Assembly: GCA_011375175.1 (NCBI GenBank)
Contig: DRME01000011.1
Span: 1 to 37,721 of the forward strand
Origin: Deltaproteobacteria bacterium
Lineage (GTDB): Bacteria; Desulfobacterota; GWC2-55-46; DRME01
Direction of reading: 5' to 3'
Length of the DNA: 37,721 bases
Below, piece by piece: positions 1-37,721 of this stretch. How positions within the stretch are numbered: the first letter of the stretch is position 1; the number at the start of each line of letters is the position of its first letter. Both the position numbers and the translations under genes were made by a program. Below the pieces are notes generated by a model, which did not search any database, was not told the DNA's origin, and saw nothing but the letters and a program-made list of their open reading frames with translations.

Positions 1-6
1 AGGCCT

Positions 7-24
7 GCGGCGGCGCGCCGCCGC
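7..24. repeat. 18-bp perfect GC palindrome upstream of nusA
   Basis: A self-complementary stretch of GCC/GGC triplets lies in the 80 bp before nusA. A frame open from the window edge (positions 3-47) ends in TAG at 45-47. It could be the tail of the gene that usually precedes nusA (rimP), but too little is present to identify it. No promoter is visible here, so nusA is probably transcribed from upstream. Confidence 0.4.
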
Positions 25-80
25 GCCGCCGCGTCGAGCGGGCATAGACAATACGTTACATTCCGGAGGCAGGTAAACAT

Positions 81-1574
81 ATGGCGCTCAGTCTGGCCAA
101 CATTATCGAACAGGTGGGGAAGGACAAGGGCATAGGCAAGGAGGTCCTCATCGACGCCCTGGAGTCGGCCATGCTCAAGGCCGCCGAAAAGAGGTTCGGA
201 GCCACAAAGGACATCGAGGCCCATTACGCCGAGGACAGGGGCGAGATAGAGCTCTTCGTCTTCAAGACCGTGGTGGAGGAGGTCGAGGACCCGGACCTGG
301 AGATGACGCTCGAAGAGGCGAGGGAGCTCGACCCAGAGGCCGTCATAGGCGACAGCATAGGCGTCAAGCTCAACGCCAGCGAGTTCGGACGCATAGACGC
401 CCAGACGGCCAAGCAGATCATCATTCAGAAGGTCCGCGAGGCCGAGCGCGAGCTCGTCTATAACGAGTACAGCTCCAAGAAGGGCGAGATAATAACGGGC
501 ATAGTCCAGCGCTTCGAGAAGGGCGACATGATAGTGGACCTCGGCAGGACCGAGGCGCTGCTGCCCCGCAAGGAGCAGGTGCGGCGCGAGGGCTACCGTC
601 AGGGCGAGAGGATCCGCGGACTGGTCATCGACGTGCGGAAGGAGGCCAAGGGGCCCCAGGTGATCATCTCCAGGACCCATCCCGACTTCCTCAAAAAACT
701 CTTCGAGCTCGAGGTGCCCGAGGTCTACGAGGGGATTGTGGAGATAAAGGCCTGCTCGCGCGAGCCCGGCGACAGGGCCAAGATAGCGGTCGCCTCCAAC
801 AATCCCGACGTCGACCCCGTCGGCGCCTGCGTGGGCATACGGGGCTCGCGCGTGCAGGCCGTCGTCCAGGAGCTCAAGGGCGAGAAGATAGACATCGTCC
901 ACTGGTCCGACGAGCCGGCCGTCTTCGCAAAGAACATCCTCTCCCCCGCGCAGATCACGAAGGTCATAGTCGACGAGGAGGAGAAGGCCCTCGAGGTGAT
1001 AGTGCCCGAGGACCAGCTCTCCCTCGCCATAGGCAAGCGGGGGCAGAACGTGAGGCTCGCGGCCAAGCTGACGGGCTGGAAGATAGACATACGCACCGAG
1101 GAGGAGGCGAGGGCCGGCGAGGCGCTTACGCCCGAGGAGGCGCTGCGTCTCGAGGTGGAGGCCCACATGGCCCAGAGCATGGCCGCCGAAGCCGCGAGCG
1201 CCGAAGCCGCGAGCGCCGAAGCCGGGACGGTGGAGGCGGCGCCCCCTGAAGCCGGGGCCGCCGCGGGCGGGGCCGAGGAGAGCCCAGAGACGGCGGCCGG
1301 CGCGCAGAGCGGGGCCGCTGCGGCCGCCGAGGGGGCCGAAGAGGCCGGCGACGGCGCGGAGGGCGCGCAGAACCAGGCCCCTTCCCGGCCGGACGAGCTC
1401 GCCGCCCTCGGCATAGGCGACGAGGCGGCGGCGGCGCTGAGGGAGGCCGGTTTCACCACCGTGGAGAGCCTCGCCGGCGCCGAGATCGACGTGCTCGGCG
1501 AGATCGAGGGGCTCGACGCCGAGGCGCTCGACAGGATAAGGGCCGCCATAGAGGAGTACAGGGGCAGGGCCTGA
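81..1574 (+). CDS. nusA: Transcription termination/antitermination factor NusA
   Basis: Cytoplasmic RNA polymerase-binding factor that controls pausing, termination and antitermination. The 497-aa product has the NusA N-terminal domain (about 1-125), an S1 domain (about 135-200) and two KH domains; GIRGSRVQAVVQELKGEKID belongs to the first and AIGKRGQNVRLAAKLTGWKI to the second. From about residue 370 to 440 there is a low-complexity Ala/Glu/Gly linker with repeated AEAAS units. A single C-terminal helix-hairpin-helix-like domain follows (about 441-497). The ATG at 81 has GGAGG at 65-69. The stop overlaps the next start (TGATG), indicating translational coupling to ylxR. The linker and single C-terminal module differ from the two acidic repeats of E. 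coli NusA, although total length is similar. Confidence 0.97.
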   Translation: MALSLANIIEQVGKDKGIGKEVLIDALESAMLKAAEKRFGATKDIEAHYAEDRGEIELFVFKTVVEEVEDPDLEMTLEEARELDPEAVIGDSIGVKLNASEFGRIDAQTAKQIIIQKVREAERELVYNEYSSKKGEIITGIVQRFEKGDMIVDLGRTEALLPRKEQVRREGYRQGERIRGLVIDVRKEAKGPQVIISRTHPDFLKKLFELEVPEVYEGIVEIKACSREPGDRAKIAVASNNPDVDPVGACVGIRGSRVQAVVQELKGEKIDIVHWSDEPAVFAKNILSPAQITKVIVDEEEKALEVIVPEDQLSLAIGKRGQNVRLAAKLTGWKIDIRTEEEARAGEALTPEEALRLEVEAHMAQSMAAEAASAEAASAEAGTVEAAPPEAGAAAGGAEESPETAAGAQSGAAAAAEGAEEAGDGAEGAQNQAPSRPDELAALGIGDEAAAALREAGFTTVESLAGAEIDVLGEIEGLDAEALDRIRAAIEEYRGRA

Positions 1575-1882
1575 TGCCCACGAGGACCTGTGTCGGCTGC
1601 AGGCGCGCAAGACCGGCCGGAGAGCTCGTAAGGCTTGCGGCCTCCGGCGGAGTGCTCGCCGTCGACAGGCACGGAAGATTGGGCGGACGGGGGGTCTATC
1701 TCTGTCCCGACCCTTCGTGCGTGCGCGCCGCTCTCAGGCGCAGGGGGCTCTTCAGCGCCGCTCTCAGGCGCAGGGTGGCCGTGCCGGACGCCGACACTCT
1801 GGTGGCGGCCGTCGTCGGCGGCGCGGAGGCCGCGCCCCGTGAAACGACCATGCCCTGCGGCCGTGCGGCGGGGGAGAAATAA
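1574..1882 (+). CDS. ylxR: YlxR-family RNA-binding protein (RnpM-like)
   Basis: Small 102-aa protein of the YlxR/DUF448 family, always encoded between nusA and infB. Family members bind RNA, and the Bacillus homologue modulates RNase P. Visible signatures are the N-terminal TCVGCRR motif and [12 protein letters not shown], the usual two Cys-containing segments. The start ATG overlaps the nusA stop by one base. Two identical 21-bp stretches at 1725-1745 and 1755-1775 encode the two AALRRR segments; this is a nucleotide-level duplication within an otherwise normal family region. The last ~25 residues are poorly conserved. Confidence 0.9.
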
Positions 1883-1913
1883 CGAATACACTCGAGGACG
1901 AACCGGGACGGAC

Positions 1914-4337
1914 ATGACGGAAAAGGAAAAACAGGAAGCAGCCGAGACCATCGAGGAGAAGCGGATAAAGCCCTCCGTCATAAGGCGCAGGCGCACGAGA
2001 AAGGTGGTCGCGCCGGAGGAGGAAAAGGCCGCCGAAAAGGGCGCTGCGCCGGCCGGGACCGCCGGTGCCGAGGCGGAGACCGCAGCGGCCGGGGGTACGC
2101 CGGAGCGGCCCGAGACCACGCCCGCGCCGCCGTCCGCCCCGGCCCCAGGCCAGCAGCCCGAGCCCGCCAAGGCGCAAGGCCCCTCGACGGAAAAGGAGGC
2201 TCAGGCCGCTACGGCGACGGAGGCCGCCGCCGAGCCTGCCGCAACGGAGGAGGCGCGGCCCGCCGCAAGAAAGCCCGCCGTCAGGCCGGCCCCAACGGAA
2301 AAGGGCGCCCCTCCCGCCGGAGTCAGGGCGGCCAGGCCCCGGCCCGAGGCCGGGAGGCCCCAGAAAAAGGAGCCCGTCCGCAAAAAAGAGGTCAAGTTCT
2401 TCGAGAAGGCCGTCGAACAGCCGCGCAGGACCTTCCCCCAGCAGCCCTTCAAGAAGGGCAAGGGCAAGCCCCGGGGCAAGCGCGCGGCCGACAGGGCCGA
2501 GAGGCCCCAGGGCCGCAGGGGGCAGCAGATCCACCACGCCAGACCGCTCAAGAAGACGGAGATCACCGTACCCAAGGGCGCCAAGCGCATAATAAAGGTC
2601 GTAGACGCCATAAGTGTCGCCGACCTCTCGCAGCGTATCGGCGTCAAGGCCGGGGAGATCATAAAAAAGCTCATGTCGCTTGGCGTGATGGCGACGGTCA
2701 ACCAGTTCATAGACGTCGACTCGGCCGCCGTCGTGGCCGCCGAGTTCGGCTTCGAGGTCGAGAACGCCGCCGTGCAGGAGGAGGAGCTCACCGGTTTCGC
2801 CCCGGCCGGCGAGGAGGAGGCCGAAAAGGTGCCGAGGGCGCCGGTGGTGACCGTCATGGGACACGTCGACCACGGCAAGACGAGCCTGCTCGACGCCATA
2901 AGGGAGACCGACACCGTAAGCGGCGAGGCCGGCGGCATAACCCAGCACATAGGCGCCTATCACGTCCACCTCGACAGGGGCGACATCACCTTCCTCGACA
3001 CACCGGGACACGAGGCCTTCACAACCATGAGGGCCCGCGGCGCCAAGGTGACGGACCTCGTTGTGCTCGTCGTGGCTGCAAACGACGGCGTCATGCCCCA
3101 GACCGTGGAGGCCATAAACCACGCCAGGGCCGCCGGCGTGCCACTGATAGTGGCCATAAACAAGATAGACCTGCCCGACGCGGACCCCGAAAAGCTCAAA
3201 CAGAAGCTCACCGAGTACGACCTCGTCCCCGAGGAGTGGGGCGGCGATACCCTGTTCTGCGAGATATCGGCCAAGAAGCGCATCAATATAAAGGAACTGC
3301 TCGAGCTCATAATCCTCCAGTCCGAGATGCTCGAGCTTAAGGCCGTCAAGGACGCGCCCGCCCGCGGCGTCGTCGTCGAGGCGAAGCTCGACAAGGGGCG
3401 CGGCCCCGTCTCGACGGTCCTCATCCAGAGCGGCACGCTTCGCACGGGCGACGCCTTCGTCACGGGCGTCAACTACGGCCGCGTGCGGGCCATGATAAAC
3501 GACAGGGGAAAGCGCATCGCCGAGGCCGGGCCGTCGGTGCCGGTGGAGATACTCGGCATATCGGGCGTGCCCCAGGCGGGCGACACCTTCATCGTCGTCA
3601 AGGACGAGGCCACGGCCAAGCAGGTGGCGGCCATAAGGCAGCGCAAGGCGCAGGAAAAGGAGCTTCTGAAGACCGCCAAGGTGAGCCTGTCGGACCTCTA
3701 CGAGAAGATAAGCCAGGGCGAGGTCAAGGAGCTCAACCTCATAATCAAGGCCGACGTCCACGGCTCCATCGAGGCCGTCAAGGACGCGCTCGACAAGCTG
3801 CCGAGCAAGGCCATAAAGCTCAACGTCATACACGGCGCCGTGGGCGGCATCAACGAGGGCGACGTCATGCTCGCCGCCGCCTCCAACGCCATCATCGTCG
3901 GCTTCAACGTGAGACCCGAACCCAAGGCCCAGGCGCTGGCCGACAGGGAAAAGGTCGACATGCGCCTCTACAACGTCATCTACGACCTCGTCGACGACGT
4001 GCGCAACGCCATGGAGGGCATGCTCGAGCCCGTCATGCGCGAAGAGGTGCTCGGCTCCGCCGAGGTGCGTGACGTGATAAGGATATCCAGGGTCGGCAAC
4101 GTGGCCGGTTGCTACGTGCGCGACGGCAAGATCATGCGCACCGCCCACGTGCGCCTCATCCGCGACAACGTGGTCATCTACGACGGCAAGATAGCCTCGC
4201 TCAAGAGGTTCAAGGAGGACGTGAGGGAGGTCGCCTCGGGCTACGAGTGCGGCATCCTCATAGATGGCTACAACGACGTGAAGGTGGGCGACACCATCGA
4301 GGCCTACATACTGAAGGAAGAGGCCGCAACGCTGTAA
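1914..4337 (+). CDS. infB: Translation initiation factor IF-2
   Basis: GTPase that places initiator tRNA on the 30S subunit and promotes subunit joining. I chose the ATG at 1914 (807 aa, MTEKEKQEA...) because the open frame upstream of it lies inside ylxR; the ribosome-binding site is weak. Residues about 15-215 form a Lys/Glu/Ala/Pro-rich linker. The IF2_N domain ([20 protein letters not shown]) follows near 225-285. The G domain shows GHVDHGKT at 316-323, DTPGHE at 362-367 and NKID at 416-419. Domains II to IV run to the C-terminus. The gene sits in the standard nusA-ylxR-infB-ylxP-rbfA order. Confidence 0.97.
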
Positions 4338-4400
4338 CGGCGGCGCTCCCGCCCCCAACAGGCCGGAAGGCCCCCCTTATCACAGGCATATCTCTCGCAC

Positions 4401-4688
4401 ATGGTGGTCGCCATCCTGAGACTGAGGCTCATCATCCACGGCAGCCGTTCGCTCAAGGGCAAGCGCCAGGTTGTGAAGGCCGTCACCGCCAGGGTCAGAA
4501 ACCGCTTCAACGTCTCGGTGGCCGAGGTGGGCGACCACGACCTCTGGCAGAGCGCCGTCATCGGTGTGGCCGCCGTGGGCGTGGACAGGGCCGTGGTCAA
4601 CTCCCTGGCCGACAGGATCGTCGACTTCGTGGAGACCGCCGGCGGGGCCGAGCTGGCCGACCACCGGATGGAGATAGTCAACTGTTGA
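4401..4688 (+). CDS. ylxP: YlxP/DUF503 family protein
   Basis: 95-aa protein of the DUF503 (YlxP-like) family, commonly found between infB and rbfA. The family motif HGSRSLKGKRQVVKAVTARV near residues 13-32 and NVSVAEVGDHDLWQ near 37-50 are clear. Its biochemical role is not established; its position suggests a part in translation or ribosome maturation. It begins 63 bp after infB without a strong Shine-Dalgarno and ends 11 bp before rbfA. Confidence 0.88.
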   Translation: MVVAILRLRLIIHGSRSLKGKRQVVKAVTARVRNRFNVSVAEVGDHDLWQSAVIGVAAVGVDRAVVNSLADRIVDFVETAGGAELADHRMEIVNC

Positions 4689-4699
4689 AGGTATAGCCC

Positions 4700-5071
4700 A
4701 TGAGCCTGTCGTACAGTCGCGCCGAGAGGGTCGGCGACCTCATAAAAAAGGAGATCGCCGAGCTGCTCCAGCACGGAGACATAAAGGACCCGCGGGTCGG
4801 TTTCGTAACCATCACGCGGGTCAAGATGAGCAGGGACCTCAAGCTCGCCCATGTCTTCTTCTCCATGCTCGGCGACGACGAGCAGCAGAGGAGACGCAGC
4901 CGCGAGGGGCTCATGAGCGCCTGCGGCTTCATAAGGCGCCGCCTGGCCAAGAGCCTGGACCTCAAGCACATACCGGTGGTGGACTTTCTCTTCGACGACT
5001 CCATCGAGTACGGCAGCCGCATAGAACGCATACTGCGCGACATCAGGGAGGACGATGAAGAAGGACGCTGA
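4700..5071 (+). CDS. rbfA: 30S ribosome-binding factor A
   Basis: 123-aa single-KH-like ribosome maturation factor needed for late 16S rRNA processing and cold adaptation in model bacteria. The N-terminus YSRAERVGDLIKKEIAELL, the VTITRVKMSRDLKLAHVFFS segment and the C-terminal R-rich helix (RRRLAKSLDLKHIPVVDFLF) match the family. The 3' end overlaps the start of nrnA by 17 bp, implying coupled expression. Confidence 0.95.
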   Translation: MSLSYSRAERVGDLIKKEIAELLQHGDIKDPRVGFVTITRVKMSRDLKLAHVFFSMLGDDEQQRRRSREGLMSACGFIRRRLAKSLDLKHIPVVDFLFDDSIEYGSRIERILRDIREDDEEGR

Positions 5072-6080
5072 GAGGTTCGGCGAGGTCATGGAGGTCATAA
5101 GGCGGGGAGGCCGTTTCCTCGTGACCTCCCACGTAAGCCCCGAGGGCGACGCCCTGGGCTCGCTCTTCGGCCTGACGGCGGCGTTGAGGGAAGGGGGCTT
5201 CCACGTGACGGCCTACCTCGAGGACCCGGTGCCGGAGGTATACCGCTTTCTGCCCGGGGCCGACGGTGTCGTCCACGAGCTTTCGGGTCTCGGCCCCTTC
5301 GACGCCACCTTCGCCGTCGACTGCGGCGCCAAGGAGAGGATAGGCGAACTCTTCTGCGCCTTCGACGGGGCCGGCACGCTCGTCAACCTCGATCACCATG
5401 CAGGCAACGACCGTTTCGGCGACATAAACGTCGTGGTGCCCGGCGCGTCGTCGGCTGGCGAGGTGGTCTACGATCTCATCCGGGCGGCCTCGCTTCCGCT
5501 ATCGAGGGATACGGCCGTCAACCTCTACGTCGCCATACTTACCGATACCGGTTCGTTCCGCTACAGCTCGTCCACGCCCGAGGCCTTCGGGAAGGCCGGC
5601 GAGCTCGTGGCGCTGGGCGCAAGCCCGTGGGACGTGTCGGTCCGCGTCTACGAGAGCCAGCCCCTGAAGAAGTACAAGCTCCTGGCCAGGGCGCTCGATA
5701 CGCTCGAGCTCGTCGATGAGCCGCCCTTTTCCTCGAGGGTCGCCTCGCTCTACGTGACCCTGGACGCGCTCGCCGAGCTCGGCGCCGACGCCGAGCTCAC
5801 CGACGGCTTCGTCAACTACGCCCGCGGCCTCGCTGGCGTGGAGGTGGGCGTCTTCTTCAGGGAGGCCCGTCCCGGCCTCTTCAAGATCAGTATGCGCTCC
5901 AAGGGCGCGGTGGACGTATCGGCCGTGGCCGGCCGCTTCGGCGGAGGCGGCCACCGCAACGCGGCCGGCTGCTTCATCGACGGCGACGTCGAGGGGGTGA
6001 GAAAGAGGCTCTTCGGCGCGCTGGCCGCCGCCTTCGAGGAGCCGGCGTATGCGGGCCGGGAGAGGAGAGGCGGACGGTGA
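5055..6080 (+). CDS. nrnA: DHH/DHHA1 phosphoesterase, NrnA-type oligoribonuclease/pAp phosphatase
   Basis: 341-aa cytoplasmic DHH-superfamily enzyme. Relatives remove residues from very short RNAs and dephosphorylate 3'-phosphoadenosine 5'-phosphate. Residues 1-190 hold the Mn-binding DHH domain: TSHVSPEGDALGS (about 24-36), FAVDCG and the namesake LDHH (about 113-116). The DHHA1 domain ends in GRFGGGGHRNAAGC near 293-306. The first motif reads PEGD rather than the commoner PDGD, a conservative change. The location between rbfA and truB is standard, and the stop overlaps the truB start. Confidence 0.92.
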   Translation: MKKDAERFGEVMEVIRRGGRFLVTSHVSPEGDALGSLFGLTAALREGGFHVTAYLEDPVPEVYRFLPGADGVVHELSGLGPFDATFAVDCGAKERIGELFCAFDGAGTLVNLDHHAGNDRFGDINVVVPGASSAGEVVYDLIRAASLPLSRDTAVNLYVAILTDTGSFRYSSSTPEAFGKAGELVALGASPWDVSVRVYESQPLKKYKLLARALDTLELVDEPPFSSRVASLYVTLDALAELGADAELTDGFVNYARGLAGVEVGVFFREARPGLFKISMRSKGAVDVSAVAGRFGGGGHRNAAGCFIDGDVEGVRKRLFGALAAAFEEPAYAGRERRGGR

Positions 6081-7009
6081 TGGCCGTGCCCGACGGCGTG
6101 CTCGTCATCGACAAGCCCGCCGGCCCGACCTCACACGATGTGGTGAGCGGCGTCAAGAAGGCGCTCGGAGCGGGAAAGGTCGGCCACCTCGGAACACTCG
6201 ATCCCTCGGCCACCGGCGTGCTGCCCCTCGTCGTAAACGGCGCCACGCGGTGCGCGCGCTTTCTCGAGGGCGACGTGAAGGAGTACGTCGTCACCATGCG
6301 GATCGGCTGCGAGACCGACACGGACGATGCCGACGGCGAGGTCGTCTCCCGCGGCGACTGGTCGGCCGTCACGGCCGGCGACGTAACGGCCGCCCTCGGC
6401 CGCTTCGTGGGGGTCGTCGAACAGGTGCCGCCCATGTACTCGGCCGTGAAGCACGGGGGAACGCCGCTGTACAAGCTCGCCCGGCGCGGGCGCGAGGTGG
6501 AGCGTAAGCCGAGGCGCGTGCGGGTCTTCGAGCTCGAGGTCGAGAGGGTCGAGCTGCCGGACGTGGAGTTCCGGCTGCGTTGCTCGAAGGGGACCTACGT
6601 GCGCAGCATATGCCGCGACGCGGGACGCATCGTCGGCTGCGGCGCCCACATGAGGGCGCTGCGCCGCACGAGAAGCGGCGAGTTCACCTTGGACGAGGCC
6701 GTCTCCCCGGACGCCGCCCCCAGTCTCCTCGCCTCGGCCTTGATTCCGCTGGAGCGGGCGTTGCGCCGCACCATGAAGGGGGCGAGGGACGTGGTCGTCG
6801 ACGCCGAGGCGGCCAGGGCCATCAGCATGGGCGCCGCGCCCAGGGAGGGCCTGTCGTCTTTTTCCTCTTCCCTTGCCGCCGGAGAGATGGTAAGATTTGT
6901 CCACGGCGGCAGGCTCCTGGCCCTGGGGCGCTACAGCGGCGCAGGGGTCTTCAGGCTCGAAAGGGTGCTCGTCGCCCCGGCCCGAGGCGCGGGACGCGGC
7001 GGCCGCTGA
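6080..7009 (+). CDS. truB: tRNA pseudouridine(55) synthase
   Basis: Makes pseudouridine 55 in the T-loop of tRNAs. The catalytic motif GHLGTLDPSATGVLPL contains the nucleophilic Asp (residue 41 from this start). Other TruB hallmarks are GVLVIDKPAGPTSHDVV at the N-terminus, VPPMYSAVKHGGTPLYKLAR and LRCSKGTYVRSICRD. The ATG at 6080 overlaps the nrnA stop (TGATG); a GTG at 6077 directly before it is an alternative. Product about 309 aa, with a PUA-like C-terminal segment. A purine-rich SD lies just upstream. Confidence 0.96.
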   Translation: MAVPDGVLVIDKPAGPTSHDVVSGVKKALGAGKVGHLGTLDPSATGVLPLVVNGATRCARFLEGDVKEYVVTMRIGCETDTDDADGEVVSRGDWSAVTAGDVTAALGRFVGVVEQVPPMYSAVKHGGTPLYKLARRGREVERKPRRVRVFELEVERVELPDVEFRLRCSKGTYVRSICRDAGRIVGCGAHMRALRRTRSGEFTLDEAVSPDAAPSLLASALIPLERALRRTMKGARDVVVDAEAARAISMGAAPREGLSSFSSSLAAGEMVRFVHGGRLLALGRYSGAGVFRLERVLVAPARGAGRGGR

Positions 7010-7432
7010 CGTGCACGGCGTGGCGCGCAGGGACCGTGAGCCTGGAGAAGACCTTCCGAAGAAGCGGGGGCGTGGCGCGCAGGGGGGCGCAGGGGGGCCG
7101 CAAGGGGGCGCAGGCTTGCGTCTCGTCAGGGCTCGCAGGTTGTCCGTAATATGACGGCGCGGCCCGGGGGAACGGGCCGCAAGGGCGTAAAAAATCCCGC
7201 CTGCGGCGCGGCCCGATCCCCGGGGCCGCGCCGCAGGCGGCGGGCGTGGGGGGAATCCCCCGGACTTCTTCTTTGGGCTGAGGGCCCCCGTCTGCTTCGG
7301 CGAACGCAGGGACCGGCGCCGCTCGAGGAGCATGGAAAGTCTCTGGAGAGGGGATGGGGGGAGGCCGCGGGGTCTTCCCCGCTCGGCAGGCAAGGGAAGA
7401 CTTCTTACCGTTGAAAGGAGGAGAGAAGTTAG
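7010..7432. other. truB-rpsO intergenic region with strong hairpins
   Basis: 423 bp with no supportable gene. It holds G-rich runs near 7080-7112, a small hairpin (7159-7166 with 7173-7180), a very stable 18-bp stem (7197-7240) and a short stem-loop near 7363-7385 (cgggg/ccccg). It may carry rpsO leader regulation, since S15 autoregulates its leader in E. coli, but no specific fold is recognisable. A 19-bp word (7173-7191) is the exact reverse complement of 10181-10199. Confidence 0.5.
7189..7240 (-). terminator. Strong hairpin, terminator-like on the minus strand
   Basis: A perfect 18-bp GC stem (7197-7214 with 7223-7240, loop of 8) is flanked on its left by an A run (7189-7194). Read on the minus strand this is a hairpin followed by TTTTTT, the form of an intrinsic terminator. 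No minus-strand gene is visible to its right. It may block antisense transcription, or be part of a repeat. On the plus strand it lacks a T tract. Confidence 0.45.
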
Positions 7433-7699
7433 ATGTTGACAGGCGAGAGGAAGCAGGAGCTCATAAAGGACTTCAAGACCCATGAGAGGGATACGGGGTC
7501 GCCGGAGGTCCAGGTGGCGCTCCTCACCGAGAGGATAACGACGCTGAGCGAGCACCTGAAGGGACACAAGGGCGATCACCACTCGCGCAGGGGGCTGCTC
7601 AAGATGGTCGGCAAGCGCAGGCGCCTGCTCGACTACCTCAAGCGCAAGGACGTGGAGCGCTACAAGGGACTCATCAAGAGGCTCGGGCTCAGGCGTTGA
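7433..7699 (+). CDS. rpsO: 30S ribosomal protein S15
   Basis: 88-aa primary 16S rRNA-binding protein. The family sequence is unmistakable: [16 protein letters not shown] near residues 20-35, [19 protein letters not shown] near 38-56, and the C-terminal [15 protein letters not shown] strong SD (AAAGGAGGAGAG) lies before the ATG. The order rpsO-pnp is conserved in most bacteria. The 423-bp leader suggests separate regulation from truB. Confidence 0.98.
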
Positions 7700-7736
7700 G
7701 CCGGAAGCTCTCTCCACATAGAGGGGGGCGTGATGC

Positions 7737-7783
7737 GGCCCGGGGCGCCGGTTCGGGCGTTCGGGGCCTTGGTGCGTCTTTTT
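7737..7783 (+). promoter_or_regulatory. rpsO-pnp intercistronic stem-loop
   Basis: A 5-bp plus 7-bp imperfect GC stem (7737-7749 with 7756-7768, one G/G mismatch, two G-U pairs) is followed 10 bases later by TTTTT. In E. coli the same gap carries a leaky terminator and an RNase III-processed hairpin used for PNPase autoregulation. By position this is a candidate for either, which is inference. The T run is too far away for a canonical terminator. Confidence 0.4.
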
Positions 7784-7835
7784 GCGGTCAGGCGGCAAGG
7801 AAGGAAGAAAAAGCGAAGAGGAGAACCGAGAGATA

Positions 7836-9944
<2,109 letters not shown>

Positions 9945-10060
9945 GCACTGCCGGCCACCCCCGCGGGGTGCGGCGGAACTCGAAATGAGCTCGTTGACGG
10001 GCGGGGGCCGCAGGGCCCGCAGCGAAGCGGTCCCCTCTGCAAGGGGGCTCTGCCCGAGGA

Positions 10061-10300
10061 GACTCTGATTCGTTACCGCAGGGGAGACTGTCCGCGCAAT
10101 GGCCGCGGGCCCGCGTCTCTCCGCCCCCCTCGAAGATGCGGCGGCCCGCGTGAGGGTCGGGCCGTGTCAGGGGGAAACTCTTTACGCCCTTGCGGCCCGA
10201 ACCTCCCGCGGGCCGCGCCGCTGGGCGCCGAAAATCCTGGAGGGAGGCTGAGGGACCGGGGCTGCGGCCCTTTTACCAGGAGGTCCCCTCGGGTGATGGG
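10061..10300 (+). repeat. Diverged GC-rich copy (E) of the dispersed palindromic element
   Basis: Landmarks occur in the same order as in copies A-D: an outer CTCTGATT near 10063, a first hairpin flank (GGGGAGAC), CCCCCTCGAAGAT for the left arm of the big stem, TTTACGCCCTTGCGG, then AAAATCCTGGAGGGAGGCTG for the right arm, GAGGGACC, a ggggctgcggccc mini-module with TTTTACC, and GGTCCCCTC closing the third hairpin. Most A/T positions have become G/C. The relationship is by eye and not aligned computationally. Confidence 0.65.
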
Positions 10301-10321
10301 GAGGCGGCCTTGCATGCGATG

Positions 10322-10353
10322 CCCCGGGGTGCGTTGCCCCGGGGTCTTTTTTT
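10322..10353 (+). terminator. Intrinsic terminator before the M16 protease gene
   Basis: Two CCCCGGGG blocks (10322-10329 and 10337-10344) form an 8-bp GC stem with a 7-base loop, followed by TCTTTTTTT. This is a textbook rho-independent terminator. It probably ends the pnp transcription unit, but it lies only 27 bp before the next start codon. Confidence 0.85.
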
Positions 10354-10380
10354 GGTGCCGGGGGACGGCATGGAGGTCGG

Positions 10381-11637
10381 ATGTTTCGCATAAGCAGGAC
10401 GAGGCTTTCCAACGGCGTCGGCGTCATTGTGGAGCAGATGCCCGACGTGGAGTCGGTGACCATCGGGCTGTGGGTGGCCGCAGGCTCCCGTGACGAGCCG
10501 CGCCGGGCCCACGGCGTATCCCACTTCATCGAGCACATGCTCTTCAAGGGCACGGGGCGAAGAACGGCCCTCGACATAGCGCGGGAGATAGAGTCGGTGG
10601 GAGGGATGCTCAACGCCTTCACCGGCAAGGAGTATACCTGCTTCTACGCCAAGGTGCTGGGCGATGACCTTGCGCTGGCCGTGGACCTGCTGAGCGACAT
10701 CTACCTCAACCCCGCCTTCGATGCCGGAGAGCTCGAAAAGGAGCGCCAGGTGGTGCTCCAGGAGATACGGATGGTCGAGGACACGCCCGACGACCTCGTC
10801 CATGACCTCTTCAACGAGTTCTTCTGGAAGGGCCATCCCCTCGGCAGGCCGATCCTCGGCACCATGGAGAGGATCGGGGCCGTGGACAGGGCGACACTCC
10901 TCGACTATTACGGCGCGCACTACCATCCGGGCAACGTCTTCGTCGTGGCCGCCGGCAAGCTCGATTCCGCGAGGCTGGCCGAGACCCTCGAGGGCAGCCT
11001 GGGCCGCGGCGCTGCGGCGGGGCGCACGGCAAGGGACGGTGCGCCCGCAGCGAACCGCGGCGTGCGTATCGTGAGGCGTCCGCTCGAACAGGTGCACCTG
11101 TGCATGGGCGTGCCGGGGGTGAGCCAGTCGGACCCGAGGCGCTACCGCCTCTACCTGCTCAACACCATACTGGGCGGCGGCATGAGCTCGCGGCTCTTCC
11201 AGGAGGTGCGCGAAAAGCGGGGCCTGGCCTACTCGGTCTACTCCTATCTCAACCTCTGCCTCGACGCGGGCTCGCTCGTCGTCTACGCCGGGACGACGAA
11301 GGAGGCCTTCGCAGAGGTGGTCGAGATCGTGCTGAAGGAGTTCGCAAGGCTGAGGCGGGGGGTCAAGGCCGACGAGCTCGCCCGCGCCAAGGAACAGCTC
11401 AAGGGCGGCATCCTGCTCGGCCTCGAGACCAGCGAGAGCAGGATGATGAAGATCGCCCGCGACGAGATATACTTCGGCGACGTGATGACCGTAGACAGGA
11501 TAGTCGAAGAGATAGAGGGGGTCACCGAAGAGGAGATAAGAGGGACGGCAAGGGAGTTCCTCAGAGAAGAGGACCTTGCACTCGTGGCGCTGGGAGATGT
11601 GACGAGAAGGCGGCTGCCCGAGCGCCTCAAGCGCTGA
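10381..11637 (+). CDS. M16 family zinc metallopeptidase (processing-peptidase-like)
   Basis: 418-aa inverzincin of the M16B type, related to Bacillus YmxG/MlpA and mitochondrial processing peptidase. The zinc motif HFIEH is at residues 48-52, with the distal Glu ligand at about 128 (ERQVVLQEIRM). The C-terminal half carries the usual R/Y-containing pair (SSRLFQEVREKRGLAYSVYS near 275-295). Two half-domains of about 200 aa are expected in one chain. GGAGG at 10372-10376 supports the start. Location directly after pnp is common in many phyla. No signal peptide is visible, so it is probably cytoplasmic. The substrate is unknown. Confidence 0.93.
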   Translation: MFRISRTRLSNGVGVIVEQMPDVESVTIGLWVAAGSRDEPRRAHGVSHFIEHMLFKGTGRRTALDIAREIESVGGMLNAFTGKEYTCFYAKVLGDDLALAVDLLSDIYLNPAFDAGELEKERQVVLQEIRMVEDTPDDLVHDLFNEFFWKGHPLGRPILGTMERIGAVDRATLLDYYGAHYHPGNVFVVAAGKLDSARLAETLEGSLGRGAAAGRTARDGAPAANRGVRIVRRPLEQVHLCMGVPGVSQSDPRRYRLYLLNTILGGGMSSRLFQEVREKRGLAYSVYSYLNLCLDAGSLVVYAGTTKEAFAEVVEIVLKEFARLRRGVKADELARAKEQLKGGILLGLETSESRMMKIARDEIYFGDVMTVDRIVEEIEGVTEEEIRGTAREFLREEDLALVALGDVTRRRLPERLKR

Positions 11638-11660
11638 AGCACGGCCGCCGAGGGGTTGCG

Positions 11661-12329
11661 ATGAGAATCCTTTTGGTCGAAGACGAGAAGAAGGTCGCCT
11701 CCTTCATCAAGCGGGGGCTCGAACAGGAGGGCTACGCCGTGGACGTGTCGGTCGACGGCGAGGAGGGGCTCCTGTACGCGAAGGCCAACGAGTACGACGT
11801 CATCATCCTCGACATCCTGCTGCCCAGGAAAAACGGCCTCGAGGTGCTGAAGGAGCTCAAGGAGGCGAGGATATCGTCGCCCGTAATCCTGCTCACGGCG
11901 CTCGATTCGGTGGAGGACCGGGTCAAGGGCCTGGACCTCGGCGCCGACGACTACCTGCCAAAGCCCTTCGCCTTCGAGGAGCTTCTGGCCAGGGTGAGGG
12001 CGCTCATGAGGCGCGGCGGCGAGGGCGTGCCGGTGCTCGAGTTCGAGGACCTGAGCCTGAACCCCCTCACGCGCAAGGCCAGGAGGGGCGACAGGGAGAT
12101 AGAGCTGACCCTCAAGGAGTACGCCCTGCTCGAATACCTGCTTCGCAACCCCAACCGCGTTCTTTCGCGGGCCCTCATAGCCGAGCACATCTGGGACCAG
12201 ACCTTCGACAGCGAGACCAATATAGTCGACGTCTACATAAATCGCCTGCGCTCCAAGCTCGACCACGACCCCAAGCGCCGCCTCATACACACGGTGCGCG
12301 GCGTGGGATACGTGCTCAAGAAGGCATGA
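11661..12329 (+). CDS. OmpR/PhoB-family response regulator (orphan)
   Basis: 222-aa two-component DNA-binding regulator. The receiver domain (1-115) has the acidic pair E7/D8, phospho-acceptor D51 in VIILDILLP, T in LLTALDS and K in LPKPFAFEELLARV. A winged-helix Trans_reg_C domain (about 127-220) ends in NIVDVYINRLRSKLD and HTVRGVGYVLKK. It starts 23 bp after the M16 gene. No histidine kinase lies next to it; the following gene is a flavin dehydrogenase. It resembles CusR/MprA-like regulators in overall form, but the signal and partner cannot be inferred. Confidence 0.93.
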   Translation: MRILLVEDEKKVASFIKRGLEQEGYAVDVSVDGEEGLLYAKANEYDVIILDILLPRKNGLEVLKELKEARISSPVILLTALDSVEDRVKGLDLGADDYLPKPFAFEELLARVRALMRRGGEGVPVLEFEDLSLNPLTRKARRGDREIELTLKEYALLEYLLRNPNRVLSRALIAEHIWDQTFDSETNIVDVYINRLRSKLDHDPKRRLIHTVRGVGYVLKKA

Positions 12330-12358
12330 GCGGGAGGAGGCGCGCAGGTTCCGTGAGC

Positions 12359-12388
12359 TTCGCTGCGGAGGGCGCTCTCCGCGGCGAA
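12359..12388 (+). promoter_or_regulatory. 12-bp stem-loop in the glcD-like leader
   Basis: Positions 12359-12370 pair with 12377-12388 (one G-U pair, 6-base loop). The only purine-rich SD-like run nearby (gcggaggg) lies inside the 5' arm and loop, and the start codon follows 11 bases after the stem. No clear SD sits at normal distance from the ATG. This may be a translational control hairpin; it has no T tract. Confidence 0.4.
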
Positions 12389-12399
12389 CGACTCCACTC

Positions 12400-13806
12400 A
12401 TGATGAAGGCGAGCGTAAAGAACGAGCTCAAGAGGTTTCTGGGCTCGGAGAACGCGTCCTTCTCCGACGAGGACAGGCTCTGCTACGGCTACGACGCCAC
12501 CGGTGAGCTCTTCAGGCCCGACGGCGTCGTCTTCCCCCGCGACGCCGGCGATGTGGCGTTCGTGCTGAAGACGGCCTGCGCCGAGGGGTTCGCCGTCGTG
12601 CCCAGGGGCGCCGGCAGCGGCTTTACGGGCGGCAGCCTGCCCGTGCGCGGCGGCGTGGTGCTGAGCACGGAGCGCATGAACCGCATCGTCGAGGTGGACG
12701 AGGCGAACCTTACGGCCCTCGTGGAGCCCGGCGTGGTGACAGGCGAGCTCCAGGACCGGGTCGAGGCCCTGGGGCTCTTCTACCCCCCCGACCCGACGAG
12801 CCTCAAGTTCTGCACCATCGGAGGCAACATAGCCGAGTGCGCCGGAGGGCCGAGGGCCGTCAAGTACGGCGTCACCCGCGACTACGTGCTGGGCCTGGAG
12901 GCCGTGCTGCCGACGGGCGAGATAATAGAGACCGGCACGGCCGCCGCGAAGGGGGTCGTCGGCTACGACCTCACGAGGCTTCTGGTCGGCTCGGAAGGCA
13001 CGCTCGGCGTTGTGACGGGGGCGCGGCTCAGGCTCGTGCCAAGGCCCCTGGCGCTCAAGACCCTTCGCGCCGTATTCGCCGACGTGGCTTGCGCGGCCTC
13101 GGCCGTGGCCGAGATAACCGGGGCCAGGATCGTTCCGTGCACGCTCGAGCTCATGGACGGCGAGTGCATAAGGTGCGTGGAGGAGTACGCGGGCCTTGAC
13201 CTGGGCGGCGCCGGCGCCATGCTGCTCATCGAAGTGGACGGCGCGGCGGAGGCTGTCGAGGGCGAGGCGGCCCGCATAGCGGAGCTCTGCCGCGCCGCCG
13301 GGGCCGTGGAGGTGAGGGCCGCGGCCGACGGGGCCGAGAGGAGGGAGCTGTGGAAGGCCCGGCGGGCCATGAGCCCGGCGCTTTCGAGGCTGAGGCCCCG
13401 CAAGATCAACGAGGACGTCGTCGTGCCGAGAGCCAGGATCGTCGAGCTCGTCGACGGCGTGAGAGAGGTGGCCGGGCGCAGGGAGGTGCTCATAGCCTGC
13501 TTCGGACACGCCGGCGACGGCAACATACACGTCAACGTCATGATCGACGACTCCGACGCCGACGAGGCGGCCCGCGGCGAGGCGGCCGTAAGGGATGTCT
13601 TCGAACTCGCGCTCAGGCTCGGCGGCACCATCTCCGGCGAGCACGGCATCGGCACGTCCAAGGCGCCGTACCTCTCCATGGAGCTTTCGGCCGAAGTGGT
13701 GGCGCTCATGAAGCGCATAAAGGCGGCCTTCGACCCCATGGGCGTGCTCAACCCGGGAAAGGTCTTTCCCGGCGAGGCGGCCGCCGGGAGGGCCGCCTCG
13801 CCGTGA
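12400..13806 (+). CDS. glcD: FAD-linked 2-hydroxyacid dehydrogenase (GlcD-type)
   Basis: 468-aa flavoprotein of the VAO/PCMH superfamily; relatives oxidise glycolate or D-lactate to the 2-oxoacid. The FAD-binding domain includes FPRDAGDVAFVLKTACAEG, the pyrophosphate-binding stretch PRGAGSGFTGGSLP (about 68-81) and DPTSLKFCTIGGNIAECAGG. The C-terminal FAD-oxidase domain has GHAGDGNIHVN (about 369-379) and SGEHGIG (about 413-419). Two ATGs lie in tandem (12400, 12403). The stop overlaps the GTG of the partner Fe-S gene by 4 bp. No GlcE-like second flavin subunit is present, so this is a two-gene GlcD-GlcF layout. Glycolate versus D-lactate cannot be decided from sequence. Confidence 0.9.
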   Translation: MMKASVKNELKRFLGSENASFSDEDRLCYGYDATGELFRPDGVVFPRDAGDVAFVLKTACAEGFAVVPRGAGSGFTGGSLPVRGGVVLSTERMNRIVEVDEANLTALVEPGVVTGELQDRVEALGLFYPPDPTSLKFCTIGGNIAECAGGPRAVKYGVTRDYVLGLEAVLPTGEIIETGTAAAKGVVGYDLTRLLVGSEGTLGVVTGARLRLVPRPLALKTLRAVFADVACAASAVAEITGARIVPCTLELMDGECIRCVEEYAGLDLGGAGAMLLIEVDGAAEAVEGEAARIAELCRAAGAVEVRAAADGAERRELWKARRAMSPALSRLRPRKINEDVVVPRARIVELVDGVREVAGRREVLIACFGHAGDGNIHVNVMIDDSDADEAARGEAAVRDVFELALRLGGTISGEHGIGTSKAPYLSMELSAEVVALMKRIKAAFDPMGVLNPGKVFPGEAAAGRAASP

Positions 13807-15050
13807 CCATCCTCTCCGACTGCAGTGAGATGGCGCGCCGCTGCGTGCGCTGCGGCTCCTGCAGGAGCGGCTGTCCCGCCTACGGGGTCGTGGGCCGCGA
13901 GGGGGCGAGCCCGCGGGGCAGGGTGGCGCTCATCGGCGCAAGGGCCGGCGGAGAGGACTTCGGCGACGCCTACCTCCGGAGCATACGGGAGTGCACGCTC
14001 TGCGGCTCCTGCGCGGCGGCCTGCCCGCGGGGCGTGGACGTGCCTTCGCTCGTGCTCGCCGCCAGGGCGCAGGCCGTGGAGCGCGACGGTCTGCCCGCCG
14101 GAGCCGGCTTCGTGCTCAACGGCCTGCTCGGCTCGCCCTCGCGTATGGGCCTCGTCTTCAGGCTCGCCTCCACGCTGCGGGGACTTGTCATGAAGTCCGA
14201 TCCGTCGGGAGGAGGGGCCGTGACGAGGTTCGATCTCCTCGGCGGGCGGCGCTGCCTGCCCGAGCTCCCCCCGGCGCCCTTTCTTGGCGGGGGGCGGGCG
14301 GCCCGGCGGGAAGGTCCGGCGGGCGGGGAGCCGAAGGTGGGCTTTTTCGCGGGCTGCGTCATAAACTACCTCCTGCCCCGCGTGGGCGAGGCCTCGTTCA
14401 GGGCGCTCGCCGGGGCCGGAGCCTCGGTCGAGGCGCCGGCGGGGCAGCTATGCTGCGGGATGCCGGCACTCTCCCTCGGGGACCGCGAGACGGCCCGCTC
14501 GCTTGCGCTCAGGAACATGGAGGTCTTCGAGCAGGGCGGCTACGACTACGTCACCACGGCCTGCGCCACCTGCACCCATGCGCTGCGGGGCCTCTACACC
14601 GATCTCTTCGCCGGGGACGGCGGCGACATGATCGCCAGGGCGGCCGCCTTCTCCTCAAGGGTCATGGACATAACCGAGCTCCTTGCCGATGTGACGGGCT
14701 GGGGCGGAGGGCGCGGCGGCGCCGGGGGCGCGACGGTCACATACCACGACCCCTGTCACCTCGCGCGCTACCAGGGCGTGAAGGACCAGCCCCGCGAGCT
14801 CATCGAACGCAGCGGCAACAGGTTCGTCGAGATGAGAAGGCCCTGCTCGTGCTGCGGCCTCGGCGGCGGGCTGAGCCTCACCAACTACCGCATGAGCATG
14901 GAGATTACGAGGGAGAAGGTGGAGAACATAAAGGATAGCGGCGCGCAGGTGGTGGCCACGGCCTGTCCGGGCTGCATGGTGCAGATAGGAGACGGCCTCC
15001 ACCGCTTCGGCGCGGAGGCGAAGGTCGTCCACGTGGTGGAGCTTCTGTGA
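13803..15050 (+). CDS. glcF: Fe-S electron-transfer subunit of hydroxyacid dehydrogenase (GlcF-type)
   Basis: 415-aa protein likely passing electrons from the flavin subunit to the quinone pool. Two ferredoxin-type 4Fe-4S motifs sit at Cys 14/17/20/24 (CVRCGSCRSGCP) and 64/67/70/74 (CTLCGSCAAACP). Two CCG (DUF3400/heterodisulfide-reductase D-like) domains follow, marked by CCGMPALS and HDPCHLARY...CSCCGLGGG. The GTG at 13803 overlaps the glcD stop (GTGA) and has GGAGG about 10 bases upstream; an ATG at 13830 is an alternative. No transmembrane segment is seen. The stop also overlaps the GH57 start. Confidence 0.9.
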   Translation: MTILSDCSEMARRCVRCGSCRSGCPAYGVVGREGASPRGRVALIGARAGGEDFGDAYLRSIRECTLCGSCAAACPRGVDVPSLVLAARAQAVERDGLPAGAGFVLNGLLGSPSRMGLVFRLASTLRGLVMKSDPSGGGAVTRFDLLGGRRCLPELPPAPFLGGGRAARREGPAGGEPKVGFFAGCVINYLLPRVGEASFRALAGAGASVEAPAGQLCCGMPALSLGDRETARSLALRNMEVFEQGGYDYVTTACATCTHALRGLYTDLFAGDGGDMIARAAAFSSRVMDITELLADVTGWGGGRGGAGGATVTYHDPCHLARYQGVKDQPRELIERSGNRFVEMRRPCSCCGLGGGLSLTNYRMSMEITREKVENIKDSGAQVVATACPGCMVQIGDGLHRFGAEAKVVHVVELL

Positions 15051-17170
15051 CACGGTTCATCTTCTGCATACACATCCATCAGCCGGTGGGCAACTTCCCG
15101 TCGGTCATGGAGGAGGCTTACGAGAAGAGCTACCGTCCCTTTCTCGAGGCCCTGTCGCGGCGCCGCCGCATCAGGCTCTCCATGCACATAACGGGCTACC
15201 TGCTCGACTGGCTCGCCGCTAACCGGCCGGAGTACATAGCCCTCCTGAGGTCCATGGTCGAGGACGGCCGGGTTGAGATGCTCGGCGGCGGCTATTACGA
15301 GCCCGTGCTGGCCGTCATACCGGGGCGCGACCGGCTGGGCCAGATCGCCATGCTCTCCCGTCGCATCGAGGAGCTATTCGGCAGGCGGCCTCGGGGCATG
15401 TGGCTCGCCGAGAGGGTCTGGGACCCTGCGCTTCCGGGCTGCATAAGGGGGGCTGGGCTCGAGTACGTCGTCGTCGACGACTACCACTTCAGGAAGTCGG
15501 GGCTGCGCGGCGAAGAGCTCGGCGGCTGCTACATCACCGAGGACGTGGGCGAGGCCGTGAAGGTCTTCCCCGGCAACGAGCGGCTGCGCTACCTCATACC
15601 CTTCGAGCCGGCCGGGCGTTTCGAGGAGTACGTGCGGGGGCTCGAAGAGGGGTCGGGCGGGCGCTACACGGCCATCTTCGCCGACGACGGCGAGAAGTTC
15701 GGCGTCTGGCCCGGAACGCAGCGCTGGGTCTTCGACGAGGGCTGGCTTGAGAGTTTCCTCGATACCGTCGAGGGGGCGTCGTCGTGGCTGCGCCCCGTCA
15801 CATTCTCCGAGCACCTCGACGAGGAGCCGCCGCTTGGGAGGGTCTACCTGCCGACCACTTCCTACATGGAGCTCGGCGAGTGGGCCCTGCCGGCCGAGGC
15901 GTCGAGGGCCTACGCCGAGGTGGTGGAGGAGCTCAAGGCGAGGCCCGACGGGGAACGCATACTGCGGTTCGTCCAGGGCGGTGCGTGGCGCAACTTCCTG
16001 GCCAAGTACCCCGAGAGCGACTGGATGCACAAGAGGATGCTCGACGTGAGCGGCAGGATCGAGGAGGCGCGAAGCCGCGGCCGGCGGGAGGGCGAGGCCG
16101 CTCTCTCCGACGACTCCATTGAGCAGGCCCGCCGCAGCCTCTACATGGCCCAGTGCAACGACGCCTACTGGCACGGCGTCTTCGGCGGTCTCTACCTTCC
16201 CCACCTCCGCGCAAGGCTCTACGGCGAGCTCATAAGGGCCGAGAATATCATAGCCCCCGGCGGGGCGGCGGAGCCGGAGTTCATGGACCTGGACTGCGAC
16301 GGCTTCGACGAGGCGGCGATGCGCACAAGCGAAGTCTCGCTCTTCGCCGACCCCGACGACGGCGGCACGCTCGCCGAGATCGACTTCAGGCCGGCGGCCG
16401 TGAACCTCTGCAACACCCTTTCGCGCTGGTACGAGGGCTACCACTCCAGGCTCGAACGGGCCGCGGGCGGCCGCGGCGGCGGAGAGCACGGCGGCGGGGC
16501 CAGGAGCATCCACGACGTGGTGCTCGTCAAGGAAGAGGGCCTGGAAAGATACCTGAACTTCGACGACCTCAGGCGCACTTGCCTCCGCCTCCACGTCTAC
16601 GGCCGGGGTGAGGGACCCGAAAGCCTCCGCTCTTGCGGGCAGACCGAGCTCTCGGACCTCCACCGCTCCCCCTACGAAGCGGCGTTCCCGGGAAGGACGC
16701 TCGTCATGAAGAGGGAGTCGGCCGTCGGTGAGACGACGCTCTCCGTGGAGAAGTCGGTGAGCCTCGAGGGGGCGGTGGTGACGATGGGCATAAGGGCCGT
16801 AAACACCGGCGCCGCGCCCATTGACGGCCTGCTCCTGACCGTGGAGTTCAACGTATGTCTTCCGGGCTGCGCCGGTCCGGCCGTGAGCCTGCGCCTTGGC
16901 GACGGCGCGGTGCGGGGGCTCGGCGTCACAGGCGACGACAGGGAGGTGAGCTCGTTCGAGCTCGTCGACACCTACGCCGGCGTGGCCGCATCATTCGCCC
17001 TCGACGCCGCGGCGGGGCTCTGGAGCTTTCCGGTCGAGACCGTATCGCTCTCCGAGGGCGGCTTCGAGAGGATATACCAGGGCACGGCCCTCCACATCGT
17101 CTACCCCCTCGATCTCGAGGCCGGGGCGCTCCTTGAAAGGACGCTCCGTCTCGAGCTCCGGGCCGTCTGA
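15047..17170 (+). CDS. GH57 family alpha-amylase/4-alpha-glucanotransferase
   Basis: 707-aa intracellular glycoside hydrolase acting on alpha-1,4-glucans (glycogen, maltodextrins). The N-terminal catalytic barrel begins IFCIHIHQPVGNFP. The nucleophile motif GMWLAERVW places Glu at 122, and the acid/base motif FADDGEKFGVWPGT places Asp at 213-214, matching the spacing in the Thermococcus litoralis glucanotransferase. The central DUF1925-like helical part and a C-terminal DUF1926-like beta domain (about 420-707) follow. The GTG start overlaps the glcF stop by 4 bp. No signal peptide. Glucanotransferase is more likely than hydrolase, but the activities are not separable by eye. Confidence 0.92.
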   Translation: MTRFIFCIHIHQPVGNFPSVMEEAYEKSYRPFLEALSRRRRIRLSMHITGYLLDWLAANRPEYIALLRSMVEDGRVEMLGGGYYEPVLAVIPGRDRLGQIAMLSRRIEELFGRRPRGMWLAERVWDPALPGCIRGAGLEYVVVDDYHFRKSGLRGEELGGCYITEDVGEAVKVFPGNERLRYLIPFEPAGRFEEYVRGLEEGSGGRYTAIFADDGEKFGVWPGTQRWVFDEGWLESFLDTVEGASSWLRPVTFSEHLDEEPPLGRVYLPTTSYMELGEWALPAEASRAYAEVVEELKARPDGERILRFVQGGAWRNFLAKYPESDWMHKRMLDVSGRIEEARSRGRREGEAALSDDSIEQARRSLYMAQCNDAYWHGVFGGLYLPHLRARLYGELIRAENIIAPGGAAEPEFMDLDCDGFDEAAMRTSEVSLFADPDDGGTLAEIDFRPAAVNLCNTLSRWYEGYHSRLERAAGGRGGGEHGGGARSIHDVVLVKEEGLERYLNFDDLRRTCLRLHVYGRGEGPESLRSCGQTELSDLHRSPYEAAFPGRTLVMKRESAVGETTLSVEKSVSLEGAVVTMGIRAVNTGAAPIDGLLLTVEFNVCLPGCAGPAVSLRLGDGAVRGLGVTGDDREVSSFELVDTYAGVAASFALDAAAGLWSFPVETVSLSEGGFERIYQGTALHIVYPLDLEAGALLERTLRLELRAV

Positions 17171-17204
17171 GGGAGCGGGGGCGGCGGGAAAGGAACTTTC
17201 GGCG

Positions 17205-17738
17205 ATGGAACTGCCCGAAGAGCTGGCCCGGAAGGTGAGGGCCGTAAGACTTCTTGTGCTCGACGTGGACGGCGTGCTCACCGACGGCTCGATCATCTAT
17301 GACGACGCCGGCCTGGAGACGAAGGCCTTCAACGTCAAGGACGGCCACGGCATAAAGCTGCTTCGCAGGGCGGGGCTCGAGGCGGCCGTCATAACGGCCC
17401 GCACCTCCAGGGTCGTGGAACTGCGCGCCGCCGACCTCTCCATAGAGATGCTCTTCCAGGGGGCCACGGACAAGCGCGCGGCCTTCGCCGAGCTGCTCGA
17501 AAGGACGGGGCTCTCGGCGGCCGAGACGGCATACGTGGGCGACGACGTGGTGGACCTGCCCGTGCTCTCCAGGGCCGGCTTCTCGGTCGCCGTCGCCGAC
17601 GCCGTGGCCGAGGTGAAGGAGCGGGTCCACTACGTCACCTCCCTTCCCGGCGGCCGCGGCGCGGTGCGCGAGGTCTGCGAGCTCATACTCAAGACGCAGG
17701 GGCGGTGGAAGACCCTCATGAGCCGCTATCTCGACTGA
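17205..17738 (+). CDS. kdsC: 3-deoxy-D-manno-octulosonate 8-phosphate phosphatase (KdsC, HAD family)
   Basis: 177-aa HAD-superfamily phosphatase releasing phosphate from KDO-8-phosphate in LPS inner-core synthesis. HAD motif I is LLVLDVDGVLTDG (nucleophile D20, D22), motif II is AAVITARTS, and motif IV is AYVGDDVVDLPVL. It lacks a cap domain, as do KdsC tetramers. The ATG at 17205 follows AAAGGAAC; an upstream in-frame extension overlaps GH57 and is not conserved in type. It usually sits in a kdsA-kdsD-kdsC-lptC cluster; here kdsA/kdsD are absent and GH57 is upstream. Confidence 0.93.
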   Translation: MELPEELARKVRAVRLLVLDVDGVLTDGSIIYDDAGLETKAFNVKDGHGIKLLRRAGLEAAVITARTSRVVELRAADLSIEMLFQGATDKRAAFAELLERTGLSAAETAYVGDDVVDLPVLSRAGFSVAVADAVAEVKERVHYVTSLPGGRGAVREVCELILKTQGRWKTLMSRYLD

Positions 17739-17782
17739 GGGGCGTGGAGACGACAGGCCGCGCCGACATTCGGATTTCTTTT

Positions 17783-18016
17783 GGAAGCTCTGATTAATTA
17801 CGCTGGGGGAAACTTTCTGTAGAAAGTTTCCCCCAGACCCCCTTCAAAGACTTTTAATTCCCTGCGGATCATCCCGATTTTGCTTGTGCAAAATCGGGAT
17901 GATCCGCAGGGCGTTAAAAGTTTTTGGAGGGAGTCTGAGGGAACCGTGGGTCTATGACCCGTGGGTCCATGACCCTTTACAAAAAGGTTCCCTCGGTGCG
18001 ATGAATCAGAAATTCC
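17783..18016 (+). repeat. Dispersed palindromic element, copy A
   Basis: About 234 bp. Hairpin I is a perfect 15-bp stem (17803-17817 with 17822-17836, loop TGTA). Hairpin II has arms of about 49 bases (roughly 17834-17882 with 17887-17935) with about six mismatches. Hairpin III has GAGGGAACC closing on GGTTCCCTC, with two tandem copies of a 15-bp mini-palindrome (gtgggtcYatgaccc) inside. The left end is GGAAGCTCTGATTAATTAC; the right end matches it imperfectly in inverse orientation. No open reading frame of its own. Confidence 0.9.
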
Positions 18017-18063
18017 TTTTGTTTTGTGGGCACTTGGAGTGGATAGGGGCGGCGACAAATGAC

Positions 18064-18092
18064 TTTACAGCCCGCAGGGCCGGTGTTATAAT
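18064..18092 (+). promoter_or_regulatory. Sigma-70 promoter for lptC-lptA-lptB-rpoN
   Basis: TTTACA (18064-18069), a 17-bp spacer and a perfect TATAAT (18087-18092), 84 bp upstream of the lptC start and just downstream of repeat copy A. This is the best promoter match in the window and implies that the lpt-rpoN unit is transcribed independently of kdsC. Confidence 0.8.
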
Positions 18093-18175
18093 TTTCATAG
18101 GTCCGCGGTCTTTTCCGCCCGGCGGCGCAAGGCGCTCCGCGGCGGGCGGTTGGTGCGGCCTGGGGGTGAAACGCC

Positions 18176-18766
18176 TTGAATCGAAGGCTCAAAGGTTTTC
18201 TCGTTACCTTCATCGTCCTCTCTGTCGCCGCCCTGGCGGCGCTGTCGCTGGTCAACGGCCGCATAAAGCGCGAGGTCAACGCCATAAGGATGACCGTAGA
18301 CCGCGAGGCCGGCATGGGCGTGAAGATCGACAACGTCCGCTACTCGGGCATGAAGGAGGGCCGCAGGGAGTGGGAGCTCGAGGCCGAGACGGCCACGTAC
18401 TACAAGGGTGAGGACCTGGCGGTGCTCGACGACGTGAAGGCCGTGCTCTACTCGGAGGCCGGCACCTATACGCTGCGCGGCCGGGAGGGGAGGTACTTCG
18501 GGTCCGCCGGACGCATCGATGTGAGCGGCGGCGTTACCGTCGTCTCCGTCGAGGCCGGCGGAGGCGGCTACAGGCTCGAGACCGAGAGGATAAGCTACTT
18601 CACCGATGAAAAGCGCATCAGCACGGACGACGAGGTGAGACTCTTCAGCGCGGCCTTCGACGTGGACGGCGTGGGCCTCCGCATAGATATAGACGAGGGG
18701 AGACTGACCGTACTCGATGACGTGAAGACGGTACTGAAGGATGCATCGTTGCTGTCGGCCATCTGA
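18176..18766 (+). CDS. lptC: LPS export protein LptC-like (YrbK)
   Basis: 196-aa bitopic inner-membrane component of the Lpt bridge that hands LPS from the LptB2FG transporter to LptA. One N-terminal membrane anchor (about residues 7-26, FLVTFIVLSVAALAALSLV) is followed by a periplasmic beta-jellyroll with alternating strands such as REWELEAETATYYKGEDLAVL. The start is TTG at 18176 behind a GGGGGTG SD; no ATG fits. LptC proteins diverge strongly, so the call rests on architecture and position before lptA-lptB. Overlaps lptA by 26 bp. Confidence 0.85.
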   Translation: MNRRLKGFLVTFIVLSVAALAALSLVNGRIKREVNAIRMTVDREAGMGVKIDNVRYSGMKEGRREWELEAETATYYKGEDLAVLDDVKAVLYSEAGTYTLRGREGRYFGSAGRIDVSGGVTVVSVEAGGGGYRLETERISYFTDEKRISTDDEVRLFSAAFDVDGVGLRIDIDEGRLTVLDDVKTVLKDASLLSAI

Positions 18767-19319
18767 GAAAGGGGTGCGGCTGCCGTCTCTTCTCGCCGCC
18801 GTCTTCGTGCTGGCCGCCTCGACGGTCGGAGCCGCCAGCGGGAAAGAGGGCGGCGAGTACAGGCCCAGGGGTCCCATAACCGTCACCTCCAGGACCATGG
18901 AGGCCTACAAGGACAAGGGCCTCATCGTATTCAAGGGCGAGGTCGTGGCCCGCGAGGAGTTCGTCCTCTGCAGCGACGAACTCCACCTCTACGCCGACGA
19001 GAACCGGGAGATCAAAGAGATAGTGGCCCTCGGCAACGTCAAGGTCGTGGAGGGCGACAAGACGGCGGTGGGGCGGAAGGCCGTCTACGACGGCGTAAAG
19101 AGGGTCATCGTCCTCACCGGAGAGCCCGAGGTGCGACAGTGCGCCAACGTCATCACCGGGGACAGGATAACCATATACCTCGACGATGAGAACGCCGTTG
19201 TGGAGAGCGAGCGGGACGGCCGCGTGCGGGCCGTCATAACGCCCGAGGGCGGCGAGTGCGCCGACAAGACGCCGCCGCCCGATGCCGACGACCGCGCGCT
19301 GTGCGGCTTCGGCCGCTGA
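18741..19319 (+). CDS. lptA: Periplasmic LPS-bridge protein LptA/OstA domain
   Basis: 192-aa exported protein whose repeated beta-strands form the periplasmic LPS slide. A signal peptide covers about residues 12-33 (LPSLLAAVFVLAASTVGAAS). The OstA-like domain shows ITVTSRTMEAYKDKGLIVFKG, CSDELHLYAD, IKEIVALGNVKVVEGDKTAVG and a second strand series ending before residue 165. The ATG at 18741 overlaps lptC; a GTG at 18774, right at the signal peptide, is an alternative start. The C-terminal tail (EGGECADKTPPPDADDRA) is disordered. Confidence 0.88.
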   Translation: MHRCCRPSEKGVRLPSLLAAVFVLAASTVGAASGKEGGEYRPRGPITVTSRTMEAYKDKGLIVFKGEVVAREEFVLCSDELHLYADENREIKEIVALGNVKVVEGDKTAVGRKAVYDGVKRVIVLTGEPEVRQCANVITGDRITIYLDDENAVVESERDGRVRAVITPEGGECADKTPPPDADDRALCGFGR

Positions 19320-19337
19320 CCGGCTCCGGGTCCGCCG

Positions 19338-20066
19338 GTGACGATGAAGAGGCTGGAAGTAAGGGAGCTCGTCAAGTCTTTCAAGGGCAGGCGCGTGGTC
19401 GACGGCGTGACCCTCGACGTCGCGCAGGGTGAGATCGTGGGACTTCTGGGGCCCAACGGCGCCGGCAAGACCACGACCTTCTACATGACCGTGGGGCTTG
19501 TGACCCCCGACAGCGGCCGCGTCATGCTCGACGACACCGACATAACGGCCGTCTCCATGTACCGGCGGGCCAGGCTCGGCATAAGCTATCTCCCCCAGGA
19601 GCCCTCGGTCTTCCGCAAGCTCACGGTGGAGGAGAACATCAGGGCCATACTGGAGTTCCAGGACCTCGGGCCGGGCGAGCTCGAGGAGCGCCTCGACAGG
19701 CAGTTGCGCGAGCTCGGCGTGGAGCACCTGCGGGGCGTCAAGGCCTACGCCCTCTCGGGCGGCGAAAGGCGCAGGGTCGAGATAGCGAGGGCCATGGTCA
19801 ACGAGCCGGCCTTCCTGCTCCTGGACGAGCCGTTCTCGGGCATAGACCCGAAGGCGGTGGGCGACATACAGGACATCGTCACCGAGCTGCGGGACAAGGG
19901 CATAGGCATACTCGTCACGGATCACAACGTGGGCGCCACGCTCGGCATCTGTGACAGGGCGTACATCATAGGCGAGGGAAGGCTGCTCGAGGCCGGCGCT
20001 CCGGAGCGCATACTGGAGAGCCGCCGCGTGCGGGAGGTCTACCTGGGCGAGAGGTTCAGGCTCTGA
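19338..20066 (+). CDS. lptB: LPS export ABC transporter ATPase LptB
   Basis: 242-aa cytoplasmic ATPase powering LPS extraction with LptF and LptG. Walker A is GPNGAGKT (38-45), the signature is LSGGERRRVEIARAM, Walker B is LLLDEPFSGIDP, and the H-loop is ILVTDHNV. The sequence LGISYLPQEPSVFRKLTVEENI is the LptB-type Q-loop. The start is GTG 19338 or ATG 19344. lptF/lptG are not in the window. The gene is 35-41 bp from rpoN, the usual neighbour. Confidence 0.96.
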   Translation: MTMKRLEVRELVKSFKGRRVVDGVTLDVAQGEIVGLLGPNGAGKTTTFYMTVGLVTPDSGRVMLDDTDITAVSMYRRARLGISYLPQEPSVFRKLTVEENIRAILEFQDLGPGELEERLDRQLRELGVEHLRGVKAYALSGGERRRVEIARAMVNEPAFLLLDEPFSGIDPKAVGDIQDIVTELRDKGIGILVTDHNVGATLGICDRAYIIGEGRLLEAGAPERILESRRVREVYLGERFRL

Positions 20067-20107
20067 AGCCCCAGGGACGGAACGCTGCGGGTCTTCTCAA
20101 GGTGTCG

Positions 20108-21628
20108 ATGGCATACGAAGTAAGACAGGAACTCAGGCTCACCCAGCAGCTCGTGATGACGCCGCAGCTCCAGCTCGCCATCAAGCTGCTGCTCCTGCCC
20201 AAGATCGAGCTCGAGACGATGGTGCGCGAGGAGATCCAGACCAACCCGGTCCTCGAGGACACCATCGAGGCCGAGGGACGGGAGGTCAAGCGGGAAGAGG
20301 ATACGCGCACCGAGATAGACTGGCAGTCCTACCTCGACGACTACCACGACACCCGGATGCCGGGCGTGGACTTCAGCGCCCGCGACGAGGACGGCTATGT
20401 GGAGAACGTCTCGTCGGCGGGCAGCTCTCTCGGCGACCACCTCTACTGGCAGCTCGTCATGGCCGGTCTCCCCGACGAGGATTTCAAGCTCGGCGAGTTC
20501 ATAATAGGCAACATCGACGAAAACGGCTACCTGCGCGTCGTCGAGTCCGCCGACGAGCGGACCGCGGCGCAGTATGAGCAGGGAGGCGCAGAGCTGGGAG
20601 GGGGGTGCGGAGCGGACCGCCCCCGGGGCGCTCTGCTCCCCTTCAGCGGCCCCGGCGACCCCGAATGGAGGGCCGTCGAGGTCATAGCCTCCCATACGGG
20701 AGTCGCCGTGAGCGACGTCGAGCGGGTGCTGGCCGTCATCCAGGACTTCGACCCCCCCGGCGCCGGGGCGCGCAGCGTCAGAGAGTGCCTGCTGCTCCAG
20801 GCCCGCTCCCTGCCCGTGCGCGACACCCTCGTGGAAGAGATAATCTGCCGCCACCTCGACACGCTGGCGCGCAAGAATCTCAAGGCCATAGCCCGGGACC
20901 TGGGCGTCACGGCGGAAGAGGTGGCCGAGGCGGCGAGGACCATAAGCAGGTCGCTGAGCCCGGCGCCGGGTTCGGCCTTCGGCTCCGACGACTCCCGCGT
21001 CATCGTCCCCGACGTCTACGTCCACAAGGTGGACGGCAGGTACGTGGTCACCCTCAACGAAGACGGCATGCCCAAGCTCAAGGTGAGCGGCTACTACAAG
21101 CGCCTGCTCAAGTCGGGCGGGGCCATGAACGAGGAGGCCAAGGGCTATATACAGGAGAAGCTGCGCTCGGCGGCATGGCTGATAAAGAGCGTCCAGCAGC
21201 GCCAGCGCACCATCTACAGGGTGGTCGAGAGCATCGTCCGCTTCCAGCAGGAGTTTCTCGACAAGGGGCTCAAGTACCTCAAGCCCCTGGTCCTCAAGGA
21301 CGTGGCCGAGGACATAGACGTCCACGAGTCCACGGTGAGCCGCGTGACATCCAACAAGTACGTGCACACGCCCCGCGGCATCTACGAGCTCAAGTTCTTC
21401 TTCTCGTCGAGCCTGGGCGGAGGCGGCGGAGACGCCGTGGCCGTGGAGTACATAAAGGAGCGGCTCAGGAAGATCATCGAGAGCGAGGACCCCGCTTCCC
21501 CGCTGAGCGACAAGCAGCTCGTCGAGAAGCTGCGCGAGGCGGGCATAGACGTGGCAAGGCGCACGGTGGCCAAGTACAGGGAGTCCATGGGCTTCCTATC
21601 GTCAACGAGGCGCAAAAAGAGTTTCTGA
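20108..21628 (+). CDS. rpoN: RNA polymerase sigma-54 factor
   Basis: 506-aa alternative sigma factor needing AAA+ activators. The N-terminal Gln/Leu-rich region I (LRLTQQLVMTPQLQLAIKLL), the core-binding domain (VIQDFDPPGAGARSVRECLLLQ), the HTH region (DIDVHESTVSRVTSNKYVHTPRGIYELK) and the RpoN box ARRTVAKYRE (about 483-492) are all present. ATG 20108 has AAGG close upstream; GTG 20102 is possible. About 30-40 Gly/Arg/Pro-rich residues (roughly 147-186) are inserted between region I/II and the core-binding domain, compared with the usual short linker. Confidence 0.96.
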   Translation: MAYEVRQELRLTQQLVMTPQLQLAIKLLLLPKIELETMVREEIQTNPVLEDTIEAEGREVKREEDTRTEIDWQSYLDDYHDTRMPGVDFSARDEDGYVENVSSAGSSLGDHLYWQLVMAGLPDEDFKLGEFIIGNIDENGYLRVVESADERTAAQYEQGGAELGGGCGADRPRGALLPFSGPGDPEWRAVEVIASHTGVAVSDVERVLAVIQDFDPPGAGARSVRECLLLQARSLPVRDTLVEEIICRHLDTLARKNLKAIARDLGVTAEEVAEAARTISRSLSPAPGSAFGSDDSRVIVPDVYVHKVDGRYVVTLNEDGMPKLKVSGYYKRLLKSGGAMNEEAKGYIQEKLRSAAWLIKSVQQRQRTIYRVVESIVRFQQEFLDKGLKYLKPLVLKDVAEDIDVHESTVSRVTSNKYVHTPRGIYELKFFFSSSLGGGGGDAVAVEYIKERLRKIIESEDPASPLSDKQLVEKLREAGIDVARRTVAKYRESMGFLSSTRRKKSF

Positions 21629-21817
21629 ACGCCGCGCGTGCTTCCGCCGGCCGCCGCCGCGGCGCCGACGGCGCTGCGCGCGGAAAGGGGGAGAGGGCGG
21701 CGGCCGCCGAGTCCGCGCCGCGGCGGCCACGGGGCTTTCCGGGCGCCGGGGCCGGGCGGGAGGCTCCCCGCAGAAGAGGCGTCTTCGCTTCGGAACAAAT
21801 CATCGGAGGGTTGGTAT

Positions 21818-22360
21818 ATGCGCGTTACCGTTACATTCAGGCACATGGAGTCGTCGGAACCGCTTAGAAGCTACGCCGAGGAGAAGACGGCGAGGATTGC
21901 GAGGTACCTCACCGAGCCCGCCGAGGTCCACTGGGTCCTCTCCGTCGAGAAGAGGCGGCACAACGCCGACGCCACCGTCGTCGCCGGCGGGCTCACCATC
22001 AAGGCCCACGAGGACACGCAGGACCTCTACGCGGCCATCGACACGGTCATCGACAAGCTCGAAAAGCAGGTGAAAAGGCACAAGGAGAAGGTCAAAAACC
22101 ACAAGGCCGCGCCCGCCGTCGCCGAGGCGATGGCCGCCGGAGCAGGCGCTGCGGCCGCCCCGGCCTCACAGCCGGGGCCGAGGATCGTAAAGACCGAGAA
22201 CCAGTTCGTCAAGCCCATGTCCGTCGAGGAGGCGACCCTGCAGATGGACATGGTGGACAACGACTTCCTCGTCTTCACCGACTCGTCGACGAACAACATA
22301 AGCGTAATCTACAGGAGAAGCGACGGCAACTACGGGCTCATAGAGACCCGGACCAGGTGA
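21818..22360 (+). CDS. hpf: Ribosome hibernation-promoting factor (long form)
   Basis: 180-aa ribosome-associated protein of the HPF/RaiA family that dimerises and inactivates 70S ribosomes in stationary phase. The N-terminal S30AE domain begins MRVTVTFRHMESSEPLRSYAEEK and includes GLTIKAHEDTQDLYAAIDTVIDKLEKQVKRHKEK. A variable Ala-rich linker leads to the C-terminal dimerisation domain (FVKPMSVEEATLQMDMVDND...), which makes this the long form. The ATG at 21818 has GGAGGG at 21805-21810. Position downstream of rpoN is conserved across proteobacteria. The 189-bp gap before it is GC-rich with no recognised gene. Confidence 0.95.
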   Translation: MRVTVTFRHMESSEPLRSYAEEKTARIARYLTEPAEVHWVLSVEKRRHNADATVVAGGLTIKAHEDTQDLYAAIDTVIDKLEKQVKRHKEKVKNHKAAPAVAEAMAAGAGAAAAPASQPGPRIVKTENQFVKPMSVEEATLQMDMVDNDFLVFTDSSTNNISVIYRRSDGNYGLIETRTR

Positions 22361-22385
22361 GGGCCGTACCGGCCCTCACCTTATA
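22355..22385 (+). terminator. Hairpin overlapping the hpf stop codon
   Basis: A perfect 11-bp stem (22356-22366 with 22370-22380, loop of 3), extendable by one A-T pair, includes the hpf TGA in its 5' arm. Only TTAT follows, so it is a weak intrinsic terminator or an mRNA 3'-end stabiliser. It directly precedes repeat copy B. Confidence 0.6.
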
Positions 22386-22699
22386 GGGGCGATGCCGCTT
22401 TATTACACCGGGGGAAACTTTCTGTAGAAGGGCCATAGGCCCCCGTTTCCCCCAGACCCCCTTCAAAGACTTTTAAATCCCTGCGGGTCACCCCGATTTT
22501 GCTTGCAAAATCGGGGTGATCCGCAGGGCGTCAAAAGTCTTTTGAGGGAGTCTGAGGGAACCGTGGGTCTGTGACCCTTTTACAAAAAAGTTCCCTCAGG
22601 GTAATTAATCAGAGCTTCCTTAACAAAAGGCTCCGGCAGGGCGAGTCGGGTCTTCCCCGGGGGGCGCGGCCCCCTTGCGCCGCCGAAGAGGTGAAAGAG
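22361..22699. other. hpf-ptsN intergenic region
   Basis: 339 bp without a gene, containing the end of the hpf hairpin, repeat copy B (22395-22619) and about 80 bp of leader before ptsN. An open frame running from the repeat into ptsN is not a real N-terminus. Confidence 0.7.
22395..22619 (+). repeat. Dispersed palindromic element, copy B
   Basis: About 225 bp, same orientation as copy A. Hairpin I carries an extra inner mini-palindrome (gggccataggccc) in its loop. Hairpin II has the core pair ggtcaccccgattttgc and gcaaaatcggggtgatc, differing from copy A on both arms. Hairpin III holds one gtgggtctgtgaccc module. The right end, read in reverse complement, is GGAAGCTCTGATTAATTAC, identical to the left ends of copies A and C, so it defines the terminal inverted repeat. 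The left end has decayed. Confidence 0.9.
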
Positions 22700-23176
22700 A
22701 TGCTTTTATCGCAACTGCTCAGCGAGGAGTTCGTCGCCCCGCAGGTCGAGGCCGAAGACAAGCGCGGGCTCCTCGAGGAGATGTGCAGGGACCTCGCCGC
22801 CAAGGTCGACGGCATAGAGTGCGACGTGCTCATCGAGTCGCTCCTTGAGAGGGAGAAGCTCGGAAGCACGGCCATCGGTCACGGCGTGGCCATACCGCAC
22901 TGCAAGCTCAAGGGGATAGACCGCGTCCACGTCTACTTTGCAAGGAGCCTTCGCGGCATCGACTTCCAGACCCTCGATGACGAGCCGGTCCACCTCTTCT
23001 TTCTGATCGTCGCCCCGGAGAGCGCCGTGAAGGAGCATCTCGACGTCCTCTCCGCGGTCTCCAGGCTCGTAAGGGACGACTCGGTGAGGGAGAGGCTCAT
23101 GGCCGCGGCCGACGGCAGCGAGATATGCAGGATCATAAGGGACGAAGAAAAGAGGATCGTCAGACGGGCCGTATGA
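22700..23176 (+). CDS. ptsN: PTS IIA-like nitrogen-regulatory protein PtsN
   Basis: 158-aa EIIA-Ntr/fructose-type IIA domain phosphorylated by NPr/HPr and used as a regulator rather than a transporter. The phospho-His is H67 in GSTAIGHGVAIPHCKLKG; FFLIVAPESAVKEHLDVLSAVSRLV is typical of the family. ATG 22700 or GTG 22691 (SD gaagag) could start it. It lies between hpf and hprK, but repeat copy B separates it from hpf. Confidence 0.94.
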   Translation: MLLSQLLSEEFVAPQVEAEDKRGLLEEMCRDLAAKVDGIECDVLIESLLEREKLGSTAIGHGVAIPHCKLKGIDRVHVYFARSLRGIDFQTLDDEPVHLFFLIVAPESAVKEHLDVLSAVSRLVRDDSVRERLMAAADGSEICRIIRDEEKRIVRRAV

Positions 23177-23213
23177 GGGCCGTTCCGGCGCCGGAGGGGA
23201 CGAAGCGGGGAAG

Positions 23214-24152
23214 ATGGGAATACCCATAAAGGAACTCCTCGCCGACTCCGTCGCCGCCAGGCTCGCTCTCAGGGTCGTGGCGGGCGCCGAGGGACTGGGG
23301 CGCGAGATCGAGACCTCGCGCATCCAGAAGCCGGGACTCCTGCTCACCGGACTGCTCGAGGAGCTCCACTCCGACAGGGTGCAGATCCTCGGGGCGGCCG
23401 AGATCGGCTACCTCACAAGCCTCGACGCCGCTGACCTCGAGCGCGCTCTCGGCACGCTCGAGCGCGCCCGCATACCGGCCGTCATCGTCACCAGGGGCAT
23501 AGAGCCGCCCGCCTTCCTCGTCGAGCTCGGAGACCGCAACGGCATCCCCGTGCTGGCCTCGTCCCATACGTCGTCGGTCCTCATAGACCGCCTCACCAAG
23601 TTCCTCGAGGAGAGGCTCGCGCCGGTCACAACGCTGCACGGCGTCTTCATGGACGTGCTCGGCGTGGGCATACTGGTGCTCGGCAAGAGCGGCATAGGAA
23701 AGAGCGAATGCGCGCTGGACCTCATCTCGCGGGGCCACAGGCTCGTGGCCGACGACGTGGTCGTCATAAAGCGCATGCCGCCGTCGGTGCTCTTCGGCAC
23801 GGCCGTCGACCTCTCGCGCTACCACATGGAGGTGAGGGGCCTGGGGATAGTCAACATAAAGGACCTCTTCGGCATCACGGCCATAAGGGAAAGAAAGCAG
23901 ATGGATATAGTGGTGGAGCTTGTGAGGTGGGACCCGGCGGGCGAGTACGAGCGCATAGGCCTCGAGGAGATGAGCTACGAGATACTCGGCGTGGAGCTCC
24001 CCTACTTCGTCGTTCCCGTGAGCCCGGGGCGCAGCATCGCCACCATAGTGGAGGTCGCCGCGCGCAACCAGATACTGAAGATAATGGGCTACAACTCGGC
24101 CAGGGAGTTCGCCCGCAGGCTCAACAAGAGACTGGTGAGGTCCGGGAGGTAG
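23214..24152 (+). CDS. hprK: HPr kinase/phosphorylase
   Basis: 312-aa bifunctional enzyme that phosphorylates and dephosphorylates the regulatory Ser of HPr. The N-terminal DRTGG-like domain spans about 1-130. The catalytic domain shows H142 in TLHGVFMDV, Walker A GKSGIGKS (157-164), CALDLISRGHRLVADDVV and the HprK signature MEVRGLGIVNIKDLFG. The kinase core is complete. The gene is followed after 6 bp by rapZ. HPr in this window has the matching Ser (S53), so the circuit looks intact. Confidence 0.96.
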   Translation: MGIPIKELLADSVAARLALRVVAGAEGLGREIETSRIQKPGLLLTGLLEELHSDRVQILGAAEIGYLTSLDAADLERALGTLERARIPAVIVTRGIEPPAFLVELGDRNGIPVLASSHTSSVLIDRLTKFLEERLAPVTTLHGVFMDVLGVGILVLGKSGIGKSECALDLISRGHRLVADDVVVIKRMPPSVLFGTAVDLSRYHMEVRGLGIVNIKDLFGITAIRERKQMDIVVELVRWDPAGEYERIGLEEMSYEILGVELPYFVVPVSPGRSIATIVEVAARNQILKIMGYNSAREFARRLNKRLVRSGR

Positions 24153-24158
24153 GCTGCG

Positions 24159-25025
24159 GTGAGGGAGGTAAGGCTCGTGGTGCTGAGCGGGCTTTCGGGC
24201 TCGGGCAAGAGCACGGTGCTGAACGTGCTCGAGGACATGGGGTACTTCTGCGTGGACAACCTGCCGGTCATGCTGCTGCCCAAGTTCGTGGAGCTGCTCT
24301 CCAGCTCCGAGGACATCTCCAGGGCCGCCACCGTGGTCGACGTGCGCGAGAGGGGCTTTCTCAAGGACTTCCCGGCCATCTTCTCGGCCATAAAGAACGA
24401 GCCCGGCGTAAGGGGCGAGCTCGTCTTCTTCGAGGCCTCCGACGAGGCGCTGGTAAAGAGGTTCAGCGAGACGCGAAGACGCCATCCGCTGGGCGGGGAC
24501 CTGAGCCCCATAGAGGGGCTGCGGCTCGAGCGCGAGCTTCTGGGCGAGCTCAAGGCCAGGGCCGACCGCGTCATAGACACGACGCACTACAACGTCCACC
24601 AGCTCAAGGAGGCCGTGAGCGAGTACTTCGCCGAGAGCCGGGAGGGCGAGAAGATGGTCCTGAGCTTCGTCTCCTTCGGCTACCGCTACGGCGTGCCCGC
24701 CGACGCCGACCTGGTGATGGACGTGAGGTTTCTGCCCAACCCTCACTTCGTGGACTCTCTCAGGGCGTTCACGGGCCTTGACGAGAGGGTGAGGGAGTTC
24801 GTGCTCTCGCGCGGCGAGACCAGGGAGTTTCTCAGGCGATACGTGGAGTTCCTGCGGTATCTGCTGCCTCTTTACATGAAGGAGGGCAAGTCGTACCTGA
24901 CCGTCGCCATCGGCTGCACCGGCGGCAGGCACCGTTCGGTGGCCATAGCGGACTATCTCGCTTCGGCGCTCGGGTCGGACGGCATAGTGACCCGCAAGCG
25001 CTTCAGGGACATGGAAAAGACATGA
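24159..25025 (+). CDS. rapZ: RNase adapter protein RapZ (YvcJ family P-loop protein)
   Basis: 288-aa nucleotide-binding protein. In E. coli RapZ controls glmS through sRNA GlmZ; in other bacteria its role is less defined. The Walker A GLSGSGKS is at 11-18. FVSFGYRYGVPADADLVMDVRFLPNP and the C-terminal IGCTGGRHRSVAIADYL are family hallmarks. The start is GTG 24159 with GGGAGGT at 24144-24150. Immediate neighbourhood with hprK and the PTS is conserved. Confidence 0.95.
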   Translation: MREVRLVVLSGLSGSGKSTVLNVLEDMGYFCVDNLPVMLLPKFVELLSSSEDISRAATVVDVRERGFLKDFPAIFSAIKNEPGVRGELVFFEASDEALVKRFSETRRRHPLGGDLSPIEGLRLERELLGELKARADRVIDTTHYNVHQLKEAVSEYFAESREGEKMVLSFVSFGYRYGVPADADLVMDVRFLPNPHFVDSLRAFTGLDERVREFVLSRGETREFLRRYVEFLRYLLPLYMKEGKSYLTVAIGCTGGRHRSVAIADYLASALGSDGIVTRKRFRDMEKT

Positions 25026-25074
25026 GGGAAGCAGCCGCCCGGCGCAGCCCGCGCCGCCGGTCCGTCGAAACGCC

Positions 25075-25479
25075 ATGATTGGAGCAGTGATCATAACCCA
25101 CGGCCCGCTGGCCGCAAGCCTGCTGGAGACGGCGGAGCTCATCGTCGGCAGGGTCGAGAAGGTCCGGGCGCTGGCGGTGGGGAAGGAAGAGACGTCGGAG
25201 GAGATAAAGGCGCTTCTCACCGCGGCGGTAGCCGAGGTCGGGGAGGAGGGCGCGGTGATCTTCACCGACATGTTCGGCGGCACGCCGACGAACATCGCGC
25301 TGTCGCTGCTGGAGAAGGACAGGGTGGAGGTCCTCACGGGCGTCAACCTGCCCATGCTCGTCAAGTTCGAATCCTACAGGCGGAACAAACCCCTCGGCGA
25401 GCTCGTGACCATGCTCGTCGAGCAGGGCCGCGAGAGCATGGTTCTGGCCAGCGCCATGCTCAAGGCGAAGCAGGAGTAG
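25075..25479 (+). CDS. PTS system mannose-family IIA component
   Basis: 134-aa EIIA-Man-type domain taking phosphate from HPr. The phospho-His is H9 in VIITHGPLAASL; the family motif VIFTDMFGGTPTNIALSLL lies near 66-84. It is encoded alone, separate from IIB, as in Desulfobacterota and some Firmicutes. No clear SD precedes the ATG. The 49-bp gap after rapZ shows nothing else. Confidence 0.94.
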   Translation: MIGAVIITHGPLAASLLETAELIVGRVEKVRALAVGKEETSEEIKALLTAAVAEVGEEGAVIFTDMFGGTPTNIALSLLEKDRVEVLTGVNLPMLVKFESYRRNKPLGELVTMLVEQGRESMVLASAMLKAKQE

Positions 25480-25513
25480 CCTCCTCGCCCGTGAAGAGGC
25501 GGCACCGCGTCAG

Positions 25514-25975
25514 ATGCTCAAGCTCATAAGGGTCGACGACAGACTCATACACGGCCAGGTCGTGGCGGCCTGGGTCCCCTTCGTCAAGGCCGACGTGGTC
25601 ATCGTGGCTTCCGACGAGGCGGCGGCCGACAGCTTCCAGTGCACGGTGCTGCGCTCGTGCGCCCACAAGGGGCTGGCCGTAATAGTCACGACCATTCGCG
25701 GCGCCGTGGAGGCCGTGAACTCGGGGACCTTCAGGGACTCCAACCTCATGGTGGTCACGGCGTGCCTGCGCGACGCCATGCGGCTGTACGACTCGGGCCT
25801 GCGTTTCTCGACGCTCAACATCGGCAACATCCACCACGACGGCGACGCCCGCGAGGTCACCGAGTCGGTGCGGATCACGGTGGAGGAAGAGCACATACTC
25901 GAACGCTTCGAGGGTCTGGGCGTGAGGGTGGATATACGGGACGTGCCGAGCAGGCCCTCCAAGTCGTTCCACTGA
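25514..25975 (+). CDS. PTS system mannose/fructose/sorbose-family IIB component
   Basis: 153-aa EIIB-Man-type domain that transfers phosphate from IIA to the sugar. The active-site His is H13 in IRVDDRLIHGQVVAAW; VIVASDEAAAD and FSTLNIGNIHH fit the fold. Sugar specificity cannot be read. It is followed 17 bp later by IIC. Confidence 0.94.
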   Translation: MLKLIRVDDRLIHGQVVAAWVPFVKADVVIVASDEAAADSFQCTVLRSCAHKGLAVIVTTIRGAVEAVNSGTFRDSNLMVVTACLRDAMRLYDSGLRFSTLNIGNIHHDGDAREVTESVRITVEEEHILERFEGLGVRVDIRDVPSRPSKSFH

Positions 25976-25992
25976 GGTCGCCGGGGGTGGAG

Positions 25993-26736
25993 ATGGCGGG
26001 TGAACTCTTCGTTGATGCCTGCGCGGCCGGCCTGGCCGGCGCCCTTGCAAGCCTTGACAGGACCGCCGCCCTGCAGGTGATGGTCTCCCGGCCGCTCGTG
26101 GCCGCCGCGGCCGTGGGCGCGCTGCTGGGGGACGTGAACTCGGGGCTCGCCGCCGGCGTGCTCGCCGAGCTTCTGCTAATAGGCGACCTCCCCGTCGGAG
26201 GCTATGTGCCCCTCCACGAGACGGCACTGGCTGTGGTCGCCGCGGCCGTGAGCGTCGTCCTTGTGCGCAGCTGGGCGCCCGAGGCCGCCGGGGAGGAGGC
26301 CTACGGGTGGGCCGCCGCGGCGTGGCCGTCCTTGCTCGCCGCCGCGCCGGCCGTGGCGGCGGCCGTGCCCGCGGGCGTCGTCTTCCGCAGGCTCGACGCC
26401 CTTGCAAGGAGGCTCAACGGCGGGCTCGTGGACGGGGCCCTGCGCAGCGCGGCGGCTGGGGACACGGCCGGCGTCGTGGCGGCGAACCTCAAGGGGACGG
26501 CCGTCTTCTTCGCCGTGACGGCCCCGGCGCTCACGGCGGCGCTGCTGCTCTACATGTACGCGGCCCGCTCCGCGGCCGGTCTTGCGGCCGGCTCCCCCTT
26601 GCTCGACTGGTTCGCGGCGGCGCTCTTTCTCGCCGCGTCGGCGAGGGCGCTCGACGCCGTGTGCGCGCAGCGACGCTGCCTGCTCGTCTTCGGCGGCGGC
26701 GCTGCGGCGGCGCTTGCGTGGATGGCGGCGTCATGA
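25993..26736 (+). CDS. PTS system mannose-family IIC component
   Basis: 247-aa polytopic membrane protein, half of the sugar channel. The conserved stretch AVGALLGDVNSGLAAGVLAELLLIG and VGGYVPLHETALAV (about 35-80) match EII-Sor/IIC. Several Ala/Val/Leu-rich membrane spans follow, and GC-rich sequence makes them unusually Ala-heavy. The ATG at 25993 follows GGGGGTGGAG. The stop overlaps the IID start (ATGA). Confidence 0.9.
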   Translation: MAGELFVDACAAGLAGALASLDRTAALQVMVSRPLVAAAAVGALLGDVNSGLAAGVLAELLLIGDLPVGGYVPLHETALAVVAAAVSVVLVRSWAPEAAGEEAYGWAAAAWPSLLAAAPAVAAAVPAGVVFRRLDALARRLNGGLVDGALRSAAAGDTAGVVAANLKGTAVFFAVTAPALTAALLLYMYAARSAAGLAAGSPLLDWFAAALFLAASARALDAVCAQRRCLLVFGGGAAAALAWMAAS

Positions 26737-27506
26737 TGGGCCCGGCGGCGTTGGCCAAGGTGTTGCTGGGCTCCTTTTTCATACAGTCGGCCTGGAACTA
26801 CAAACGCATGCAGGCGCTGGGATTCGCGGCGGCCCTGGCCCCGGCGATAAGGGAGATATACGGCGACGCGCCCTCGAGGGCGCGGGCCCTCGAGCGACAT
26901 CTCGACTTCTTCAACACCCATCCCTACATGGTTTCGCCGCTGCTCGGCGCCGTCGTCAGGACCGAGGAACTGGCGGCCTCGGGCCGGGCCGACGCTGCGC
27001 TCTGCACGGAGATGAAGCGAAAGGTCATGGGGCCCTACGGCGCCATAGGCGACATGTTCTTCTGGGGCGCGCTCAGACCGCTCGCTTCGCTTGCGGGGGC
27101 CGCGGCCGTGCTCGCCTGGGGGGCGCCCGGCGTCGTCGTCTTCCTCGTATTCTACAACGCCGTCCATCTGGCCATGAGGATCGGAGGCTTCGTGGCTGGC
27201 TACAGGCTCGGCCCGGCGGTCATAGACGTGGTGGCGGGGCTTGATCTGCCGCAGTGGAGCCTCAGGCTCAGGACGGCGGCGGCCGGTGTGGCCGGTTTCC
27301 TTGTGGTGACGGCGGCGCGGCAGTGGCCTGCGGCGGCTTCGGCGCAGCGTGCGCTGCCACAGGAGGTGGCCGCCGGCGCGGCCGCGGCGGCCATCGTCTG
27401 TGTCGCCGCCGTCATCATGAGGAGGGGCTTTCCCCGGCGCGGGAGCCTCCTCTCCGTCGCCGCGGCGCTCCTTGCCGTCCTGACGCCTGCGGGCGCCGTC
27501 GTTTGA
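26733..27506 (+). CDS. PTS system mannose-family IID component
   Basis: 257-aa membrane partner of IIC. Family motifs include LLGSFFIQSAWNYKRMQALG (about 11-30), RHLDFFNTHPYMVSPLLGAV (about 55-74) and GPYGAIGDMFFWGALRPL. The C-terminal third has membrane spans. The start is ATG 26733 (or 26736), overlapping the IIC stop. It lies 6 bp from HPr. Confidence 0.92.
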   Translation: MMGPAALAKVLLGSFFIQSAWNYKRMQALGFAAALAPAIREIYGDAPSRARALERHLDFFNTHPYMVSPLLGAVVRTEELAASGRADAALCTEMKRKVMGPYGAIGDMFFWGALRPLASLAGAAAVLAWGAPGVVVFLVFYNAVHLAMRIGGFVAGYRLGPAVIDVVAGLDLPQWSLRLRTAAAGVAGFLVVTAARQWPAAASAQRALPQEVAAGAAAAAIVCVAAVIMRRGFPRRGSLLSVAAALLAVLTPAGAVV

Positions 27507-27512
27507 GGGCTT

Positions 27513-27800
27513 ATGGTTGACAGGGACACGGCCTGCGTGGAAAAGAGCTTCACCATAAAGAACAGGCTCGGCATGCACGCCAGGGCGGCGGCCTCGTTCG
27601 TCCAGGTGGCCAACAGCTTCGATTCCGACATATACGTGAAGAAGGACGACCAGGAAGTCAACGGCAAGAGCATCATGGGCATCCTCATACTGGCGGCCCC
27701 CTGCGGCTCGACCATAACCATAAAGGCCGAGGGCAGTGACGCCGAGAACGCCGTGAACGCTCTGGGCGACCTCGTAGACAGGGGGTTTGACGAAGAATGA
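27513..27800 (+). CDS. ptsH: Phosphocarrier protein HPr
   Basis: 95-aa PTS phosphocarrier. H22 in [11 protein letters not shown] is the EI-phosphorylated His, and S53 in [11 protein letters not shown] is the Ser targeted by HprK. The N-terminus is about seven residues longer than usual. The stop overlaps the ptsI start (ATGA), so HPr and EI are coupled. Confidence 0.96.
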
Positions 27801-29572
27801 CGGGCGGGGAGAGAAAAGAAGTCGAGCTGCTGCGCGGCATAGGCGTATCGTCGGGCATAGTCATAGGAAGCGCCTATCTGCTCGAGCGCGGCGTGCCGGA
27901 GCCCGTCCAGTACTGCCACCTCGCAGACGACGCGGCCGAGCAGGAGATCGAGCGCTTCAAGAAGGCCCTCAGGGAGTCGCGCGAGCAGCTCAACCGCATA
28001 AAGAAGAAGGTCGAACTCGACAAGGTCGGCAGAGAGCACATCCGCATAATCGACGCCCACCTGCTCATCCTCAAGGACCAGATGCTCATAAACGACACCA
28101 TACGCGTCATAAAGGAGCAGAAGATCAACGCCGAGTGGGCGCTGAAGATGGTCCTAAAGGACCTCAAGGACTTTTTCGACAGGATCGACGACACCTACCT
28201 GCGCGAGCGCAGCGCCGACATCGAGCACACCGTGAACCGCGTCCTCGGCAACCTCATGGGCAGAAAGCACGAGAGTGTGGCCGACCTCAAGGAGCCCTGC
28301 ATCGTCGTGGCCCACGACCTCGCGCCGACCGACACGGCCCAGATGGCCAGGGGCCGTGTCCTCGGCTTCCTCACCGACATAGGCGGCAAGACCTCCCACA
28401 CGGCCATCATGGCGAAATCGCTCGACATCCCGGCGGTGGTGGGTCTGGAGTCGGTGACGCACAAGGTGGAGACGGGCGATACGGTCATAGTCGACGGCAC
28501 GACGGGCACGGTCATAGTCAACCCCTCGCGCAGCGTCCTCGACATATACCGCAAGCGCCGCGAACGCTACGCCCGCTACGGCCGCGCCCTCCACAACTAC
28601 AAGGACCTCCCCTCGGAGACGACCGACGGCCGTTATATAAAGATAATGGGCAACCTCGAGATAGTCGAGGAGATGGACGCCTTCCTCGAACACGGCGCCG
28701 AGGGCATAGGGCTCTACAGGACCGAGTTCCTCTACCTCAACCGCCGGGAGCTGCCCACCGAGCAGGAGCACCTGACGGCCTACAAGGAGGTGGCCGGCCG
28801 CATGGCGCCCCATCCGGTGGTGATCAGGACACTGGACATAGGGGGCGACAAGCTGCCACACTCGGTCGACGTCCCCTCGGAGATGAATCCCGCCATGGGA
28901 CTTCGGGCCATAAGGTTCTGCCTGCGGCGACTCGACATATTCAAGACCCAGCTTCGGGCCATCCTGCGGGCCAGCGCCTTCGGCAAGATCAGGATCATGT
29001 TCCCCATGATCTCCGGCGTCGACGAGCTGCGCCGCGCAAAAGAGGTGCTCGAGGAGGTCAAGCAGGAGCTGCGCAGCGAAGGGGTCCGCTTCGACGAGAA
29101 GATCGAGGTGGGCGCCATGATAGAGGTCCCCGCCGCCGCGGCCATAGCCGATCTCCTCGCCCGGGAGGTAGACTTCTTCTCCATCGGCACCAACGACCTC
29201 CTCCAGTACTCCCTGGCCATAGACCGGGTCAACGAGCACGTGGCCTATCTCTACGAGCCCTTCCACCCGGCCGTGCTGAGGACCGTCAAGGGCGTGGTGG
29301 ACGCTGCCCGCGAGGCGGGCATAGACGTGGGGGTGTGCGGCGAGATGGCCGGAGAGCCGGAGTCGGCGCTCATATTCGTGGGCTTCGGCATAGACCGGCT
29401 CTCCATGAACTCCTTTTCCATCCTGAGGGTAAAGAAACTCATCCGCTCCGTGAGCTACGCCGACGCCAGGCTCATAAGCGAGGCGGCCATGAACTTCTCG
29501 ACGGCCAGGGAGGTGGAGGCCTACATAAGCTCCAGGATTTCATCGGTCTACAGGGACGAGCTCTGGGCCTGA
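27797..29572 (+). CDS. ptsI: Phosphoenolpyruvate-protein phosphotransferase (PTS enzyme I)
   Basis: 591-aa enzyme that autophosphorylates from PEP and charges HPr. The N-terminal HPr-binding domain ([13 protein letters not shown]...) is followed by the phospho-His motif [13 protein letters not shown] (H201). The C-terminal PEP-binding barrel has [54 protein letters not shown] and [10 protein letters not shown] with the active Cys. It is full length and not fused to a GAF domain, so this is the transport-type EI rather than PtsP. Confidence 0.97.
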
Positions 29573-29601
29573 CCACCCGCTCCAACGCAGACTCCCCGCC
29601 G

Positions 29602-29628
29602 GAAAAACGCCACGGAAGGTGGTTTTTG
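29602..29628 (+). terminator. Terminator-like hairpin after ptsI
   Basis: An A5 run, a short GC stem (ccac/gtgg with a ggaag loop) and a T5 run form a hairpin with A-T extension on both sides, so it could end transcripts in either direction. It ends the PTS operon and sits directly before the metK promoter. The GC core is only 4-5 bp. Confidence 0.5.
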
Positions 29629-29629
29629 G

Positions 29630-29659
29630 TTGACATCGCCGCGAGAAAGAAATTAAGAT
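29630..29659 (+). promoter_or_regulatory. Putative sigma-70 promoter for metK
   Basis: A perfect TTGACA (29630-29635), an 18-bp spacer and TAAGAT (29654-29659) lie about 42 bp upstream of the metK start. There is no room for, and no sign of, a SAM riboswitch. Confidence 0.65.
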
Positions 29660-29700
29660 TACGTATTTACATCAGACAAAGGCCGAGAAGGAGGGCAAGA

Positions 29701-30858
29701 ATGAGAGAGTACATCTTCACGTCCGAGTCCGTCACCGAAGGACATCCGGACAAGGTGTCGGACCAGGTCTCCGACGCCATACTGGACGCGCTGCTTGCGC
29801 AGGACCCCCGCAGCAGGGTCGCCTGTGAGACGCTCGTCACCACGGGACTGGCGCTCGTGGCCGGCGAGATAACCACCAAGGCCGTCGTCGATTACGCCTC
29901 CATAGTGAGGCGGACCATAAGGGAGATCGGCTACACCGACGCCGCCATAGGCTTCGACGGCGACACCTCGGCCGTGCTCGTCTCATTCGACAGGCAGTCT
30001 CCCGACATCGCCCGGGGTGTGGACGAGGGCGAGGCCAAGGAGCAGGGCGCCGGCGACCAGGGCCTCATGTTCGGCTACGCCTGCGACCATACGCCCGAGC
30101 TCATGCCCATGCCCATCGTGCTCGCCCACAAGCTCACGCGCAGGCTCGCCGAGGTGCGAAAAAAGGGCGTCCTCGACTTCGTCCGTCCCGACGGGAAGAG
30201 CCAGGTGACGGTGCGCTACAACTACGGCAGGCCCGTGGCCGTCGACGCCGTTGTCGTCTCCACCCAGCACACCCCCGCCGTCACCAACGACCGGCTCCGC
30301 GAAGGCATTATGGAGGAGGTCATCAAGAGCGTCATACCCGCCGAACTTCTGCACGACGGCACCCGATACCACATCAACCCCACGGGCCGTTTCGTCGTCG
30401 GCGGTCCCCACGGCGACTGCGGGCTTACGGGCAGGAAGATAATCGTGGACACCTACGGCGGTCACGGAAGCCACGGCGGCGGCGCCTTTTCGGGCAAGGA
30501 CCCCTCCAAGGTGGACCGCTCGGCCTCCTACATGGCCCGCTACGTGGCCAAGAACATCGTCGCCGCCGGCCTGGCAAGCGAGTGCGAGGTCCAGATAGCC
30601 TACGCCATAGGCGTGCCCGAGCCCGTCTCCGTCATGGTCGACACCTTCGGCACCGAGAAGATCCCGCCCGAGAAGATAGAGGGCCTCATAAACGACCACT
30701 TCGATCTGCGTCCCCGGCAGATAGTGGAGGCCCTCGACCTGCTCCGCCCCATCTACAGGCAGACGGCCGCATACGGCCACTTCGGAAGGACAGAGCCCGA
30801 CTTCACCTGGGAGAGGACCGACAAGGCCGAGGCCCTCAAGGCCGCGGCGGGGCTCTGA
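29701..30858 (+). CDS. metK: S-adenosylmethionine synthetase
   Basis: 385-aa enzyme making AdoMet from methionine and [35 protein letters not shown], the P-loop-like [23 protein letters not shown] and [13 protein letters not shown] are the family motifs. ATG 29701 has AAGGAGGG upstream. With ahcY downstream it supplies and recycles the methyl donor. Confidence 0.98.
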
Positions 30859-30903
30859 GGGGGGCCGCCGCGGTTTGAAAGGGCGGACCGGGGCGCTTGT
30901 TCG

Positions 30904-32391
<1,488 letters not shown>

Positions 32392-32422
32392 GGAGGAGTC
32401 GTCTCCGCGTCCCAGAGGGAAG

Positions 32423-32454
32423 AGGCCCCGCCGCTTCAGCGCGGCGGGGCCTTT
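32423..32454 (+). terminator. Intrinsic terminator after ahcY
   Basis: A perfect 11-bp GC stem (32424-32434 with 32441-32451, loop TTCAGC), extendable by A-T, is followed by TTT. The T tract is short, but the stem is very stable and sits 30 bp after the stop. Confidence 0.8.
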
Positions 32455-32475
32455 GCGCGTGCGGCGAAAATCAGC

Positions 32476-32505
32476 TTGTCTTGACGCCTGCCTTGGTGTT
32501 ATCAT
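32476..32505 (+). promoter_or_regulatory. Possible promoter for the bamD-like gene
   Basis: TTGTCT (32476-32481), 18-bp spacer and TATCAT (32500-32505). An overlapping TTGACG at 32481 with 16-bp spacing to CATATC is an alternative. It lies between the ahcY terminator and the lipoprotein gene, where a promoter is needed. Confidence 0.45.
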
Positions 32506-32592
32506 ATCCGTTGAGAGAGCCCGGCCTTCGATGCCGCTCAAGGAGGCCGACGTCGTTGATGAGCCACCACCTGTGACAGGAGGTATCTTTCG

Positions 32593-33384
32593 ATGAGCAG
32601 CACTCCGTGCCTTGCCGTCTCGCGCCGGGAGACGGGAGGCGTATCCGGCGGACGGCGGCGTCTGTCCCTCTGCGCCCTTGTCCTTGCGGCGGCCCTCTTT
32701 TCGGGCTGCGCCGCCACCAACGAGGAGATAGTGGAAAAGGGCGGCGACGAGGCCCTCTTCCACCGGGCCATGGTCTACTACCAGAACACCAAGCTCGAGC
32801 ACGCCGAGAAGGACCTGAAGAAACTGATGGACGAGTACCCGCTCAGCAAGTACGCCCTCGAGGCCCAGCTCAAGCTGGCGGACATCTACTACTCGGTGAC
32901 CCGCTACGAAGACGCCAACGCCTACTACACGAGCTTCGTGGCCATCCATCCCTCCCATCCCAAGGCCCCTTACGCCCAGTTCCAGAAAGGGATGTGCCGG
33001 CTGCGCGAGGTGCTGAGCGTGGACCGCGACCAGACCTCCACACAGAAGGCCATCTTCTCCTTCGAGGACGTGATCGCGAGGTATCCCGACAGTCCCTATG
33101 CCGGGAAGGCGCGCTCCATAATAACGTTCCTGCGCCGCAGGCTCGCCGAGCGCGAGTTCTATGTGGGCAAGTTCTACTTCAAGGACAAGAACTACAAGGG
33201 CGCTCTCTACCGCTTCTCCGGCATACTGAGGGACTATCCCGACGCCGGCATAACGGACAAGGCGCTCTACTATCTCGGAAAGTCCTACTCCAGGCTCGGC
33301 GAGGAGAAGCGCGCAAAGGAGGTCTTCGCCAGGCTCAGGGCCCGCTTTCCCGACAGCCCCTACGCCGCCTCCGGGGAGAAGTGA
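32593..33384 (+). CDS. bamD: BamD/YfiO-like outer-membrane assembly lipoprotein
   Basis: 263-aa predicted lipoprotein of the Bam complex that inserts beta-barrel proteins into the outer membrane. A long basic N-terminus leads into a lipoprotein signal (LCALVLAAALFSGCAA) with lipidated C39. About five TPR-like repeats follow, e.g. EEIVEKGGDEALFHRAMVYY, AEKDLKKLMDEYPLSKYALEAQ and DVIARYPDSPYAGKARSIIT, which is the BamD pattern. C-terminal repeats resemble CpoB/YbgF, so a generic TPR lipoprotein is the alternative. Confidence 0.85.
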   Translation: MSSTPCLAVSRRETGGVSGGRRRLSLCALVLAAALFSGCAATNEEIVEKGGDEALFHRAMVYYQNTKLEHAEKDLKKLMDEYPLSKYALEAQLKLADIYYSVTRYEDANAYYTSFVAIHPSHPKAPYAQFQKGMCRLREVLSVDRDQTSTQKAIFSFEDVIARYPDSPYAGKARSIITFLRRRLAEREFYVGKFYFKDKNYKGALYRFSGILRDYPDAGITDKALYYLGKSYSRLGEEKRAKEVFARLRARFPDSPYAASGEK

Positions 33385-33432
33385 GGCGGCGGTTCCACAG
33401 GCACGGGAGAGCGGCTGATTCGAGGAGGCTCG

Positions 33433-34158
33433 ATGGAGAAAGGGTGGCTCCACTACTACGAGACCGGCAAGGCGGCCTTCAAGGAGAGGGACTACGACAA
33501 GGCCCTTTCCTGTCTTGAGCGTGTCGTAAAGCTCAAGCCCACCTTCGCCGACGTCTTCAACATGCTCGGTCTCATATACTACGACAGGAAGCGTTACGAC
33601 GAGGCCGAGTCGGCCTTCCTCAACGCCCTCGAGCTCAATCCAGAGTACATCGAGGCGTCCCTGAACCTCTCGATCCTCTACAACGAGCGGGGCCAGTTCG
33701 ACAAGGGCGGCGACGTATATGAGCGCGCCCGCGCAGCCCGCGCCGCCGCCGGAGACGCAGGCGCCGAGCCCTACCTCGACCCCAACGTCAAGGGCAAGCT
33801 GGCCAACATGCACGCCGCCATAGGCGATGTCTACAGCGACCTCGGCCACTACGAAAAGGCCGTCGACGAGTACCGCAAGGCCCTGGAGCTGCGCCCGGGC
33901 TTCGTGGACATAAAGACGAATCTCGCCGCGGCCTACCGTTCGCTCAAGGACTATTCGAGGGCCGTGCGCGAGCTCGAGGAGGCGCTCGATATGGTGCCGG
34001 GCTATGTGAGCGCCATGGTTCAGCTCGGCCTCACCTTCTACTGCATGGGGCTTCACGACAGGGCCAAGCAGATGTGGGTCGAGGCCCTGAAGATAAATCC
34101 CGGCGAGCGCCTTGCGCGCATGTATCTCAATCACCTGCTAAGCTCCGGCCCTGCCTGA
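33433..34158 (+). CDS. Tetratricopeptide repeat protein
   Basis: 241-aa soluble TPR protein with no signal peptide. About six TPR units are seen, including KAAFKERDYDKALSCLERVV, GLIYYDRKRYDEAESAFLNA, GDVYSDLGHYEKAVDEYRKA and GLTFYCMGLHDRAKQMWVEA, with a disordered Ala/Arg/Gly stretch between repeats 3 and 4 (about 98-112). GAGGAGG precedes the ATG. It follows the bamD-like gene by 48 bp and is probably cotranscribed. TPR proteins act as scaffolds; the partner is unknown. Confidence 0.85.
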   Translation: MEKGWLHYYETGKAAFKERDYDKALSCLERVVKLKPTFADVFNMLGLIYYDRKRYDEAESAFLNALELNPEYIEASLNLSILYNERGQFDKGGDVYERARAARAAAGDAGAEPYLDPNVKGKLANMHAAIGDVYSDLGHYEKAVDEYRKALELRPGFVDIKTNLAAAYRSLKDYSRAVRELEEALDMVPGYVSAMVQLGLTFYCMGLHDRAKQMWVEALKINPGERLARMYLNHLLSSGPA

Positions 34159-34215
34159 GAGCGGCCGCCGCCCCCTGCTCTCCTCCGCCTTCCGCGCCTT
34201 TTCCATTCAAAAGAC

Positions 34216-34244
34216 TTGACAGTTCCGGCGGCTTACGGTAGATT
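34216..34244 (+). promoter_or_regulatory. Promoter of tRNA-Lys
   Basis: TTGACA (34216-34221), a 17-bp spacer and TAGATT (34239-34244) are followed about 27 bp later by the tRNA 5' end, a normal stable-RNA promoter distance. Confidence 0.7.
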
Positions 34245-34270
34245 GTAGGAATCACTGCGTAACGTTCTCC

Positions 34271-34346
<76 letters not shown>

Positions 34347-34354
34347 GAAAGATC

Positions 34355-34386
34355 AGGGGTTACGGTCTCCGTAGCCCCTTTCGTTT
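34355..34386 (+). terminator. Intrinsic terminator of tRNA-Lys
   Basis: Stem of 10-11 bp (34355-34365 with 34369-34379, one G-U pair, loop TCT) followed by TTTCGTTT, 9 bases after the tRNA CCA end. Confidence 0.85.
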
Positions 34387-34510
34387 ATCCGCTCCCGCAA
34401 GTGTCCCGCTCTCTTTACAGCACGGCGACGGCCTCCACACTTCTCCCCCTGCGCTCCCTGGCCAGGCCGGGGGCGACGACTCTTTTGTAGCGCGTTGCGC
34501 GAGGCCGCGC

Positions 34511-34584
34511 CCGCTCCGCTCCGGGAGCGGCCCGCGCCAGGCGGGGTCGTTACGCCTTTGCGGCCCGCTCCCGGAGCGGAGCGG
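34511..34584. repeat. 20-bp perfect inverted repeat with 34-bp loop
   Basis: The arm at 34511-34530 is exactly complementary to 34565-34584. Each arm is itself nearly palindromic (ccgctcc-g-ggagcgg), so nested hairpins or a cruciform are possible. The loop contains gttacgcctttgcggcccg (34549-34567), two mismatches from a 19-bp word at 10181-10199. Confidence 0.75.
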
Positions 34585-34620
34585 ACGCGGAGGCGGACCG
34601 ACACATACACAGGCGCAGAG

Positions 34621-34660
34621 GGGGGCACAGGGGGGCACAGGGGGGCACAGGGGGGTACAG
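34621..34660 (+). repeat. Four-copy 10-bp tandem repeat
   Basis: The unit GGGGGCACAG is repeated three times exactly, with a fourth copy carrying T for C. Related partial units flank it on both sides. There is no reading frame reason for it; a slippage-prone minisatellite is likely. Confidence 0.85.
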
Positions 34661-34747
34661 TGGGGCGGCCGTGGGGCCGGCAGCCCCTAAGAGCCCCATG
34701 GGCCGTGAATGCGGCCTGTGAGACTTTCAGGAAGCCCTCTTCGCCGC

Positions 34748-34839
34748 GTCATTGCGGGGAGGGGGGCCGTAGTGACGAGGCAGGCTGCGGGCGGGTGGTT
34801 TGTTGGAAGACGGCATTGCCTCGTTACGCCCGCGATGAC
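34748..34839. repeat. MITE-like 92-bp inverted-repeat element (GTCATTGC type)
   Basis: Outer ends GTCATTGCGGG and CCCGCGATGAC are inverted repeats with one mismatch. Inner arms GTGACGAGGCA (34772-34782) and TGCCTCGTTAC (34817-34827) pair with one G-T. This resembles the GTCATTGCGAGG...-type palindromic repeats widespread in bacterial genomes (recognised from memory, not searched). It is unrelated to the three-hairpin family. No transposase lies in the window. Confidence 0.7.
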
Positions 34840-34882
34840 AAAAGAGACAATAAATCGGAGTTTCCTCTATCGACGGGAGAAG

Positions 34883-34892
34883 GGAGGTGATC
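34883..34892 (+). promoter_or_regulatory. Full-length Shine-Dalgarno (10-nt anti-SD match)
   Basis: GGAGGTGATC is the exact complement of the conserved 16S rRNA 3' end and lies 4 bases before GTG 34897. It decides this unusual start for the small lipoprotein gene and predicts efficient initiation. Confidence 0.75.
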
Positions 34893-34896
34893 CGGA

Positions 34897-35094
34897 GTGA
34901 AGAGGTTCGGCGCTTTACTGCTGGCGCTCGTTCTCGTAATGCCCGCGGTCTTTGCCGCCGGCTGTGTCTACGACGGCTACTATCTCAGGGACGACGGGGG
35001 CGAAGAGAGGGAGCGTCACGAGCGGGAGGAGCGCGAGAGGCGCGAGAGCGAGGAGCGCGGCTCGCTGGTCATCGACGGGACCGTCGTCGGCTGA
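34897..35094 (+). CDS. Small charged lipoprotein, function unknown
   Basis: 65-aa product from a GTG start. A lipoprotein signal (FGALLLALVLVMPAVFAAGC) puts the lipidated Cys at 23. The mature part is only 43 aa: a Tyr-rich start (VYDGYYLRDD), a helix-prone Glu/Arg/His block (about 34-55) and a short hydrophobic end SLVIDGTVVG. I do not recognise a family. The perfect ribosome-binding site and plausible export signal argue that it is real. It converges on the minus-strand ABC permease, 22 bp away. Confidence 0.7.
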   Translation: MKRFGALLLALVLVMPAVFAAGCVYDGYYLRDDGGEERERHEREERERRESEERGSLVIDGTVVG

Positions 35095-35116
35095 AGCGGC
35101 GGCGCGCCGGAGGCGG

Positions 35117-35908
35117 TCATTCGCCCACCCTGGCCAGAAGGCCCTTGTCCTTGACGGTTCTCAGGTTCCAGGAGAAGAAGGCGAGGGACGAGGCGAGATA
35201 GACGACGTTGAGGCCCGTTGCCTTGAGGACCCCGGCGGTGGGGACCGTGCCGTCCGTTATGACGGCCCTCATGCCCTCGAAGACGTGGGCCGAGGGCAGC
35301 GCCGCGGCCACGGCCTGGAGCACGGGCGGCAGGACCGACACGGGGTAGAAGACGGCCGAGACGGGCTGGAAGAGGAAGGCGATGCCCCAGGCCAGGACCT
35401 CGGCCTCCTGGCCGAAGCGCATGATGACGGCGGCCGTTACGATGCCGACGGACCAGCCCATGACTATGAGGTTCATCATCAGCGGCACGAGGGCGAAGCC
35501 GAGGGTGAAGACGTTGAAGGCGTAGAGGAGCCAGGCGAGAAGGATCATGACCGACGAGGCCATGACAAGCTTCATGGCGCTTATGACGAGAAGGGAGGCC
35601 ACGTACTCGGCCTCGGTCAGGGGGCTTACGAAGATGTTGACCAGGTTCCTCGACCACATGTCTTCGAGGAAGGCTATGGAGATGCCCTGCTGGCTGCGGA
35701 AGAGTATGTCCCAGAGGATGAGGGCGCCCATGAAGAAGGCCACGAAGTCGGGCAGCTCGCCGTTGTAGCGTATGAGGTAGGTGCTGATGAAGCCCCAGAC
35801 GAGCAGGTCGAGAAGGGGCCAGTAGAATATCTCCATGAGCCTGGGCAGGCTGCGCTTGTAGAGGTAGAGGTGGCGCAGTGCGCAGGCCATGATGCGTCCG
35901 GTCTTCAC
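35117..35908 (-). CDS. ABC-2 type transporter permease
   Basis: 263-aa inner-membrane permease with about six membrane spans (e.g. FVAFFMGALILWDILF, LVMASSVMILLAWLLYAF, LVPLMMNLIVMGWSVGIVTAAVI, ILWGIAFLFQP-like region). The motif SPLTEAEYVASLLVISAMK resembles ABC-2/NodJ-type exporters. Its start overlaps the ATPase stop by 4 bp. It would export an unknown substrate with the adjacent ATPase. Confidence 0.88.
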   Translation of the reverse strand: MKTGRIMACALRHLYLYKRSLPRLMEIFYWPLLDLLVWGFISTYLIRYNGELPDFVAFFMGALILWDILFRSQQGISIAFLEDMWSRNLVNIFVSPLTEAEYVASLLVISAMKLVMASSVMILLAWLLYAFNVFTLGFALVPLMMNLIVMGWSVGIVTAAVIMRFGQEAEVLAWGIAFLFQPVSAVFYPVSVLPPVLQAVAAALPSAHVFEGMRAVITDGTVPTAGVLKATGLNVVYLASSLAFFSWNLRTVKDKGLLARVGE

Positions 35909-36672
35909 GCCCTCTCCCCCCTTGGCGCGGCCCCGGCGCCGCTGCCGCGGCCTCCTCTGGTGACCTTGAGGAAGACCTCCTCGAGGGTTGCGCAGCCGAA
36001 CCGGTCGAGTATGGCGGCGGGCGTGCCTGTGGCGGCTATCCTCCCTTTCACGAGCAGCATGAGCCTGTCGCTCATCTCTTCCATCTCCTGCATGTTGTGT
36101 GACGTGTAGACGATGGAGAAGTTGCGCTCCTCCTTGATGCGTCGCAGCAGGCTGCGCGTCTTGTCGGCCATGTCGGGGTCGAGGCTCGCCGTGGGCTCGT
36201 CGAGGAAGAGGACCTCGGGGTCGTTGAGGAGCGCCTTTGCGAGACAGGCCCTCGTTATCTGGCCGGACGAGAGCTTCCGTGTGGTCACGTCCCCGACTTC
36301 CTCGATCTCGAATGCGCGCAGGAGCCGCTCGATCTTTTCCCGGCGGCGGCGCACGCCGTAGAGGCGGGCGAAGACGTCGAGGTTTTCGCGCACCGTCAGC
36401 GAGTAGGGCAGCGACACGTAGGAAGAGGAGAAGTTGATCCGCGAGAGTATCTCCTCGCGTTCCCGCTCGAGGTCCATGCCGAGGATCCGCACCGAGCCGC
36501 TCGTGGGAGTGGTGAGGCCCATGAGCATCTGAAGCGTCGTCGTCTTTCCCGCGCCGTTGGGCCCCAGTACGCCCAGTATCTCGCCGCGGCGCAGGCGGAA
36601 CGATATGCCGTCAACCGCCCTGAAGCCGCCGAAGACCTTGGTTAGCCCCTCTACCTCGACGGCGGGCTTCAT
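35905..36672 (-). CDS. ABC transporter ATP-binding protein (ABC-2 exporter type)
   Basis: 255-aa ATPase. Walker A is GPNGAGKT (37-44), Walker B is VLFLDEPTASLDPD, and the H-loop is IVYTSHNMQEM. The signature is LSSGQITRACLAKAL, with Ser in place of the first Gly of LSGGQ. I use ATG 36672, which overlaps the hydrolase stop (ATGA); a longer frame into that gene is not needed. Gly/Arg-rich C-terminus. Forms a transporter with the downstream permease. Confidence 0.93.
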   Translation of the reverse strand: MKPAVEVEGLTKVFGGFRAVDGISFRLRRGEILGVLGPNGAGKTTTLQMLMGLTTPTSGSVRILGMDLEREREEILSRINFSSSYVSLPYSLTVRENLDVFARLYGVRRRREKIERLLRAFEIEEVGDVTTRKLSSGQITRACLAKALLNDPEVLFLDEPTASLDPDMADKTRSLLRRIKEERNFSIVYTSHNMQEMEEMSDRLMLLVKGRIAATGTPAAILDRFGCATLEEVFLKVTRGGRGSGAGAAPRGERA

Positions 36673-37589
36673 TTCCCGGTCCGGCCCCGCCGTTGCTCTT
36701 TCAGCTCGCCGTAGACCTTGGCCGCGTTGAGGGGGAGCCACTGCTCATACTTCTCGTATCCGGCGTAGCGGGGAAGCTCTATGGAGGCCTTCACCTCTTC
36801 AAGGGTCTTTCCCTCGTCCATGAGGCGCGAGACCTCGGCGCGCAGCTCGCGCAGGTAGGCGGCGAAGCTTCGCACGCCGTCCACACCGGTGGGTTCGCCG
36901 TGACCGGGCAGGTAGACGTCGGCATCGAGGGCCTCGAGCTCCTCGAGGACCTCGAGCCAGCGGCCCGTGTGGCCGTCGCCGAGCCACGGCAGCCGCCGTG
37001 AGTAGAGGAGGTCCCCGGCTATCACGACCTTTTCTTCAGGCAGGTAGACGTAGATGTCGCCGTCGGTATGGGCGCCCGGCGCGGCCCTCACCACTATCTC
37101 GCGCCCTCCGGGGCGCAGCACCAGTTCGGAGTCCATGGTCATGGTCGGGAGGGTGAGCTCGAAGCCCTCGAGGCTTTCGGCGCCGAAGAAACGGACGAAG
37201 CGGCGGCGGTGAGCCTCGTCACGCTCGATGAGCAGCCTTCGCGTATCGGTGTGGGCGATTATCTCGCGCGCCTGGACGAAATACTGGTTGCCGAAGGTGT
37301 GGTCCCCGTGGTAGTGGGTGTTTATGACGTAGATTACCGGCTCGTCCGTCGTCCGGGCGATCTCCTCTCCGAGCAGCAGGGCGAGTTCCCGGGGACCCTG
37401 CGTGTCCACCACCACCACGCCTTCGCCGGTCACGATGAAGGCCGAGTTGGTCCTTCCTCCCCGGGCTACGAATCCGTAGACGCCGTCGGCCAGTCTCTCA
37501 AGGCGCGGCTGCGCCGCCGCTGTCCCGATGGCGGCGAGAAAGAAGAGCGCCCCGGCAAGGGCCGCCGCCGTGAAGTGTCGTCCGTTCAT
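36669..37589 (-). CDS. Exported metallo-beta-lactamase-fold hydrolase
   Basis: 306-aa periplasmic protein. A signal peptide (about 6-26) ends in TAAAQ. The zinc motif is HYHGDH (H92, H94, D96, H97), followed by APGAHTDGDIYVYLPEEKVVIAGDLLY and LPGHGEP, giving a full dinuclear site. It resembles SoxH-like or quinoprotein-relay metallohydrolases rather than antibiotic-resistance enzymes, by TNSAFIVTGEGVVVVDTQ and length. ATG 37589 has GGAGG on the minus strand, better than an ATG seven codons upstream. First gene of a coupled trio with the ABC transporter. Confidence 0.9.
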   Translation of the reverse strand: MNGRHFTAAALAGALFFLAAIGTAAAQPRLERLADGVYGFVARGGRTNSAFIVTGEGVVVVDTQGPRELALLLGEEIARTTDEPVIYVINTHYHGDHTFGNQYFVQAREIIAHTDTRRLLIERDEAHRRRFVRFFGAESLEGFELTLPTMTMDSELVLRPGGREIVVRAAPGAHTDGDIYVYLPEEKVVIAGDLLYSRRLPWLGDGHTGRWLEVLEELEALDADVYLPGHGEPTGVDGVRSFAAYLRELRAEVSRLMDEGKTLEEVKASIELPRYAGYEKYEQWLPLNAAKVYGELKEQRRGRTGK

Positions 37590-37616
37590 GGGCTCCTCCC
37601 TGACATCCACGTCTCC

Positions 37617-37721
37617 TGTTGATTACCCTGGGGGAAACTTTCTGTAGAAAGTTTCCCCCAGACCCCCTTCAAAGACTTTTAATTCCCTGCGGTTCATCCC
37701 GATTTTGCTTGCAAAATCGGG
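37617..37721 (+). repeat. Dispersed palindromic element, copy D (cut by the window end)
   Basis: Starts with a degenerate left end (GTTGATTACCCTG). Hairpin I is identical to that of copy A (15-bp stem, TGTA loop). The left arm of hairpin II follows, with core gcggttcatcccgattttgc and the first part of the right arm (gcaaaatcggg) before the sequence stops. It lies just upstream of the minus-strand hydrolase gene, so its relation to that gene's promoter is open. Confidence 0.88.

Follow-up and report, generated by a model that had tools for sequence, protein, structure and literature searches.

The DNA analysed here, referred to as the window, is the entire contig C11 (37,721 bases) of a 2.49-Mb genome assembled in 138 contigs and 98.6% complete. 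A preliminary description, made from the letters alone, placed in it four copies of a palindromic element, at 17783, 22395, 30904 and 37617 (the last one partial), and all four were confirmed at those places. A fifth copy, absent from that first list, was also found. The copies, together with the parts of the complete one, are the following:

17783..18016, + strand: copy A, complete, with end, hairpin I, hairpin II, hairpin III and inverted end; TTTT at both flanks
17783..17801, + strand: left terminal inverted repeat of copy A, GGAAGCTCTGATTAATTAC
17803..17836, + strand: hairpin I of copy A, CTGGGGGAAACTTTCTGTAGAAAGTTTCCCCCAG
17837..17932, + strand: hairpin II of copy A, a 24-bp self-complementary stem between conserved flanks CCCCCTTCAAAGACTTTTAAT / GTTAAAAGTTTTTGGAGGG
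17933..18000, + strand: hairpin III of copy A, short inserted palindromes included (two 15-nt inserts, GTGGGTCYATGACCC)
18000..18016, - strand: right terminal inverted repeat of copy A, with 2 mismatches
about 22388..22619, + strand: copy B, with a diverged left end; TTAA follows the intact right end
30904..about 31106, + strand: copy C, left end intact and right end lost; on the 5' side of a gene that begins near 31135
37619..37721, + strand: copy D, 97% like copy A over 93 nt; the contig end cuts hairpin II
10058..about 10309, + strand: fifth copy, degenerate and GC-rich, with the landmarks ordered alike (GGAGACTCTGATTCGTTAC ... GGAGGGAGGCTGAGGGACC ... GGTGATGGGGAGGC)

Copy B carries one short additional palindrome in hairpin I and another in hairpin III. 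Three of the window copies sit between co-directional genes, and in window 37591-37721 copy D is found immediately upstream of what is likely the ribosome-binding site of a minus-strand gene, whose expression it may influence. As RNA, the elements fold far better than dinucleotide-shuffled sequences, with z values of -17.1 for copy A, -16.6 for copy B and -12.4 for copy C, and copy A folded as single-stranded DNA still reaches z = -15.4. The alternative folds proposed at the outset, either three hairpins or one long arm, are both possible in RNA folding: copy A favours the three hairpins (-151 kcal/mol versus -132 kcal/mol when the long arm alone is allowed), copy B favours the long arm and copy C is nearly even between the two.

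The genome-wide search for further copies revealed hundreds with the same ends: 449 ends of the type GGAARYTCTGATTWATT at two mismatches or fewer in the 2.49 Mb, against 0 for a reversed-pattern control. Context statistics were obtained from a 731-kb sample composed of 40 stretches plus the window, where 51 pairs of ends face each other. The lengths of the elements cluster at 74 and 88 bp, corresponding to the ends around a single hairpin, and at 204, 218 and 232 bp, corresponding to three hairpins with 0, 1 or 2 added palindromes of 14-15 nt and of the type GTGGGYCTGTGRCCC. A few elements of 258-361 bp hold a second repeat. A second dispersed palindromic repeat, GGTTCGGGCCGCAAAGGCGTAAA...CCCGCCTGGCGCGGGCCGAACC, has members in the window at 34505-34590, adjoining a tRNA at 34271-34343, as well as at 7166-7191 and 10181-10206; about 60-70 of its half-sites were counted in the 731-kb sample, and it is sometimes inserted within three-hairpin elements (L143 2017-2377, L145 2819-3169).

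A relaxed search yielded 161 elements in the 731-kb sample. All 124 that could be placed are intergenic, the remaining 37 lying at stretch or contig edges, and none falls inside a called gene, the gene calls being made within this analysis. Per kb of gap, convergent gaps have 1.04 elements, co-directional gaps 1.44 and divergent gaps 1.73; of those located in co-directional gaps, 40 point the same way as the genes and 44 the opposite way. The single orientation pointed out in the preliminary description therefore holds within the window but not across the genome, and is a small-sample effect. Contigs C11, C20, C32, C59, C100, C107, C110, C113, C116, C137 and others of this genome end in or beside an element, so that the assembly probably undercounts the copies; in turn, the element family explains the frequent breaks of this assembly, many contig ends being within copies.

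In regard to mobility, the flanks of the 51 end pairs were compared for target duplications. Exact identity at 4 bp was found in 18 of them, in comparison with the 2.8 expected from shuffled partners (none of 5000 shuffles reached 18), and no excess was observed at widths of 2, 3, 5 or 6. The consensus of the duplication is YTAR, and a 4-bp YTAR is the target duplication typical of the IS5 group. Equivalent results were obtained in G035, a genome of the related genus g10, where exact 4-bp duplications flank 7 of 12 same-ended elements of 137-143 bp. The examination of insertion polymorphisms in genus g10 also revealed clean empty sites, which concern same-ended elements with another interior, the collection holding no close relative of the window's genome. 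Locus L169 has CTCTGATAA-[element]-ATAAATAAG where it is occupied and CTCTGATAAATAAG at the empty site of G009, with ATAA on both sides of the element versus a single ATAA in G009. The element of L167 is likewise absent from a clean empty site in G009, and the site of L168 is empty in G015. No clean empty site was seen in G009 for L166, where that genome has a different sequence, nor for L168, whose locus is occupied in G009 by a degenerate copy.

At 74-361 bp the elements are too short to contain a transposase gene, and the window's genome gave no match to PF01609 or NF033581. Earlier candidates in the order were fragments, and it was a query with the N-terminal part of the transposase that led to a complete insertion sequence (IS) in a related genome of the same class (G049:C140, L197 173-1394). 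This IS of 1222 bp has window-type ends on both sides (GGAATCTCTGATTTATT ... in L197, compared with GGAAGCTCTGATTAATT in the window), so its terminal inverted repeats are those of the elements. Its open frame of 327 aa scores 310.6 bits with NF033581 (cut-off 140), together with 84.2 bits for PF01609 and 75.3 bits for PF05598, both above their cut-offs; its flanking 4-mers, TTAG and CTAA, differ. Two further genomes have the same association. An IS of G041 with most of its gene deleted keeps the same ends (L083 1303-1857), and in G012, which has 283 ends, a transposase gene starts shortly behind the same end at the extremity of contig C49, with further transposase gene starts at other contig ends.

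The transposase sharing these ends in G049, G041 and G012 identifies the element as a MITE of that IS. The non-autonomous mobile element envisaged in the preliminary description has thus been borne out by the shared ends, the 4-bp duplications, the empty sites and the transposase between the same ends; the family, which it left unassigned, can be placed through its mobiliser in the IS5 group, and no Rfam family was matched. We conclude that the element very probably represents a high-copy, gene-less MITE family derived from an IS5-group insertion sequence. The 17-19 bp at the element ends (GGAARCTCTGATTAATT) are those of the IS, and in such a scheme they would be recognised by an IS5 transposase acting in trans that would insert the element at YTAR and duplicate 4 bp. 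The transposase may since have been lost from the window's genome or may lie in an assembly gap, which would leave the present copies mostly as orphans. The palindromic interior travels as cargo and does not itself confer mobility. Every feature of IS5-group MITEs that could be tested was found, and the copies make up a new family of MITEs whose interior is unusual. Neither module, ends or interior, was found described when the literature library was searched by topic and by sequence. Virus and plasmid collections gave no match to the interior or to the end pairs, a weak result for viruses as exact patterns were used.

The ends and the interior behave as separate modules. Across the same order, and leaving the window's own genome aside, the ends reach 0-283 copies per genome, and they are nearly absent elsewhere in the phylum. 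The same ends surround a different palindrome, CATTGCGAG...CTCGCAATG, about 141 bp long, in many of the genera that belong to families f3 and f5. Conversely, family f5 has the three-hairpin interior without window-type ends: its flanks carry other ends, called T2 (GCAGGnTGCTGAAAAA), at 27 of 65 flanks (four mismatches or fewer) versus 0.3 expected in shuffles, and the window's ends (T1) at 1 of 65. The few well-kept T2 pairs mostly show TA on both sides, and T2 ends seem to target TA; the elements bearing them look like another MITE system, one that uses TA as its target. T2 ends also occur around an unrelated interior, GGCGTACA..GAAAAGTACGCC, at the f5 loci L033, L103 and L170. An element with window-type ends and an exact CTAA duplication sits inside a T2-ended element at L170 1500-1642, a nesting that yields relative ages. 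Other palindromes (GTTAGGYCCGATGGAYGAATGTGAT..., AACTGAGATTGCAAACC...) replace, or sit in, hairpin I or III at the same hairpin position in several copies of genus g10 (G009 and G015; L105, L108, L109, L111, L112, L115), which is nested insertion.

The half unit of the three-hairpin module is AAAAGTYTTTGRAGRGRGTYTGRGRGAAMCTTTYTRYARAAAGKTTYYCYC, with GGGGG in the left half versus GAGAGA or GAGGGA in the right half. This asymmetry is kept in families f1, f3 and f5, making a single origin likely, and the three-hairpin interior probably arose once. We propose tentatively, as a possibility that we hold with less than even confidence, that this interior is an independent module moving between unrelated transposition systems (IS5-type ends and YTAR in families f1 and f3, and in f5 ends that target TA) while its centre diversifies by repeated self-templated copying. 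If this were true, the loci, each with its own perfectly paired stem, would constitute a natural record, genome-wide and still being written, of inversion by template switching or through cruciforms in bacteria.

The interior also changes in place. Of 9 orthologous f5 loci whose two flanks match across species, 5 show an inversion of the element, as in the pair L102/L107, where the flanks are 96% identical. The pair L041/L087 has the same stem and orientation with a reversed loop (AGCTTCC / GGAAGCT), and centres in the window's genome differ likewise (TT/AA and CCTGG/CCAGG). In an alignment of 33 copies, of which 32 belong to f5 and the remaining one to G017 of f3, the central stem is distinct in all 33, each one self-complementary, with a median of 13 uninterrupted pairs between the arms versus 3 when arms are swapped between copies; the observed arm-pairing sum was reached in none of 2000 permutations. 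Compensatory changes are seen in hairpins I, II and III, hairpins I and III being nearly invariant. Once settled, the palindrome is rewritten: its centre and its entire orientation invert, and the sequence of one arm is transferred to the other. Polymerase template switching or cruciform recombination is the most likely mechanism. Such copying together with inversion keeps the stems complementary despite sequence drift. Among the outcomes of polymerase template switching between inverted repeats, PMC8604942 describes two products, arm homogenisation and spacer inversion. Since both occur together here, we consider template switching the likeliest cause of the rewriting, with somewhat better than even confidence.

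An unlikely alternative is that the elements are bidirectional transcription terminators or mRNA-processing hairpins kept by the host, mobility being past history. The intergenic position of every placeable element, the very stable hairpins, the retention of the element by sister species at 9 orthologous loci and the nearly invariant hairpins I and III with compensatory changes would all suit this explanation. However, the density per kb of gap is lowest between convergent and highest between divergent genes, the reverse of a terminator pattern; orientation to genes is random, three of the window copies lie between co-directional genes and no hairpin has a T run directly after it. For an intrinsic terminator, defined by a GC-rich hairpin with a T run directly after it and by enrichment at 3' ends or in convergent gaps, neither the T run nor the convergent-gap enrichment was found, and neither terminator nor oriented-RNA functions are supported by the position and orientation tests.

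Quite unlikely, in turn, is an interior that acts as a structured RNA, for example a regulator, hitch-hiking on MITEs, with selection on the RNA driving the covariation. The strong covariation of the central stem and of hairpins I and III favours it, as does the asymmetry of the halves conserved across three families. Stem covariation could indeed stem from selection on RNA, but such selection would account neither for the inversions nor for the random orientation: with the whole element inverted at five of the nine loci, no strand is favoured. Moreover, the part with the most structure, the central stem, conserves neither sequence nor length, and no Rfam family was matched at gathering score. 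A tRNA was the sole Rfam match in the window, and other loci gave sub-threshold matches, mostly to microRNA models. The bistable RNA signal suggested in the preliminary description survives in so far as two folds are possible, while the random orientation to genes and the in-place inversion oppose a strand-specific signal.

Spread as ERIC- or REP-like palindromes by a RAYT/HUH transposase or another non-IS5 route is extremely improbable and largely refuted by the target duplications and the complete IS, since a size of about 204 bp, palindromy and intergenic position recall ERIC and YPAL but the 17-19-bp terminal inverted repeats, the 4-bp YTAR duplications and a DDE transposase between the same ends are marks of IS5-group DDE elements, and HUH elements, to our knowledge, produce no 4-bp target duplication. 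A REP/RAYT palindrome (no target duplication, a tetranucleotide tag, an HUH transposase) was also discarded as a candidate, the copies having 4-bp duplications and a DDE partner.

The IS5-derived MITE is the preferred reading, and the family can be compared with known systems. Bacterial MITEs are usually described family by family, with their interiors regarded as leftovers. Here, a single interior is found on two types of ends and a single type of ends with several interiors, a pattern extending over many genera within one order, and palindromes invert and are rewritten in place yet stay paired. They offer natural loci with known flanks for dating and counting template switching and cruciform inversion. 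ERIC and YPAL are long imperfect intergenic palindromes of enterobacteria, found in both orientations and with insert variants, and they resemble the present elements in all these respects; they differ in sequence, ends and target site, and the source of transposase is identified here. The Correia/NEMIS elements of Neisseria, which are processed by RNase III, are likewise MITEs with terminal repeats, long hairpins and hundreds of copies, but they duplicate TA, not the 4-bp YTAR found here. REP palindromes tagged with GTAG/CGTC, 20-40 bp in length, are dispersed and extragenic as these are (PMC3733652), but have neither terminal repeats nor target duplications of the kind seen here. The closest likeness is with the IS5 group (NF033581, transpos_IS5_4) and its MITEs: the ends are common with the 1222-bp IS, the duplication is a 4-bp YTAR, and the elements have no gene of their own, are intergenic and reach high copy number. 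The family differs from that group in its interior, which is an unrelated palindromic cargo instead of an internally deleted IS, in its number of copies, very high by bacterial standards, and in having no mobiliser in the genome.
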